64,000 nt of DNA. It comes from Dechloromonas sp. HYN0024. GTDB lineage: Bacteria; Pseudomonadota; Gammaproteobacteria; Burkholderiales; Rhodocyclaceae. The notes below the pieces were generated by a model. The model was not told the origin of the DNA and did not search any database. It was given only the letters and a program-made list of their open reading frames with translations. The stretch covers positions 3,108,001 through 3,172,000 of the forward strand of contig NZ_CP031842.1 in assembly GCF_003441615.1 (NCBI RefSeq), in the 5' to 3' direction. Both the position numbers and the translations under genes were made by a program. Positions 1 to 64,000 of this stretch are shown here, one piece after another. Numbering within the stretch: the stretch's first letter is position 1; every line of letters starts with the position of its first letter.

Positions 1-1739
1 TCGAGAATGCTGGCCCCGCCACCACCCTGGCCGAATTGCTTGGGCGCAGCACCGGTATCGAATTTGGCCGGGCGGGCGGACACGGCGCTGATGAAAGCGT
101 CTTCATACGCGGCACCAACAGCGGCCACGCGCTCGTACTTCTTGACGGCATCCGGGTCAATTCAGCAACAACCGGCAGCACGGCAATCCAGATGATTCCG
201 CTGTCACAGATTGAGCGTATCGAAATTCTGCGCGGCCCCGCATCGGCAATATACGGTTCAGATGCCATCGGCGGCGTTATCCAGATTTTCACCCGGTCTG
301 GAGGCGAAGCCCCGCGCTTCACCGTCCAGGCCGGTGCCGGCAGCGCATCGACCTATGAAAGCAGCGTCGCCCACGCCAACCGGATTGGCAATTTCTCTTA
401 CAGCATCAAGGCTGGCGTGAATGGCACCCAGGGGATCAACGGCATCGAGTCAACAAACTATCCCGGATACAACCCGGACAAGGATGGTTATCGCAATAAC
501 AACCTCAACCTCAATGCGGGGTATCGCCTCAATCCGGAAACGGAAATCGGTGCCGGTATTTTCAATGCACAGACAGTTAGCCGATACGATGCCTATCAAA
601 CGGATCCGAACACATACGCAAGCCTGAACGCTAACCGCGATTACGAAATGAAACATCGGACATCGGGCGCCTACGCCTTCGCAACGTTTGCCCCGACTGC
701 GATCTGGAAATCGAACATCCGAATCGCCCAGGGCGTAGACCGGACGGAAAGCCCGGAATCCCTCATCGGCGATCCGATCAGCCTCTTCAAGACAACACAG
801 AATCAATACACCTGGCAGAATGATATCGCCCTGCCGCTTGGCACATTGCTGGCTGGCTTGGAACGACTTGAACAGGAAGTGGATTCAACCAAGAATTTTT
901 CGATTAGGGCGCGTAGCATTAATTCAGCCATGATCGGTTGGAATGCCTCGATCAATGCTCATGCCATTCAGTTGAATGCACGTAGCGACGATAACTCGCA
1001 GTTCGGGCAACACCAGACCTGGCTGGCCGGCTATGGTTTCCGCTTCGCTCCAGCCTGGCGGATCGCCGCAAGCTTCGGTACCGCGTTCAAGGCACCGACC
1101 ATGAACGACCTTTACTTCCCGACCACCCCGGGTGTCGGCGGCGGCAATGCCAATCTGAAACCCGAGGAATCACGTAACGGCGAAGTTTCTCTGCGCTACC
1201 AGCAGGGCACCAACCACGCTCGAATCACCTATTTCCACAACACGATCCGTAACTTGATCGAATGGACTACTGACCCGAATACCTACTACTCGACCCCTGC
1301 CAACGTTGGAGAGGTCAAAATAGAGGGCATTGAGATGTCAGCTGGCACAACTGTCGGCAATTGGCTGTTGAATGCAAATGCCACCATCCAGGATCCGAAG
1401 GATATGGATACCGATCAACAGCTACGTCGCCGCGCCAAGGCTTTCGGTAACGTCTCGGCAACCTACGTGGCAGGCCCTTTCAAGGGCGGTATCGAGTGGA
1501 AAATGGTCGGCACCCGTTATGACGATCCACATTGGCAAACTCGCATGAACCAGGTCCGCATGGGTAGCTATGCGATAGCCAATCTCTTTGGCGAATATTC
1601 AGTTGCCAAGGACTGGAGTCTTTTTGCGCGCGTCGACAACCTGTTCGACAAGAACTACGAAGTCGCGCGATCCAAAAACGTGATTTACGGCACACCGGGT
1701 TTGACCGCCTTTGCCGGCATCCGCTACACCCTTCAGTAA
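1..1739 (+). CDS. btuB: TonB-dependent vitamin B12 receptor BtuB, 5' end missing
   Basis: Outer-membrane gated barrel that imports cobalamin using TonB energy. The frame is open from the first bases, so the signal peptide, TonB box and start of the plug lie upstream of the window. What remains shows the plug (FIRGTNSGHALVLLDGIRV, then IERIEILRGPASAIYGSDAIGG) followed by a long beta-barrel with a TonB-receptor C-terminal region (VDNLFDKNYE). The last residues are YTLQ, without the usual terminal aromatic. BtuB rather than another receptor is inferred from the btuC, btuD, cobO and cobB genes directly downstream; btuC starts one base after the stop. A cobalamin riboswitch would be expected upstream, outside the window. 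Confidence 0.9.
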   Translation, partial: ENAGPATTLAELLGRSTGIEFGRAGGHGADESVFIRGTNSGHALVLLDGIRVNSATTGSTAIQMIPLSQIERIEILRGPASAIYGSDAIGGVIQIFTRSGGEAPRFTVQAGAGSASTYESSVAHANRIGNFSYSIKAGVNGTQGINGIESTNYPGYNPDKDGYRNNNLNLNAGYRLNPETEIGAGIFNAQTVSRYDAYQTDPNTYASLNANRDYEMKHRTSGAYAFATFAPTAIWKSNIRIAQGVDRTESPESLIGDPISLFKTTQNQYTWQNDIALPLGTLLAGLERLEQEVDSTKNFSIRARSINSAMIGWNASINAHAIQLNARSDDNSQFGQHQTWLAGYGFRFAPAWRIAASFGTAFKAPTMNDLYFPTTPGVGGGNANLKPEESRNGEVSLRYQQGTNHARITYFHNTIRNLIEWTTDPNTYYSTPANVGEVKIEGIEMSAGTTVGNWLLNANATIQDPKDMDTDQQLRRRAKAFGNVSATYVAGPFKGGIEWKMVGTRYDDPHWQTRMNQVRMGSYAIANLFGEYSVAKDWSLFARVDNLFDKNYEVARSKNVIYGTPGLTAFAGIRYTLQ

Positions 1740-1740
1740 T

Positions 1741-2718
1741 ATGCCCACCCGCCGTCGCGCCATCCTGATTCTCATCAGCCTCTGCCTGCTGGCCGTGGCG
1801 AGCATCGGGCTGGCGTTAACGGTGGGCAGTTTCAAGGTTTCATACAGTGACGTCCTGGCCGCCCTGTTCGGTCAGGAGGGCGGGTCTGGCGATGTCGTGC
1901 TGCAACTCCGTCTGCCGCGCGCCCTGGCCGGGTTTGCCTGCGGCGGCTTGCTGGCATTGGCCGGCGCCCTAATGCAGGTGTTGTTACGCAATCCGCTGGC
2001 CGATCCGTATGCACTCGGCATTTCCGGCGGAGCCGGCGTCGGCGCGATGCTCGCCATGCTGCTCGGCCTGCCTGTGCTCGGCGTCGACGGGCTGGCCTTT
2101 GCTGGCGCTTTCGCCGCGATGCTGCTGGTTTTCGGGCTGGCGCACGGTGATGGCAGCTGGACCCAGACCCGTCTGCTGCTGACCGGCGTCATCGTGGCTG
2201 CCGGCTGCGGCGCACTGGTCGCGCTGATGCTGACGATCGCCGAGGAGCATAAGCTGCGCGGCATGCTCTTCTGGCTGATGGGCGACCTCGGGCAGAGTGC
2301 CCAGTGGTGGCCGGCCTTCGCCGCCCTGCTGGTCGCGCTGCTGCTGACCATGCCCTTTGCCCGCGAACTCAACCTGCTTTCACGCGGGCTGATGCAGGCC
2401 CAGGCTCTGGGCGTTGCCGTTGGCCGCCTGCGCTATGCCATCTACCTGCTGGCCTCCCTGGCTACGGCGGCTTCGGTGACGACGGCCGGCTCGATCGGCT
2501 TTGTCGGTCTGGTTGTCCCCCATCTAGTCCGGCTGGCTACCGGCAACGACCAGCGCCTGCTCCTGCCGGCGTCGGTATTGGCGGGCGGCTCGCTGCTGGT
2601 CCTCGCCGACACCCTGGCGCGGACACTGATTGCCCCGCAACAACTGCCGGTCGGCGTGCTGACCGCACTGATTGGCGTACCCGTATTTCTGTTCCTGCTG
2701 TCGAGGCAGCCAAAATGA
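1741..2718 (+). CDS. btuC: Cobalamin ABC transporter permease BtuC
   Basis: FecCD/BtuC-family inner-membrane permease of about 325 residues, forming the channel of the B12 importer with BtuD. The protein is almost entirely hydrophobic helices and carries the family hallmarks: LRLPRALAGFACGGLLALAG near residue 55, NPLADPYALGISGGAG near 85, and GSIGFVGLVVPHLVRL near 250. An in-frame ATG at 1711 would overlap the end of btuB; I prefer the ATG at 1741, one base after the btuB stop, because it gives a normal N-terminus. Its stop overlaps the btuD start (ATGA), so the two are translationally coupled. No btuF binding-protein gene is in the window. Confidence 0.9.
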   Translation: MPTRRRAILILISLCLLAVASIGLALTVGSFKVSYSDVLAALFGQEGGSGDVVLQLRLPRALAGFACGGLLALAGALMQVLLRNPLADPYALGISGGAGVGAMLAMLLGLPVLGVDGLAFAGAFAAMLLVFGLAHGDGSWTQTRLLLTGVIVAAGCGALVALMLTIAEEHKLRGMLFWLMGDLGQSAQWWPAFAALLVALLLTMPFARELNLLSRGLMQAQALGVAVGRLRYAIYLLASLATAASVTTAGSIGFVGLVVPHLVRLATGNDQRLLLPASVLAGGSLLVLADTLARTLIAPQQLPVGVLTALIGVPVFLFLLSRQPK

Positions 2719-3488
2719 GCCGGCCGCTTCTCGACATCCGACAACTGGTCGTTGAAATTGGCGGCAAGACGGTGGTTGATCGCGTCGATCTGAGTATCGC
2801 CAGTGGTGAACGGATCGCCATACTTGGCCGTAACGGCGCCGGAAAATCGACCCTGTTATCGACCCTGGCGGGACTCCGTCCGCCCGCCGCCGGGGCCATT
2901 CTGCTTGATGGCGAAGATGCGGCCCTGCTCCATCCCCGCGAGGCAGCGCTGCGTCGTGCCTGGCTCGGCCAGTTTCAGTCCGACCCTTTCGGCTCGACCG
3001 TTCTGGAAACAGCTTTGACCGGTCGCCATCCGCATCTCGGTCGCTGGGATTGGGAATCAAGCCGTGATGCCGAGCTGGCCCGTAGCGCCCTCAAGTCGGT
3101 CGGACTGGAGGGCATGGAAGGCCGCCAGATTCACACGCTGTCCGGCGGCGAACGCCAGCGCCTGGCGATTGCCACGCTGCTCACCCAGGCGGCACCGCTT
3201 TACCTGCTCGACGAACCGCTCTCGCACCTTGATCTCAACCACCAGATGGCGGTCCTTGAACTGTTCTCCGGGGCAGCCCGTGACTGTGGCGCAGGTGTTG
3301 TCATGGTCCTGCACGATCCGGCGCTGGCCCATCGTTTCTGTGATCGCGCCTTGCTGGTTTATGGCGATGGCCGTACCGAGACCGGCGTGGTCGGTGACAT
3401 TCTGACGGCAGAAAAACTCTCCGAACTTTACGGTTACGGCCTGCGTCAGATCGAAGACCGCGGCCACCGCTGCTTCATTCCCGAATAG
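2715..3488 (+). CDS. btuD: Cobalamin ABC transporter ATPase BtuD
   Basis: ATP-binding subunit (257 residues) that drives B12 import through BtuC. Walker A is GRNGAGKST (residues 38-46), the signature is LSGGE (about 142), Walker B is LYLLDEP followed by a D-loop SHLD, and the switch histidine is in VMVLHDP (about 200). The open frame extends upstream over btuC, but the ATG at 2715 overlapping the btuC stop gives the expected N-terminus (MSRPLLDIRQ). FecE/FhuC-type ATPases look similar; the operon context decides for cobalamin. Confidence 0.9.
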   Translation: MSRPLLDIRQLVVEIGGKTVVDRVDLSIASGERIAILGRNGAGKSTLLSTLAGLRPPAAGAILLDGEDAALLHPREAALRRAWLGQFQSDPFGSTVLETALTGRHPHLGRWDWESSRDAELARSALKSVGLEGMEGRQIHTLSGGERQRLAIATLLTQAAPLYLLDEPLSHLDLNHQMAVLELFSGAARDCGAGVVMVLHDPALAHRFCDRALLVYGDGRTETGVVGDILTAEKLSELYGYGLRQIEDRGHRCFIPE

Positions 3489-3556
3489 TCGCGCGTCAGG
3501 GCGGCCCTGTGTTGCGTGGTCGCTACCCATTATTTGAAAATCTCTTGAAAACAAAC

Positions 3557-4147
3557 ATGACCATCACCCACGAAGAACGCATGCAGAAGAAAAAGGCCGT
3601 CATTGACAGCAAGATTGACGCCGCCCAGGAAGAACGTGGCGTACTGGTGGTCAATACCGGCAATGGCAAGGGCAAGTCGAGCGCCGCTTTCGGCGTGGTC
3701 GCCCGCGCCCTTGGTCACGGGCAAAAAGTTGGTGTTGTTCAGTTCGTCAAAGGCCGCTCGGATACCGGCGAGGAAGCTTTCTTCCGCCAGCAGCCGAATG
3801 TCGCCTGGCATGTCGGTGGCGAAGGCTTCACCTGGGAAACCCAGGACAAGGACCGCGACGCCAGGGCCGCCCAGGCCGCCTGGGAAATCGCCTGTCAACA
3901 TTTGAACGATCCGGCCATCGGTCTCGTCGTTCTCGACGAAATGACCTATGCCTTCAAGTACGGCTGGCTCGACCTCGCTACCGTGATCGGTCAACTGCTC
4001 ACCCGCCCAGCCATGCAGCACGTCATCATCACCGGCCGCGGGGCGCCGCAAGCCCTGCGCGACGCAGCCGACACGGTCAGCGAAATCGGCATGGAGAAAC
4101 ATGCATTCCAAAGCGGCATCAAGGCCATGCCCGGCCTCGAATTCTGA
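3557..4147 (+). CDS. cobO: Cob(I)yrinic acid a,c-diamide adenosyltransferase
   Basis: CobA/CobO/BtuR-family enzyme (196 residues) that transfers the 5'-deoxyadenosyl group of ATP to reduced corrinoids in the cytoplasm. The nucleotide-binding loop GNGKGKSS lies at residues about 34-41, followed by GVVQFVKG and the family pattern LVVLDEMTYAF. The frame is open from 3509, but the ATG at 3557 gives the standard N-terminus with the short charged helix before the P-loop. It lies 68 bases after btuD and its stop overlaps the cobB start by one base (TGATG). Placement after btuBCD suggests adenosylation of imported as well as newly made corrinoid. Confidence 0.92.
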   Translation: MTITHEERMQKKKAVIDSKIDAAQEERGVLVVNTGNGKGKSSAAFGVVARALGHGQKVGVVQFVKGRSDTGEEAFFRQQPNVAWHVGGEGFTWETQDKDRDARAAQAAWEIACQHLNDPAIGLVVLDEMTYAFKYGWLDLATVIGQLLTRPAMQHVIITGRGAPQALRDAADTVSEIGMEKHAFQSGIKAMPGLEF

Positions 4148-5430
4148 TGCCAGCCTGCCCCGCATTGCTCATCGCCGCGCCAGCCTCCGGCCAGGGCAAG
4201 ACCACTGTCACGGCTGCACTGGCCCGACTGCATACACGTAAGGGGCGGCGGGTCACTGTTTTCAAATGCGGTCCGGATTTTCTCGATCCGCAAATTCACG
4301 CTGCGGCCAGCGGTCATCCCTGCTACAACCTTGATCTCGGCATGTGCGGGGACGACGATGCCCGCTGGCGACTGGCCCGGGCGGCAGAGGATTCCGACCT
4401 GATCCTCATCGAAGGCGTCATGGGTCTGTTCGACGGCGAGCCTTCCGCGGCCGACATCGCCATCCGTTTCGGCATCCCGGTTATGGCCCTGATCGACGCC
4501 GGGGCGATGGCCCAGACCTTTGGGGCCATCGCTCATGGCCTGGCCAGCTATCGGCCCGGCCTGCCCTTTGCCGGCGTACTGGCTAACCGTGTCGGCAGCG
4601 CCGGCCATGCCCGGATGCTGCGCGACAGCCTGCCACCCGGTACCGGCTGGTTTGGTGCCCTGCCCAAATGCGATGACAGCCTACCCGAACGCCACCTCGG
4701 TTTGCTCCAGGCGAGCGAGATTACTGACCTCGAAGCCCGCCTCGACCATTTGGCTGATGCCCTGGCCGCCAGTGCCAGCGTCGACCTGCCGCCACCGATC
4801 GATTTCGCCGTGGCTCGACCGCCCACCAGCACCCCACTGCTCGCCGGCCAGCGCATTGCCATCGCCCGCGACGCCGCCTACGGTTTTATTTATCCAGCCA
4901 ATCTGGATACGCTTGAGGCGCAGGGGGCCGAACTTTGCTTCTTCTCGCCCGTCGCCGGCGATCCGCTTCCGGCCTGCGATGCCGTCTGGCTTCCCGGTGG
5001 TTACCCGGAACTCCATACCGAGACGCTCGCCCGTCAGTCCTCGCTCTGGAATGCCCTGCACGACCATGTTGCCTCCGGCAAGCCACTGCTGGCGGAATGC
5101 GGCGGCATGATGAGCCTGTTCTCTGAAGTCGTAGACAAGGCCGGCATCAGTCATCGCTTTGGCGATTTGCTGCCCGGCCGTTCGATCATGCAAAAACAGC
5201 TCGCTGCCCTCGGTACCCAATTTGTCGATCTGCCGGAAGGCCATATCTCAGGCCACACGTTTCATTTTTCCCGGAGCGAGACACCGCTTGCCCCACTGAC
5301 CGTGGCTAAAACGGCGGATGGTCGGAGTGGTGAAGCGGTTTACCGGAAAAATCGCCTGACCGCCTCCTATCTGCATTTTTACTTCCCATCGAATCCCGCT
5401 GTCGCAGCCCGCCTGTTCATGAACGCGTGA
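4147..5430 (+). CDS. cobB: Cobyrinic acid a,c-diamide synthase (CbiA/CobB)
   Basis: ATP- and glutamine-dependent amidation of the a and c side chains of cobyrinic acid, early in B12 synthesis. The N-terminal dethiobiotin-synthetase-like domain has the P-loop PASGQGKTT (residues 12-20) and the GPDFLDP motif. The C-terminal half is a class I glutaminase-like domain with nucleophile Cys318 in AECGGMMSLF and the late motif ASYLHFYF. Length (427 residues) is normal for the family. It is the last gene of the btu-cob cluster; the stop codon lies inside a perfect inverted repeat. Confidence 0.92.
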   Translation: MPACPALLIAAPASGQGKTTVTAALARLHTRKGRRVTVFKCGPDFLDPQIHAAASGHPCYNLDLGMCGDDDARWRLARAAEDSDLILIEGVMGLFDGEPSAADIAIRFGIPVMALIDAGAMAQTFGAIAHGLASYRPGLPFAGVLANRVGSAGHARMLRDSLPPGTGWFGALPKCDDSLPERHLGLLQASEITDLEARLDHLADALAASASVDLPPPIDFAVARPPTSTPLLAGQRIAIARDAAYGFIYPANLDTLEAQGAELCFFSPVAGDPLPACDAVWLPGGYPELHTETLARQSSLWNALHDHVASGKPLLAECGGMMSLFSEVVDKAGISHRFGDLLPGRSIMQKQLAALGTQFVDLPEGHISGHTFHFSRSETPLAPLTVAKTADGRSGEAVYRKNRLTASYLHFYFPSNPAVAARLFMNA

Positions 5431-5457
5431 CTGTTCGTTTTTTACGAACAGTCACGC
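5425..5457. repeat. 14-bp perfect inverted repeat spanning the cobB stop codon
   Basis: Arms 5425-5438 (gcgtgactgttcgt) and 5444-5457 are exact reverse complements around a five-T loop. The cobB stop (5428-5430) is inside the left arm. There is no immediate T-run after either arm, so it is either a weak terminator or an mRNA 3'-end stabilising hairpin at the end of the btu-cob operon. Confidence 0.8.
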
Positions 5458-5530
5458 AGGCCTGGATTAATTTTTCGGCAACGAGAAGCAGATACACTAC
5501 GGCTTGTAACTTTTCCACACGGAGACAACG

Positions 5531-6412
5531 ATGAAGAATTTCGTACTGATGGCTGCAGCAGTCGTGCTCGGCCTCACCCTGCAAATTGGCGACGCCGAAG
5601 CCAAGCGCCTGGGCGGCGGCAGTTCCTCTGGCATGCAACGCCAGTCAGTCGCCCCGAGCGCCCCCCCGTCGGCCGCCAGACAAGCCCCCGCGCCGGCACC
5701 GTCAGCCCCAGCCGCGGCACCGGCTGCCCAGCCCAAGCGTTCGTGGATGGGCCCGTTGGCCGGCCTGGCTGCCGGTATCGGTCTGGCCGCACTGGCTTCG
5801 CACTTCGGCTTTGGTGAAGGTCTGGCCAATTTCATGATGATCGGTCTGCTGATCATGGCGGTCGTCATGGTGATTGGCTTCTTCATGCGCAAGAAAGCAG
5901 GTGCTACCCAGCAAGGTGGCCTGCAATACGCCGGCGCCAATCCGAACTACGGCAGCAATACGCCGCACGAACCTGACTTCATTCCAGCCGGCGGTTCTGC
6001 CGCAGCACCTATTGCTGCTGCAACCGGTGCGGGCAATATTCCGGCCGACTTTGATGTCGAGGCTTTTGTCCGGAACGCCAAGGTTAACTTCATCCGTCTG
6101 CAGGCTGCCAATGATGCCGGCAACCTCGACGACATCCGCGAATTTACCTCGCCGGAAATGTTCGCCGAGATCAAGCTGGGCATGGGCGAACGTGGTGCGG
6201 CACAACAGGAAACCGACGTTGCCCAGCTCAACGGCGAAGTTCTTGATGTCGCTGAAGAAGCCAGTCGCTACATTGTCAGCATCCGCTTCACTGGCCTGAT
6301 CAGCGAGGAAAAGGGCGCCGCTCCTGCTCCTTTCGACGAAATCTGGCATATGACCAAACCGACCGACAACAGCCGCGGCTGGGTGCTCGCCGGTATTCAA
6401 CAAGTCCAGTAA
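5531..6412 (+). CDS. Tim44-like domain membrane protein
   Basis: A 293-residue protein with an N-terminal signal or anchor segment (residues 1-24, AEAKRLGGGSS following), a Pro/Ala-rich linker (about 40-70), two closely spaced hydrophobic segments (about 74-118) and a C-terminal Tim44-like domain (about 170-292, starting FDVEAFVRNAKVNFIRLQAA and ending GWVLAGIQQV). Bacterial Tim44-like proteins of this shape are common in betaproteobacteria and their function is not settled. A clear GGAG ribosome site precedes the ATG. It is a single gene between the cobB hairpin and a strong terminator. Confidence 0.85.
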   Translation: MKNFVLMAAAVVLGLTLQIGDAEAKRLGGGSSSGMQRQSVAPSAPPSAARQAPAPAPSAPAAAPAAQPKRSWMGPLAGLAAGIGLAALASHFGFGEGLANFMMIGLLIMAVVMVIGFFMRKKAGATQQGGLQYAGANPNYGSNTPHEPDFIPAGGSAAAPIAAATGAGNIPADFDVEAFVRNAKVNFIRLQAANDAGNLDDIREFTSPEMFAEIKLGMGERGAAQQETDVAQLNGEVLDVAEEASRYIVSIRFTGLISEEKGAAPAPFDEIWHMTKPTDNSRGWVLAGIQQVQ

Positions 6413-6430
6413 GCCTGGACAGGCCTGACC

Positions 6431-6465
6431 AAGGCTGGCCGGAGAAATCCGGCCAGCCTTTTTTA
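6431..6465 (+). terminator. Intrinsic terminator after the Tim44-like gene
   Basis: Perfect 12-bp stem (6431-6442 with 6449-6460, aaggctggccgg) with a six-base loop, running into TTTTTT. The remaining sequence up to 6618 holds nothing I recognise. Confidence 0.92.
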
Positions 6466-6618
6466 TTGGCTGCCGTCGAGAAAAGCGGGGCGATCCCAGA
6501 TCACTCGGAAATAGCACGCTGCATTGATCCCGGATGGACGACTTCATCGCCAAGCCCGGTCGAACCGGACTATCTTTTCATCATTCTTCTGAAATGGCTC
6601 AGGGCAGGACGACAAACA

Positions 6619-8118
6619 TCAACTTGAGCAACTGACCTCCAGCCCGCTTGCCCAGTCCGGCGGCAAGGCTGCCAAGTCATCGAATTCCGGCTCCTCGTCA
6701 AAGGGCCGGCGCAGACAGGTCAGCAAACGTTGCACACCCGAGAAGTCCTTCGCCTTGGCCTGACGAATAGCCGCCTCGGCCAGCCAGTTGCGCAGAATGT
6801 ACTTGGGGTTGCTAGCGAGCATCGCTGCCTGCCGTTCTTCATCTGCCCACGGCGTTTGCGCCAGACGGGTCCGCCAGCCATCCAGCCAGGCATCGCAAGC
6901 GGCACGGTCGATGAACAGATCGCGCAACGGCGCATCTGCCGCGGCCCGGTTATCCCGCCCGGCTTCGCCCGGCAGCCGCGACAGGAGGCGAAAGAATGTC
7001 GTGAAATCGGGCCGATGCTGCTGCAGGAAACCAAAGGTCTCGCCGATAAAGGTTTCGTCGTCCGGCATGGCCTCCCGCAAACCGAGCTTGGCGCGCATCA
7101 ACCGGGCAAAAGTCTGTTCGAAGGCATCGCCATACGTTTCATCAATCGCGGCGCGGGCAATTTCAGGACGGTTGAGCAAGGGCAGGAAGGCATCGGCCAG
7201 GCAATAGAGGTTCCACTGCCCGACATGTGGCTGGTTACGGTAGGTATAACGACCATAGGTGTCGGAGTGGTTACAGATGTGGCCCGAATCAAAGGCCTCC
7301 ATGAAACCAAAAGGCCCGTAATCAAGGGTCAGGCCGAGGATCGACATGTTGTCGGTATTCATCACGCCGTGCATGAAGCCGACCGCCATCCAGTGCGCCA
7401 TCAGTTCGCCGGTACGAACCGACACATCGCGCAGCAGCGCATCGTAGGGATTGGCGGCAATACGACACCCAGGGCGAAAGGTATCAATGACGTAGTCAGC
7501 CAGTTGCTGCACTTCCAGCTTCCTGTCACGCGAGGCCCAATGCTCGAAAGAGCCAAAACGGACAAAACCGGGTGCCACCCGCGCCACGACGGCAGCCGTC
7601 TCGATTTCCTCGCGGCGCACCGGTTGCTCGGCGCCGATCACGCACAGCGCCCGGGTAGTCGGCACGCCAAGGCCGGCCATTGCTTCCGAGCAAAGAAATT
7701 CACGTATCGATGAACGGAGCACTGCCCGTCCGTCGGCACCGCGCGAATAGGGTGTCTTTCCCGCCCCCTTGAGCTGGATTTCCCAGTGCCCGCTTTCGTT
7801 GTGCAGGCCACCCAGCAAATGGGCCCGACCATCGCCCAACTGGCCCGCCCAAACGCCGAACTGATGACCGGAGTAGACAGCAGCGAGCGGCTCGCTGCCA
7901 GGTAGCAGGCGATTGCCGGCGAAGATTTCAGCGAATTGGGGACTATTCAGCAGCCCATCGGGCAGACCCAGCAGATCAGCGACGTCATGGCTGATACCGA
8001 CAACGTAAGGATCGGGCAGGGGATGTGGCGGAAGACGGGTGTAGAAAGCCGCGGGCAGGCTGGCAAAACTGTTGGCAAAGACGGGCAGTTCGCCCAGAAA
8101 AGGTTCAGCGGCATTCAT
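6619..8118 (-). CDS. selO: Protein adenylyltransferase SelO (YdiU/UPF0061 family)
   Basis: Pseudokinase-fold enzyme (499 residues) that transfers AMP to protein Ser/Thr/Tyr residues; family members act in redox stress. Family signatures are all present: [39 protein letters not shown], the catalytic-loop region HGVMNTDN and [13 protein letters not shown]. The C-terminus is Cys-Ser-Ser, the position where animal homologues carry selenocysteine. It starts at an ATG at 8118 and is a single gene with no obvious operon partner. Confidence 0.95.
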
Positions 8119-8221
8119 GATGTCGGATTTCTGTCAAAAAGTCGGGAGAGTCCGGCACACAGCAAAGGGCATGCCGGTCCGGATCTCCTTCAGAACACGA
8201 AAGCCGAGGATGGTTCGCGCG

Positions 8222-9235
8222 TCAGAAGCCGGCCGCTTCAGCTTCAAGATAGGCGATGCTCACGTACTTGCCGATATTGGCCTCGAAACCCTTGGTGTTT
8301 TTAGCCTGACTGGCGACACGCTTGTCCTTGAGAACCAGCGTCTTGGCCTCTTCAAGCGGCAGTCCATCCTTGATGGCCTGTTCGCAGGGATAGTAGATTC
8401 CCTCGAACAACGCGCGGTTCCACGCCAGTACATTAGCGGCCGGCACACCGTGAGCCGGTAGCCAGATCTTGGTCCGGGTCGACTTCTCCAGTGCGTCGTA
8501 CGCCTTGAAAGTCCCCAGATAGGAGCCATCATCCATATTGGCGATGCGCTGGTTCATGGCAATATCGCCCACCAGGGTGACGCCGTCTTCAACCACCTCG
8601 ACACACAGGTCGGACGGCGTATGAACCTTACCGTAATGGTGAATGCGCAAGGTGACATCGCCAAACCTGAGTTCAGCCCCATGCTCCAGCGGCATGTTGG
8701 GCGGCACGATGCGGGTGCCAAGGGAAGCCTCGTTGGTGGCCTTCTCGATCAGCGACAGCCACAGGCTACCCTGAATCCCCTTAACGGCCTGGATGGTGCC
8801 GGCATGCGCATACATCGGCAGACTATTACCGTAACGCTCGACATAGGCATGATTCCCGAGCCAGTGGTCACCGTGGTAATGGGTGTTGATGATGGCGACC
8901 ACCGGCTTCCGGAAATTCTTTTCCAGTTGCCGTATGGCCATTTCACCAATCTGCACCGACGCCCCGGTATCGATGACAACGACCCCTTTGCTGGTATTGA
9001 CGAAGGTGATGTTGCTCATCATTCCCTGGTTGTCGGGGGTCGGAAAACCGTGCGGGGTAAAGATGATTGATACGTGCTTCGAAACCTGACGCAGTGGATA
9101 GTCCTTGATGGCCGGGCCACGGACAAAATCATCCATCTCGCTGGCGAATGCGCTCATCGACTGCCATGGGGCAAACTCAACCGCCCAGAGCGCCGAAATG
9201 GCCGCCACGGAGCGGAGAAAATCGCGACGGTCCAT
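8222..9235 (-). CDS. Tat-exported metallo-beta-lactamase-fold hydrolase
   Basis: 337-residue periplasmic protein. The N-terminus MDRRDFLRSVAA is a twin-arginine signal, followed by a hydrophobic stretch and a mature protein with the zinc motif HxHxDH (His119, His121, Asp123, His124 in THYHGDHW) and later metal ligands in LVGDI and PAHG. It resembles the metallohydrolases found with quinoprotein systems, but no such genes are nearby, so the substrate is unknown. An ATG at 9241 is in frame, but the AGGAGA ribosome site (9241-9246) only has proper spacing to the ATG at 9235. Confidence 0.85.
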   Translation of the reverse strand: MDRRDFLRSVAAISALWAVEFAPWQSMSAFASEMDDFVRGPAIKDYPLRQVSKHVSIIFTPHGFPTPDNQGMMSNITFVNTSKGVVVIDTGASVQIGEMAIRQLEKNFRKPVVAIINTHYHGDHWLGNHAYVERYGNSLPMYAHAGTIQAVKGIQGSLWLSLIEKATNEASLGTRIVPPNMPLEHGAELRFGDVTLRIHHYGKVHTPSDLCVEVVEDGVTLVGDIAMNQRIANMDDGSYLGTFKAYDALEKSTRTKIWLPAHGVPAANVLAWNRALFEGIYYPCEQAIKDGLPLEEAKTLVLKDKRVASQAKNTKGFEANIGKYVSIAYLEAEAAGF

Positions 9236-9306
9236 GAGCATCTCCTGAAATGTTAAAATAGAACGCTATCATCGCGCCGAATGCGGCGCTCGTCTACACT
9301 GACACC

Positions 9307-9525
9307 ATGCGCCACTACCCGTTCTCTTTTGTCGCCCTGACCAGCCTCGGCATCCTTTGCGCCATTCCTGGTGCCATCAGCCTGGCAGGCTTCGGTGCCG
9401 CGTTGCACCCGGTTCTCGATGACCCGATGGCCGGCCTGGCATTCATCGTGTCGGCCATTGCCCTGATCGGCTCCGGCGCCTTCCCGCTGGTCATCGAAAA
9501 ACTGAAGGAAGGCGAAGAAGCCTAG
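9307..9525 (+). CDS. Small two-helix membrane protein, unknown function
   Basis: 72 residues: a first hydrophobic helix at about 7-30, a second at about 42-63, and a charged tail EKLKEGEEA. I do not recognise the family. It is divergent from the metallohydrolase gene. There is no Shine-Dalgarno sequence; a TACACT hexamer ends exactly six bases before the ATG, which would fit a leaderless transcript. Its TAG stop shares the sequence CTAG with the stop of the convergent YeeE/YedE gene. Codon use matches its neighbours, so I believe it is real. Confidence 0.65.
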   Translation: MRHYPFSFVALTSLGILCAIPGAISLAGFGAALHPVLDDPMAGLAFIVSAIALIGSGAFPLVIEKLKEGEEA

Positions 9526-10625
9526 TCTTCGCGCATCAGCCGCCAGTACTGAACCTTGACCGTTACCGCTGCGCCGCCAACGATGGCCAGAAAGGTGACG
9601 ATTGAACCAAGCGCCAGGGTCGAAAAACCGCTAATTCCCTGACCGACCGTACAACCCAGACCGACGACGCCACCAAAACCCATCAGCGCCGCACCGAGCA
9701 GGTGACTGGCCGTATCCTCGACGCTGGCAAACCCTTCCCAGCGGAATTTCCCGGTGGCTAGGGCCCACACCCCCGAACCGGCAATGACGCCGAGCACCGT
9801 GGCGATGGCAAAGCTCAGGGTGCGACTGGTATCGGACCACAGCATGAGCAACTCCAGCGTATAGGCCTGCGCAGCGACGAATGTCAGCGACTCCATGCGC
9901 CCACTGTTGGTCGTCAGAAAGGCCTCTTCAAGCGTCTCCGGATGCTCGACCAGATAACCGACATGACCGCTGACATACCAGGCCGCGACGACGGTCAGGC
10001 CAATACCGATACCGCCCAGCAGATTATCGAAACTCCAGAAATCCCGCTTGAGCAGACAGAAGGCGGTCAGCCCACCGCCGATAGCAAGCACGGCGAGCAG
10101 AAAGGCCGTCTTCGGCTCCATGCCAACGGCCCTGAGCAGGGCCGGAATATCCTGCCCCCCCGGCATGACGATGACCGCCTTTTCCAGCACATTGACGCGA
10201 AAAACACCGAAAACGCCACGCATCGTCATGTAAGCGACAAGGCCAAGGACGAGAAAGACCACCACTGACTTGAGATTGCCGCCACCGATACGGATCAGCG
10301 TCTTCGAGCCACAGCCGGAAGCGAGCACCATGCCGATGCCGAAAGTCGCCCCGCCGACAAGGTAGGACAGCCAGGTGAAATTGGGCGTCCGGTAGATCGA
10401 TTTACCGAGGTCGATCAGCCCGGCGCCATGCAGCGCACCCGCCCCCAGAATGGCCACACCAATGGCCAGCAGCCACATGCGCATGCGACTCCAGTCACCC
10501 ATATTGACGATGTCGGAAACGGCACCCATGGTACAAAAATGGGTTTTCTGGCCGATGGCCCCAAAGACAAACGCGACGACAAAAGCCAGCCATTGAACGG
10601 TCGAAGAAAGGGCGGCAATTTCCAT
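9522..10625 (-). CDS. YeeE/YedE-family (sulphur transport) permease
   Basis: About 367 residues with nine or more hydrophobic helices and the internal duplication of this family. Conserved cysteine motifs: HFCTMGAVSD near residue 30, ASGCGSKTL near 100, and GLGCTVGQG near 330. Family members import thiosulfate or related sulphur species through Cys relays. The frame is open upstream, but the ATG at 10625, two bases after the queC stop, gives the correct N-terminus (MEIAALSSTVQWL) and implies co-transcription with queC. The link to queuosine synthesis is not obvious. Confidence 0.85.
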   Translation of the reverse strand: MEIAALSSTVQWLAFVVAFVFGAIGQKTHFCTMGAVSDIVNMGDWSRMRMWLLAIGVAILGAGALHGAGLIDLGKSIYRTPNFTWLSYLVGGATFGIGMVLASGCGSKTLIRIGGGNLKSVVVFLVLGLVAYMTMRGVFGVFRVNVLEKAVIVMPGGQDIPALLRAVGMEPKTAFLLAVLAIGGGLTAFCLLKRDFWSFDNLLGGIGIGLTVVAAWYVSGHVGYLVEHPETLEEAFLTTNSGRMESLTFVAAQAYTLELLMLWSDTSRTLSFAIATVLGVIAGSGVWALATGKFRWEGFASVEDTASHLLGAALMGFGGVVGLGCTVGQGISGFSTLALGSIVTFLAIVGGAAVTVKVQYWRLMRED

Positions 10626-10627
10626 GA

Positions 10628-11305
10628 TCAGGCCTGGTAAATGGTTGGATCGGTCAGGCCGGCGGCGGCAAAGCCTTCGGCGCGCAGGCGGCATGAATCG
10701 CAGACCCCGCAGGCACGACCGAGTTGATCGGCCTGGTAGCAGGAGACGGTCAGGCCGTAATCAACACCGAGAGCAGCGCCAGTACGAATGATGTCGGCCT
10801 TTGAAAGGTCGATCAGCGGCGCATGAATACTCAGTTTTACCCCCTCGACCCCGGCTCTGGTCGCCAGATTGGCCATCTTTTCGAAGGCCGCGAGGTATTC
10901 CGGGCGGCAGTCCGGGTAACCCGAATAATCGACCGCGTTGATGCCGACGAAAATGTCGCGGCTGCCCAGCACCTCAGCCCAAGCCAGGGCCAGCGAGAGC
11001 ATGATGGTGTTGCGGGCCGGCACGTAGGTCACGGGGATGCCAGGCTGGACGCCGTCGACCGGGACGTTGATGGCGCTATCGGTCAAGGCCGAGCCGCCGA
11101 ACTGGGCCAGTCCCAGATTGAGTACGCGATGCTCGACCGCGCCCAGCGCCTTGACGACACGATCGGCTGCCTGCAACTCGGCACAGTGACGCTGGCCGTA
11201 GTTGAACGACAGACAATAACAGTCAAAACCCTGGCTACGGGCTATGGCGAGACAAGTGGCGGAATCGAGTCCACCGGAAAGGAGAACGACAGCTGGCTTC
11301 ATCAT
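10628..11305 (-). CDS. queC: 7-cyano-7-deazaguanine synthase QueC
   Basis: ATP-dependent enzyme (225 residues) converting 7-carboxy-7-deazaguanine to preQ0 for queuosine in tRNA. The PP-loop motif SGGLDSAT is at residues 10-17, and the zinc-binding cysteines are near the C-terminus (CYQ, then CGVCDSC). Two consecutive ATGs start the frame; either is possible. It is followed within two bases by the YeeE/YedE permease. Its pathway partner queE lies 5 kb away on the same strand, separated by the ABC-transporter operon and a PilZ gene. Confidence 0.93.
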
Positions 11306-11404
11306 GGGGCGCGAATATACCTGAAAATCGGCTTCCTTTGATCCGGTATCTGCTTGTTCCTGCGCTACAATTTGCCGTTATCGACCTTTTTGCCGGAGAT
11401 TCGC

Positions 11405-12571
11405 ATGTCGCTTCGCCTGACCGTCCTTGCCACCGCGCTGATGCTGGCTGGTTCTGCTCACGCCGCCGACCAGATCAAGGTCGGTCTGGTGTCCACCCTG
11501 TCCGGCCCCGGGGCCGGCCTCGGCGTCGATATCCGCGACGGTTTCAATCTGGCGATGAAGCATCTGAATGGCAAACTGGGCGGACTGCCGGCCGACGTGC
11601 TGATCGCCGACGACCAGCAAAGCCCCGATATCGCCAAGCAGGCGGCTGACAAGTTCCTCAAGAAGGACAAGGTCGATTTCATGACCGGCATCGTTTTCTC
11701 CAACATCATGCTCGCCGTCGGCCCGAGCGTTTTCGACAACAAGACCTTCTACATTTCGGCCAACGCCGGCCCCTCGCAATATGCTGGCGAGCAGTGCAAC
11801 CCCTACTTCTTCAACGTCGCCTGGCAAAACGACAACCTCCATGAGGCCGTCGGCAAGGTTGTCCAGGACAAGGGCTTCAAGAACGTCGTGATCGTCACGC
11901 CCAACTACCCCGGCGGCAAGGATGCCGTTTCCGGCTTCAAGCGTTATTACAAGGGCAAGGTCGCCGAAGAGGTCTACACCAAGCTCGGCCAGCTCGATTA
12001 CGCCGCCGAACTGGCGCAAATCCGCAATCTGAAACCCGACGCACTGTTCTTCTTCCTGCCCGGCGGCATGGGCATCAACTTCGTGAAACAGTTCGTCTCG
12101 GCCGGCCTGTCACGCGACACCCAGTTGTTCGCGCCCGGCTTCTCGGCTGACGAGGATGTCATCAAGGCCGTCGGCAGTTCGATGATGGGCATGTTCAACT
12201 CGTCGCATTGGGCGCACGACATGGACAACGCCGAGAACAAGCGCTTCGTGGCTGATTTCCAGAAGGAATACGGCCGCCTGCCCTCGCTCTACGCCTCGCA
12301 GGGTTACGATGCCGCGTTGATGATGGACGGCGCCGTGCGTGATGTAAAAGGCAAGGTCGACGACAAGACGGCCCTGCAAAAAGCCCTTGAAGCCAAGCGC
12401 TTCAAATCGGTACGCGGCGACTTCAAGTTCAACACCAATCACTACCCGGTACAGAACTACTACCTGCGCGCCATCGGCAAGGATGCCAGCGGCCGGGTCA
12501 CCAACAAAACGATGGGCACCATCTTCACCAACCATGCGGACGCCTATGTAGCCGCCTGCAAGATGAAGTGA
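11405..12571 (+). CDS. Branched-chain amino-acid-type ABC transporter substrate-binding protein
   Basis: 388-residue periplasmic type I binding protein (LivJ/Peripla_BP_6 family). A cleavable signal peptide (MSLRLTVLATALMLAGSAHA) is followed by IKVGLVSTLSGPGAGLG and later PNYPGGKDAVSGFKRYY, typical of the family. Substrate cannot be read from sequence; Leu/Ile/Val, aromatic compounds, amides or urea are all possible. The frame is open from 11354, but the ATG at 11405 has a GGAG site eight bases upstream and starts the signal peptide. First gene of a five-gene transporter operon. Confidence 0.88.
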   Translation: MSLRLTVLATALMLAGSAHAADQIKVGLVSTLSGPGAGLGVDIRDGFNLAMKHLNGKLGGLPADVLIADDQQSPDIAKQAADKFLKKDKVDFMTGIVFSNIMLAVGPSVFDNKTFYISANAGPSQYAGEQCNPYFFNVAWQNDNLHEAVGKVVQDKGFKNVVIVTPNYPGGKDAVSGFKRYYKGKVAEEVYTKLGQLDYAAELAQIRNLKPDALFFFLPGGMGINFVKQFVSAGLSRDTQLFAPGFSADEDVIKAVGSSMMGMFNSSHWAHDMDNAENKRFVADFQKEYGRLPSLYASQGYDAALMMDGAVRDVKGKVDDKTALQKALEAKRFKSVRGDFKFNTNHYPVQNYYLRAIGKDASGRVTNKTMGTIFTNHADAYVAACKMK

Positions 12572-12614
12572 TTTATCGGCGCCCCTTTGGCGCTCGCCAT
12601 TGCCCGTCTCACTC

Positions 12615-12643
12615 GCTGCATTCCTGCCCTGCGGGAATGCAGC
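12615..12643 (+). promoter_or_regulatory. Intergenic hairpin between binding-protein and permease genes
   Basis: Perfect 10-bp stem (12615-12624 gctgcattcc with 12634-12643) and a nine-base loop in the 82-base gap after the binding-protein stop. There is no T-run. Such hairpins commonly protect the 3' end of a binding-protein message or reduce read-through so that the periplasmic protein is made in excess; that role here is inference. Confidence 0.6.
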
Positions 12644-12653
12644 ATTGCCTACC

Positions 12654-13580
12654 ATGACCCAGTTATTCCTTGAACAAGCCCTCAACGGACTCCAATTCGG
12701 CCTCATGCTCTTCCTGCTAGCGGCCGGGCTGACGCTCGTCTTCGGCATCATGGACTGCATCAATCTGGCGCACGGTTCGCTTTACATGGTGGGCGCTTAC
12801 TTCGTCGCGGCAGCCACGCAAGCGGCCGATTCGTTCTGGATTGGCCTCGCGACGGGGGTCGCTGGTGCCGCTGTCCTCGGTCTGCTGCTCGAACTGTCGC
12901 TGTTCCGCCGGCTGTACAAGCGAGACCACCTGTCGCAGGTGCTCGCCACCTTCGCCCTGATCCTGATCGCCAACGAAGCGGTCCGGGTGATCTGGGGCGC
13001 CCAGCCAGTAATGCTCAACCCGCCGGAGTCCCTTTCCGGCCCGGTGGTGATTTCACTCTTTGGCGATGAGTATTTCTACCCGGCTTACCGGCTGGTCATC
13101 ATTGCCTTCGGCCTTGGTGTCGCCGGGATGCTTTACCTGCTCGTTGCCAAAAGCCGGCTCGGCATGTGGGTGCGGGCCGGCGCCTCGAATCGGGAAATGA
13201 CCGAAGCCCTGGGCATCAATGTTCAGGGCCTGTTCACTGCCGTCTTTGTCTTCGGGGCTGCGCTCTGTGCCTTGGCCGGCGGCCTGCTCGGCCCCTTGCT
13301 GGCGGTTCAGGTCGGCATGGGGGAGAGCGTGCTGATCCTCGCTTTCGTCGTCATCATCATCGGTGGCATCGGCTCGATCCGGGGCGCCCTGGTCGGCAGT
13401 CTGATCGTCGGCTCGGTCGATACCCTCGGTCGGGCCCTGCTCCCCACCCTGTTGCGCGTCCTCCTGCCAGCCGACGCAGCCTCCACACTCGGCCCGGCGC
13501 TGGCCTCGATCCTCATCTACCTGCTCATGGCCGGCATCCTCTTCTTCAGGCCGCAAGGCCTTTTCCCGGCCCGCGCCTAA
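12654..13580 (+). CDS. Branched-chain amino-acid-type ABC permease (LivH family)
   Basis: 308-residue inner-membrane permease with about eight helices and LivH landmarks: NGLQFGLMLFLLAAGLTLVFGIMDCINLAHGS at the N-terminus, RAGASNREMTEALGIN in the cytoplasmic coupling loop, and VVIIIGGIGSIRGALVGSLIVG. The ATG at 12654 is chosen over an upstream ATG at 12600, which would place a non-hydrophobic extension before the first helix. Its stop overlaps the livM start (TAATG). Pairs with the downstream permease and two ATPases. Confidence 0.9.
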   Translation: MTQLFLEQALNGLQFGLMLFLLAAGLTLVFGIMDCINLAHGSLYMVGAYFVAAATQAADSFWIGLATGVAGAAVLGLLLELSLFRRLYKRDHLSQVLATFALILIANEAVRVIWGAQPVMLNPPESLSGPVVISLFGDEYFYPAYRLVIIAFGLGVAGMLYLLVAKSRLGMWVRAGASNREMTEALGINVQGLFTAVFVFGAALCALAGGLLGPLLAVQVGMGESVLILAFVVIIIGGIGSIRGALVGSLIVGSVDTLGRALLPTLLRVLLPADAASTLGPALASILIYLLMAGILFFRPQGLFPARA

Positions 13581-14527
13581 TGGCTTTCTACCGTCCCGCC
13601 GCTTACCAAAAGCCCGTCGCCCTGGCCTTGCTGCTGACCCTGCTTGCCCTGCCGGCGGTGCTGTCGGCATTCGGCCAGGCGTTCTATATCGGCTTTGCCA
13701 CCCGAATCCTGATCTTCGCCCTGGCCGCCTCCAGCCTCAATCTGGTACTTGGTTTCGGCGGCATGTTCTCACTCGGCCATGCCGCCTTTTTCGGCATTGG
13801 CGCGTACACGGCGGCCATCTGCCTGAGCAGCGGCATCTCCGATGCCCTGCTGGCCTTCCCGCTGGCCATGCTGGCAGCCGGACTTTTCGCATTGCTGGTC
13901 GGGGCCATCAGCCTGCGTACGCGCGGCGTCTATTTCATCATGATCACCCTGGCCTTTGCCCAGATGGCCTACTACCTGGTTATTTCGGCCCGCGCCTGGG
14001 GCGGCGACGATGGCCTGCCGCTGGTCAGCCGAATGACGCTGGGGGGCTTCAGCCTGGGCAGCGATGCCGCCCTGTATTACGCCGCGCTGGCTTGCCTGGC
14101 TCTGGTCATCCTTTTTCTCGGCCGGATGGCTGATGCCCGTTTCGGTCGGGTCATTCAGGCCATCCGCGAAAACGAGACACGGATGGAGGCGCTCGGCTAC
14201 CCGGTTTTCCGCTATCGCCTCAGCTGTTTCATCCTCGGAGGCGCCCTGGCCGGCCTGGCCGGTGCCCTACTCGCTAATCTGACCGGGCTGGCCAGTCCCA
14301 ACCTGCTGGTGTGGACTCAGTCCGGCACGCTCCTGATGATGGTTATCATCGGTGGTGTCGGCTATCTGTATGGCGGTCTGGTCGGCGCCCTGATCTTCCT
14401 CTGCCTTGAGGAGGTGCTGGCCGGCATCACGCTGCACTGGCACATCGGTCTCGGCCTGCTATTGCTGGCCATCGTACTGTTTGCCCCGAAAGGGGTGGCG
14501 GCATTGTTCGGGAAGCAACATGGCTGA
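13580..14527 (+). CDS. Branched-chain amino-acid-type ABC permease (LivM family)
   Basis: 315-residue second permease. Landmarks include SLNLVLGFGGMFSLGHAAFFGIGAY (about residues 50-74), the loop RAIRENETRMEALGY-like segment (VIQAIRENETRMEALGYPVF) and MMVIIGGVGYLYGGLVGA near the C-terminus. The ATG at 13580 overlaps the previous stop by one base, and its own stop lies eight bases inside the downstream ATPase gene, so the operon is translationally coupled throughout. Confidence 0.9.
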   Translation: MAFYRPAAYQKPVALALLLTLLALPAVLSAFGQAFYIGFATRILIFALAASSLNLVLGFGGMFSLGHAAFFGIGAYTAAICLSSGISDALLAFPLAMLAAGLFALLVGAISLRTRGVYFIMITLAFAQMAYYLVISARAWGGDDGLPLVSRMTLGGFSLGSDAALYYAALACLALVILFLGRMADARFGRVIQAIRENETRMEALGYPVFRYRLSCFILGGALAGLAGALLANLTGLASPNLLVWTQSGTLLMMVIIGGVGYLYGGLVGALIFLCLEEVLAGITLHWHIGLGLLLLAIVLFAPKGVAALFGKQHG

Positions 14528-15275
14528 GGCACTGCTCGAGGTCCGCCAGTTGTCGCGCCGCTTTGCCGCCGTCGAGGCGCTTAAGGACATCAATTTCAGC
14601 GTCGAGTCGGGCGAGGTTCACGCCCTGATCGGCCCCAACGGGGCGGGCAAGACAACGTTCATCCACCATGTTTCCGGTGCCCTGCAGCCGGATTCCGGCA
14701 GCATCCATTTTGCCGGCCGCGATGTCACCCGACTTTCCATGCATCAGCGGGTTGCCGCCGGCATGGCCCGCTCGTACCAGATCACCAATGTCTTTCTCGG
14801 CCTCACTGCCCTCGACAACGTGGCACTGGCCGTTCAAGGCAGAGGCGATGCCGGTAGCAGTTTCCGTTTCTGGCAGCCGGTACGCAACGAATCGGCCCTG
14901 TTCGACGAAGCGCACCTTCATCTGGCCCAAGTCGGCCTGGCACAGCGCGCCGGGACCGTCGCCGGCAATCTCGCCCATGGAGAACAGCGGGCGCTGGAAC
15001 TGGCCATGGCCCTGGCTACCCGGCCAAAAATGCTGCTGCTCGACGAGCCCATGGCCGGTACCGGCCCCGAAGAATCGGCCCGCATGGTCGAATTGATCGA
15101 GCACCTTGCCCGCCATGTCACCATCCTCCTGGTTGAACACGACATGGCCGCCGTTTTCCGGCTGGCCGACCGCATTTCGGTACTGGTCAATGGTCAGCTG
15201 ATCTGTACCGGCGAACCGGAGGCCGTGCGCGCCAACCCCGACGTGCGGCGTGCCTATCTCGGAGACCATCTGTGA
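14520..15275 (+). CDS. ABC transporter ATPase (LivG family)
   Basis: 251-residue ATPase. Walker A GPNGAGKTT (about residues 37-45), Q-loop near RSYQITNVF, signature degenerated to LAHGEQR in place of LSGGQ as is common in LivG, Walker B KMLLLDEPMAG, and switch histidine in LLVEHDM. The long insert between Walker A and the signature is typical of LivG. The frame is open upstream, but the ATG at 14520 fits family length and couples to the previous gene. Ends by GTGA overlap with the next ATPase. Confidence 0.9.
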   Translation: MAEALLEVRQLSRRFAAVEALKDINFSVESGEVHALIGPNGAGKTTFIHHVSGALQPDSGSIHFAGRDVTRLSMHQRVAAGMARSYQITNVFLGLTALDNVALAVQGRGDAGSSFRFWQPVRNESALFDEAHLHLAQVGLAQRAGTVAGNLAHGEQRALELAMALATRPKMLLLDEPMAGTGPEESARMVELIEHLARHVTILLVEHDMAAVFRLADRISVLVNGQLICTGEPEAVRANPDVRRAYLGDHL

Positions 15276-15982
15276 GCGCACTGCTTGAAATCAGTGGCCT
15301 GGAGGTCGCCTATGGGCCGAGCCAGGTGTTGTTCGGCCTCGACCTCAGCCTGCAGGAGGGCGAAGCGGCCACCCTGCTCGGCCGCAACGGCATGGGCAAG
15401 ACGACAACGCTGCGCGCCATCTGCGGGCTTGAGCCGGTCAAAGGCGGGAGCATCCGCTTCGCTGGCGAACGGATCGATGGCTGGCGACCGGACCGCATTG
15501 GCCGGGCCGGCATAGCGCTGGTTCCCGAGGGCCGCCAGTGCTTCCCGAATCTGACGGTCGACGAGCATCTGATCGCCTTTTACGCCAACCGGCGTAGCCT
15601 CGCCGAAGCGTGGACGCCGGCTCGCGTTTACCAACTTTTCCCGCGTCTGCACGAACGCGCGAAGAATCTCGGCAATCAGCTATCGGGGGGTGAGCAGCAG
15701 ATGCTGGCGATCGGTCGGGCCCTGGTAACCAATCCGCGCTTGCTCATTCTCGACGAAGCGACCGAAGGACTGGCCCCGCTGGTCCGCGATGAAATCTGGT
15801 CCTGCCTGGCCCGCCTTCGGGCGGCCGGCCAAAGTATCCTGGTTATCGACAAATACGTCGAAAAGCTGATCACCCTGGCCGACCGGCACACCATCATCGA
15901 ACGCGGCCGGGTCGTATGGCAGGGCAGTTCACATGAATTGGATGCCGATCACGGCATCTGGCACCGCTATCTCGGCATCTAG
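15272..15982 (+). CDS. ABC transporter ATPase (LivF family)
   Basis: 236-residue second ATPase, started by GTG at 15272 overlapping the previous stop (GTGA). Walker A GRNGMGKTT (about residues 37-45), Q-loop region VPEGRQCFPNLTVDEHL, signature LSGGEQQ, Walker B RLLILDEATEGLAP. The position of the switch histidine reads VIDKYVEKL, so there is no His; LivF proteins normally have VEQN here. The stop sits in a CTAG shared with the convergent PilZ gene. Confidence 0.9.
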   Translation: MSALLEISGLEVAYGPSQVLFGLDLSLQEGEAATLLGRNGMGKTTTLRAICGLEPVKGGSIRFAGERIDGWRPDRIGRAGIALVPEGRQCFPNLTVDEHLIAFYANRRSLAEAWTPARVYQLFPRLHERAKNLGNQLSGGEQQMLAIGRALVTNPRLLILDEATEGLAPLVRDEIWSCLARLRAAGQSILVIDKYVEKLITLADRHTIIERGRVVWQGSSHELDADHGIWHRYLGI

Positions 15983-16356
15983 CGGCCAGTCGGTAATGCT
16001 TCCTGAAGCAGCGCAAACTCGCGATCAGCCAGAGCCTCGTCGCCCAGATTGAGGGCGACCAGCCGACGCAGGTGGGTAACGCTATCGAGATCGATATCGC
16101 GACAGGCCAAGCCGTAGCGATCGGTCAGATGACGAATGACCGTAACTTCCATACGGATGTTGGTTTCCCCCTGGTCAAGCCGGATGACCAATGGGCAGTT
16201 GGTGCCCACCGTCACGTACATGCTGCCCCGCGGACGGACCATGGCCCCCTTGAGCGAGAGGTCAATCACATCAACGGGCTGTGCACCATCGGGGAGTAAC
16301 AGGCTGGCTTCAGCCTGGAAGGGAATGCGGGAAAACTTGCGGCGATTTTGCTGCAT
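15979..16356 (-). CDS. PilZ-domain protein, probable cyclic-di-GMP receptor
   Basis: 125-residue cytoplasmic protein that is essentially one PilZ domain. It has the two ligand-binding motifs: RRKFSR near residue 5 (RxxxR) and DLSLKGAMV near residue 32 (D/NxSxxG). It probably binds c-di-GMP; the target process is not indicated. It lies 14 bases downstream of queE on the same strand, so it may be co-transcribed with the tol operon tail. Confidence 0.85.
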   Translation of the reverse strand: MQQNRRKFSRIPFQAEASLLLPDGAQPVDVIDLSLKGAMVRPRGSMYVTVGTNCPLVIRLDQGETNIRMEVTVIRHLTDRYGLACRDIDLDSVTHLRRLVALNLGDEALADREFALLQEALPTGR

Positions 16357-16370
16357 GGGCGTCTCCTCCT

Positions 16371-17009
16371 CTATTTTCCCTTCATATTACCCCAAAGTAT
16401 CTTGTGCAACTGCAGCTGGAAACGGACGTTCAGGCCGTCTTCGAGAATCCAACCGGCCAGCAACTGCGGCTCGATCAGACCGCCGGCCGGCGACAGAAGT
16501 ACCGGGCACAAGCGATCAATCTGCCTGTCGCGCAAGACCTCGCGCGCCCACTCATAGTCTCTGCGCGAAGCGATAACAATCTTGATCTCGTCACGGCGAT
16601 TCAAGACCGCCAGATTGCTCCAGAGATTCTTGGCCGACTCACCCGAATCGGGTGCCTTGAGATCCATGATTCGCGCTACACGCTGATCAATCGCGGCAAC
16701 ATCCAGCGCCCCCGAGGTTTCGAGAGACACATCGTAACCGGCATCGCAAAGCGCCGTCAGCAGCCCCAGGCAATCCTTCTGCGCCAGCGGCTCACCGCCA
16801 GTGACGCAGACCTGACGGGCAGGGTATTTCGCCACCTCAGCCAGGACTGACTCAATGGTGGCGGGCTCACCCCCGGTAAAACTGTAGGTGGTGTCGCACC
16901 AGGTGCAGCGCAGCGGGCACCCGGTCAGACGAACAAATACAGTCGGCAGGCCGGCACGCGATGCCTCGCCCTGCAGGGAATAAAAAATTTCGGTAAGACG
17001 TAAAGGCAA
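16371..17009 (-). CDS. queE: 7-carboxy-7-deazaguanine synthase QueE
   Basis: Radical SAM enzyme (212 residues) forming 7-carboxy-7-deazaguanine in queuosine synthesis. The cluster motif CPLRCTWC has Cys31, Cys35 and Cys38 (Cx3Cx2C), and the N-terminus LTEIFYSLQGEASRAGLP is a family signature. The start is a TTG at 17009 placed immediately after the cpoB stop; no upstream ATG exists and the next internal ATG would remove the cluster site, so the TTG is well supported. Last biosynthetic gene of the tol-pal-cpoB run. Confidence 0.92.
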   Translation of the reverse strand: MPLRLTEIFYSLQGEASRAGLPTVFVRLTGCPLRCTWCDTTYSFTGGEPATIESVLAEVAKYPARQVCVTGGEPLAQKDCLGLLTALCDAGYDVSLETSGALDVAAIDQRVARIMDLKAPDSGESAKNLWSNLAVLNRRDEIKIVIASRRDYEWAREVLRDRQIDRLCPVLLSPAGGLIEPQLLAGWILEDGLNVRFQLQLHKILWGNMKGK

Positions 17010-17750
17010 TTACTTCTTCTTCAAGCGATCGCGGGCCGCTTCGGCGGCCGGGGTGCCGGGAAATTTGGCAATCACCGTGTCGAGAGAACGCTTGGCAGCG
17101 GTCGGATTGTTCAATTCCTGCTGGCAGGTAGCAATGGCCAGCCAGGCATCCGGCGCCTTGGCGCTATCGGCATACTTGCCGGTCACCACGCTTTGGGCTT
17201 CGATGGCCCGCTTGCAGTCACGCTGCGCGTACCAGGCATTGCCGAGCCAGTACTGGGCATTGGGGGCGAGCGAACTGTCCGGATATTTCTGCACATAAGC
17301 ACCAAAACCGGCAGCCGCTTCCTTGTACTTGCCGGCCTTGAACTGATTCAGCGCCGCTTCGTATTCGCTACCTTCCTTGGCCGGATCGTTGGCCGGCTTG
17401 GCGCTTGGGGCACTGTCCGGGGCGACCGGCGCAGCCGCCGTCGCTGCCGCTTCGAACTTGCGCAAACGCGTGTCGAGATCGAGATAGAAATCCTGCTGGC
17501 GCTTTCTGGCCGTCTCCAGCTCGTAACCGAGCGTTTCAATCTGGCCGCGCAGGCGGGAGATTTCCTCGGCCTGCTGCTGGATCTGGCCAGCCAGATCCAG
17601 CTGGGCCTTGGCCTGCTGGTCGAATCGCGCCTCCGCCTTGGCTTTCGCATCGGCGATCTGGCGACGGGCTTCGTCGTCATCAAACACGCCGGCCTGGGCC
17701 TGGAAAGCACCCAGCGCGGCAATGAAAAGGGCGATTCGAACCGGGCGCAT
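17010..17750 (-). CDS. cpoB: Cell division coordinator CpoB (YbgF)
   Basis: 246-residue periplasmic protein that links peptidoglycan synthesis to Tol-Pal during division. It has a signal peptide (about residues 1-20), an N-terminal coiled-coil rich in Gln, Glu and Arg (about 28-100), a Pro/Ala linker and a C-terminal TPR domain (about 128-246; YEAALNQFKAGKYKEAAAGF and following repeats). Located directly after pal as in most proteobacteria. Confidence 0.92.
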   Translation of the reverse strand: MRPVRIALFIAALGAFQAQAGVFDDDEARRQIADAKAKAEARFDQQAKAQLDLAGQIQQQAEEISRLRGQIETLGYELETARKRQQDFYLDLDTRLRKFEAAATAAAPVAPDSAPSAKPANDPAKEGSEYEAALNQFKAGKYKEAAAGFGAYVQKYPDSSLAPNAQYWLGNAWYAQRDCKRAIEAQSVVTGKYADSAKAPDAWLAIATCQQELNNPTAAKRSLDTVIAKFPGTPAAEAARDRLKKK

Positions 17751-17752
17751 GC

Positions 17753-18298
17753 TTAGAACTCGCCGCGACCGTCAGCCGCCTTGTAGAGAATGTCGGCACG
17801 ACGGTTTTCCGACCAGGCGGCTTCGTCATGACCGGCATTCTTCGGCTTTTCTTCACCAAGGCTGACCGATTCAATCTGGTCATCCTTGACGCCGAGCAGG
17901 GTCAGCGAACGCTTGACGGCTTCGGCACGCTTCTGGCCCAGCGACAGGTTGTATTCGCGGCTACCGCGCTCATCGGTATTACCCTGGAGCAGAACCTTGA
18001 ATCCCTTGTTGGCAACGAGATACTTGGCGTGGGCGGCAACCAGATCCTTGTAGTCGCCCTTCACTTCGTAGCTGTCGAGATCGAAGTAGATGCTGCGCTG
18101 CGACAGCTTGCTCTTCGGATCGGTCAGTTCGCGCGGCAGGCCGCTGGCGTCGAGACCACCGGCGGTCACCGGGGTAACGCCACTGCTCGAACCGCTGCGC
18201 GATTCGACCGGGGCGCCATTGGCATCATCGGGCAGCGGGGTGGTGGAACAAGCGGCCAACAGGACCGAAAGCAGGGCGGGGATAAGTAGTTTTTTCAT
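17753..18298 (-). CDS. pal: Peptidoglycan-associated lipoprotein Pal
   Basis: 181-residue outer-membrane lipoprotein. Signal peptide with lipobox LLAACS (Cys about residue 18), a short linker, and an OmpA-like peptidoglycan-binding domain with IYFDLDSYEV, GNTDERGSREYNLSLGQKRA and the late ENRRADI. The frame extends upstream, but the ATG at 18298 has a GGAG ribosome site and starts the lipoprotein signal. Functions with TolB, TolA, TolQ and TolR encoded just upstream. Confidence 0.96.
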   Translation of the reverse strand: MKKLLIPALLSVLLAACSTTPLPDDANGAPVESRSGSSSGVTPVTAGGLDASGLPRELTDPKSKLSQRSIYFDLDSYEVKGDYKDLVAAHAKYLVANKGFKVLLQGNTDERGSREYNLSLGQKRAEAVKRSLTLLGVKDDQIESVSLGEEKPKNAGHDEAAWSENRRADILYKAADGRGEF

Positions 18299-18323
18299 GA
18301 CGTTCTCCGGGTGGATGTCTGGA

Positions 18324-19604
18324 TTATTGGAAGTAAGGGCCCCAGGCCGGTTCGCGGACATCGCCTGCTGCGACCGTAAGGCGTTGTTTGATCCTGCCAT
18401 CGCTGGAGACAGCCGATAGTACGCCGCGCCCGCCGACTTCAGTGGCGATCAGGATCATGCGGCTGTTGGGGGCGAAACTGGGCGATTCGTCCTTGTAGGA
18501 ATCACTCACCACCTGCACCTGGCGGCTGGCCAGGTCCATGATGGCAAGCTGGAAGCGGCCTTCGCGGCGGCTGATGAAGGCGAGGCTCTTGCCGTCCGGC
18601 GACGGACGCGGCGAAACGTTGTAGCTGCCCTCGAAGGTGACCCGGCGAACATCGCCACCGTTGGCACCAATCTGGTAAATCTGCGGGCTGCCACCACGGT
18701 CAGAGGTGAAATAGATCGTCCCGCCATCGGCCGAATAGCGCGGCTCGGTATCAATACCGGACGACTGGGTAATACGCTGCAGGCCGCTACCATCGGCATT
18801 CACCGAGTAGAGCTGGGAGAAGCCGTCCTTGGAGAGGACGACGGCCAGCTTGCGACCATCCGGCGACCAGCCCGGCGCTGAGTTGGAGCCCTTGAAATTG
18901 GCCACAATGTGGCGCTGACCGGAGGCTAGCGAGTGAACGTAGATGACCGGCTTCTTCTTCTCAAAGGAAACGTAGGCCAGACGACCCCCATCCGGCGACC
19001 ACACCGGCGAAATGATCGGCTCGGTGGAAGTCAGGGCGGTGGCGGCATTCTGGCCATCGGAATCGGCAATCTGCAGCAGGAACTGACCGCGCGCCTTGAC
19101 GACGTAGGCGATGCGCGTCGAGAAGACGCCTTTTTCACCCGTCAGTTTTTCATAAATATAGTCGGCAATGCGGTGTCCGGCAGCCCGCAACTGGGTACTG
19201 TTAGTGACGTAGGCAGCTCCGCCCAGCGATACGCCCTTCTGCGTGTCGTAGAGGCGGAAACGGGCCTCCATGCGACCGTCGGCACTGCGCGCGATGCTCC
19301 CGGCAGCCAGGGCATCGGCACCCCGGGCTTTCCAGTCGGCGTGATTGAGCGGCGCGTTTTCGTCAAAGCTCAGATTGCTGTGATCGATCAGCTTGAACAG
19401 CCCGCTGCGCTCAAGATCGCCCCGCACGGTCGATGTGATGACGCGGGAAGCGACCGGATCACCGGGAAAATCAACGATCGTCACAGGAATCCGGTTAGCG
19501 CCGGCACCAGTGATCTCGATCGAAAGCTGGGCCTGGGCCAGACCTGCGGCCAACAGGGAAAAAGCCAGAAAAAGGCGGCGGGAAATTCGGGACATTTCGT
19601 TCAT
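18324..19604 (-). CDS. tolB: Tol-Pal system protein TolB
   Basis: Periplasmic protein of about 426 residues with a signal peptide ending AGLAQA, an N-terminal alpha/beta domain (LSIEITGAGANRIPV to about residue 170) and a six-bladed WD/PD40-type propeller with repeated SPDGxxxAY/F motifs. It binds Pal and couples it to TolA. In-frame ATGs at 19637, 19604 and 19595 are possible; I use 19604, but 19595 (MSRISRRLFLAFSLL) is nearly as likely. Lies between tolA and pal. Confidence 0.95.
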   Translation of the reverse strand: MNEMSRISRRLFLAFSLLAAGLAQAQLSIEITGAGANRIPVTIVDFPGDPVASRVITSTVRGDLERSGLFKLIDHSNLSFDENAPLNHADWKARGADALAAGSIARSADGRMEARFRLYDTQKGVSLGGAAYVTNSTQLRAAGHRIADYIYEKLTGEKGVFSTRIAYVVKARGQFLLQIADSDGQNAATALTSTEPIISPVWSPDGGRLAYVSFEKKKPVIYVHSLASGQRHIVANFKGSNSAPGWSPDGRKLAVVLSKDGFSQLYSVNADGSGLQRITQSSGIDTEPRYSADGGTIYFTSDRGGSPQIYQIGANGGDVRRVTFEGSYNVSPRPSPDGKSLAFISRREGRFQLAIMDLASRQVQVVSDSYKDESPSFAPNSRMILIATEVGGRGVLSAVSSDGRIKQRLTVAAGDVREPAWGPYFQ

Positions 19605-19626
19605 TTTCAAAAGGATTCGCGCGATT

Positions 19627-20379
19627 TTACTCTTCAAACGGCTTGTATTTTATTTCCAGCGTTCGCTGGAAAAGTGACGGGTCGTCCGGCTTCGGCAAGG
19701 GTGATGATTTACGGATGGCACGCTCAATGGCGCTATCCAGTGCCAGATTGTTGCTGGAGCGCTTCAGCTTTACATCCAGGACGTCACCATTGGGCAACTG
19801 ACTGACCTCGAACACGGCTTCCGGGTTGCCCTGAATGGAGGGGGGCAACATGATGTTGCCACGCACCTTGACACGAATCTTGGTGGCGTAGTCAGCCAGC
19901 CCGCGCTTGTTCGATGAGGCCCGCTGCTCGGACTCCGCGGCGGCAGCATTGGCCAGTTGCTGGGTATTGGGACGGGGCTTGAGGTCGGCCGTCTCGCGCG
20001 ACAGTTCCTTGCTGAAATCGAACTTTGGCGGCTCCGGCTTCTTCGCTTCGGGCTTGGGCGGCTCGGGTTTCTTCTTCTCTTCCTTGACGACGATTTCCGG
20101 CTTTTTCACCACCGGCTCGGGCTTCGGCTCGACCTTCGGCTGCGGCTTTGGCTTTGGCTCGGGCTTCACTTCCGGTTCAGGCGGGCGCGCCGGCGGATGC
20201 ACGACCTGCGCCGGCATGGGCCGTGGCGACCACAATTCGACCTCCATCACCTCCGGCTTGCTGCGTTTCCACTGCACCCCGAAGAAGAGGAACGCGAGCA
20301 GCGCCACGTGCACCAGGATGGTGAACGCCAGAGCGTACTTCTTGCCCGGTTCTTCAGGTTTGTCGAGGGTGATGTCCAC
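19627..20379 (-). CDS. tolA: Tol-Pal system protein TolA
   Basis: 250-residue protein with one N-terminal membrane helix (about residues 16-36), a long Pro/Lys/Glu-rich periplasmic stretch of PEP/KPEP repeats (about 55-150), and a C-terminal TonB/TolA-like domain ending DPSLFQRTLEIKYKPFEE. It spans the periplasm and is energised by TolQR. No suitable ATG exists; I place the start at GTG 20379, one base after the tolR stop, giving VDITLDKPEEPGKKY. The ATG further upstream would duplicate the end of tolR in another frame. Confidence 0.9.
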   Translation of the reverse strand: MDITLDKPEEPGKKYALAFTILVHVALLAFLFFGVQWKRSKPEVMEVELWSPRPMPAQVVHPPARPPEPEVKPEPKPKPQPKVEPKPEPVVKKPEIVVKEEKKKPEPPKPEAKKPEPPKFDFSKELSRETADLKPRPNTQQLANAAAAESEQRASSNKRGLADYATKIRVKVRGNIMLPPSIQGNPEAVFEVSQLPNGDVLDVKLKRSSNNLALDSAIERAIRKSSPLPKPDDPSLFQRTLEIKYKPFEE

Positions 20380-20380
20380 T

Positions 20381-20782
20381 TTATTTACTGGCAGTTTCCA
20401 GGCCGACCTTGTCGAAGCCCATGCGCTTGACCTCATCAAGCACTTCGATGACGTTCTTGTACTGGGTTTCCTTGTCGCCGGCGATCAGCACGGCAATCGT
20501 TTCGTCAGCTGTCTTCAGCGCACCCAGTTCGCTCTTCAGATCCTTGATGCTGCGAATTTTGGTCGATTTGCCGTTGGCGTCGAAGACAGCCAGCCCGCCG
20601 TCGCTTTTCACTTCGACCTTGAGATATTTTGGCGGCTTCTGCGGTGCCGTGCCGGTGCTCGGCAGATCGACCGAACCGGTCGTCATCATCGGCGTCGCCA
20701 CCATGAAGATGACGAGCAGGACGAGCATGACGTCGATATAGGGGACGACGTTGATTTCACTTTTCAGACGGCGCTGGCGCAT
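20381..20782 (-). CDS. tolR: Tol-Pal system protein TolR
   Basis: 133-residue ExbD/TolR-family protein with one N-terminal membrane helix bearing the proton-channel aspartate (INVVPYIDVMLVLLVIFMV, Asp about residue 17) and a periplasmic domain. With TolQ it uses the proton gradient to drive TolA. It starts three bases after the tolQ stop. Confidence 0.95.
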   Translation of the reverse strand: MRQRRLKSEINVVPYIDVMLVLLVIFMVATPMMTTGSVDLPSTGTAPQKPPKYLKVEVKSDGGLAVFDANGKSTKIRSIKDLKSELGALKTADETIAVLIAGDKETQYKNVIEVLDEVKRMGFDKVGLETASK

Positions 20783-20785
20783 GGC

Positions 20786-21463
20786 TTAACGGGTCTGCCG
20801 CTGGAGAATGTTGGAGAACTCCTCCATAAACGATTCGTAACGCGTCGCGAGACGATCGATGTCATGCGAGAAACGGTTATAGGCGAGCACTGCCGGGATC
20901 GCCGCGAACAGGCCGATAGCCGTAGCAACCAGCGCTTCGGCAATACCCGGCGCAACGGTGGCAAGCGTGGCCTGACCGACGTTCGACAAGCCACGGAAGG
21001 CATGCATGATGCCCCAGACCGTACCAAACAGGCCGATGTAGGGGCTGACTGAGCCGACCGAAGCGAGGAAGGAAAGGTGCGATTCGAGGGAATCCATTTC
21101 GCGCTGATAGGTGGCGCGCATGGCACGACGGGAGCCGTCGACAAAGTCCTTCGATTCAAGATTCTTCTGGCCGCGCAGCTTGGTGAATTCTCGGAAACCC
21201 GACTCGAAGATGCGCTCCATTGAGCCCGCATTGTGGCGGTCATTGACGGCACTGTTGAAGAGGCTGTTGAGATCACCACCAGACCAGAAGTCGCGCTCGA
21301 AGGTCTCGGTCTTTTCGCGCGCCTGCTTGACGGCGAAGAGCTTCATGAAAATGTAGTACCAGGACATGAAGGAGACCCCGGCGAGCAGGGCCATGACGGC
21401 CTGAACGACCGCGCTGGCCTGGAGAATGAGGTGGAGGATGGAAAGATCCTGGGTGACGTTCAT
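20786..21463 (-). CDS. tolQ: Tol-Pal system protein TolQ
   Basis: 225-residue ExbB/TolQ-family inner-membrane protein with three helices; the core motif [19 protein letters not shown] and the following [20 protein letters not shown] are diagnostic. The start overlaps the ybgC stop (ATGA). Confidence 0.96.
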
Positions 21464-21882
21464 TTCAGCGCTTCCAGTTTTTGGTGCAGAAAATCGGGGA
21501 TGGCCGACGGCGTCATGGTGACCATGTTAACGCAGGCAATTTCAACAGTGCCGGTGACCAGTTCAACATCACCACGCCGCACATGCTGACGGAAGACGAC
21601 GCGGACACGGGTCAGCTTCTCGACTTCGAGGCCGACCGTCAGTTCATCGTCGAGACGGGCCGGCTTGAGGTATTCGCAACTCGCCTTGCGAGCGACGAAA
21701 CCAATGCCCGCCTCCGCGGCGAGGGCAGACTGATCATGGCCGGCAAAGCGCATCCACTCGGTGCGGCAGCGCTCGAAGAATTTGAGGTAATTGGCGTAAT
21801 AAACGACGCCGCCAGCATCCGTGTCCTCGTAATAAACGCGGACTGGAATAGAGAAGGCATTGGGTTTCGGCTCATATTTCAT
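21460..21882 (-). CDS. ybgC: Acyl-CoA thioesterase YbgC (Tol-Pal associated)
   Basis: 140-residue hotdog-fold thioesterase. The active-site motif [22 protein letters not shown] (split here by the eye at Asp about residue 20) is characteristic of YbgC. First gene of the ybgC-tolQRAB-pal-cpoB-queE operon. There is no good ribosome site; a TAAAAT hexamer ends six bases before the ATG, so the transcript may be leaderless. Confidence 0.93.
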
Positions 21883-21983
21883 CGCAGCATTTTACCTTGC
21901 GCCGCAACATTGTTTTGTAACGATCTGTTTCCAGAAAGATAATCACCTTTTCCCCGACGATCCATCAACCTTGGTCGGTCGCT

Positions 21984-23045
21984 TTACGCTTCGCCGAGCA
22001 AATCGCGGACGACTGCGCTGGCCGGCTCGGCCAGTCCGAGGTGGCGATAGACAGCTGGTGTGGCGATCCGGCCACGCAAAGTGCGCTGCAGGTAGCCCTG
22101 CTGGATCAGGTAGGGTTCAAGGACATCCTCGATGGTATCGCGTGCCTCGCCAATGGCCGCCGCCAGGTTGTCAACGCCGACCGGACCGCCACCGAACTTG
22201 TCGATAACGGCTGACAACAGCTTGCGGTCCATGATGTCGAGCCCGGCCGAATCGACGTCGAGCATGACCAGCGCGGCATCGGCCACGCCCCGGCTGATAT
22301 TGCCGTCGGCCTTGACTTCGGCGTAGTCGCGGACGCGCCGGAGCAGGCGATTGGCGATGCGCGGCGTACCCCGCGAACGCTTGGCAATTTCGAAAGCCCC
22401 GTCCGGATCAATCGGCGCGTTGAGCAGCGAAGCCGAGCGGCTAACGATGCTCTTCAACTCTTCAGCCGTATAGAACTCGAGACGGGCAACAATGCCGAAG
22501 CGGTCGCGCAGCGGGTTGGTCAGCATACCGGCGCGGGTCGTCGCCCCGACCAGCGTGAACGGCGGCAGATCAAGCTTGACCGAACGGGCGGCCGGCCCCT
22601 CGCCAATCATGATGTCGATCTGGAAGTCTTCCAGGGCCGGATAGAGGATTTCTTCAACAACCGGGCTGAGACGGTGGATTTCGTCGATGAACAGCACGTC
22701 GTGCGGTTCCAGATTGGTCAGGATGGCGGCCAGGTCGCCCGCCCGTTCCAGAACCGGACCGGATGTCTGGCGCAGGTTGACGCCCATTTCGGCCGCAACG
22801 ATATGGGCCAGCGTTGTTTTGCCCAGACCCGGCGGCCCGAAGAGCAGCACGTGATCGAGTGATTCGCTGCGCTGACGGGCTGCCTGGATGAAGATTTCGA
22901 GTTGCTCGCGGATTTTCACCTGACCGGTGTAGTCAGCCAGCCGCTTGGGGCGCAGGGCGCGCTCGAGCGCTTCTTCCTGGGCTGATTTCGCCGTGGGGGC
23001 GATGATCCGGTCGGTGACGGGGCCAAGCTTGTCAGTTTCTATCAT
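21984..23045 (-). CDS. ruvB: Holliday junction branch-migration ATPase RuvB
   Basis: 353-residue AAA+ motor that drives branch migration with RuvA. Walker [10 protein letters not shown] (about residue 60), Walker [12 protein letters not shown], sensor motif [12 protein letters not shown], and the C-terminal winged-helix domain ([13 protein letters not shown]). The start overlaps the stop of the AI-2E/PerM permease gene (ATGA), so RuvB synthesis is coupled to a membrane protein. Confidence 0.97.
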
Positions 23046-24097
23046 GCGAGAGGTTCCTCACCAAGCCAGCGCTGCAGCAGCATGTCGCCAAGCGCCAGCA
23101 ACACCGGACCAAGAAAGATGCCGATGAAACCGAAAACCAGCACCCCGCCAAGCACACCAAGCGCGATGAGCAGGATCGACAGGCCGGCACCACGGGCGAT
23201 CAGGATCGGTTTCAGGAAATTATCGATACTGCTGATCACGAACAGACCGTAGAGCGCCATGAAAATCGCCCAGCCCGTCTGCCCCTCGCTGTACAGCCAG
23301 GCGGCCGCACTGCCCCAGATGAGCGGCGGACCAATCGGGATCATCGACAGGAAGAAGGTCGCAAAACCGAGCAGCATCGCTTGCGGCACGCTGGCGATCA
23401 GAAAGCCCAGCATCGCCACCGCACCCTGGGCGGCCGCCGTGCCGACAATCCCGAGCATGACGCCGACAACCGTGTCGCGAGCCTTGTCGAGCATGTTCTC
23501 GCCCAGCTCGCCACCTAGTTTGCGGGCACCGACGTAAAGCGCCTTGCTGATCGCCACGCCGTCGCGATACAGGAAAAAAGTAACGAAGAGGACCAGCGCC
23601 AGTTGCAACAGACCATTGGCGGCAATACCGCCGAGCGCCAGGGCAAATTGCCGGGCCGGGACGACGAACTGCCTGACCAGTGCGTCGAGTTCGTCTCGAC
23701 TCCCGGCAATGCGCCCCCAGGTAACTTCGATTTCGACGCCAATGAAAGGTAGCCCGCTCAGCCAGCCTGGCGGCTTGGCCGGCAAGCCCTGTTCGATGTA
23801 GGGTTTGACGAACTCGATCAGGTTATCGGCACCATTGGCCAGCGACCCGGCCAGGATAAGGGTTGGCAGCAAGGTGACGAGAATCAGCGCCAGGGTCATC
23901 AACGAAGCCCCCAGCAGGGCACGCCCACCCAGTCGCGGCAGCAGCTTTTCGGCGTAGAAACGCCAGGTGCACATCCACACCACGAAAGCGAAGAGGACGG
24001 CCCCGATGAAGGGCAGCAGCACAGTGACACAGCCGATGATGAGCAGCACCACCAGCGCCATCTGCGCCAGCCGCTTGGGGTCGCTTTCTTCGATCAT
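23042..24097 (-). CDS. AI-2E/PerM-family membrane transporter
   Basis: 351-residue inner-membrane protein of the AI-2 exporter-like (TqsA/PerM) family, with about eight helices, an amphipathic periplasmic region (about 80-150) and the family C-terminal motif [25 protein letters not shown]. Substrate unknown. It sits between ruvA (four bases downstream of the ruvA stop) and ruvB (overlapping), an unusual interruption of ruvAB. Confidence 0.88.
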
Positions 24098-24101
24098 CGC
24101 A

Positions 24102-24683
24102 TCAGACCTTTGACAACAGCTTGAGTGCAGCCCGGATGCCGTCCGAGGTGCCGATATCGGCCGGCAGCTGCTTCATCGCGGCAGCCGCTTCCTTCTCGTT
24201 GTAGCCGAGGGCAAGAAGGGCATTAGAAATATCCTGTTTGGTATCGGCGACGGCCGCGTGCAACGACACGCCGCCGACCGTGTCGGCGAGCTTGCCTTTC
24301 AGTTCCAGAAGCAGGCGCTCGGCCGTCTTCTTGCCGATGCCCGGGACCTTGATCAAACGACCGAGTTCCTGCTGCGCCACGGCAGCCGCCAGGTCGTTGA
24401 CCGACAGCCCGGAGAGCACCGACAGCGCGGTGCGGGCACCGATGCCAGACACCTTGAGCAACTGACGGAAGGCGAAGCGTTCGGCCTCGGTCAGGAAGCC
24501 ATAGAGAAAATGACCATCCTCGCGTACCGCAAAGTGGGTCAGCAGCATGACCTTCTCGCCATTCGCCGGCAGGTTGTAGAAGGTGCTCATCGGCACATCA
24601 AGCTCGTAGCCAACGCCGTTGAGGTCGAGCACGATCTGCGGCGGGTTCTTTTCGGCAATCAGGCCAGTCAGTCTTCCGATCAT
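24102..24683 (-). CDS. ruvA: Holliday junction-binding protein RuvA
   Basis: 193-residue DNA-binding subunit. The N-terminal OB-fold begins [12 protein letters not shown], the middle holds two helix-hairpin-helix motifs ([20 protein letters not shown] and [19 protein letters not shown]), and the C-terminal RuvB-binding domain contains [12 protein letters not shown]. Lies 49 bases after ruvC. Confidence 0.97.
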
Positions 24684-24732
24684 TTCGGGGCCATCTCTTT
24701 CTGGAGAAAGTACTGTAATTTCACACAGTCTA

Positions 24733-25272
24733 TCATCCTACCAGCCGTCCACCACGAACGCTATAACCGGCCGTCGCCAGGGCACCCAGACCCTGGCCGC
24801 CATGCGCGTGGCAAATGGCGCAGGCCAGGGCGTCGGCCGCATCGGCCGCGGGCGCCCCGGTCAGGTTCAATAAACGAACGACCATCTCCTGCACCTGCTC
24901 CTTGGCTGCCTTGCCATGACCGACCACGGCCTGCTTGGTCTGCAGTGCCGTATATTCAGCCACCGGCAGTCCGGCATGGACCAGGGCGCTGATCGCGGCA
25001 CCGCGCGCCTGCCCGAGCAAGAGGGTCGATTGCGGATTGACGTTGACAAAGACTTTTTCCACTGCCGCCTGATTCGGCGCGTAGGTGGCGATCACTTCGC
25101 TGATCCCGGCGAACAATGTCTTGATCCGATCGGGCAGCGATTCCTTATCGTTCGACTTGATGCAGCCGCTGGCAACATAGACCAGTTGTTTGCCGTGCAT
25201 TTCGATGATGCCAAAGCCAGTCACCCGCAGGCCGGGGTCAATGCCAATAATGCGCGGAGTGAGAATGCTCAT
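24733..25272 (-). CDS. ruvC: Holliday junction resolvase RuvC
   Basis: 179-residue endonuclease. Catalytic acidic residues are visible in [12 protein letters not shown] (first Asp), in AVEKVF (Glu) and in the C-terminal [15 protein letters not shown]. Its start overlaps the stop of the upstream EamA permease gene. Followed by ruvA. Confidence 0.97.
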
Positions 25273-26126
25273 TTCGCTTTCGCCACCAGATAAACGCCAC
25301 TGACGGCGACCAACATCCCAAATGCCGCAGTCAAGGTCAAGTTTTCACCGAAAATGACATAGGCAATCAGCGCCGTGGTTGGCGGTGTCAGGTAGAACAG
25401 CGCCGCAACATTGACCGCGCTGCCGCTGCGGATCAGCAAATTGAGCAGGCTGATGGCCCCCAGTGAGAGGACCAGCACGAGCCAGCCGAGGGCGAAGACA
25501 AACTCGCCACTCCAGTCAATCCGGTAATTCTCAAACAGGGCCACAGCCAGCGCGGTGACGATGGCCGTCGGGACGAACTGGATGACCGAACCGGTACGCA
25601 GGTCGAACTTCGGACAGAAACGTTTCTGATACAGCGTGCCGACAGTGATGCCGAGGAGGGCGACCACAGCCGGGATCAACATCGGGCCAAGCGCCCCCTC
25701 ACCAAGTTTGCCGGAAACGACCAGGCCGACACCGAGTAAACCCAATCCCAAACCACCCCACTGGCGAGCACTCACTTTTTCGCCAAGCAGCCATCCCGCG
25801 CCAAATCCTGTCAGCAGCGGCTGCATGCCGACAACCAGCGCCGTCACCCCGGCCGGCAGGCCATGCTTGATGGCAACGAAGACACCGCCAAGATAAACCG
25901 CATGCACAAGTACGCCCGAGATGCCGATATGCAGCCAGTCGCGCCCCTTCTCCGGCCAGGGTGCCCGGGTCGCCAGCGCAATGACCAGCATCAGGGCAAT
26001 GACCAGTCCGTAGCGTGTAAGCAAAAAAGAGAGCGGCTCGGCATGCGGCAGGCCGAGCTTGGCGCCGATGAAGCCGGTGCTCCACAGGAAGACAAAGAGA
26101 AGCGGATAAAAACGTTGCACGAGCAC
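25269..26126 (-). CDS. EamA-family (DMT) permease
   Basis: 285-residue drug/metabolite transporter superfamily protein with ten predicted helices and the two EamA repeats; typical opening [22 protein letters not shown]. Substrate unknown. The frame opens with GTG at 26126, immediately after the exonuclease stop; a second GTG two codons later is an alternative. Part of the leftward yebC-exonuclease-permease-ruvC run. Confidence 0.85.
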
Positions 26127-26633
26127 TCAGATCTGCAAGTCACCGCCGCACTGGCGGGTGGTTTCGAGCAGGGTTTCAGCCAGAATTCGGGCATCGCCGC
26201 TGGCCCGATGGCGTCGCATCGCGTGGCGCGTTTCAATGAGCGCCCGGGTCGGATGCCACAGGGACTTTGAGCAGTCGCTCAACAGTTCCCGCAGATCCTT
26301 GAGCTGAAAGGACGGGATCAGGCCGACTGCGTCGTACATCACGGCCAGCCAGACATAGTCATGCGCCCAGCCATCGCAATAGACCTTCTTGCCGTGCAGG
26401 CTCCGGTTCAGCGCAAGGCAGACTTCGGCGGCGGGCTTGCCATGGCTGGCAAGAACTTCGCGGGTAATGCCATGCACCTTCTCGGCCGAACTGTCCCAAT
26501 GGGTCCAGCCCGGCTCGGGAAGGATCAGGGTGCAATACGACTCCCCATCCGGGGCAAAATAGCCGATCTCGACCGGATAGCTGCCGCGCCCGAACCCCGA
26601 CGCTTCGATGTCGATGATGACGGGCAGCGGCAT
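26127..26633 (-). CDS. DnaQ-like DEDDh 3'-5' exonuclease
   Basis: 168 residues forming a single exonuclease domain. The acidic residues are in IDIEASGFG (Asp-x-Glu near residue 8), in WAHDYVWL (Asp about 91), and in HRASGDARI (His and Asp about 143-148), which is the DEDDh pattern. It is shorter than DNA polymerase III epsilon and lacks its C-terminal tail, so a stand-alone RNA or DNA exonuclease is more likely. It lies nine bases after yebC. Confidence 0.82.
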   Translation of the reverse strand: MPLPVIIDIEASGFGRGSYPVEIGYFAPDGESYCTLILPEPGWTHWDSSAEKVHGITREVLASHGKPAAEVCLALNRSLHGKKVYCDGWAHDYVWLAVMYDAVGLIPSFQLKDLRELLSDCSKSLWHPTRALIETRHAMRRHRASGDARILAETLLETTRQCGGDLQI

Positions 26634-26642
26634 CGCCGGGAA

Positions 26643-27368
26643 TCAGTCTTCGATCACGGCAGTGGTGTAGATTTCCTGCACATCGTCGAGGTTTTCCAGG
26701 GCGTCGAGCAATTTCTGCATCTTGACGCCTTCCTCTCCGGCGAAGACGTTTTCGCTTTCCGGCTTCATCGTCACTTCACCGAATTCCGGCTTGAAGCCAG
26801 CGGCCTCCAGGGCATCCTTGACGGCCATGTAATCGTTGGCCGGAGTAAGAACTTCGATCGACCCGTCGTCATTGCTCGTCACGTCGTCGGCACCGGCTTC
26901 AATGGCGGCATCCATGAGGGCCGCTTCATCGGTACCCGGCGCAAAGATCATCTGGCCGCAGTGCTTGAACTGGAAAGCCACGCACCCGTCGGAGCCCATG
27001 TTGCCGCCGAACTTCGAGAAGGCATGGCGAACCTCAGCCACCGTACGCACCTTGTTGTCGGTCAGGCAATCGACCATGATCGCCGCGCCACCGATGCCGT
27101 AGCCTTCGTAGCGAATCTCGATGTACTCGACACCCTCGAGTTCGCCCGTACCCTTCTTGATGGCGGTGTCGATCTTGTCTTTGGGCATGTTGACGCCCTT
27201 GGCCTTGTCGACCGCCACACGCAGGCGCGGATTGAAGTTGATGTCGCCGCCGCCCATCTTGGACGCAACGGTAATTTCCTTGGCAATCTTCGAGAAGGCG
27301 GCACCGCGCTTCTCGTCCTGGCGACCTTTACGGTGCTGGATATTGGCCCACTTGGAATGACCAGCCAT
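26643..27368 (-). CDS. yebC: YebC/PmpR-family regulator or translation factor
   Basis: 241-residue TACO1/YebC-family protein. The N-terminus [20 protein letters not shown] is nearly invariant in the family, followed by [12 protein letters not shown] and [20 protein letters not shown]. Members bind DNA or assist ribosomes at proline stretches. The frame is open upstream, but the ATG at 27368 has an AGGGAA ribosome site and starts the family N-terminus. Genomically upstream of the ruv genes, as in many proteobacteria. Confidence 0.95.
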
Positions 27369-27527
27369 GCTGTTTTCCCTGAATGCAAATAACGAAGAAG
27401 GCGAGATTTTACCCGCCAGATCGTTTCTCGTCAGGCCGGCGTCGACCCAATGCTGACGCGAATTCACAAAGTCGCGGCGGCGGATTGCTAGAATGCCGGG
27501 ATACATTTCCCGCTGGAGCCTGTCGCC

Positions 27528-29144
27528 ATGTCCGAACCCCTCTACCTCGCCAAATCCGAAGACGGTTATCCCGCCCTGCTGCCGCAGATGGCGAACCGCC
27601 ACGGCCTGGTCACTGGCGCCACCGGCACCGGCAAGACCGTCACCCTGCAGTCGATGGCCGAACGTCTCTCCTACGCTGGCGTTCCCGTCTTCATGGCGGA
27701 CGTAAAAGGCGACCTCTCCGGGATGGGCGCGGCCGGGGTGGTCACCCCGAAACTGGAAGCCCGTCTCAAGGATCTTGGCCTCGAAGGCTTCGCCCCCTAC
27801 GCCAACCCGGTCGCTTTCTGGGATGTCTTTGGCCAGGGTGGCGTGCCGGTCCGTGCCACCATTTCCGACATGGGTCCGCTACTTCTCTCCCGCCTGCTCA
27901 ACCTCAACGAAACCCAGGGCGGCGTCCTCCAACTGGTCTTCAAGATCGCCGACGACCAGGGCCTGCTCCTGCTCGACCTCAAGGACCTGCGGGCCATGGT
28001 CCAGCACGTCGGCGACAACGCCAAAAGCTTCACCACCGAATACGGCAATGTCGCCTCGGCCTCCATCGGCGCCATCCAGCGCGGCCTGCTGACCCTCGAA
28101 GAGCAGGGTGGCGACGTTTTCTTCGGCGAGCCGATGCTCAATATCAACGACCTCATGAAGGTCGACGAAAACGGTCGTGGCGTCATCAATGTGCTGGCCG
28201 CTGAAAAACTCGTTCAGGCTCCGGCGCTCTATTCAACTTTCCTGCTCTGGCTGCTCTCCGAACTGTTCGAGCAATTGCCGGAAGCCGGCGATCTCGACAA
28301 ACCAAAGCTCGTCTTTTTCTTCGATGAAGCCCACCTGCTGTTCACCGATGCCCCGCAAGCCCTGACCGACAAGGTCGAGCAAGTCGTCCGCCTGATCCGC
28401 TCGAAAGGCGTCGGCGTCTACTTCGTGACGCAGAACCCGCTCGATGTCCCGGAAAAAATCCTCGGCCAGCTCGGCAACCGCGTTCAGCACGCTCTGCGCG
28501 CCTTCACTCCGCGCGATCAGAAAGCCGTTCAGTCGGCCGCCGAAACGATGCGACCCAACCCGAAATTCGATGCCGCCACGGCGATCACCGAACTTGGCGT
28601 CGGCGAGGCGCTGGTTTCCTTCCTCGATGAAAAAGGCCGGCCAAGCATGGTCGAACGCGGCTTCATTTTCCCGCCCGCTTCCCGCCTCGGCCCGCTGACT
28701 GCCGACGAACGCCAGGCCATGATCAAGGCATCGCCCATGCTCGCCACCTACGGCCAGACCGTGGACCGCCAATCGGCCTACGAAATCCTGCGCGGCAAAC
28801 CAGCCAGCGCACCGGCCGCTCCGGGGGCCATCCCGGCCCCACCCGCTGGCGGCAACATCAATGACAATGACTGGGGTAACAGCGCCAACCAGCCCGCCGC
28901 CCGCCGCGAACCAGCCCCGCAGCCGCGCCAACCCGAAGCCGCACCACAGACATCAGGCGGCATTTTCGGCACCATCGGCGACATGCTCGGCGGCACCACT
29001 GGCCCCCGTGGCGGCCATCGCGAAGGTGTACTCGAAAGCGCCGCCAAGAGCGCCGCACGCGGCGTCGCCGGTACGGTCGGCCGGGAAATCGGCAAGCAGA
29101 TTTTACGCGGCGTGCTGGGCTCGATTCTGGGCGGAAGGCGCTAA
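27528..29144 (+). CDS. HerA-like ATPase, DUF853 family
   Basis: 538-residue P-loop ATPase related to HerA/YjgR. Walker A GATGTGKT (residues 30-37), DVKGDLSGM just after, Walker [13 protein letters not shown] (about 260), and an arginine-rich C-terminal ATPase part. From about residue 425 the protein becomes Pro/Ala-rich, then ends in a Gly-rich segment ([32 protein letters not shown]). The cellular role of DUF853 proteins is not established. GGAG ribosome site; single gene before a bidirectional terminator. Confidence 0.9.
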
Positions 29145-29160
29145 AACAGCACACCAACAA

Positions 29161-29190
29161 CAAAGGCCACCCAGAGGGTGGCCTTTGTCT
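29161..29190. terminator. Bidirectional terminator between convergent genes
   Basis: Perfect 12-bp stem (29161-29172 with 29176-29187) with a three-base loop; short T-rich sequence follows on the plus strand. It serves the HerA-like gene and the convergent OB-fold gene. Confidence 0.85.
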
Positions 29191-29204
29191 TTGCGGCGCA
29201 GAAA

Positions 29205-29579
29205 TTACTTGGCGGTAATCGTGGCATCCTCGATCAACAGCGGATACAGGTAGCCACTGCCGAAATCGCGATTCACGGCAGCAACGCCGGAAATGCTGAT
29301 CTGGTCACCGACCTTCGCCGTCTGCTGGCTGGTGATGGTCAGATCGCCGGTCGTCGCATCGCCGCTGCCGTCCTGAATGTGCAGGAAGTTGCGGCCCATG
29401 ATGCCGTTATTGACCTTGACCACCTTACCCGTGGCCTTGACCGTCTTGCCGGCGAGCGACGCCTTGCTTTGATTGATCGAAGCAATGGTCGCCGGGCTGT
29501 CAGCTGCCGTGGCCATGTTGACGCCCGTCAGACCGATACTGGACAAAAGGGCGATGAAGGCGATGGATCGGATATTCAT
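29205..29579 (-). CDS. Periplasmic OB-fold protein
   Basis: 124 residues with a signal peptide (about 1-26, cleavage after ATAA) and a single small beta-barrel domain of the nucleic-acid-binding OB type (GKTVKATGKVVKVNNGIMGRN, HIQDGSG, VGDQISISG). Exported OB-folds of this kind are found in respiratory bacteria and may bind small ligands or other proteins; function unknown. AGGAG ribosome site present. Confidence 0.75.
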   Translation of the reverse strand: MNIRSIAFIALLSSIGLTGVNMATAADSPATIASINQSKASLAGKTVKATGKVVKVNNGIMGRNFLHIQDGSGDATTGDLTITSQQTAKVGDQISISGVAAVNRDFGSGYLYPLLIEDATITAK

Positions 29580-29696
29580 GAAAACTCCTGTGAAAACACG
29601 ATGGCAGAAAGTCTCCCACGCTGCCGGATGCAGGCGAAGGCTGCCGGAAACGCATGATAAGGCCAGGCAGCGCGTTCTAGCGGCAACTTTTCAGGG

Positions 29697-30620
29697 TCAG
29701 TCACTTTCCCCGCCCATCCCTGCAGGCCGCCCTTGTCGCGATGACTGAATCAGGCCGGCCAGACTTTCCCACTGATGCACGCTGAGTCCGAACAGAATCA
29801 GCCCGGTCCCCAGCCACAGGCGCAGGCCGATACTTTCATCGTTCAGCCAGTGGCCGAGAAGCAGCGCGATCACCGGCGTAATCAGCGTGATCAGGGCTAT
29901 TTTGGCCGTTTCGAGGTGCTTGATCACGTAGTAATAGAGCGCGAATCCGATCACCGAACCGAAGACCCCGAGATAGACGATGGCCGCCCCGGCGCGAGGC
30001 GGCACCATGTCAGGCAACTGTCCGTCGGTGAACCACCAGATCAGGCCGAAAAAAGGCAGCGAGACGGTCAGCGTCCCCACCGTGGTGGCCAGGGGCGGGC
30101 TGTCGTCGCCGATGTGCTTGAGCCAGACCAGGCAGCCGGAATAGATGAAAACAGCGATGACCAGCGCAATCAGCCCAGCCAGCGCGTTTTCATGCGCCAG
30201 GCTATCGCCGTGAATAAATATGGTGGCCAGCCCGCCAGCGCCGAGCAGCATGCCAAGGAGCTTAAGGCGTGTCAGGGAGCGCTCACCGAGAAACAAGGCG
30301 GCAAGCAGCCCGGCGGCCAGCGGCGAAAGACCGAAGAGGACTGAAATCAGGCCGGAATGCACATAGCGGGCCGCCCAGTAGGTGAGGGCCATCGCCACAA
30401 ACAAGCCCAGACCACCGACCAGATAGGCGCGCCGCGCCCGGCCATGGAGGGGAAAGCGGATGCGCCAGACGATAACGATCAAGGCCGCAACAACGGCGCC
30501 AATCAGCATGCGGGCGAAAACGGCGAGGGCAAAACTGGCCCCCTGGGTACTCCACTGGATAGCCAGCGGCGTGGTGGACCAGATCAGGATGATGCCGAGA
30601 TAGGCGATGGGAATGGACAC
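29697..30620 (-). CDS. EamA-family (DMT) permease
   Basis: 307-residue ten-helix exporter-type permease. N-terminus MSIPIAYLGIILIWSTTPLAIQ and the second repeat LGVFGSVIGFALYYYVIKHLET are characteristic. Start is GTG at 30620 with an AGAGGAGA ribosome site. It follows a 33-residue open frame and an upstream intrinsic terminator, suggesting leader control of its expression. Substrate unknown; amino-acid or metabolite efflux is typical. Confidence 0.87.
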   Translation of the reverse strand: MSIPIAYLGIILIWSTTPLAIQWSTQGASFALAVFARMLIGAVVAALIVIVWRIRFPLHGRARRAYLVGGLGLFVAMALTYWAARYVHSGLISVLFGLSPLAAGLLAALFLGERSLTRLKLLGMLLGAGGLATIFIHGDSLAHENALAGLIALVIAVFIYSGCLVWLKHIGDDSPPLATTVGTLTVSLPFFGLIWWFTDGQLPDMVPPRAGAAIVYLGVFGSVIGFALYYYVIKHLETAKIALITLITPVIALLLGHWLNDESIGLRLWLGTGLILFGLSVHQWESLAGLIQSSRQGRPAGMGGESD

Positions 30621-30633
30621 AGACTTCTCCTCT

Positions 30634-30735
30634 TCAATTCGGTTGCGGCGAGGGTGGATGCAAGTCAGTCTGGGCGAGACGCTCCCAGTCTTCAGACAGA
30701 GTCATAGGGCAGGCAGATTGGGCAATACGGGTCAT
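30634..30735 (-). CDS. Candidate 33-residue small protein upstream of the EamA permease
   Basis: Begins MTRIAQSACPMTLSED and ends PPSPQPN. A good AAGGAAG ribosome site lies six bases before the ATG, and its stop is just before the ribosome site of the permease gene. No family recognised. It could be a small protein or a translated leader that controls the permease. Confidence 0.5.
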   Translation of the reverse strand: MTRIAQSACPMTLSEDWERLAQTDLHPPSPQPN

Positions 30736-30773
30736 GGCACTTCCTTTCAACGAGGGATAAACAAAGGGCAAAC

Positions 30774-30807
30774 AAAAAGGCCGCGGGGTTTTAAGTCCGC
30801 GGCCTTT
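30774..30807 (-). terminator. Intrinsic terminator or attenuator ahead of the small ORF and permease
   Basis: Perfect 11-bp GC-rich stem (30797-30807 with 30776-30786) and a ten-base loop followed on the minus strand by TTTTT. No gene lies upstream that needs terminating, which points to attenuation of the permease transcript. Confidence 0.75.
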
Positions 30808-31053
30808 GCTGAAATCTTGGGAGAAAACGACTACTTCACCCCGGCCCCGGACGAGCGACAACGTGCCAAGCGCGCAGAATGCGGCGGCAGGGAGTTTTCG
30901 GAACGAGGAACGAAACCATTGAAGTCATGCCCCGATTCTGATGGCATGCAGCACAGTCCGTCAAGGGCCGTCGAGCACGAGACCAAATAGCCCGTAAGTC
31001 AGTCATCAAGCCAGCGTAAAATAAGCGTTTTCTGATTTTCCTTGGAGCCTTCC
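30808..31053. other. Non-coding gap, possible leader RNA on the minus strand
   Basis: The 433-base gap between the permease and DUF3365 genes. On the minus strand an open frame of 30 codons (30928 to 30836, beginning MTSMVSFLVP) precedes the terminator and could be a leader peptide, but it has no strong ribosome site and no run of one amino acid. I recognise no named riboswitch. The DUF3365 promoter must also lie here. Confidence 0.35.
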
Positions 31054-31620
31054 ATGAAAACAATTATTGCCATCACCTTGATGCTGGCCGCCTTGCCCAC
31101 CGTCGCCCAGGATATCGGCGCGCTCACCGCCGAAACGAAAAAATCGGTGCTGCCGCTTGCCCCCAAGGTCGTCGCCGCGATGCAGGAAGCCGTTGCCGAG
31201 AAGGGCGTGGCCGGGGCGATTCCGGTATGCAAGGAGCAGGCGCCGGCCCTTATCAAGGAAAAACGCGCCGAGACGGGCTGGGATATTCGCCGGGTCAGCC
31301 TCAAGACACGCAATGCCGAGCGCGGCACGCCCGACCTTTGGGAGGTTCGCCAGCTGGCCGACTTCAATATCCGCGCCGCCAATGGCGAGAAGATCGACAC
31401 GATGGAAAAGAGCGAGATCGTCAACATCGACGGCAAGCCGGTCTTCCGTTACATGAAGGCACTTCCGGTTGGCGACGTTTGCCTGAAGTGTCATGGCCCG
31501 GCCGATGGTCTTGAAGCCGGCCTGAAAGCCAAGCTGGCCGAGAGCTACCCGCACGACCAGGCGACTGGCTACACCAAGGGGCAGATTCGCGGCGCTCTGA
31601 CGGTCAAGCGGCCACTGTAG
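31054..31620 (+). CDS. Periplasmic haem-binding DUF3365 (Tll0287-like) protein
   Basis: 188 residues: signal peptide (about 1-18, ending TVAQ), then a DUF3365 sensor-like domain with NAERGTPDLWEVRQL and a single c-type haem site CLKCH near residue 148. Such proteins are periplasmic monohaem cytochromes thought to sense redox or small ligands. The ATG at 31054 has a GGAG site; an upstream ATG at 31042 is less likely. Single gene. Confidence 0.85.
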   Translation: MKTIIAITLMLAALPTVAQDIGALTAETKKSVLPLAPKVVAAMQEAVAEKGVAGAIPVCKEQAPALIKEKRAETGWDIRRVSLKTRNAERGTPDLWEVRQLADFNIRAANGEKIDTMEKSEIVNIDGKPVFRYMKALPVGDVCLKCHGPADGLEAGLKAKLAESYPHDQATGYTKGQIRGALTVKRPL

Positions 31621-31717
31621 GAACGACCGCCCCTCGTCGGTGACGGGGCGGGAAACTCCTTGTTGCCAAGCTGGCGATCCACCCTTCTAATGGAGGCCGG
31701 ACAAGGGTGAAGGAGTC

Positions 31718-32602
31718 GTGTTGGAAAAATCGAATGCGTATGGCGCAGGTCTGGCGCTGATCGCCGCGCTGGGCTTTTCGCTCAAGGCGATTTTCGTCAA
31801 GCTGGCTTATCCATATGGTGTCGATGCCATCACCCTGCTCGCCCTGCGCATGGGTTTCGCGCTGCCGGTCTTTCTCTGGGTCGGACTGGCCGGACAGAGG
31901 GCGGGCAGCAACCTGACGCAAGAGGACTGGCTGAGGCTGTTTGCCCTCGGCTGTCTAGGCTACTACGGCGCGAGCATTCTCGACTTCTGGGGACTGGAAT
32001 ACATTTCGGCGGGTCTTGAGCGGCTGATCCTGTTTACTTACCCGACGCTGACCCTTCTGATTGGTGTACTTTTCCAGGGCAAGCCGTTTACCCGGCGCGA
32101 AATGCTGGCCGTGCTGCTCTGCTACCTCGGCATCGGTTTCGCATTCGTGCACGACCTCGGCCTGGGCGATGCCCGCAATGTCTGGATCGGTGGCGCACTG
32201 GTCTTTGGCTCCAGCGTGTCGTATGCCCTCTACCTGTCGGGTAGTGGGCCGATGATCGCCCGCCTCGGTGCAATGCGCTTTTCAGCACTGGCCATGCTCG
32301 TTTCATCGGCTGTCACACTGGTGCACTTCTCGGCCTCCCACCCGCTCACCGCCTTCGTCCAGCCCTTGCCGGTCTATGGCTGGGGAGTAGCCATGGCGGT
32401 CTTCGCCACCATCGTGCCGGTCTTCGCCCAGTCAGCGGCGATACGCCGGATCGGGGCAGGACAGGCATCGCTGTTCGGCATGGTCGGCCCGATCCTGACC
32501 ATCGGCTTTGGCTGGTGGCTGCTCGGCGAAGCCATTTCACTGGCGCAGATGGTCGGAGCGGCGCTGGTCGTTTTTGGCATATTGATCGTCAGCCGGCGGT
32601 AA
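31718..32602 (+). CDS. EamA-family (DMT) permease
   Basis: 294-residue ten-helix permease, the third of this superfamily within 7.5 kb. Start is GTG at 31718 with an AAGGAG ribosome site. N-terminus LEKSNAYGAGLALIAALGFSLKA and the C-terminal GQASLFGMVGPILTIGFGWWLLGE are typical. Substrate unknown; sequence differs clearly from the other two, so it is not a recent duplicate. Confidence 0.86.
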   Translation: MLEKSNAYGAGLALIAALGFSLKAIFVKLAYPYGVDAITLLALRMGFALPVFLWVGLAGQRAGSNLTQEDWLRLFALGCLGYYGASILDFWGLEYISAGLERLILFTYPTLTLLIGVLFQGKPFTRREMLAVLLCYLGIGFAFVHDLGLGDARNVWIGGALVFGSSVSYALYLSGSGPMIARLGAMRFSALAMLVSSAVTLVHFSASHPLTAFVQPLPVYGWGVAMAVFATIVPVFAQSAAIRRIGAGQASLFGMVGPILTIGFGWWLLGEAISLAQMVGAALVVFGILIVSRR

Positions 32603-32625
32603 AAAGCCTGAGTTAGAATCTTGGC

Positions 32626-33015
32626 ATGATCGGCATCTTTCTCATCACGCATGGCAGCTATGGCGAGGCGCTCGTCCAGAACGTCTGCCATGTGCTCAAC
32701 AAGCGCCCGCCCCAGTTGATCCAGCTCGGCATGACGGCGCAGGATGACCCGCTCGACCTCCTGCCGATGGCCCGCGAGATGCTCGCCCTGGCCGACAAGG
32801 GTGATGGTGCGTTGGTGCTTACTGATATTTTCGGTGCATCACCGGCCAACCTTGCGCTAAAGTTGCTGGAACGAGGCCGGGTCGAAGGACTGACCGGCGT
32901 CAATATGCCCATGCTGTTGCGCGCCCTGACCTATCGCGACAAGGGCATGGATACCCTGCTGATCCGCGCCCGCGATGGCGGCCGCGACGGCATCATCAAC
33001 ATGCTGGACCACTGA
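32626..33015 (+). CDS. PTS system mannose-type EIIA component
   Basis: 129-residue cytoplasmic phosphocarrier of the EIIA-Man fold. The phosphorylated histidine is His9 in IFLITHGSYGEAL, and LTDIFGASPANLAL follows at about residue 65. With HPr and EI encoded downstream and no sugar permease, it belongs to a regulatory PTS. No ribosome site; TAGAAT ends six bases before the ATG (possible leaderless start). Confidence 0.92.
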   Translation: MIGIFLITHGSYGEALVQNVCHVLNKRPPQLIQLGMTAQDDPLDLLPMAREMLALADKGDGALVLTDIFGASPANLALKLLERGRVEGLTGVNMPMLLRALTYRDKGMDTLLIRARDGGRDGIINMLDH

Positions 33016-33036
33016 ACAACCGGAATCGATAGCCAT

Positions 33037-33306
33037 ATGCTCACCCAGGAAACCGAAATCATCAACAAGCTCGGCCTTCATGCCCGCGCCTCCGCCAAGC
33101 TGACCCAGATGGCCGGCAAGTACACGTGCGAGGTATGGATGAGCAAGGGCACGCGCCGCATCAACGCCAAAAGCATCATGGGCGTCATGATGCTGGCCGC
33201 CGGCAAGGGTTCGAAAGTTACCCTCGAAACCAACGGGGCCGACGAGGCCGAGGCGATGGAGGCACTGCTCGCCTTGATTGCCGATTATTTCGGCGAAGGG
33301 GAATAA
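33037..33306 (+). CDS. ptsH: Phosphocarrier protein HPr
   Basis: 89 residues with active-site His15 (NKLGLHARAS) and the regulatory serine Ser46 (AKSIMGVMMLA). It transfers phosphate from EI to EIIA components. An HPr kinase, if present, is not in the window. Confidence 0.96.
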   Translation: MLTQETEIINKLGLHARASAKLTQMAGKYTCEVWMSKGTRRINAKSIMGVMMLAAGKGSKVTLETNGADEAEAMEALLALIADYFGEGE

Positions 33307-33312
33307 GCCACA

Positions 33313-35067
33313 ATGAGCTTCATCCTGCACGGTCTCGGCGTTTCGGGCGGCATCGCCATCGGGCGGGCCATGCTGATGTCGCATGCGACGCTCGAGGTGG
33401 CTCACCTGACCTTGGCACCGCGCATGGTGGACAAGGAAATCGAGCGTTTCGACGCGGCCATCAAGGCGGTCAAGGAAGAACTCATCCAGATGAAGGAAAG
33501 CACCGAGCATGCGCCGGCCGAGCTCAATGCTTTCATCGACATCCACACCATGTTCCTCGAAGACCCGGAACTGGCGCAGAAGCCGCGCGACATCATCCGC
33601 GAACGCCGGTGCAACGCCGAGTGGGCACTGGTCCAGCAGATGGAGCACCTGGTCGATCAGTTCGAGCAGTTCGACGACCTCTACCTGCGCGAGCGCAAAT
33701 TTGATGTGGTGCAGGTGGTTGAACGCGTCGTCAAGGAACTGCTTGGCCATCCCGGCCGCGCCGCGCTGAAAACCGCGAAAAAATCGAAGGAAGAAGTCCT
33801 CATCGTCGTTGCCCACGATCTATCGCCGGCCGACACCATTGCCTTCAAGGATCACCGCTTCGCCGCCTTCATCACCGATGTCGGCGGGGCCACCTCGCAC
33901 ACTGCCATCCTCGCCCGCAGCATGGCGATTCCCGCCGTCCTCGGCCTGGAAAACGCCCGTGGACTGATCCGCGATGGCGAGCAACTGATTGTCGACGGCC
34001 TGCGCGGCGTCATCATCGTCAATCCCGACCAGCGCGTGCTGGACGAGTATCAGCTCCGCAAGGAACAGATCGAGCTGGAGAAGAACAAGCTCAAGCGCCT
34101 CAAGACCGCCAAGTCGGAAACCATCGACGGCGTGCCGGTGCAGTTGTTCGCCAACATCGAACTGCCCAACGATGTACCGGTAGCGCTGGAGGCTGGTGCC
34201 GAGGGCATCGGCCTGTTCCGCACCGAATTCCTCTTCCTCGACCGTGGCGACATGCCCGACGAGCGTGAGCAATACGAAGCCTACAAAAAGGTCGTCAAGG
34301 GCATGGCCGGGCGGCCGGTCACCATCCGCACCTTCGACCTTGGCAACGATAAGGATCTGCGCCCCAACAGCAGCAACGGCGACCGTGTCCAGACCAACCC
34401 GGCGCTTGGGCGGCGCGCCATCCGCCTGTCGCTGGCCGAACCCCGCATGTTCCAGACGCAGTTGCGGGCCATCCTGCGCGCCTCCAAACACGGTCCGATC
34501 AAGCTGCTCATCCCGATGCTGGCGCATGCCCACGAGATCGACCAGACCCTGGCCGCGCTGGAGCAGGCCAAGTCCAGCCTGCGTGGCGAGAAGGTCGCCT
34601 TCGACGAGAATATCCAGGTCGGCGGCATGATCGAAATCCCCGCTGCCGCGCTGGCCGTCGGCTTGTTCCTGCGCCGGCTCGACTTCCTGTCGATCGGCAC
34701 CAACGACCTGATCCAGTACACCCTGGCCATCGACCGTTCCGACGAACAGGTCGCTGCTCTCTACGATCCCCTCCACCCGGCCGTCCTGATGCTGCTGGCC
34801 CACACGCTGTCGATGGCCGAAAAAGTCGATATCCCGGTTTCCGTCTGCGGTGAAATGGCGGGCGACCCGGAATTGACCCGGCTATTGCTCGGCATGGGCC
34901 TGCGCATTTTCTCGATGCACCCATCGCAGATTCTCAAGGTCAAGAACCGGGTGCTGAAGTCCGAGGTAAACGAGATCGCCCCCAACGTCCGCAAGATGTT
35001 GCGCCTCGACGAACCGGGCAAACTGCGCGAAGCCCTCGACAAACTGAACGGCGCAACAGGCGGCTGA
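33313..35067 (+). CDS. ptsI: Phosphoenolpyruvate-protein phosphotransferase (enzyme I)
   Basis: 584 residues. The N-terminal HPr-binding and phosphohistidine domain contains DVGGATSHTAILARS (His about 196). The C-terminal TIM barrel has GAEGIGLFRTEFLFLDR, MIEIPAAAL, FLSIGTNDLIQYTLAIDR and the catalytic Cys in VSVCGEMAGD. Takes phosphate from PEP to HPr. Starts seven bases after HPr, last gene of the regulatory PTS operon. Confidence 0.97.
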   Translation: MSFILHGLGVSGGIAIGRAMLMSHATLEVAHLTLAPRMVDKEIERFDAAIKAVKEELIQMKESTEHAPAELNAFIDIHTMFLEDPELAQKPRDIIRERRCNAEWALVQQMEHLVDQFEQFDDLYLRERKFDVVQVVERVVKELLGHPGRAALKTAKKSKEEVLIVVAHDLSPADTIAFKDHRFAAFITDVGGATSHTAILARSMAIPAVLGLENARGLIRDGEQLIVDGLRGVIIVNPDQRVLDEYQLRKEQIELEKNKLKRLKTAKSETIDGVPVQLFANIELPNDVPVALEAGAEGIGLFRTEFLFLDRGDMPDEREQYEAYKKVVKGMAGRPVTIRTFDLGNDKDLRPNSSNGDRVQTNPALGRRAIRLSLAEPRMFQTQLRAILRASKHGPIKLLIPMLAHAHEIDQTLAALEQAKSSLRGEKVAFDENIQVGGMIEIPAAALAVGLFLRRLDFLSIGTNDLIQYTLAIDRSDEQVAALYDPLHPAVLMLLAHTLSMAEKVDIPVSVCGEMAGDPELTRLLLGMGLRIFSMHPSQILKVKNRVLKSEVNEIAPNVRKMLRLDEPGKLREALDKLNGATGG

Positions 35068-35160
35068 ATCGGTGCCCGGCTGGAATCGCAGACAACATTG
35101 AGGCACACTGTCAATTCTGGCGGAATACGCCAATTCAATTTCACAGACCAAGGAGAAGTC

Positions 35161-35610
35161 ATGGAACGACGCGAAATGTTGAAGACTGTTGGCGCAGCGA
35201 TGGCGGCAGCAGTTGCCAGTTCCGCCCTGGCGGCCGATCACAATCACGACCATAGCCATCATCACAATCACCCATCCAATCCTTATGCTGCTCTCATCGC
35301 TTCGAGCAGCGACTGTCTGAAAACGGGCGAAGCATGTTTGGCACACTGCCTCATCCTTTTGGGAGAGGGAGATAAGGAAATGGCCAGCTGCGCCCAGTCG
35401 GTCAATGGTTTGCTCGCCGTGTGCAGTACGCTGGGGCGGCTTGCTGGCCAGAACTCCAAACATACCAAGGCAATGGCCAAGGTCGCGGCAGATGTGTGCG
35501 CCGAGTGCGAAAAGGAATGCCGCAAGCACGAAAAGAAACACGAAGAGTGCAAGGCCTGCGCTGAAGCCTGTGCTTCGTGCCTCAAGGAGTGCAAGAAGCT
35601 GAGCGCCTGA
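35161..35610 (+). CDS. Copper-storage-type four-helix-bundle protein (Csp/DUF326), exported
   Basis: 149 residues. The N-terminus MERREMLKTVGAAMAA resembles a Tat signal, followed by a His-rich stretch (DHNHDHSHHHNHP). The rest is helical with 13 cysteines, mostly in CxxC and CxxxC spacing (CLKTGEACLAHC; CAECEKEC; CKACAEACASCLKEC). Csp proteins hold many Cu(I) ions on such cysteines, and exported Csp1-type members have 13. AAGGAG ribosome site present. It directly precedes a copper-type TonB receptor, supporting a copper role. Confidence 0.88.
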   Translation: MERREMLKTVGAAMAAAVASSALAADHNHDHSHHHNHPSNPYAALIASSSDCLKTGEACLAHCLILLGEGDKEMASCAQSVNGLLAVCSTLGRLAGQNSKHTKAMAKVAADVCAECEKECRKHEKKHEECKACAEACASCLKECKKLSA

Positions 35611-35631
35611 TCCACTTCACCCGGCATTTCC

Positions 35632-35666
35632 GAAGGCATCTCCGGTTACCGGCAGGTGCCTTTTTC
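35632..35666 (+). terminator. Terminator after the Csp-type gene
   Basis: Imperfect stem beginning aaggca and closing tgcctt, with the inner pairing ccgg/ccgg, followed by TTTTT. It separates the Csp gene from the copper receptor gene. Confidence 0.7.
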
Positions 35667-35706
35667 TTTGCCCGAAATCCCCAACGCTGAGCAGCGCCTC
35701 CCGCCT

Positions 35707-35736
35707 GCGACAATTTGTCACGCGACAATTTGTCGC
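35707..35736. promoter_or_regulatory. Tandem 15-bp palindromic operator upstream of the copper receptor
   Basis: Two abutting copies, 35707-35721 (gcgacaatttgtcac) and 35722-35736 (gcgacaatttgtcgc), 14 of 15 bases identical and each a palindrome. Together they also make TTGTC-N4-GACAA (35715-35728), the spacing of Crp/Fnr-family sites. That inner palindrome is centred about 40 bases before the likely transcription start. The same element occurs between the two tonB genes at 44827-44850. Confidence 0.8.
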
Positions 35737-35748
35737 ATTCCTCTGACA

Positions 35749-35754
35749 TATAAA
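35749..35754 (+). promoter_or_regulatory. Likely -10 box of the copper receptor gene
   Basis: TATAAA lies 12 bases beyond the second palindrome and about 50 bases before the ATG. No -35 hexamer is visible; the palindromes occupy that position, as expected for an activator-dependent (class II) or operator-blocked promoter. Confidence 0.5.
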
Positions 35755-35804
35755 TTCCCTGAAAATCAGCCCCCACTTAAATAGCAAGAATCAGGGAGGA
35801 TTTC

Positions 35805-38081
35805 ATGGGGTATCCGATTCGTCCGCTGGCCGCTGCGCTGGCCGTCGCCTTTGCCGCACCGGCAGCCTATGCCCAGACCACCTTGAACGAGGTGGTGGTC
35901 AGTGCCGGCAAGATTCCGGAAGCCAGTTCGCCACGCCAGATCGGACAAGCCGAGATCGCCGCCAAACATGCGGTGACACGGGACACCGCCAGCCTGCTCC
36001 AGGATGTACCGGGCATTTCGCTGTACGGTGCCGGGGGCGTTTCCAGCCTGCCGGCCATCCACGGCCTGGCCGATGACCGTCTGCGTATCTCCGTCGATGG
36101 CATGGACTTCATCGCCACCTGTCCCAACCACATGAATCCGCCGCTTTCTTACCTTGACCCCAATGCGGTCAGCAAGATCAAGGTCTACGCCGGCATCACA
36201 CCGGTCAGCGTTGGTGGCGACAGCATCGGCGGCAGTATCGTCGCCGAAACCGCCGCCCCCGCCTTTGCCGCTCCCGGCCAAGGCCTGCTGACCAAGGGCG
36301 AAATCGGTACCTTCTATCGCAGCAACAACAACGCCGTCGGCGGTAATGTCGGCGCTACGGTCGCCACTGAAAACTTCAGCGTCAGCTACACCGGCGCCAT
36401 GACCAAGGCCGACAACTACACGGCCGGCGGCAATTTCAAGACGACCACGGCGACAGGCCGCGTTGGTCATACGCTGCCGCTGGATGAAGTCGGCTCAAGT
36501 GCCTATGAGTCGCAAACGCATACCCTCGGCTTTGCCATGCGCGGCGGCAATCACCTCGTCGAAGCCAAGTTCGCCTATCAGGACGTCCCCGAGCAGCTTT
36601 ACCCGAACCAGCGCATGGACATGCTGGGCAACGAGCAGAAGCGCGTGAATCTGCGTTATCTCGGCCAGTTCGACTGGGGCATGCTGGAAGCGCGCGCTTA
36701 TTATGAAGATGTCGATCATTTCATGGATTTCGGCGCTGACAAGCGGTTTTGGTATGGCACCGCATCCGGAGGCCCGGGAGCGGTCAATGGCACCCCCTGC
36801 TCCCCGATCAGCGCCACCTGTGCAGCCGGCATGCCGATGTACTCAGCCAGCAAAACCACCGGCGTCAATCTGAAGGCTGACATCGACTTGAGTGCCAACG
36901 ACCTGCTGCGCATCGGCGCCCTCTACCAGCACTACACGCTGAACGACTGGTGGCCGCCCTCAGGTTCCGGTATGTGGCCTGGCACCTTTGACAACATCAA
37001 GGATGGTGAGCGCAATCGTCTGGGCGTATTTGCTGAATGGGAAGCTCGTTTCGGCAAACAGTGGACCACACAGCTTGGCGCTCGATTTGAGCGGGTTACC
37101 AGCGATGCCGGCAACGTTCAAGGGTACAACCCGAGCACAAACGGCATGGCCCCCATGTGGAACAACCAGCAGTCGGACGCTGCAGCCTTCAACGCCCGCA
37201 GCCACGACCGTGCCGACAACAACCTGGACCTGACGGCGATCGCCCGTTACACGCCAAGCACCACCACAGACATTGAATTCGGCCTGGCCCGCAAGGTCCG
37301 CTCGCCCAATCTGTACGAGCGCTATACCTGGTCTACATGGTCGATGGCCGCGGTCATGAACAACTTCGTCGGGGATGGCAACGGCTACGTCGGCAACTTG
37401 GACCTGAAGCCGGAAAAGGCCTACACCGTCTCCTCCACCTTTGACTGGCATGCCGCCGACCGTTCGTGGGAAATCAAGGCCACGCCGTATTTCACCTATG
37501 TTGACGACTATATTGACGCCGTGCGCTGTAGCAATACAACAACCTGTGCCGGCACCAATGCCACCGGCACGACCCGGTTCGTCACGCTGCAATATGCCAA
37601 CCAATCGGCACGCCTCTACGGCCTCGATCTTTCCGGCCGCATGCCGCTGGCCAGCACCAACCTCGGGGCTTTCGGCCTGACCGGCCTGCTCGGCTACACT
37701 CGTGGCGAAAACCGCGATACCGGTGGCAACCTGTACAACATCATGCCGCTCAACGCCAAACTGGCTATCACCCATCAGCTCGGAGGCTGGAACAATGCCA
37801 TCGAAGTCATCGGCGTCACAGGCAAGCACGACACCTCGGCAGTCCGGAACGAGATCGAGACTTCCGGGTATAGCCTGACCAACCTGCGCGCCAGCTACAC
37901 TTGGAGCAAGGTCCGCGTCGACTTCGGCGTTGAAAATCTCTTTGACAAGTTCTACTACATGCCGCTAGGTGGTGCGTATACCGGCCAGGGAACTACGATG
38001 ATGCAGACCGGAATGACTTGGGGCGTTGCCGTCCCCGGCATGGGCCGCTCGTTCTACGCGGGGCTCAACCTGAAGTTCTGA
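35805..38081 (+). CDS. TonB-dependent copper receptor (OprC/NosA type)
   Basis: 758-residue outer-membrane receptor. Signal peptide (about 1-23, ending AYAQ), TonB-box-like LNEVVVSA, a plug containing ATCPNHMNPPLSYLDPNAV (about 104-122), the copper-receptor family signature with a plug cysteine, and a barrel ending in Phe (FYAGLNLKF). Family members bind copper at Cys/Met/His of the plug, and NosA is needed for copper-dependent N2O reductase. AGGGAGGA ribosome site; preceded by the palindromic operator and followed by a Crp/Fnr-type regulator. Confidence 0.9.
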   Translation: MGYPIRPLAAALAVAFAAPAAYAQTTLNEVVVSAGKIPEASSPRQIGQAEIAAKHAVTRDTASLLQDVPGISLYGAGGVSSLPAIHGLADDRLRISVDGMDFIATCPNHMNPPLSYLDPNAVSKIKVYAGITPVSVGGDSIGGSIVAETAAPAFAAPGQGLLTKGEIGTFYRSNNNAVGGNVGATVATENFSVSYTGAMTKADNYTAGGNFKTTTATGRVGHTLPLDEVGSSAYESQTHTLGFAMRGGNHLVEAKFAYQDVPEQLYPNQRMDMLGNEQKRVNLRYLGQFDWGMLEARAYYEDVDHFMDFGADKRFWYGTASGGPGAVNGTPCSPISATCAAGMPMYSASKTTGVNLKADIDLSANDLLRIGALYQHYTLNDWWPPSGSGMWPGTFDNIKDGERNRLGVFAEWEARFGKQWTTQLGARFERVTSDAGNVQGYNPSTNGMAPMWNNQQSDAAAFNARSHDRADNNLDLTAIARYTPSTTTDIEFGLARKVRSPNLYERYTWSTWSMAAVMNNFVGDGNGYVGNLDLKPEKAYTVSSTFDWHAADRSWEIKATPYFTYVDDYIDAVRCSNTTTCAGTNATGTTRFVTLQYANQSARLYGLDLSGRMPLASTNLGAFGLTGLLGYTRGENRDTGGNLYNIMPLNAKLAITHQLGGWNNAIEVIGVTGKHDTSAVRNEIETSGYSLTNLRASYTWSKVRVDFGVENLFDKFYYMPLGGAYTGQGTTMMQTGMTWGVAVPGMGRSFYAGLNLKF

Positions 38082-38098
38082 GGTCAACTCACATCAGC

Positions 38099-38123
38099 AA
38101 CCCCCGCACCAGCCGGGGTTTTT
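38099..38123 (+). terminator. Terminator between copper receptor and regulator genes
   Basis: Six-base stem aacccc/ggggtt with a ten-base loop followed by TTTTT. It may reduce read-through into the regulator gene starting at 38147. Confidence 0.7.
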
Positions 38124-38146
38124 CTTTGTCATCAAGGAAGCTCGCC

Positions 38147-38743
38147 ATGGCCCCGTACTTCTCCGCAGACCGTAGCAGTCCGGCCACTCCGCGGAACGCC
38201 CGGGTCTATCTTGCCGACCAGAGCATCTACAGTGCGGGAACAGGCGGTAGCGCCTGGCGGCTTCAGAATGGCATAGTCCGCCTGAACAGTGGCACCCCTT
38301 CCGGCGAAATGTCATTTGCCAGCCTCGCCGTCCCTGGCGACATTCTCGGTTGTGAAACGCTTCTATTCGGTGCCTATACCTTTTCAGCCACGGCGCTGAC
38401 CCGGTGTGAGCTTTCACCCTGGCCGGAAGGCGCAGCGGCGATGGCCGGAGAATCACTGATCGCCTCCCTAGCCCAGGCCCAAACGCGGGCGGCCGAGATC
38501 GTAGCACTTCGCGGCGGTCAGGCGGTAGACCGGGTGCTTGGATTGATCCGCCTGTTTTCAAACGATTCCGGGCTGGCCGTGCTGCCGACGCGACAGGATA
38601 TCGCCGACATCACCGACCTTCGCTTTGAAACCATTTCGCGCATCATCAAGGGACTGGAACGGAGCAAGGTGCTGGCGCCGATCAAGCTAGCCGGCATCCA
38701 CGCCACACGTAGTTTTCAGGTCAATCTGGCCGCTACGGCGTGA
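38147..38743 (+). CDS. Crp/Fnr-family transcriptional regulator
   Basis: 198 residues: an N-terminal cyclic-nucleotide-binding-type beta barrel (about 15-90, PGDILGCETLLFG), a long dimerisation helix, and a C-terminal winged helix (LPTRQDIADITDL with recognition helix RFETISRIIKGLERS). The recognition helix keeps the Glu, Ser and Arg of Fnr. No N-terminal cysteine cluster is present, so it is not an oxygen-sensing Fnr. The ATG at 38147 has an AAGGAAG site; a longer frame upstream overlaps the receptor. Likely regulator of the nearby palindromic operators. Confidence 0.85.
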   Translation: MAPYFSADRSSPATPRNARVYLADQSIYSAGTGGSAWRLQNGIVRLNSGTPSGEMSFASLAVPGDILGCETLLFGAYTFSATALTRCELSPWPEGAAAMAGESLIASLAQAQTRAAEIVALRGGQAVDRVLGLIRLFSNDSGLAVLPTRQDIADITDLRFETISRIIKGLERSKVLAPIKLAGIHATRSFQVNLAATA

Positions 38744-38750
38744 CGCGCGC

Positions 38751-39215
38751 TTAGAACCGAAGGGCGGTCAATTTCTCGACCGCGCTTGTTGAAATAACGC
38801 CGGCAACGACCGCCTTTCCGCCCCGTCCATCGAACAAGAAAGTGCGAGGCAATTCGCCACCCCACTTTGGATCGATGGCATAGGCGATAGCCTCCGGGTT
38901 ATCGGAGCCGTAGACATAGCGAGCCCCGCTCAGCGCGTATGGTTTCAACATTGGCCACAGTTGCGGCGATTCGGGTTCCGCGGCGACGGTGATAACGTGC
39001 AGTTTCTTGTTCCCCTTGGCCAGGCGCGACAGTAGATCCAGATTTTTCTTGCAATAGTTGCAGTCGGAAGACCACAGGGCGATCACCGTCGGTTGGCGGT
39101 GACTCTCAGGATCGAGCAGGCGCTTCGCAGCCACGCGATCGAGCGGCGTAAAGTCAGCAGCGACCAGCGGCCCGGCCACGACCAGGAAACAAAGGGCAAT
39201 AACTCGTCGGATCAT
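38751..39215 (-). CDS. Periplasmic thioredoxin-like protein
   Basis: 154 residues with a signal peptide (about 1-20) and a thioredoxin fold: ALWSSDCNYCKKN with the redox pair CxxC (CNYC) at about residues 52-55, and the cis-proline in GGELPRTFLF. It may keep metal-binding cysteines of its operon partners reduced or deliver metal. The start overlaps the stop of the propeller gene (ATGA). Last gene of the leftward tonB-exbBD-receptor operon. Confidence 0.85.
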   Translation of the reverse strand: MIRRVIALCFLVVAGPLVAADFTPLDRVAAKRLLDPESHRQPTVIALWSSDCNYCKKNLDLLSRLAKGNKKLHVITVAAEPESPQLWPMLKPYALSGARYVYGSDNPEAIAYAIDPKWGGELPRTFLFDGRGGKAVVAGVISTSAVEKLTALRF

Positions 39216-40432
39216 GGTGTCGGGAATAGGCGAAAACCTTCTTTTTCCGTCCGCCAGAAGGTGAAAAGCTTGTCCTTGCGGCGAATGACCCGGGGCTGAT
39301 CGGACGCGCCCTCGGTCGTCGCAAGGGCAAAATCGGTAAAGCTGTTGCCACCGTCGCCGGACAACATGGCGCGCAATTGGGTCCGCTCGCCATCGAACTC
39401 CTTCCAGGCGATCAGTAACTGGTCTCCAGCAGTGGCCATGTCGGCATGGGCTGCCCGAGGACCACCGACCGTGCGCTGACCTGTCAGTTTAATTTCTGCC
39501 CCGGATGCCAGCCGACCATAGAAAACCCGACCTTCGCCATCCTTCTGGTTGAACCAGACGGCATGACGGACACCCTTGTCATCAACGACCAGCGATGGAC
39601 CGTGATGCGGGCAGCCATCGACTTTCCAGCGGTCGAAGGTGGCACGCTGCACGTTCTCTGCCGTACCGTCGGGGTTCAGGCGAGTCATCGCGTGGTCCCG
39701 CTCATTTGGTGCATAGACATGGCGCCACATAAAGACCGGTGCTCCATCACGGTCGATGGCACTGGTCACCCGACAGCATTCGCAGGAGTAGTCGGCAAGC
39801 TTGTATTCGGGCTGGAAGCTGCGTCCGCCATCGGTCGATAGGGCGGCGTAGATCGCCGCACCACGGTAAGCCGTCTTGGCAACCTTGGCCAATTCCAGAT
39901 CGCGCTTGTCGATCCACGCCAGGATGACCCGGTTGTCCGGCAGGGTCAGCATCGACTCGAAACGGTGGGTAATGATGGCCGTGTCCTGATGAACGGTCAG
40001 CGGCTGCGAAAAATTGATGCCATCGCTGGCCCGGGCAAATCGCACCGACCCGGTGTTCGGCTTCGGAAAGGGATGCGTCCATGAGACGAGCAAACCGCCA
40101 TCCGCCGCGACAGCTATTTTCGGGCGGTTCTCGCCATCGGCAGAAATCGCCTCCGGCTGGGCGTTGACCACAGACAATGCCGACCAGGTCTTACCCTCGT
40201 CGGCACTGCGGTAAATGACTACATGCTCACCCTGCTTGGCCGCCACCAGGAGATTGCCGTCCGGTGCGAACACGGCGGAAGAACCGAGTTCCGGCCGCGC
40301 CGCCCTGGCCATGCCGGGCATGGCCTCTGCTGCGAAGCCAGACGTTGCGAACAGACTCATCCCCAAGACAAACGTTCGGGCCGCCGTGCGCAGGAAATTT
40401 CCGGCAGGCCGGATGCTGGCTGATGGCTTCAT
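39212..40432 (-). CDS. Exported sialidase-fold beta-propeller with CECC and CPHH motifs
   Basis: 406 residues with a signal peptide (about 1-35, ending GFAAEA). Three Asp boxes (SADEGKTW, STDGGRSF, SGDGGNSF) mark a BNR/sialidase-type propeller, but I see no sialidase arginine triad, so glycosidase activity is doubtful. Two metal-ligand-like motifs stand out: SCECCRV and GCPHHGP. The TTG at 40444 is in frame, but the ATG at 40432 has the GAGG site. It lies 15 bases after the receptor and overlaps the thioredoxin gene, implying a joint periplasmic task, possibly metal capture. Confidence 0.8.
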   Translation of the reverse strand: MKPSASIRPAGNFLRTAARTFVLGMSLFATSGFAAEAMPGMARAARPELGSSAVFAPDGNLLVAAKQGEHVVIYRSADEGKTWSALSVVNAQPEAISADGENRPKIAVAADGGLLVSWTHPFPKPNTGSVRFARASDGINFSQPLTVHQDTAIITHRFESMLTLPDNRVILAWIDKRDLELAKVAKTAYRGAAIYAALSTDGGRSFQPEYKLADYSCECCRVTSAIDRDGAPVFMWRHVYAPNERDHAMTRLNPDGTAENVQRATFDRWKVDGCPHHGPSLVVDDKGVRHAVWFNQKDGEGRVFYGRLASGAEIKLTGQRTVGGPRAAHADMATAGDQLLIAWKEFDGERTQLRAMLSGDGGNSFTDFALATTEGASDQPRVIRRKDKLFTFWRTEKEGFRLFPTP

Positions 40433-40447
40433 GTCACCTCGCAATGA

Positions 40448-42877
40448 TCAAAGATCAAACTTGACCCCGGCAAAAATGGTTCGCTGCGAATAAGGATACA
40501 GCGTGTAGTACTTGACGTTGGTGATGTTGTCGACGCCGACGGAGGCAGACCACTGCCTGGATACCCGGTAGAGCACCTTGGCATCGAAGACACTGAAACT
40601 GCTGCGCCCACCATAGGTATTGGGATTAGGATCGGGATAGGCTCCGGTCGTGGCATTGGCCAGCCCACTGTGCTGCCGTCCGCTGTAACGCCAGCCGAGG
40701 CTGTACGACAGGGCATCGGAAGCATGGTAAACCGCCAGCATCGAGGCACGCCAGTCAGGAACGAGCGGCAGTTCGGTGTTCTCCAGCCCCGGGTTGGCTC
40801 GGTTCTCGGCAATCCGGGAATGAATGTAGGCAATGCTGCCGGACAGGTCGAGACCATTTATCAGGAGGTCGCGCGACTGTAGTGACGTTTCGACACCGTA
40901 GGTGCGCACCCGATCAACGTTTTGTACGCTGCTGATGCTGAATCCTGGCAGAGTCGTGACATCTGACTGGGAAACCAGGGCATTGCGCCTTTCCTCTCCG
41001 AACACCGAGGTCCGCCACAAGCCACTGGGCAGGAAGCGCTCAAGGGCGAATTCCCATGACTCGGCGGTTTCCGGCTTGAGGTTCGGGTTGTTCGTCAGTG
41101 CCACATTGTATGGGGCGGGAAAGGCAGCGATTTCGGCGGGCGTCGGGTTGCCACCGCTGGCCGTCTTGATACCGACATTCTTGAACAGTTCATTGACTGT
41201 CGGGAAGCGCACGCCACGGCCGTAGGAACTGCGCAGCGACCAGTCGTCGGTCAGCAGCAACGTCAGCGAGGCCTTGGGTGAGAAAGCCTGAACGGTCTTG
41301 TCCTGATAGGTAACATTGGTGCCACTGGCGTAGTTGCTGCCATCCGATGCCGTCCACTTTTCAGCCCGGCCACCGACCACCAGCTTGACGGCTGGAGCAA
41401 TCTGCCAGGCATCCTGCAGGTAAATGGCATCAGTCGAGGTCACGCCTCTGGAATTGGTATTCAATGCACCAGCATTGCTGGTTTGCCAGTTGCCGGCACC
41501 AAGATTGTATTGATCTGATTTGGTTGTGTAGCTGTCGTTGTGATAGCCAAAACTGACTTGGTGTTCGCTCTGCCGGTTGCCGCCAGGACGCCATTCGCCA
41601 CGCAAATCAAGGGTCTGCCAGCCGGTGCCATCGAGAATCGTAATTGTCCCGGCTGTTGCCGATGTGCTGGGGGTCGTACCGGAATTGCCTGACGAAGCGC
41701 GCGTCACATCCTTGCTCTGGTCAAAGAGGCTGGCGGTCAGCTCCCAGTCCCAGGTGCCGCCAGTCTGCGATTTGACCGACAGGCCATGCATGAAATACTC
41801 AGCTTCCGAATAGCTGACGCTGGGTGCTGTCACGGAATAATCCTGGCCATTGATCCGTACGAAACGATACGGGTTAGTTGCCGACGTGCTGGTGCCATAG
41901 ACTGTGCTCCCCGCAGCATCCCGTAAATAGCTTTCCACCGCCTTGTCGGACGTGTTCTGCCAGACATTGAAGGTGTAAGTCGCGCGAACGCTGGGTGAAA
42001 AGTCGTAGGCCACTTTCAGCGTGCCGTCATTCTTGACCGTGTGATCGGCGCTAATAGACGCCGTATTGACCCTCTGCTTATTGGCGATATCCTGATCAAA
42101 ATAGGCGCCCGTAACAGTTGTCGTGTTTCTTCCTGGTCCCGAAGCAACAACAGCAGGTTCGGTTGATTTTCTCAGCGTCGCCGCCGTGAAATCCGTCGGA
42201 TGACTGTGATTATCCAGACGATCAGCACTCAACCAGAATGACCAGTCGCCGACCTTGTTGCCAACCGTGGCGGCAAGGTGATTGCCGGAAAAATTGTCAT
42301 CCGTCCCGTAGAGCTTGAAACGCTCGTTGAAGACATCAATCTGGGCATGCGCTTCCAGCTTGCTCGGCATGTGCGTGGTCATCAGTACGACGCCACCGAT
42401 CGAGTTGCCTGGATACAGGGCGGAGAAAGGGCCGTACATGACGTCGACCCGGTCGATCGAATGCTGTGACACCACACCCCAGCGCGGGCCTGGGCAGCAG
42501 CTGTTGTTGAGGAAATTCGACAGGAGCAGACCATCAGCGTAAACAATCGTCTGGGCGCTGGAATTGACACCGTACATGCGCATGGCCAAGCCACCATTGA
42601 CGTCGCCGATGAACCGCTCACGGACATGAACGCTAGGCACATATTGCAGGGCACCGGCCGAGGATACCGAATTAACGCTTTCGGCAATTTGCTGCGCCGT
42701 CACACTTTCGGTGGTCGATGGCACATTGGCCGGGATAGCCGGCTTGTCGCTCTTGATCACCATTTCGCCGAGCTGCTTGTCGATTTCCTGCTCGGCAGCA
42801 TGGGCTGCCGGAAGCTGCGAAATGGCAGCAATGACGGCCAGGAAAATGCCGTTGAATCTGAAAGTACTGTGCTTCAC
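40448..42877 (-). CDS. TonB-dependent receptor with Cys-Cys plug motif
   Basis: 809 residues. Signal peptide (about 1-28, ending AAHA), plug domain (about 55-170) and a barrel ending FAGVKFDL. The plug contains NNSCCPGPRWG (about residues 124-134), an unusual cysteine pair where classic siderophore receptors have none. Substrate unknown; a metal or metal chelate is likely given the cysteines and neighbours. Start is GTG at 42877, 50 bases after exbD; its ribosome site is weak. Encoded in one operon with its own tonB, exbB and exbD. Confidence 0.87.
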   Translation of the reverse strand: MKHSTFRFNGIFLAVIAAISQLPAAHAAEQEIDKQLGEMVIKSDKPAIPANVPSTTESVTAQQIAESVNSVSSAGALQYVPSVHVRERFIGDVNGGLAMRMYGVNSSAQTIVYADGLLLSNFLNNSCCPGPRWGVVSQHSIDRVDVMYGPFSALYPGNSIGGVVLMTTHMPSKLEAHAQIDVFNERFKLYGTDDNFSGNHLAATVGNKVGDWSFWLSADRLDNHSHPTDFTAATLRKSTEPAVVASGPGRNTTTVTGAYFDQDIANKQRVNTASISADHTVKNDGTLKVAYDFSPSVRATYTFNVWQNTSDKAVESYLRDAAGSTVYGTSTSATNPYRFVRINGQDYSVTAPSVSYSEAEYFMHGLSVKSQTGGTWDWELTASLFDQSKDVTRASSGNSGTTPSTSATAGTITILDGTGWQTLDLRGEWRPGGNRQSEHQVSFGYHNDSYTTKSDQYNLGAGNWQTSNAGALNTNSRGVTSTDAIYLQDAWQIAPAVKLVVGGRAEKWTASDGSNYASGTNVTYQDKTVQAFSPKASLTLLLTDDWSLRSSYGRGVRFPTVNELFKNVGIKTASGGNPTPAEIAAFPAPYNVALTNNPNLKPETAESWEFALERFLPSGLWRTSVFGEERRNALVSQSDVTTLPGFSISSVQNVDRVRTYGVETSLQSRDLLINGLDLSGSIAYIHSRIAENRANPGLENTELPLVPDWRASMLAVYHASDALSYSLGWRYSGRQHSGLANATTGAYPDPNPNTYGGRSSFSVFDAKVLYRVSRQWSASVGVDNITNVKYYTLYPYSQRTIFAGVKFDL

Positions 42878-42927
42878 GCGATAGCCCCAAAAAATCGTGC
42901 GCCCGATAAAGGCGAAAATGACGGCGT

Positions 42928-43338
42928 CTAACGCGCCGATTCGGTCAGAAAAGCAATTTTTACAATACTGGCGCGCTGGGCCGCTGCCATGACATCGGCC
43001 ACCTTTTCGTACGCGACCTTGCGGTCGGCGCGCAGGTGCAGCTCAGGCTGGCGAGCGCTGGCCGCCGCGAAACGTGCCTCCAGCCCGTCGCGCTCAATGG
43101 CCTCGCCATTCCAGAAAACCTTGCCTGCAGCATCAATGGCAAGTTGGATCACTTCCGGCTTGTCGTCGAGCTTCGTGGCATTGACCTGCGGCAGGTCGAT
43201 CGGCACTGCCTGATGAAAGAGCGGTGCGGTAATGATGAAGATGACCAGCAACACGAGCATTACGTCGACCAGCGGCGTCGTGTTGATTTCGGCCATCGGC
43301 TGGGTGACACCCGCTTCGTCGAAGCTTCCGAATGCCAT
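42928..43338 (-). CDS. exbD: ExbD-family energy-transduction protein
   Basis: 136 residues: one membrane helix with the essential aspartate (AEINTTPLVDVMLVLLVIFI, Asp about residue 26) and a periplasmic domain. Works with ExbB to energise TonB. Starts two bases after the exbB stop. Distinct from tolR at 20.4 kb. Confidence 0.95.
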   Translation of the reverse strand: MAFGSFDEAGVTQPMAEINTTPLVDVMLVLLVIFIITAPLFHQAVPIDLPQVNATKLDDKPEVIQLAIDAAGKVFWNGEAIERDGLEARFAAASARQPELHLRADRKVAYEKVADVMAAAQRASIVKIAFLTESAR

Positions 43339-43340
43339 GA

Positions 43341-44075
43341 TCAGGCCTGCCGGCTGGTGCGGGCGGCACCGATATCAACCAGATTGACATTGCCGCCAAC
43401 CCGTACGCCAGTCGTCAGATAGGCGTGAAGGTCATGGGCGAAGCCGTCGAGCTGAACGGCAACCAGACGATTGGCCCGGGTGAAGGCGTTGTAAGCGAGT
43501 ACGGCAGGTATCGCCACGAAGAGTCCGGCGGCGGTCATGATCAGCGCTTCACCAACCGGGCCGGCAACCTTGTCGAGGACCACCTGCGTTGCCCCGGAGA
43601 GGCCGACCAACGCGTGGTAGATACCCCATACCGTGCCGAACAGGCCAATGAAGGGAGCAGTCGAACCGACCGAGGCAAGAAAGGTCAGACCACGTTCGAT
43701 CCGCGCTTGCGTATTGACGATATGGGAACGCATCGAGCGCGTCACAAACTCGCTGGCATTGACGCCCGCGCCGATGCCTCGGGCGGCATTCTGCTGGTGC
43801 GCCTGAGCCGAATGGGCGCCAGTCAATGCGAGCCCGGCAAAAATCCCCGAGGGATCCTCACGGCGCAGGATTTCGAGCGCCTCGGGCAGGGAATTGGCAT
43901 CCCAGAAGGCAGCCAATGCGCGCTCCTGCGAACGCGACGCACGCCAGGTCGACATCAGCTTGCTGAATATCAGCGACCACGAAACCAATGACAGCACGGC
44001 AAGGATCAAAGCCGTGACGTGGGTTACCAGATCGCCCTGGTCCCAGAAGTGGGCGAGGCCCATTGGTGAATGCAT
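43341..44075 (-). CDS. exbB: ExbB-family proton channel protein
   Basis: 244 residues with three membrane helices; the core motif [20 protein letters not shown] and the following [22 protein letters not shown] are diagnostic. AGGGAAA ribosome site. Second gene of the leftward tonB-exbB-exbD-receptor operon. Confidence 0.95.
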   Translation of the reverse strand: MHSPMGLAHFWDQGDLVTHVTALILAVLSLVSWSLIFSKLMSTWRASRSQERALAAFWDANSLPEALEILRREDPSGIFAGLALTGAHSAQAHQQNAARGIGAGVNASEFVTRSMRSHIVNTQARIERGLTFLASVGSTAPFIGLFGTVWGIYHALVGLSGATQVVLDKVAGPVGEALIMTAAGLFVAIPAVLAYNAFTRANRLVAVQLDGFAHDLHAYLTTGVRVGGNVNLVDIGAARTSRQA

Positions 44076-44087
44076 GTTTTCCCTTTC

Positions 44088-44765
44088 CTACTCAAATGCA
44101 AAGGTGATTGGAACGATCACCGAAGAATCGACCGCTTCGTCGCCCCGCCTCGCCGGCACGAAGCGCCAGCGGCCAACGGCATCGACCGCTGCAGCGTCAA
44201 GCCGCGGAAAGCCGCTTGATTTTGAAATGGCCACGTCGAGCGCAGTCCCTTGCGCACTGACACGTACTTTCAGCAAAACCTTGCCTTCCTCGTTCATGCG
44301 TCGCGAAAGGGCGGGATAAACCGGTTTCGGATTGTGCAGATAATCCGCATCGAATCGGGCAGCTACCACAGCCAGCGGGGCAGGAGGGGCAGCCACCACC
44401 GGCTGGGGTGGCGGCGCAGGCGGCTGTGGCGCCACGGCGAAGCTGCTCGTCACCGCCGGGCTGGCCACCGCGAGCACCGGCTGTGGCTGGGCGACGGGCT
44501 GCTTACGTGGCGGCGACTTGGGAGGTGGCAAGGGCTTGGCTGGCTCCGGCTTCTCTTCGATCATCGGCAACAGACGCGCGCTGATGCTTTGCGGCAAAGC
44601 AATCAGTTCGTTTTTGACCGAAAGGTAGAGCATGCCGTAAGCCAGGAAGGCATGCAGCAGGACAACCAGCACCACATTCGCCATGCGTTCGCCTGGCGAC
44701 AAGGGTGCTTCCGCGAAATCGAGAGGAGGCAATACAACCGCAGTCACCGGAGGCGCTCGATCCAT
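44088..44765 (-). CDS. tonB: TonB protein, operon copy
   Basis: 225 residues: N-terminal membrane helix (about 26-48, NVVLVVLLHAFLAYGMLYLS), a Pro-rich spacer (about 70-130) and a C-terminal TonB domain (NPKPVYPALSRRMNEEGKVLL to the end, with RWRFVPARRGDEAVDSSVIVP). It transfers energy to outer-membrane receptors. First gene of the six-gene leftward operon; the C-terminal domain is clearly paralogous to the divergent TonB at 44873. Confidence 0.93.
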   Translation of the reverse strand: MDRAPPVTAVVLPPLDFAEAPLSPGERMANVVLVVLLHAFLAYGMLYLSVKNELIALPQSISARLLPMIEEKPEPAKPLPPPKSPPRKQPVAQPQPVLAVASPAVTSSFAVAPQPPAPPPQPVVAAPPAPLAVVAARFDADYLHNPKPVYPALSRRMNEEGKVLLKVRVSAQGTALDVAISKSSGFPRLDAAAVDAVGRWRFVPARRGDEAVDSSVIVPITFAFE

Positions 44766-44826
44766 GTCAAAAATATTGAAAAACAGAAACTTACGGGGAT
44801 TTGGATTCTATGCAGATATACACAGC

Positions 44827-44850
44827 TTGCCCATGTGGCAAATTGTCACA
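44827..44850. promoter_or_regulatory. Palindromic operator in the divergent tonB promoter region
   Basis: Contains the 17-bp palindrome tgtggcaaattgtcaca (44834-44850) and the overlapping inverted repeat TTGCC-N5-GGCAA (44827-44841). It matches the tandem operator at 35707-35736 in the core GRCAAWTTGTCRC and lies at nearly the same distance from the -10 box (13 versus 14 bases from TTGTC). It can control both divergent tonB transcripts. Confidence 0.75.
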
Positions 44851-44860
44851 TCCCCCCGGA

Positions 44861-44866
44861 TATAAT
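44861..44866 (+). promoter_or_regulatory. Consensus -10 box TATAAT six bases before the second tonB start codon
   Basis: TATAAT is a perfect -10 hexamer and the ATG follows after exactly six bases, so transcription would start at or next to the ATG. No -35 hexamer at 17 bp; the palindromic operator lies there. Confidence 0.55.
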
Positions 44867-44872
44867 GGACGG

Positions 44873-45538
44873 ATGTCTGCCGGTGCCCGTCTTCCCCAGC
44901 TGAAAACGTCCGAATGGCGGCACAGCGCTCGCTACTTCCTGATCGCGCTGGTGCTGCACGGGCTGATCTTGTTCTACCCGCTTACACCGAGCATCGACCT
45001 GCTCGAAACGACGCCTCCCGCTTCAGTGCAGGTGAAGCTAACCGAGCACATTTCGGCAACCAGGACAGCGCCCCCGGCGATTGCCCCGAAGCCATCGCCG
45101 ACACCCACTCCGCAACGAGAAAAACCCTCCCCGAGCCCACAACCGGTACTCGCTCTAGCCGTCGAACCGACCAGCCCCCCTGTCACCTTCACAGTCCCAG
45201 CCGTACCCACGGTTCCGGCCGCATCAACCCCCCTCACTGCCGGCCCTGCACCCACTTCAGCACCCCGTTTCGATGCCGCCTACCTGCACAACCCGCTCCC
45301 CGAATATCCGTTGCTATCTCGCCGCATGGGAGAGGAAGGCAGAGTACTGCTCAGGGTAAGGGTCATGCCGGACGGTTTGCCAGCCAGTATCGAGATCGAA
45401 AAAACCAGCACGTTTGAGCGCCTAGACAACGCCGCCCGCCGTGTCGTCAGCCGCTGGCACTTCGTCCCGGCCAAGCGCGGCGACGAAACCATCGAAGCGT
45501 CGGTCATCGTACCGATTGTCTTCAAACTGGACAATTAA
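44873..45538 (+). CDS. TonB protein, divergent second copy
   Basis: 221 residues with an N-terminal membrane helix (about 17-36), a Pro/Thr-rich spacer and a C-terminal TonB domain (NPLPEYPLLSRRMGEEGRVLL, RWHFVPAKRGDETIEASVIVP) closely resembling the operon TonB. An in-frame ATG at 44801 would add a non-typical extension running through the operator and the -10 box, so I choose 44873. No ribosome site: probably leaderless. It may serve the copper receptor while the operon copy serves its own receptor; that division is inference. Confidence 0.85.
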   Translation: MSAGARLPQLKTSEWRHSARYFLIALVLHGLILFYPLTPSIDLLETTPPASVQVKLTEHISATRTAPPAIAPKPSPTPTPQREKPSPSPQPVLALAVEPTSPPVTFTVPAVPTVPAASTPLTAGPAPTSAPRFDAAYLHNPLPEYPLLSRRMGEEGRVLLRVRVMPDGLPASIEIEKTSTFERLDNAARRVVSRWHFVPAKRGDETIEASVIVPIVFKLDN

Positions 45539-45568
45539 TCGGGCAATGCCGGGAAACAGACGTGACGA

Positions 45569-45751
45569 CGGGGACCGAAGTCCCCGCCGGCTATCTTTGG
45601 TAACAAGGCTCTAGCAGCCCCGGCTAACCGTTTTTAGGCGGCAATAGCGAAATGCTCATCATTGGCATTTATGGATTTGCTTCATTAACGTCGATCGCCT
45701 GACGAGTTGCCTGCTCACCTTTGCCCGCCCTGTCGAAACCAGTACACCCCC
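45569..45751 (-). ncRNA. tmRNA coding piece
   Basis: Begins with the standard tmRNA 5' sequence (GGGGGTG, then GGTTTCGACAGG) at 45751, contains the tag frame, and near its 3' end has a strong UUCG hairpin (45569-45586, seven pairs) directly after the strand that pairs with the acceptor piece. The 3' end is approximate. Confidence 0.85.
45634..45666 (-). other. tmRNA proteolysis-tag reading frame ANDEHFAIAA
   Basis: Codons GCC AAT GAT GAG CAT TTC GCT ATT GCC GCC then TAA. The resume codon GCC follows CATAAAT. The tag starts ANDE and ends AIAA, matching the betaproteobacterial tag type recognised by ClpXP and ClpAP. Confidence 0.93.
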
Positions 45752-45780
45752 AACCAAAAACACCGATATCGATGTGCTTG

Positions 45781-45862
45781 GGTGGAGGTGAGGGGAATCG
45801 AACCCCTGTCCAGAACGCCTCCAGATTGCCGGAATTACAACCATGCTTTCAATTATGGGGGC
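45781..45862 (-). ncRNA. tmRNA acceptor piece
   Basis: Upstream half of the permuted gene, ending CACCTCCACC at 45781. Discriminator A is at 45783. The next encoded base is C, not A, so the terminal CCA is only partly encoded and must be completed after processing. The 5' boundary is uncertain. Confidence 0.85.
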
Positions 45863-45872
45863 GGGGTGGGGG

Positions 45873-45901
45873 TTTTACAAGCGAGGCCTCGTCGCCGACA
45901 A
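45873..45901 (-). promoter_or_regulatory. Possible ssrA promoter
   Basis: TTGTCG (45901-45896), 17-base spacer, GTAAAA (45878-45873), just downstream of the lipoprotein stop and just before the acceptor piece. The match is moderate. Confidence 0.35.
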
Positions 45902-45904
45902 AAA

Positions 45905-46432
45905 TCAGTGACCGCACCATCCCCGGCGATCGTCACTAATGGACATTGCGCGGGAGCTTTCGGGAGCGGACAGCGTCGACCGTACCTGCCGCGAGCTGCC
46001 ATCAAATAACACATTGAAGCGCGCCGGCTCGTTCCAGTCGTCACAGAAACGCCATTCCCAGACGAGCTCGTCACGTGCCTTGAAATAAGTAGTCCACTCC
46101 GCAACTGACGGCCCCAGGATGCGCAACACCTGATCTTGCGTCATGCCGACCTGAATACGGGAAAAGTGCCCGGTATCGAGAACATTCTCCCTACCCACAA
46201 AATTACCGAGGGCATCACTGCGTACAAAGAAGGTATGAAAACCCATTGGCCCCCGAGGATAGACCAGCGTCTGTCCTCCATCCGCGTCATTCCAGCGCAT
46301 GGCCGGTTGCCCCATGATCCGCTCTAACGCTTCGATCCGCCCCCCACCCGCTTGCAGACTGAACCCGTCATAGGCGGCACAACCAGCCAACAGGCCACCA
46401 ACCAGCGCACCGACAATGCCTCGCCAATGCAT
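45905..46432 (-). CDS. OmlA/SmpA-like outer-membrane lipoprotein
   Basis: 175 residues with lipobox LLAGCA (Cys about residue 18). The middle contains a BamE/SmpA-type pattern (FSRIQVGMTQDQVLRILGPS), and a second shorter copy near the start (ALERIMGQPA) suggests a duplicated fold. A role in outer-membrane maintenance is possible, but this is not the standard BamE. It follows ribE with nine bases between and precedes ssrA. Confidence 0.72.
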   Translation of the reverse strand: MHWRGIVGALVGGLLAGCAAYDGFSLQAGGGRIEALERIMGQPAMRWNDADGGQTLVYPRGPMGFHTFFVRSDALGNFVGRENVLDTGHFSRIQVGMTQDQVLRILGPSVAEWTTYFKARDELVWEWRFCDDWNEPARFNVLFDGSSRQVRSTLSAPESSRAMSISDDRRGWCGH

Positions 46433-46441
46433 GGTTGGGGC

Positions 46442-47035
46442 TTACTCGCGCTCTGCACTGAGCAGTCGCTCGCAATAGCGGGCGATTAGGTCGACTTCGA
46501 GATTGACCGTGCTGCCCGGCTTAAGCAAGTGGAGCGTGGTATTTTCAAGGGTATGCGGGATCAGGTTGATGGTGAAGTCGGTGCCATTGACGTCGTTGGT
46601 TGTCAGGCTAGTGCCATTGACGACGATCGAGCCCTTGCGTGCGATGAACTTGGCAATACCTTTCGGGGCACGGATTTCGAGCAGTCGATTATCACCGACA
46701 GGGTCAAAACGGAGGACCTCGCCAACACCGTCGACATGCCCTGAAACCAGGTGCCCACCAATAACATCAGACAGCCGCAAGGCTTTTTCCAGATTAACCG
46801 GGCCGGGCGCATCGAGACCAACAGTGCAGGACAGCGTTTCCGGCGAGACATCGACCATGAACTCATCGCCCTGCCTGGCGACAACGGTCAGACAGACGCC
46901 ATTGTGGGCAATCGAATCGCCCAGCGCGACGTCATCCAGATCAAGGCCACCCGCATTGACATGAAGTCGAAAGCCAACTTCGCGTGGCGTAAGGTGAGTA
47001 ATGTGGCCAACTGCCGCGACAATTCCTGAAAACAT
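46442..47035 (-). CDS. ribE: Riboflavin synthase alpha subunit
   Basis: 197 residues with two lumazine-binding repeats: the first begins MFSGIVAAVGHI, the second is around DVIGGHLVSGHVDGVGEV. It converts two 6,7-dimethyl-8-ribityllumazine molecules to riboflavin. The ATG at 47035 gives the invariant MFSGI N-terminus; an upstream ATG at 47056 is rejected. No other rib genes are nearby. Confidence 0.95.
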   Translation of the reverse strand: MFSGIVAAVGHITHLTPREVGFRLHVNAGGLDLDDVALGDSIAHNGVCLTVVARQGDEFMVDVSPETLSCTVGLDAPGPVNLEKALRLSDVIGGHLVSGHVDGVGEVLRFDPVGDNRLLEIRAPKGIAKFIARKGSIVVNGTSLTTNDVNGTDFTINLIPHTLENTTLHLLKPGSTVNLEVDLIARYCERLLSAERE

Positions 47036-47093
47036 GACTAATCCTGCGTTGCGCAAAAGTCAGACTTTATCACGGTCGATTGACCACCCGGCT

Positions 47094-49205
47094 TTAGCGC
47101 GCACCCCGCTCGTCGTCCCTGCCATGTTGTCGGCGCGGTTCAGCCGGACCTCCGCCTTGCGGCGCTGCCTGACGCGGCGGCTCGATCCGCTGCTGGGGAA
47201 CTGGTGCCGGGGCGGGGACCGGAGATTGAATGACCGGCCGGGGCGGCTCAACCCGCACTTGCGGCATTTCTCGCACCGGCGGCGGGGCTGACATCCTGAC
47301 TTCCGGTGTCGGTCTGGGCATTTCGGGCTGACGCACAAGCGGTGGATTTTCACGTTCACGAGGTTGCTGCATCGGCCGCTCCAGTCGCTGGACTTCCGGC
47401 GGCATCACCGGGCGTATCTGATGACCCTCCGGCCGCGCCTCGGGCATTGGCTGGTCACGTCGTAGCGGGGCGCTGAGCGGCTCTGGGAGGCGACCACGCG
47501 GATCAACAACTTCCGGACGACGCAAGACATCGCGCCCCGGCATCGGCACAACATCCGCCGGACGTGCCCGACCGGTCTCAGGTAGTGGCGCAGGTGCAGG
47601 TATACGTGTTTCCGGCAGAGCGGCCTCGCGGCGAGACCCAACCGGGCCTGGGGCAAGGTCAACGGGGCGGGCCTGTCGCTCTATTCCTGGACGCATCTCG
47701 GGGGCGTTACGCCAGCCTTCACGACGCGGCTCAAAACTCTGGCTGCCAGGAGCATCCAGGATCGGCTGGCGAACAATTGGCCGATCCCCATTGCGCAGCT
47801 GCGCTTCGGACAAGAGTTGGCTCGTCGCCGGGACGTTGGGCCTCGCAGCCTCGAGCTCGCGGCGCGGCCGGTTCGGTGGTTCATGTCTTGCACCATTGTG
47901 GGAGCCAGTGGCGGCCGGCGTCGGGGCCAGCCACTCGGCATTCGGGGCAGGGCCGGCAAGCGGCGCACGCCGCAGATCCTGACGCTCTGGATGCTGTATC
48001 TGACGGGCCGAAATCACACTACCCTCGCGCATCAGATTGGCTGGTACAACAGTGACTGCACGCGGCAAGTCATGGTGAGCAAACGGGGCTTGTGGCACCC
48101 CACGGACAGCCCGATCAATAACGCTCACGTCACGAATATGGGTAACGTTGATCTGACGGACGTAATTCGGGCTGTGGCGATGGCTAGGTACATAAACCTC
48201 GCGCGGGGCGAGCGGAAACCAGCCGACAGCAGGTGCTGAACCGGAGCGGAAGCCGACATTCCAGCCGGGATTGCCGATCCAGGCGACGAGGGCCGGGGCG
48301 TAAACAGGGCGGGCGACGAGACGACCGGGAACCCAGCCCCAGCGACCGCCAATGATTGCCCAGCGACCATAGTGGAAGGGAGCAAAGCCCCAGGGCGCCT
48401 GGTCAACCCAAGTCCAGCCCCAGGGGGCAACCCAGGCCCAGCGGCCATCGCGGTACGGCGCCCAGTCATCGGCCACCGCCCGGGGATACCACACCGAACC
48501 GTAATCGGGTGCCGTCTGCCAGTCACCATAAGCATCAAGATCCTGATAGCCCGTCATGCGTGGTGAAACCAGACGACGCGACTGACCGGCCAGGGTCGCA
48601 TTTTCACGATGGGCCACCCACTGATCGAACCCGTCGTAGGCACGCCCACCATCCATCTGGACGTTGCCATCACTCCAGCGACTGGCCCGCTGGCCGGCAG
48701 CCACCGGCATCATGCGCTGGCCGTCATCGAACGTGGCACGGCCGGCCTGCACGCTCAGTTCGCTATGATCAGCAAAAACGTTGATGCGATAGCGTCCCGG
48801 CGTCAGGAAACGAACATTGCCATCCGGCGTCGCCACCACCACATCCTCGACCTGATCGCGATCGAGGATGCTGACAGCCAGGCTGCCGCCATTCAGGCGG
48901 ACATCGACCTGCGCATCGTCAATAACGGAAAACTCAAGCTGGCTGTCATCGGCCAGTCGATAGGCCGTGGATCCAATCCACACTTCGGCCCGGCCACGCT
49001 GCCCGGTTTCCAGCACCGCACCACTGCTGACCGGCCAGTTGAGCGTTGCCGGTCCCGCCTGTTCGTTACGGTCAACCCGAAAATCGACCTGATGTTCGAT
49101 ATGGGCCAGACGCCCGACACGCGCCGGCGGGTCGCTCTGCGCCACCGCCGGCAGGGCCAGCGTCATGGTCAGCGTGAGCAGGATATTTTTAATACATTGC
49201 AGCAT
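47094..49205 (-). CDS. FecR-domain/DUF6600-type exported protein with long Pro-rich tail
   Basis: 703 residues. Signal peptide (about 1-23, ending AVAQ), a FecR-like domain (about 35-160, LADDSQLEFSV, VATPDGNVRFLTPGRYRI), then a Trp/Gly/Tyr-rich segment (about 220-310, repeated WAW/WGW) and about 350 residues rich in Pro, Arg, Glu and Gln, probably disordered. Proteins with this architecture occur in betaproteobacteria; function unknown. The ATG at 49205 has a GGGAG site; an upstream ATG is rejected. Confidence 0.8.
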   Translation of the reverse strand: MLQCIKNILLTLTMTLALPAVAQSDPPARVGRLAHIEHQVDFRVDRNEQAGPATLNWPVSSGAVLETGQRGRAEVWIGSTAYRLADDSQLEFSVIDDAQVDVRLNGGSLAVSILDRDQVEDVVVATPDGNVRFLTPGRYRINVFADHSELSVQAGRATFDDGQRMMPVAAGQRASRWSDGNVQMDGGRAYDGFDQWVAHRENATLAGQSRRLVSPRMTGYQDLDAYGDWQTAPDYGSVWYPRAVADDWAPYRDGRWAWVAPWGWTWVDQAPWGFAPFHYGRWAIIGGRWGWVPGRLVARPVYAPALVAWIGNPGWNVGFRSGSAPAVGWFPLAPREVYVPSHRHSPNYVRQINVTHIRDVSVIDRAVRGVPQAPFAHHDLPRAVTVVPANLMREGSVISARQIQHPERQDLRRAPLAGPAPNAEWLAPTPAATGSHNGARHEPPNRPRRELEAARPNVPATSQLLSEAQLRNGDRPIVRQPILDAPGSQSFEPRREGWRNAPEMRPGIERQARPVDLAPGPVGSRREAALPETRIPAPAPLPETGRARPADVVPMPGRDVLRRPEVVDPRGRLPEPLSAPLRRDQPMPEARPEGHQIRPVMPPEVQRLERPMQQPRERENPPLVRQPEMPRPTPEVRMSAPPPVREMPQVRVEPPRPVIQSPVPAPAPVPQQRIEPPRQAAPQGGGPAEPRRQHGRDDERGAR

Positions 49206-49334
49206 CGAGGACTCCCGAAGGGAAAGCTTCGCCCGCACGAAAAGTCGGGCCGATGGGTAATCAACGCGCCAGATCGAGAAAGGATGAGTCAGCCGGCCAA
49301 TTAAATGGTTTCAAAATGTTGCCGGACTGATCGC

Positions 49335-51047
49335 TCAGGCCTTGTCAGTGGCGATACCGTACTTCCTCGCGACGGTGACATAGAACTCGCGGGCCGAGGC
49401 CACCTTGGAGCTCTTGCGATCCTTGCGCTGGGCGCGCTGGAGATAATCATGAGCGCGGGCGGCCAGTTCTTCATTCCAGCCCTTCTTGTCCATTAGCGCA
49501 CAGATCGCCTTGGTGGCATTCACCAGGAATTGCAGGTTGGGCATCTGTTCGACTGCCTGCATGAGAAACGCGACCGACCCTTCAAGGTCGCCCTCGCGCG
49601 CCGCCATGACGCCCTTGTTGTTGAGGTCGACGATTTCCTTGCCGACCTGTTCGAGCAGATCCTTGCCGGCATCGTGCTGTCCGGTCTGGGCAAAAACGCT
49701 GGTGATGTGGTCGATAAGGGTCTTGTCCTCGTGGTTTTCGGCCGCCACCTGACGCATGATTTTGGTCGCCTCGCCCTCCTTGCCGATGGTGTAGCAGGCG
49801 TGAGCCAGATCGACCGCAAGGCGCTGCGACACGTGTTTGCCCTGTTCGGCCGCTTCGCTTCTAAGGGACTTTTGCAGCGCCAGCGCCTGATCGACGAGAT
49901 GCCTGGCCTTGTCCACAGCCCCCTCGCTATTCAGGCAGAGACTTTCAGTCACCAGTGCCGCCACTTCGGCCTGCTTGTCGCCACGCAACTCACGCTTCAT
50001 GTCGGCGGCGACTTTTCGCGTCCCTTCGACATTGCCGCGATCGATCAGAACACGGGCCAGGTTGGCAAAATCGTCAACCGTCCGCAGACTCGACCCCCGG
50101 CCTCGCTCGATCACCTTGATATAAGCCTTTTCGGCTGCCAAGAGATCCTTGTTGCGGGCTGCCACATCGCCAACCAGGCGTTGTCGCACAGTGTTGTGCG
50201 GCGACACGTCGGCGGCCCGCTGCAGGGTCTGCTGGGCTGCCTCCAGTTTGCCCTGGGCTTCGTGCACGGATGCCAGGAAATCGTAGGCTGACAGGTAGTC
50301 CGGTGCTTCGTCGATGACCTGTTCCGCGAGCTTCTCGGCTTCGCTCAGGGCCCCGCGATCACGCAGCGCCGTTGCCAGTCCCATCTTGGCCCAAGGCACA
50401 ACCCGCCCTTCGAGGACATGGCGGAAGACTTCTTCCGCCTCACGCGTCTTGCCCAAAGCATGCAGCAGATCGCCCTTGAAACGCAGGGCGTCGTAGCCGT
50501 ATTGCGGTTGCTGCTGGATCACCCGGTCGCAGGCGGCGATGGCTTCCTGCAACGCACCGCCTTCGATATGCTCGTACATCTTGCGCAGCACGTGCTTGCG
50601 GTAAATCGCCCGGATCAGGCGTATCTGCAGCTGATCCGCCGTAAACGGCTTGATCAGGTAATCGTCCGGAGTCAGCTCGGCCAGCGCCACCACATTGGTA
50701 TGACCCCGTTCGCTGGTAATGATCATGTACACCGTCGATAAGGGGATAAGGTGGGCATGACGAAGTTCTTCGAGCAACTGCTGGCCATCCCGACCGTCGT
50801 CGAGGACGAAATCCGAGAGCACAATATCGAAACGATTGGCCTTGACCTGCCGGATCACTTCGGCCGAATTGCCCGCCCCATGGACCTGCGTCACCCCCAG
50901 TGCCCCCAGCATCAGGCGCAGGGAATCACGGGCCGGCGAGTGTCGATCAACAATCAGAACGCGCTTTTTAGTCAGCGATTGCTGCAAAATCAGCAGCATT
51001 TCGTCGTTGTCGAGAGGGTTTTTCCCCTTGGCTTGGCGTGTGCTCAT
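49335..51047 (-). CDS. Response regulator receiver domain fused to TPR repeats
   Basis: 570 residues. Receiver domain at about 28-145 with phosphoacceptor Asp79 (DIVLSDFVLDDG), Thr/Ser111 and Lys133 (YLIKPF). The acidic pocket reads VDRH, so the usual second acidic residue is Arg35. From about 160 to the end are TPR-like helical repeats, with no DNA-binding or enzymatic domain, so output is probably through protein contacts. No sensor kinase is adjacent. It is divergent from mnmG. Confidence 0.87.
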   Translation of the reverse strand: MSTRQAKGKNPLDNDEMLLILQQSLTKKRVLIVDRHSPARDSLRLMLGALGVTQVHGAGNSAEVIRQVKANRFDIVLSDFVLDDGRDGQQLLEELRHAHLIPLSTVYMIITSERGHTNVVALAELTPDDYLIKPFTADQLQIRLIRAIYRKHVLRKMYEHIEGGALQEAIAACDRVIQQQPQYGYDALRFKGDLLHALGKTREAEEVFRHVLEGRVVPWAKMGLATALRDRGALSEAEKLAEQVIDEAPDYLSAYDFLASVHEAQGKLEAAQQTLQRAADVSPHNTVRQRLVGDVAARNKDLLAAEKAYIKVIERGRGSSLRTVDDFANLARVLIDRGNVEGTRKVAADMKRELRGDKQAEVAALVTESLCLNSEGAVDKARHLVDQALALQKSLRSEAAEQGKHVSQRLAVDLAHACYTIGKEGEATKIMRQVAAENHEDKTLIDHITSVFAQTGQHDAGKDLLEQVGKEIVDLNNKGVMAAREGDLEGSVAFLMQAVEQMPNLQFLVNATKAICALMDKKGWNEELAARAHDYLQRAQRKDRKSSKVASAREFYVTVARKYGIATDKA

Positions 51048-51164
51048 TTCGCCAACTTACTTGAGTTCGCCAGACAGGGCAAGGAATTGGCAAAAACCTG
51101 TGATATTTCAGCGCCCTGAAGTAAAATCCGCGGTCCGCCATTGCACTGCAACATACCCGATCCC

Positions 51165-53051
51165 ATGCTCTACCCCACCCGTTTCGATGTGATCATCGTC
51201 GGCGGCGGCCACGCCGGCACCGAGGCTGCGCTTGCCGCGGCACGGGCCGGTGCGAACACGCTGCTGCTGACGCATAACCTCGATACGCTCGGGGCGATGA
51301 GCTGCAATCCATCGATCGGCGGCATTGGCAAAGGCCATCTGGTCCGTGAAGTTGATGCCCTGGGCGGGGCGATGGCGGCAGCCACTGACGAAGCGGGCAT
51401 CCAGTTCCGCATTCTGAACGCCTCGAAAGGTCCAGCCGTCCGCGCCACGCGCGCTCAGGCCGACCGGGTGCTGTACAAGCAGGCGATTCGCAGCCGTCTG
51501 GAAAATCAGCCCAATCTGACCATTTTTGCCGAAGCCTGCGACGATCTCTTGGTCGACGGTGATCGCGTCACCGGCGCCGTCACCCAACTGGGTATCCGTT
51601 TCATGGCCGACGCCGTCGTGCTGACCGCCGGCACCTTCCTCAATGGCAAGATTCACGTCGGGCTGGAAAATTACACCGGTGGCCGCATGGGCGATCCACC
51701 ATCGAATTCGCTGGCCGCCCGCCTCAAGGAACTGAAGCTGCCGCAGGGCCGCCTGAAGACCGGCACACCGCCGCGACTCGACGGCAAGACCATCGATTTC
51801 TCGGTCATGGAAGAACAGCATTCGGATAACCCGATGCCGGTCTTCTCCTTCCTCGGCAACGCCGCCCAGCACCCCCGCCAGCTACCATGCTGGATCACCG
51901 AAACCAACGAGCGTACCCACGACATCATCCGCAGCGGGCTGGATCGCTCCCCGATGTACACCGGCGTCATCGAAGGTGTCGGCCCGCGCTATTGCCCGTC
52001 GATCGAAGACAAGATCCATCGCTTCGCCGACAAGAACCAGCACAACGTCTTCCTCGAACCGGAAGGCCTCACGACGCACGAAATCTACCCGAACGGCGTA
52101 TCCACCAGCCTGCCCTTCGACATCCAGCTGGCCTTGGTACGCTCGATCCGTGGCATGGAAAACTGCCACATTCTGCGCCCCGGCTACGCCATCGAATACG
52201 ACTTCTACGATCCGCGCGGCCTCAAGGACACGCTCGAATCGAAAGCCATCAACGGCCTGTTTTTCGCCGGCCAGATCAACGGCACCACGGGATACGAAGA
52301 AGCTGCCGCCCAGGGGCTGCTCGCTGGCATCAATGCGGTTCGCCATGTCCGTGGCGATAATGGCTGGTGCCCGAAGCGCAACGAAGCCTACCTCGGTGTT
52401 CTGGTCGACGACCTGATCACCCGTGGCGTCTCCGACCCCTACCGGATGTTCACCAGCCGCGCCGAATACCGCCTGAGCCTGCGCGAGGACAATGCCGACC
52501 TGCGCCTGACCGAGCAGGGCAGGGCGCTCGGCCTGGTCGATGATGTCCGCTGGGCGACCTTCTGCCGGAAACGCGATAGCATCGCCGCCGAGCAGGAACG
52601 CCTGAAGTCGACCTGGGTCAATCCCAAACTGACGCCGGCCGACGACTGCATCCGCGTCCTGGGTAAAGCAATCGAACACGAATACAACCTGTTCGAACTG
52701 CTCCGCCGCCCGGAAGTCAGCTACGCCGCATTGCTCACCCTGCCCGGCGCTGGCGAGGCGCAATCCGACCCCGCTGTCGTCGAGCAACTCGAAATTTCAG
52801 CCAAGTACCAGGGCTATATCGACCGTCAGGCAGAGGAGGTTGCCAAGTCCGCCAGCTACGAAAACATCACCCTGTCGGCTGACCTCGACTACAGCACGGT
52901 GGCCGGACTGTCCAACGAGGTCCGCCAGAAACTCGCCCAGCATCGGCCGCAGACCATTGGCCAGGCCTCGCGCCTTCAGGGCATCACACCGGCCGCAGTG
53001 TCGCTCCTGCTGATCCACCTCAAACGCCACAGCCTGTCCTCCACCGCATGA
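51165..53051 (+). CDS. mnmG: tRNA uridine 5-carboxymethylaminomethyl modification enzyme MnmG (GidA)
   Basis: 628 residues; FAD-binding motif [21 protein letters not shown] at the N-terminus, then [25 protein letters not shown], and a C-terminal helical MnmE-binding region. With MnmE it modifies the wobble uridine of several tRNAs. The ATG at 51165 starts the family N-terminus; an in-frame ATG at 51141 is possible. Overlaps rsmG (ATGA). Confidence 0.97.
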
Positions 53052-53665
53052 GCCAGAACGCACTTGCCGGCGGCCTGGCCGCCCTCGACATCGCCCTGCC
53101 GCCGGAGGCGCAGCAAAAACTGATGGCCTTCCGTGACCTGCTCCTCAAGTGGAACAAGACCTACAACCTGACGGCACTGCGCGATCCGGCCCAAGCCATC
53201 TCGCACCACCTGCTCGATTCGCTCGCCATCCTGCCTCATGTCGGCCCCGGCAATCTGCTTGACGTCGGCAGCGGCGGCGGTCTGCCCGGCATTCCGCTGG
53301 CCATTGCCCGATCTGATCTGGCAGTCAGCATGGTCGACACGGTGCAGAAGAAAACCACTTTCCTGCAGCAAGCCGTCATCGAACTGGCACTGAAGAATGT
53401 TACGGTGCACCATGCCCGGGTAGAGGAAATGCCGGGGCAATACGCCCAGATCAGCTCGCGCGCCTTTGCCGAAATTGGCCTGTTCATCAGCCTGACCCGT
53501 CACCTGCTGGCGCCGGACGGTCGCTGGCTGGCCATGAAGGGCGTGCGGCCGGACGACGAACTCCAGGCACTCCCAGCCGACATCATGGTTGAAGCGATCA
53601 TTCCGCTCACCGTGCCGGGGCTGGATGCCGAACGACATTTGATTATCCTGAAAGCCGGGTCATGA
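53048..53665 (+). CDS. rsmG: 16S rRNA (guanine527-N7)-methyltransferase RsmG (GidB)
   Basis: 205 residues. SAM-binding motif [21 protein letters not shown] at about residue 70 and the preceding [14 protein letters not shown] are typical. Overlaps the mnmG stop and the parA start, forming a coupled mnmG-rsmG-parA-parB run, as is usual near the chromosome origin. Confidence 0.96.
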
Positions 53666-54423
53666 AAGTACTCGCCATTACCAACCAGAAGGGCGGCGTC
53701 GGCAAGACGACGACCGCTGTCAATCTGGCCGCCTCACTGGCCGCCGAGGGCAAGCGCGTCCTGCTCATCGACATGGACCCGCAGGGCAATGCCACGACCG
53801 GCGCCGGCATCACCAAGAAGGAAGCGTTGCCGACCGTTTATCAGTTGTTGATCGGCGCCGCCACGCTGCTCGAAGTCTGCATCCGGACCGATTTCGACTT
53901 CGACATCCTGCCGGCCAATCGCGAACTGGCCGGCGCAGAAGTCGAAATGATCGACCTCGACCAGCGCGAATACCGCCTGAAAAATGCCCTGCAGCAGAAT
54001 CACGCCGAGTACGATTTCGTGCTCATCGACTGTCCGCCAGCCCTCAACATGCTGACCGTCAATGCGCTGGTTGCTGCCGATTCGGTGCTTATTCCCATGC
54101 AGTGCGAGTACTACGCGCTGGAAGGCCTGTCCGATCTTGTCGAAACGCTGCGCAAGGTACGCCACCACCTGAACTCCCGCCTTGAAATCGAAGGCTTGCT
54201 GCGCACCATGTACAACGGCCAGAGCACGCTGACCCAACAGGTGTCGAGCGAACTCGAAAGCCATTTCGGCGACAAGGTTTACAAAACCATCGTGCCGCGC
54301 AATGTCCGGCTGGCTGAAGCGCCGTCCTACGGCAAGCCGGTCATCGCCTTCGACAAAAACTCCAGGGGCGCGCAGGCCTACAGCGCACTGGCCAAAGAAA
54401 TTCTTGAAAGGGTCGCCCAATGA
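53662..54423 (+). CDS. parA: Chromosome partitioning ATPase ParA (Soj)
   Basis: 253 residues with the deviant Walker [15 protein letters not shown] at residues 10-23, Walker A' [16 protein letters not shown], and [15 protein letters not shown]. It dimerises on DNA with ATP and moves ParB-parS complexes. Overlaps rsmG upstream and parB downstream by ATGA. Confidence 0.97.
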
Positions 54424-55274
54424 TCAAGATGAAAGGACTCGGCCGTGGCCTCGACGCGCTGCTTTCCGGCAGCGACAAGCCGCAGGGCGATGAACAACGT
54501 AACCTGCCGGTGGAGCGCCTGAAACCAGGCAAATACCAGCCGCGCACCCACATGGATCAGGATTCGCTGGCCGAATTGGCCGCCTCGATCAAGGCGCAGG
54601 GCATCATGCAGCCTATCCTCGTCCGCGCCGTGGACAGCACGCCGGGCGCCGAGCGCTACGAAATCGTTGCCGGCGAGCGCCGCTGGCGCGCCTCTCAACT
54701 AGCCGGTCTGAAGGAAGTGCCGGTCCTTGTCCGCAGCATCCCGGACGAGCAGGCACTGGCCATGGCGCTCATCGAAAATATCCAGCGCGAAAATCTCAAC
54801 CCGCTGGAAGAGGCCCAGGGCCTGCAGCGCCTGATCGACGAATTCGGCCTCACCCACCAGCAGGCAGCCGATGCCGTTGGCCGCTCCCGCCCCGCCGCCA
54901 GCAACCTGTTGCGCTTGCTGCAGCTTACCCCGCCCGTTCAGGAATTCCTCATGAGCGGCCAGATCGATATGGGCCATGCCCGCGCCCTCCTGCCCGTATC
55001 GAGCGGCCAGCAGGTCGGCCTGGCCCAGCGCATCGTCCAGAAAGGGCTATCGGTTCGCGATACCGAACGCCTGGTCCAGCAACTCCTGAATCCGCCGAAG
55101 CACTCGCCGGAAAAAGCTATCGACCGCGACCTCCTGAGCCTGCAAGAGCGCCTCTCCGACGGATTGGGCACCACGGTCGCCATCCGCTCCAATAAAAAGG
55201 GTGCCGGCAAGGTCACCATCGATTTCTCGAGTCTGGACCAGCTCGACGGGCTCATTTCGCGGCTCAATGGATAA
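54420..55274 (+). CDS. parB: Chromosome partitioning protein ParB
   Basis: 284 residues. N-terminus [17 protein letters not shown] carries the ParA-contact basic motif; the CTP-binding ParB/Srx domain includes GERRWRASQLAGL and ALIENIQRENLNPLEEA; a helix-turn-helix follows (LTHQQAADAVGRSRPAASNLLRLLQL). An alternative start is the ATG three codons later. No 16-bp parS consensus was seen in the window. Confidence 0.97.
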   Translation: MIKMKGLGRGLDALLSGSDKPQGDEQRNLPVERLKPGKYQPRTHMDQDSLAELAASIKAQGIMQPILVRAVDSTPGAERYEIVAGERRWRASQLAGLKEVPVLVRSIPDEQALAMALIENIQRENLNPLEEAQGLQRLIDEFGLTHQQAADAVGRSRPAASNLLRLLQLTPPVQEFLMSGQIDMGHARALLPVSSGQQVGLAQRIVQKGLSVRDTERLVQQLLNPPKHSPEKAIDRDLLSLQERLSDGLGTTVAIRSNKKGAGKVTIDFSSLDQLDGLISRLNG

Positions 55275-55338
55275 GCGATGTCACTAATCGAAATTAGCCC
55301 CAAATACGGGAAAACCCTCACTTTTCACGCTTCGGAAA

Positions 55339-55367
55339 TTGACTCCTCTATAAGACTCCGGTACACT
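55339..55367 (+). promoter_or_regulatory. Likely atp operon promoter
   Basis: TTGACT (55339-55344), exact 17-base spacer, TACACT (55362-55367), 26 bases before the atpI start. A good sigma-70 match in the parB-atpI gap. Confidence 0.6.
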
Positions 55368-55393
55368 CGCACGGTTATTGATCGAGGCATGTC

Positions 55394-56567
<1,174 letters not shown>

Positions 56568-56632
56568 TCTGTACCGCTTTACTTGTCGTTTTTACTTTTT
56601 ACTTTAACCCCGCAATAAACCAACCTTACTGA

Positions 56633-56902
<270 letters not shown>

Positions 56903-56942
56903 TTAACCGCGCCCCTGAAACCCTTATAACCAGGAGGTTAGC

Positions 56943-57413
56943 GTGAACATCAACGCTACACTGATTGGCCAGGCAATCTGGTTTGGTCTCTTCATCTGGA
57001 TTACGATGAAGTACGTCTGGCCGCCGCTCCAAAAAGCGATGGCAGACCGTCAAGCACAGATCGCTGATGGCCTGGCTGCAGCAGAACGTGGCAAGCACGA
57101 GCAAGAGCTCGCCGCCAAGCGTTCCGCCGATGCGTTGCGTGAAGCCAAGGAGAAATCCTCGGACCTCATCGCTCAAGCCGAAAAGCGTGCGCAGCAGATC
57201 GTCGAAGAAGCCAAGGGCACTGCCAAGGTTGAGGCCGATAAGGTCGTCGCCGGTGCCAAAGCGGAAATTGACCAGGAAGTCGAACGTGCCAAGCAAGCTT
57301 TGCGTGAGCGCGTCGCCGAACTGGCAGTTGCCGGTGCCGAGAAGATCCTGCGCAAGGAAATCAACGCGTCCGCGCATGCCGACATGCTGGTCGCCCTGAA
57401 ACAGGACCTGTAA
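56943..57413 (+). CDS. atpF: ATP synthase Fo subunit b
   Basis: 156 residues: N-terminal membrane helix followed by a long charged coiled-coil stalk. Starts with GTG at 56943 after an AGGAGG ribosome site. N-terminus [19 protein letters not shown]. Confidence 0.96.
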
Positions 57414-57416
57414 GCA

Positions 57417-57953
57417 ATGGCTGAATCCGTCACTATCGCCCGCCCTTACGCCGAAGCCCTGTTCCGGACGGCCAAGGAAAGCGGCAATCTGGCCAAGTGG
57501 GCCGAGCAGGCAGCAACGCTCGCCCAGGTGGCCGCCAGTCCCGAAGTCCGTGCGGCTATCGGTGATCCCAATGTGGCGGCCCCGCAACTGGTCGACCTCT
57601 TCCGGTCTGCCTGCGGTACGGCGGTAGATACGGAGCTGGCGAACTTCATCCAGCTGCTGTCCAACAATGACCGCCTGGGGCTGTTGCCGGAAATCGCCGG
57701 CTTGTACGAAAACTACAAGCGCGACGAAGAAGGCACCAAGCAAGCCGAAATCATTTCGGCTTTCCCGATCGATGATAACCAGGTGAAAGCCCTGGTGCCC
57801 CAACTCGAAACGGTCTTCAAGACCAAACTCGAGACCTCGGTGTCGGTTGATCCGACCCTGATCGGTGGCATCAAGGTAATCGTTGGCGACCAGATGCTGG
57901 ATGCTTCAGTCCGCGGCAAGCTCGACGCCATGGCTACGGCGCTGAACAACTAG
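57417..57953 (+). CDS. atpH: ATP synthase F1 subunit delta
   Basis: 178 residues connecting F1 to the b stalk. Typical N-terminus ESVTIARPYAEALFRTAKES and C-terminal DPTLIGGIKVIVGDQMLDASVRGKL. Three bases after atpF. Confidence 0.96.
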   Translation: MAESVTIARPYAEALFRTAKESGNLAKWAEQAATLAQVAASPEVRAAIGDPNVAAPQLVDLFRSACGTAVDTELANFIQLLSNNDRLGLLPEIAGLYENYKRDEEGTKQAEIISAFPIDDNQVKALVPQLETVFKTKLETSVSVDPTLIGGIKVIVGDQMLDASVRGKLDAMATALNN

Positions 57954-57962
57954 GAGAATTTC

Positions 57963-59501
57963 ATGCAGTTGAATCCTTCCGAAATTTCTGAACTGATCAA
58001 GAGCAAGATCCAGAACCTGCAAGGCGCATCGGAAGTGCGCACGCAGGGCACCGTGGTATCCGTCACCGACGGTATCTGCCGTGTGCACGGCCTGCAAGAC
58101 GTTATGCAGGGCGAAATGCTGGAATTCCCCGGCAACACCTTTGGCATGGCGCTCAACCTCGAGCGTGATTCCGTCGGTGCCGTGGTTCTTGGTGCTTACG
58201 AACACATTTCCGAAGGCGACGTGGTCAAGACCACCGGTCGCATTCTGGAAGTTCCCGTTGGCCGCGAATTGCTCGGCCGCGTGGTCAATTCCCTCGGTCA
58301 GCCGATCGACGGCAAGGGCCCGATCAATGCCAAGCTGACCGACAAGCTCGAAAAGGTTGCGCCGGGCGTTATTTGGCGTAAGTCGGTTTCGCAGCCGGTA
58401 CAAACCGGTCTCAAGTGCGTTGACTCCATGGTGCCGGTTGGCCGTGGCCAGCGCGAGCTGATCATTGGCGACCGTCAGACCGGCAAGACCGCCGTTGCTG
58501 TCGACGCCATCATCAACCAGAAGGACAAGGGTCTCTTCTGCGTTTATGTTGCTATCGGCCAGAAGGCTTCGACCATCGCCAACGTCGTGCGCAAGCTCGA
58601 AGAGCATGGCGCCATGGCCAACACCATCGTCGTTGCTGCACCGGCTTCCGAATCGGCTGCCCTGCAGTATCTTGCACCGTACGCCGGTTGCACGATGGGC
58701 GAGTACTTCCGCGACATCGGTGAAGATGCACTGATCGTTTATGACGATTTGACCAAGCAAGCCTGGGGCTACCGTCAGGTTTCCCTGCTGCTGCGCCGTC
58801 CGCCGGGCCGTGAAGCCTATCCGGGCGACGTTTTCTATCTCCACTCCCGTCTGCTGGAGCGCGCTGCTCGCGTTTCCGAAGAATGGGTCGAGAAGGTCAG
58901 CAATGGCGCAATCAAGGGCAAGACCGGTTCTCTGACCGCTCTGCCGGTTATCGAAACGCAAGCCGGCGACGTTTCCGCCTTCGTTCCGACCAACGTGATC
59001 TCCATTACTGACGGCCAGATCTTCCTGGAAACCGACCTCTTCAACGCCGGTATCCGTCCTGCTATCAATGCCGGTATCTCCGTGTCCCGCGTCGGTGGTG
59101 CTGCCCAGACCAAGCTTATCAAGAAGCTCGGCGGCGGTGTCCGTCTGGCCCTGGCCCAGTACCGCGAACTGGCCGCTTTTGCCCAATTCGCTTCCGATCT
59201 CGACGAAGCCACCCGCAAGCAGCTGGAGCGTGGCCGTCTGGTGACCGAGCTGATGAAGCAGCAACAGTACTCGCCGATGAGCATCTCTGAAATGGCCGTC
59301 ACGCTGTACGCAGCTGACAAGGGCTATTTTGACGATGTCGAAGTCAAGCGTGCCCTGGAATGCGAAAAGGCCATGATTGGTTACCTCAAGGCCAACTGTG
59401 CCGACCTCATGAACACCATGGAGTCCACGGCCGACCTGAGCGCCGATTCCGAGAAGCAACTTGCCGCAGGCATCGTCGCTTTCAAGAGCAGCTGGGCCTG
59501 A
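57963..59501 (+). CDS. atpA: ATP synthase F1 subunit alpha
   Basis: 512 residues. P-loop GDRQTGKT near residue 170, and the alpha/beta signature [22 protein letters not shown] ribosome site. Confidence 0.98.
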
Positions 59502-59518
59502 TTAGCTAGGAGAATTAC

Positions 59519-60379
59519 ATGGCTAGCGGCAAGGAAATTCGCAACAAGATCAAGAGCGTCGAAAACACGCGCAAGATCACCAAGGCCATGGAAATGGTGG
59601 CCGCATCCAAAATGCGCAAGGCGCAGGACCGGATGCGGGCTGCCCGTCCCTATGGCGAGAAGATCCGGCGCGTTGCAGGCAATCTGTCTCATGCTCTGAC
59701 CGAGTACCGTCACCCGTTCCTGGTGAATCGTGAACAAGCCGCTGTCGGCATCGTTCTGATCACCTCCGACAAGGGTCTGTGCGGCGGTCTGAACTCGAAC
59801 CTTCTTCGTCTGGCTGTCACGAAGATGAAGGAATTCGAGTCCGCGGGCAAGAAACTGCAGGCTACCTGCATCGGCAACAAGGGTCTCGGTTTCATGCAGC
59901 GCGCAGGCGCCAAGGTCGTCTCTCACGTCACCGGGCTGGGCGATACGCCCCACCTGGAGAAGCTGATCGGGCCGGTCAAGGTTCAACTTGATGCCTACAT
60001 GAACGGTGAAATCGATGCGCTGTATATCGGCTACACCCGCTTCATCAACACGATGAAGCAGGAACCGGTGTTCGAGCAACTGCTTCCGCTGTCTGGAGGA
60101 ACCGTCGGTTCCGCCAAGACCAAGTGGGACTATGTCTACGAACCCGATGCCAAGGCCGTGATCGACGATCTGCTGATCCGTTATGTTGAAGCATTGATTT
60201 ATCAGGCCGTTGCGGAAAACATGGCCTCCGAGCAGTCTGCCCGGATGGTTGCCATGAAGTCTGCCTCGGACAACGCCAAGACCGTTATCGGCGATTTGAA
60301 GCTGGTTTACAATAAGGCCCGTCAGGCTGCGATTACCAAGGAACTCTCGGAAATCGTCAGCGGCGCCGCCGCGGTGTGA
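59519..60379 (+). CDS. atpG: ATP synthase F1 subunit gamma
   Basis: 286 residues, the rotating shaft. N-terminal [20 protein letters not shown] and C-terminal [25 protein letters not shown] ribosome site. Confidence 0.97.
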
Positions 60380-60386
60380 CGCGTAG

Positions 60387-61811
<1,425 letters not shown>

Positions 61812-61838
61812 TTACGCAACGTCGTATAGGAGCTAGTT

Positions 61839-62264
61839 ATGGCTATGACTGTTCATTGTGATGTCGTCAGTGCTGAAGAATCGATCTTCTCCGGCCTGGT
61901 GGAAATCGCAGTGTTTCCCGGCGAAGCCGGGGAACTCGGCATTCTGCCGCGGCACACACCGCTTCTGACTCGCATCAAGCCCGGCACCATTCGTTTGAAG
62001 GTGCCGAACCAGAGCGATTTTGAACTGGTGTATGTTTCCGGTGGCATGCTGGAAGTTCAGCCCGACATGATCACCGTGTTGGCTGATACGGCGATTCGTG
62101 CGCACGATCTGGACGAAGCCAAGGCACTGGAAGCCAAGAAGCGCGCCGAAGAAGCTCTTGCCAATCGGAATGCTGAGATGGATTACGCTGCTGCTGAAGC
62201 AGAACTGGCACAAGCTGTTGCCCAGTTGCAAGCAATCCAGCGTCTGCGCAAGCACACGCACTAA
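61839..62264 (+). CDS. atpC: ATP synthase F1 subunit epsilon
   Basis: 141 residues: N-terminal beta-sandwich ([18 protein letters not shown]) and C-terminal helical hairpin that can inhibit hydrolysis. AGGAG ribosome site; last gene of the operon. Confidence 0.97.
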
Positions 62265-62285
62265 TTCCGGAAATTCCGGACCCAA

Positions 62286-62316
62286 AAAAAGGCAGCCTCG
62301 GCTGCCTTTTTATTTT
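62286..62316 (+). terminator. atp operon terminator
   Basis: Stem aaaggcagcc/ggctgccttt with a two-base loop, then TTTTTATTTT. The A-run before the stem makes it work in both directions, so it also ends the convergent ubiJ transcript. Confidence 0.93.
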
Positions 62317-62330
62317 ACATCCCGCCAAAA

Positions 62331-62900
62331 CTAGACCCGGGATATCCGTTTCTCAAGTCTGGCCACGTCATCCCGCAATTGATTGACCGCCTGGCCGAAG
62401 GCGTTGGTATCACGGCTGGCCGCGAGCAGCCGGGATTCTTCAACAGCGTATTCGGCAAAGTTGTCGGCCGCCCTTCCCAGGGCACTTTGCATCCCGGCAG
62501 CCAGAGACTTGGCCAGAAGGACCAGACGCCGGGCCGGAATGTCACCGACCAGTTGGGCCAGATCAGCCTCGGCATCCCAGCGTAGATTACGCAGAACAAA
62601 GGCCAGGCTTTCGGCGATATCGGCCGAGCCACCTAGTTTCACCGAGGTGAACAAGGCATCGCGGTCGACCAGCAGGCGGAACAGCACATCGGAAGGCAAG
62701 CCAATGCGGACATCCGGCTCATGTCGGATGTCACCGGCCTGGAACAGGCCCTGGTGATCGATGCCCAGACGCAACACAAATGGCCCGGCATTGATCCGGA
62801 TGTGGGCTCCCGAATGCCCGACCAGCCGGGCCTGCGCCCAGCTTTCACCGAGAATCAAATGATTCAGGGCGCGACAGGCGAGCAATTCGAGCGCTTGCAT
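62331..62900 (-). CDS. ubiJ: Ubiquinone biosynthesis accessory factor UbiJ (SCP2 domain)
   Basis: 189 residues. An SCP2-like lipid-binding domain (about 10-110; INAGPFVLRLGIDHQGLFQ, RIGLPSDVLFRLL) is followed by a helical coiled C-terminus. UbiJ helps the soluble Ubi complex bind intermediates. It follows ubiE with 12 bases between; ubiB, often next in the cluster, is not here because ubiJ is followed by the atp terminator. Confidence 0.85.
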   Translation of the reverse strand: MQALELLACRALNHLILGESWAQARLVGHSGAHIRINAGPFVLRLGIDHQGLFQAGDIRHEPDVRIGLPSDVLFRLLVDRDALFTSVKLGGSADIAESLAFVLRNLRWDAEADLAQLVGDIPARRLVLLAKSLAAGMQSALGRAADNFAEYAVEESRLLAASRDTNAFGQAVNQLRDDVARLEKRISRV

Positions 62901-62912
62901 GGCTACTACTGC

Positions 62913-63650
62913 CTAGAACTTGAAACCGCGATGCAGGGCGACGACACCGAGCGCCAGATTGAAGTACTCAACCTTTTCCAGGCCCACCTGTTCCATCATC
63001 GACTTCAGTTCTTCCTGGCCGGGATGCATGCGAATCGATTCGGATAGATAGCGGTAGCTATCCGAGTCATTGGTCACCATCTGACCGACCCGTGGAATCA
63101 CCTTGAACGAATAAAAGTCATAGAGCGGCGCCAGCGGCTTCCACACTTGAGAAAACTCGAGGACCAGCAGGCGCCCACCGGGACGCAGTACCCGCCGCAT
63201 TTCGGCCAGGGCAGCATCCTTGTGCGTCATGTTACGCAGGCCAAAGGCTACCGTAACGCAATCAAACCAATCGTCAGGGAAGGGAAGCTTCTCGGCATCG
63301 CACTGGGCCACGGGCAGCATGTAGCCCTTGTCGAGCAGGCGGTCGCGGCCGCGGGCCAGCATCGCATTGTTGATATCGGTCAGCCAGACCTGGCCACTTT
63401 TGCCAACCCGCTTGGAAAAAGCCAGGGAGAGGTCGCCGGTGCCACCAGCAACGTCGAGAACGCGTGATCCCTCACGCACACCGCTGCGCTGAATGGTAAA
63501 AGACTTCCACAGACGGTGCATACCGCCCGACATCAGATCGTTCATCAGGTCGTAGCGGCTGGCCACCGAGTCGAAGACGTCGGCGACGCGACGAGCTTTT
63601 TCCTGCTCGGCTACGGTTTCGTAGCCAAAATGGGTTTTGTCGTTGTTCAT
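62913..63650 (-). CDS. ubiE: Ubiquinone/menaquinone C-methyltransferase UbiE
   Basis: 245 residues. SAM-binding motif [20 protein letters not shown], and family motifs [13 protein letters not shown] ([15 protein letters not shown]) and [19 protein letters not shown]. Methylates the quinone ring. Located between the DUF971 gene and ubiJ, a common betaproteobacterial order. Confidence 0.96.
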
Positions 63651-63654
63651 GATT

Positions 63655-64000
63655 TCAGTGATGATGGCCGCAGCTTCCCGCCGCCGGACGTGATGAGGTG
63701 TCGATATCCCGCGACAACCCCTGTGTTTCGATTTGCTTCAGGTATTCCTGCCAGAGTTCATCATGATGCTTGCCCAGGTTGTACAGCAGATCCCATGAAT
63801 AGAGACCGCTATCATGGCCGTCAGAAAAAATCAGGCGCAGGGCATAGGTACCCACCGGCTCGATCGCATCAACATCGACATTGCGCTTGCCGGTCTGCAA
63901 GGTCTCTTGCCCGGCACCGTGCCCACGCGCCTCGGCCGATGGCGTATAGACGCGCAGAAACTCGAAATCCAGCGAATAGCGCTGGGCCTCGCCGTAAATC
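63655..64000 (-). CDS. DUF971 protein (gamma-butyrobetaine hydroxylase-like N-terminal domain), start missing
   Basis: The open frame runs off the right edge. The visible 114 residues include [38 protein letters not shown], and [19 protein letters not shown], all characteristic of DUF971. The C-terminus is SCGHHH, which could bind metal. Function unknown; in related genomes it precedes ubiE, as here. Confidence 0.87.

Follow-up and report, generated by a model that had tools for sequence, protein, structure and literature searches.

A circularly permuted tmRNA gene with a paired spacer in Dechloromonas sp. HYN0024 and the mixed occurrence of both gene forms in the Rhodocyclaceae

Introduction

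One-piece and two-piece tmRNAs have a common function. The betaproteobacterial two-piece form reportedly goes back to a founding paper by Sharkady and Williams in 2004. We found no title on switching of tmRNA form within a genus or on spacer pairing in the betaproteobacterial type, which is weak evidence of absence, the 2004 paper lying outside what was covered. Two-piece tmRNAs from permuted betaproteobacterial genes are already established, both as the Rfam family RF01850 (beta_tmRNA) and in a 2025 database paper (PMC11915505). That paper counts 11,946 unique permuted sequences and remarks that some of them encode something other than CCA at the CCA position. A review assumes that two-piece precursors generally are processed by RNase P and tRNase Z (PMC3985003). 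Permuted genes with a two-piece product also occur in alphaproteobacteria and cyanobacteria (RF01849 and RF01851, merged as RF04321).

Here we describe a gene in a 64,000-nucleotide stretch of Dechloromonas sp. HYN0024 (contig NZ_CP031842.1, positions 3,108,001 to 3,172,000), called the window below. It is like RF01850 in the order of its halves, its joining helices, the position of its tag and its end hairpin. The Rfam alignment of RF01850 draws the spacer unpaired, whereas in the window gene it folds into a hairpin prolonging the acceptor stem. With the one-piece tmRNA of RF00023 the gene shares the tag, a G-U third acceptor pair and the partner SmpB, but the order of the halves is different. 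Neither RF01849 nor RF01851 was listed over threshold for the window, where one lower-scoring match of the same clan, to a family not shown, was left out.

Results

A preliminary description of the window had read a permuted ssrA of the betaproteobacterial type from the sequence alone and proposed a covariance search with the corresponding model. With cmscan, RF01850 matched the minus strand at window positions 45563-45894 over its full length (model positions 1-331 of 331; 322.4 bits, E 2.9e-104, gathering score 84), in agreement with that reading. RF04321 (tmRNA_permuted) also matched, at 175.8 bits, and ARAGORN independently called a permuted tmRNA at 45543-45872 with the tag ANDEHFAIAA. 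The order given in the description, a 3' half followed by a 29-base spacer and a 5' half with this tag, is borne out by the sequence, ARAGORN and RF01850. So are the helices between the halves. As counted from the RF01850 structure line, seven acceptor pairs and 20 pairs of a second long helix join the two, and none carries a non-standard-pair mark; both such marks in the alignment sit in a hairpin inside the 5' piece.

Read on the minus strand, the gene runs from a promoter through the 3' acceptor piece, spacer and 5' coding piece to a GC-rich hairpin. The putative promoter (45852-45880) is sigma-70-like by consensus match only, with TTGTAA and CATAAT 17 nt apart; scanning 45400-46100 returned this one site against 0.2 expected from shuffles. 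The acceptor piece, placed at 45781-45845 by the RF01850 and RF04321 alignments and the sequence with a predicted 5' end, finishes with the T arm, the acceptor strand CACCTCC and A-CC. Its T arm (45791-45807), seen in the sequence and both alignments, has a 5-bp stem AGGGG/CCCCT and the loop TTCGATT. The 3' strand of the acceptor stem (45784-45790) pairs with 45745-45751 in the RF01850 alignment. The third acceptor pair is the G-U that marks alanine, present in 78 of the 79 permuted loci from our genome searches. The 29-nt spacer (45752-45780) forms the stem-extending hairpin together with the preceding A-CC, as judged by covariation and folding. Second in the gene is the 5' coding piece (45566-45751 in the RF01850 alignment, with a predicted 3' end), which starts with GGGGGTG at 45751. 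It contains the tag frame, ANDEHFAIAA plus a stop (45634-45666), found in the sequence and by ARAGORN as coding part 207-239 of its gene. The closing GC-rich hairpin (45567-45588), the last stem of RF01850, is terminator-like without a T run and was absent from the terminators listed. Neighboring genes code for riboflavin synthase, a lipoprotein with a BamE-like match just below the Pfam cut-off, and a TonB/ExbB group with a TonB-dependent receptor. The flanks are about 73-83% identical to those of Azonexus, Dechloromonas and Azonexaceae loci.

The complete genome, a single contig of 3,258,300 bases, encodes no other tmRNA over cut-off. RF01850 found this gene only, with four other matches of at most 23.4 bits. 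A separate ordinary ssrA, which the preliminary description had named, together with a lack of transcript at this locus, as evidence against its reading, is missing: nothing in the complete genome reached the RF00023 cut-off of 47 bits. The best RF00023 match genome-wide scored 32.5 bits and overlaps the permuted gene itself, which bears out the earlier remark that one-piece models easily miss it. SmpB is encoded in the genome (PF01668, 197 bits), as are two proteins with the PolyA_pol head domain common to the CCA-adding enzyme and poly(A) polymerase.

To describe the spacer, 137 permuted loci were reduced to 86 distinct junctions, some of the named loci probably coming from the same genomes as loci under our own handles. 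Junctions whose acceptor strands are separated by 20 nt or more were placed in class I. It holds 76 distinct junctions, the window included, with 27-46 nt between the strands in the junction listing. The other ten, class II, have 7-9 nt that start with ACCA. Class I spacers fold as a hairpin extending the acceptor stem. Over the first 12 positions 87.8% of class I bases pair, compared with a mean of 74.9% and a maximum of 78.6% in 1000 partner shuffles, which take no account of relatedness among junctions. Slid registers gave 28-49%. The base at the place of the A of CCA is paired in 62 of the 76 (C-G 31, T-A 23, A-T 5, G-C 3), and the discriminator A pairs with the base before the 5' cut in 75. 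The weak point is the first C, paired in 45. In the window, the hairpin (45745-45790) folds at -25.9 kcal/mol (z -6.5).

A tree-controlled test of the pair was underpowered; all three independent pairs on supported branches agreed (p 0.25), and under a second coding four of five were alike and one was without change. With 89 class I loci on the tree, the 5' base requires 17 changes, its partner 19 and the pair 23, against 36 if the two changed fully separately. The class II genes, 17 rows, formed one group with support 100 in the RNA tree, from which only this group was used; the tree carries very long branches for G025 and G304 and a long-branch warning.

The encoded 3' ends were counted in the 79 loci from genome searches because the pattern that found the 58 named loci demands ACC and a given acceptor stem. 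ACCA is encoded in all 22 class II genes versus only 7 of 57 class I genes. CCA is thus seldom encoded where the hairpin is present and always where it is absent. Within the family of the window, 2 of 52 class I genes encode ACCA; the other five of the seven lie outside it. The remaining class I ends are ACCC (23), ACCT (20), ACAG (3), ACCG (3) and ACAA (1). The window gene does encode ACCC, as had been described, but this is no peculiarity and was dropped as one: ACCC occurs in 23 of the 79 loci and is the commonest class I end, and the RF01850 consensus carries a lower-case c at that position. All 11 standard genes read in the family encode ACCA. In genus g230 the permuted genes L078, L080 and L093 end in ACAG, where not even CC is encoded after the discriminator.

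Because encoded CCA and hairpin mostly exclude each other, we infer two maturation routes. The class I end would be finished by the CCA-adding enzyme, while class II would need trimming only. The pair of the discriminator A with the base before the 5' cut could hinder RNase P. RNase Z would be the obvious 3' cutter, but no protein passed the TIGR02651 cut-off in 25 genomes of the family, standard forms included. Weak matches occurred in 17 of these, the best at 59.9 of 293 bits, and 9 of 14 control genomes passed. Likewise, the window genome encodes no RNase BN over the TIGR02649 cut-off (20.8 bits), a narrow model that one of the 14 controls passes. Since none was over the model cut-offs in the genomes searched, RNase Z is not favored; as modeled, it neither explains nor separates the two classes, and a divergent enzyme could still act.

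To see how the two forms are distributed, we surveyed 199 genomes from the GTDB family of the window, drawn evenly from a larger group and many of them drafts. RF01850 was over cut-off in 75 and RF00023 in 111. The 75 include partial or doubtful permuted matches in three drafts (G529, G414 and G377). The permuted form alone is encoded in 73 genomes, the standard form alone in 108, both in two (G366 and G471) and neither in 16, all of the last being drafts of at least 110 contigs. G452 was counted as permuted only, its RF00023 match (47.2 bits) being its permuted gene. Forty-four genera have two or more typed genomes. Twelve of these are permuted only, 22 standard only and ten mixed, one of the ten (g195) resting on the doubtful G529. 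The permuted form does not mark a lineage stably; form switches within genera. In genus g1, to which the window belongs, four genomes are permuted, among them the single-contig G000 and G273, and the single-contig G493 is standard. Genus g230 also has a single-contig genome of each form, G483 permuted and G395 standard.

RF01850 was over cut-off in 13 of 300 genomes sampled from the order, seven of the family itself and six from three other families. Named loci with a permuted junction are mostly from the Rhodocyclaceae (Azonexus, Dechloromonas, Candidatus Accumulibacter, Thauera, Sulfurisoma and others), the exceptions being one Hydrogenophaga and two "Burkholderiaceae" drafts. Two of the six genomes from other families of the order, G209 (L159/L199) and G304 (L161/L162), encode a standard and a permuted gene at different places. 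One genome of another order, G025 (L014/L195), sampled among 56 genomes of the class, encodes a permuted tmRNA that scores 141 bits with RF04321 and 121 bits with RF01850. Its junction resembles class II, and the genome has nothing over the cut-off of the standard model.

We also compared the genomic sites of the two forms. The standard gene commonly lies behind ubiG and a phosphoglycolate-phosphatase-like gene, the latter named from matches below model cut-offs, with ompA and serC nearby (families F0, F6, F1 and F5). Two other neighbors, recognized by eye only, we take to be gyrA and pheA. The closest compared pair of opposite form is G333 (permuted) and G428 (standard), whose RpoB proteins are 98.1% identical (1389 of 1416). 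Over the 9.4 kb preceding the gene the two genomes align at 84.7%, and the match ends just before the differing tmRNA genes. By this alignment, the pair appears to represent in-place replacement in the same direction. A permuted gene also sits at a shared site in opposite direction in G306 versus G336, and reversed in G426 versus G470, where the phosphatase-like gene is gone. The genus of the window has the same reversed arrangement, with the window and G523 permuted and G493 standard; homology between G523 and G493 sets in roughly 25 bases past the permuted gene of the former and 87 bases ahead of the standard gene of the latter. No remnant of a standard gene was seen in G333 or G523 within the compared 19.5 kb. 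Many other permuted genes occupy sites without shared neighbors.

An rpoB protein tree was built for 100 of the 199 genomes: permuted genomes with a listed rpoB match, standard genomes of mixed genera and other chosen standard genomes. It represents one gene and a quick IQ-TREE search with SH-aLRT support only. On it the form changes at least 20 times, excluding the two genomes with both forms and G529. Scoring each form against all other rows gives 21 changes, 17 of them forced by well supported branches. When only the segments shared by the two forms are compared, the 79 permuted and 11 standard sequences part at a single branch with support 100. The permuted form was therefore not invented again and again, and we dropped repeated invention as an explanation.

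The RNA and rpoB trees conflict. In AU tests rpoB rejected the class II grouping of 13 genomes (p 1.3e-64). The RNA alignment rejected two rpoB groups of 19 permuted genomes each (p 2.6e-5 and 2.5e-10) and the grouping of genus g60 (p 4e-4). As the tested groups were named after the trees had been seen, all these p values are optimistic. In the same direction, G408 and G416 have RNAs that are 93% identical and RpoB proteins that are 82% identical. Identities of RNA and rpoB correlate at 0.20 over 57 genomes, 0.43 in class I, 0.17 in class II and 0.37 in 11 standard genes. We did not retain this correlation as proof of transfer, as it is equivocal, also for the standard gene; because of this, the claim of transfer rests on the AU tests. 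Judged from these sequence comparisons, transfer followed by replacement would be the best account of the conflict.

Possible carriers were found as well. A plasmid of Cupriavidus sp. USMAHM13 (NZ_CP017753.1, 278 kb) holds a complete beta-type permuted gene without listed annotation (L347, 7979-8296, 231.7 bits). Seven of 24 virus-classed contigs with a permuted junction pass RF01850, six at 94-98 bits and one at 298 bits. The plasmid and these contigs are possible carriers of the gene. The contig with the 298-bit beta_tmRNA (L370, IMGVR_UViG_3300045950_000336) could be a prophage integrated at its host's gene. The permuted tmRNA gene of the congener G273 contains an insertion of some 8.7 kb (L158, about 3500-12300). 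The insert encodes a 602-aa protein with weak tyrosine-recombinase matches, and at its far end 74 bp of the gene, from near the promoter to the T arm, are repeated with 70 of 74 bases identical. It looks as if a genomic island in G273 has the permuted gene for its insertion site and rebuilds the first half of the gene, including the promoter.

Discussion

As a whole, the locus is best explained as a functional permuted ssrA with a two-piece product, a form that in this family would be a mobile cassette replacing the one-piece gene; our confidence in this is good. A single transcript would start just before the acceptor piece and then fold. In this precursor the spacer would extend the acceptor stem into one long hairpin tying up the CC end. 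A cut in the spacer would leave two RNAs held by base pairs, the two-piece tmRNA. After trimming, the 3' piece would get its end from the CCA-adding enzyme, needed because the A of CCA is not encoded in the window gene. Together with SmpB, the two-piece tmRNA would rescue stalled ribosomes and add ANDEHFAIAA. Across the family, the permuted gene would be a self-contained cassette that has repeatedly passed from species to species and taken the place of the one-piece gene. The architecture of the gene, its being the sole copy, the covarying spacer hairpin, the distribution of the two forms and the conflict of the trees are computed results; transcription, cutting, CCA addition, function and transfer as the source of the distribution are inferred.

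It is hardly conceivable that the locus is instead a dead or partial tmRNA copy. A real fragment does exist beside the island in the relative G273, but nothing of the kind was found for the window, where the model match is complete, the joining helices and tag frame are intact and a promoter-like site is present. The closed genome has no other tmRNA gene over cut-offs. An artefact of misbinned or chimeric drafts would be very unlikely to account for most of the mixture within genera. Many of the 199 genomes are drafts, and the doubtful fragments of G529 (contamination 5%) and the two genomes with both forms fit such an origin. However, complete single-contig genomes of both forms occur in g1 and g230, and G333 and G428 share their 9.4-kb flank. 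A way to produce the scattered distribution is a family ancestor carrying both genes, with loss of either one in each lineage and no transfer. Both forms are indeed held by the drafts G366 and G471, and by G209 and G304 of other families, and the permuted RNAs of the genus of the window form one group with support 100. Against this, the RNA and rpoB reject each other's groups, the RNAs of G408 and G416 are more alike than their RpoB proteins, and the two forms occur together in only 2 of the 183 genomes that have a tmRNA gene, with the standard genes there lying on contigs of 6,670 and 3,474 bases. We regard loss from such an ancestor as improbable, though less so than a draft artefact.

The hairpin might be kept for another purpose, such as a single endonuclease site, or be a relic of the permutation, and have no part in hiding or finishing the CCA end. 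That seven of 57 class I genes, five of them outside the family, encode CCA yet keep the hairpin speaks for this; against it stand the covariation of the pair at the A of CCA and the CCA encoded by all 22 genes without a hairpin, an association and not a mechanism. Such another role has a considerable chance of being right, though we lean against it.

Taking cassette and hairpin together, we think it rather probable, with less confidence than for the explanation given first, that the tmRNA gene of the Rhodocyclaceae is an exchangeable cassette. A two-piece form of single origin and the one-piece form would have replaced one another at least 20 times, even between species whose RpoB proteins are 98% identical, in some cases at the former ssrA site and frequently in the opposite direction. 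In the spacer class of the window, a hairpin conserved in the precursor would conceal the CCA end, and encoded CCA would mostly have been given up with it. The second class, without the hairpin, always encodes CCA, pointing to two maturation routes.

Alone, the window gene is one more two-piece tmRNA of a catalogued kind. What will stay of interest is how gene form turns over among near relatives, together with the existence of two classes of spacer. The covarying spacer hairpin leads to a concrete, testable prediction about precursor cleavage and the making of the CCA end. Close relatives that differ in form are a ready natural experiment, both on the reasons for splitting a tmRNA and on how a near-universal RNA gene gets replaced by a rearranged version of itself.
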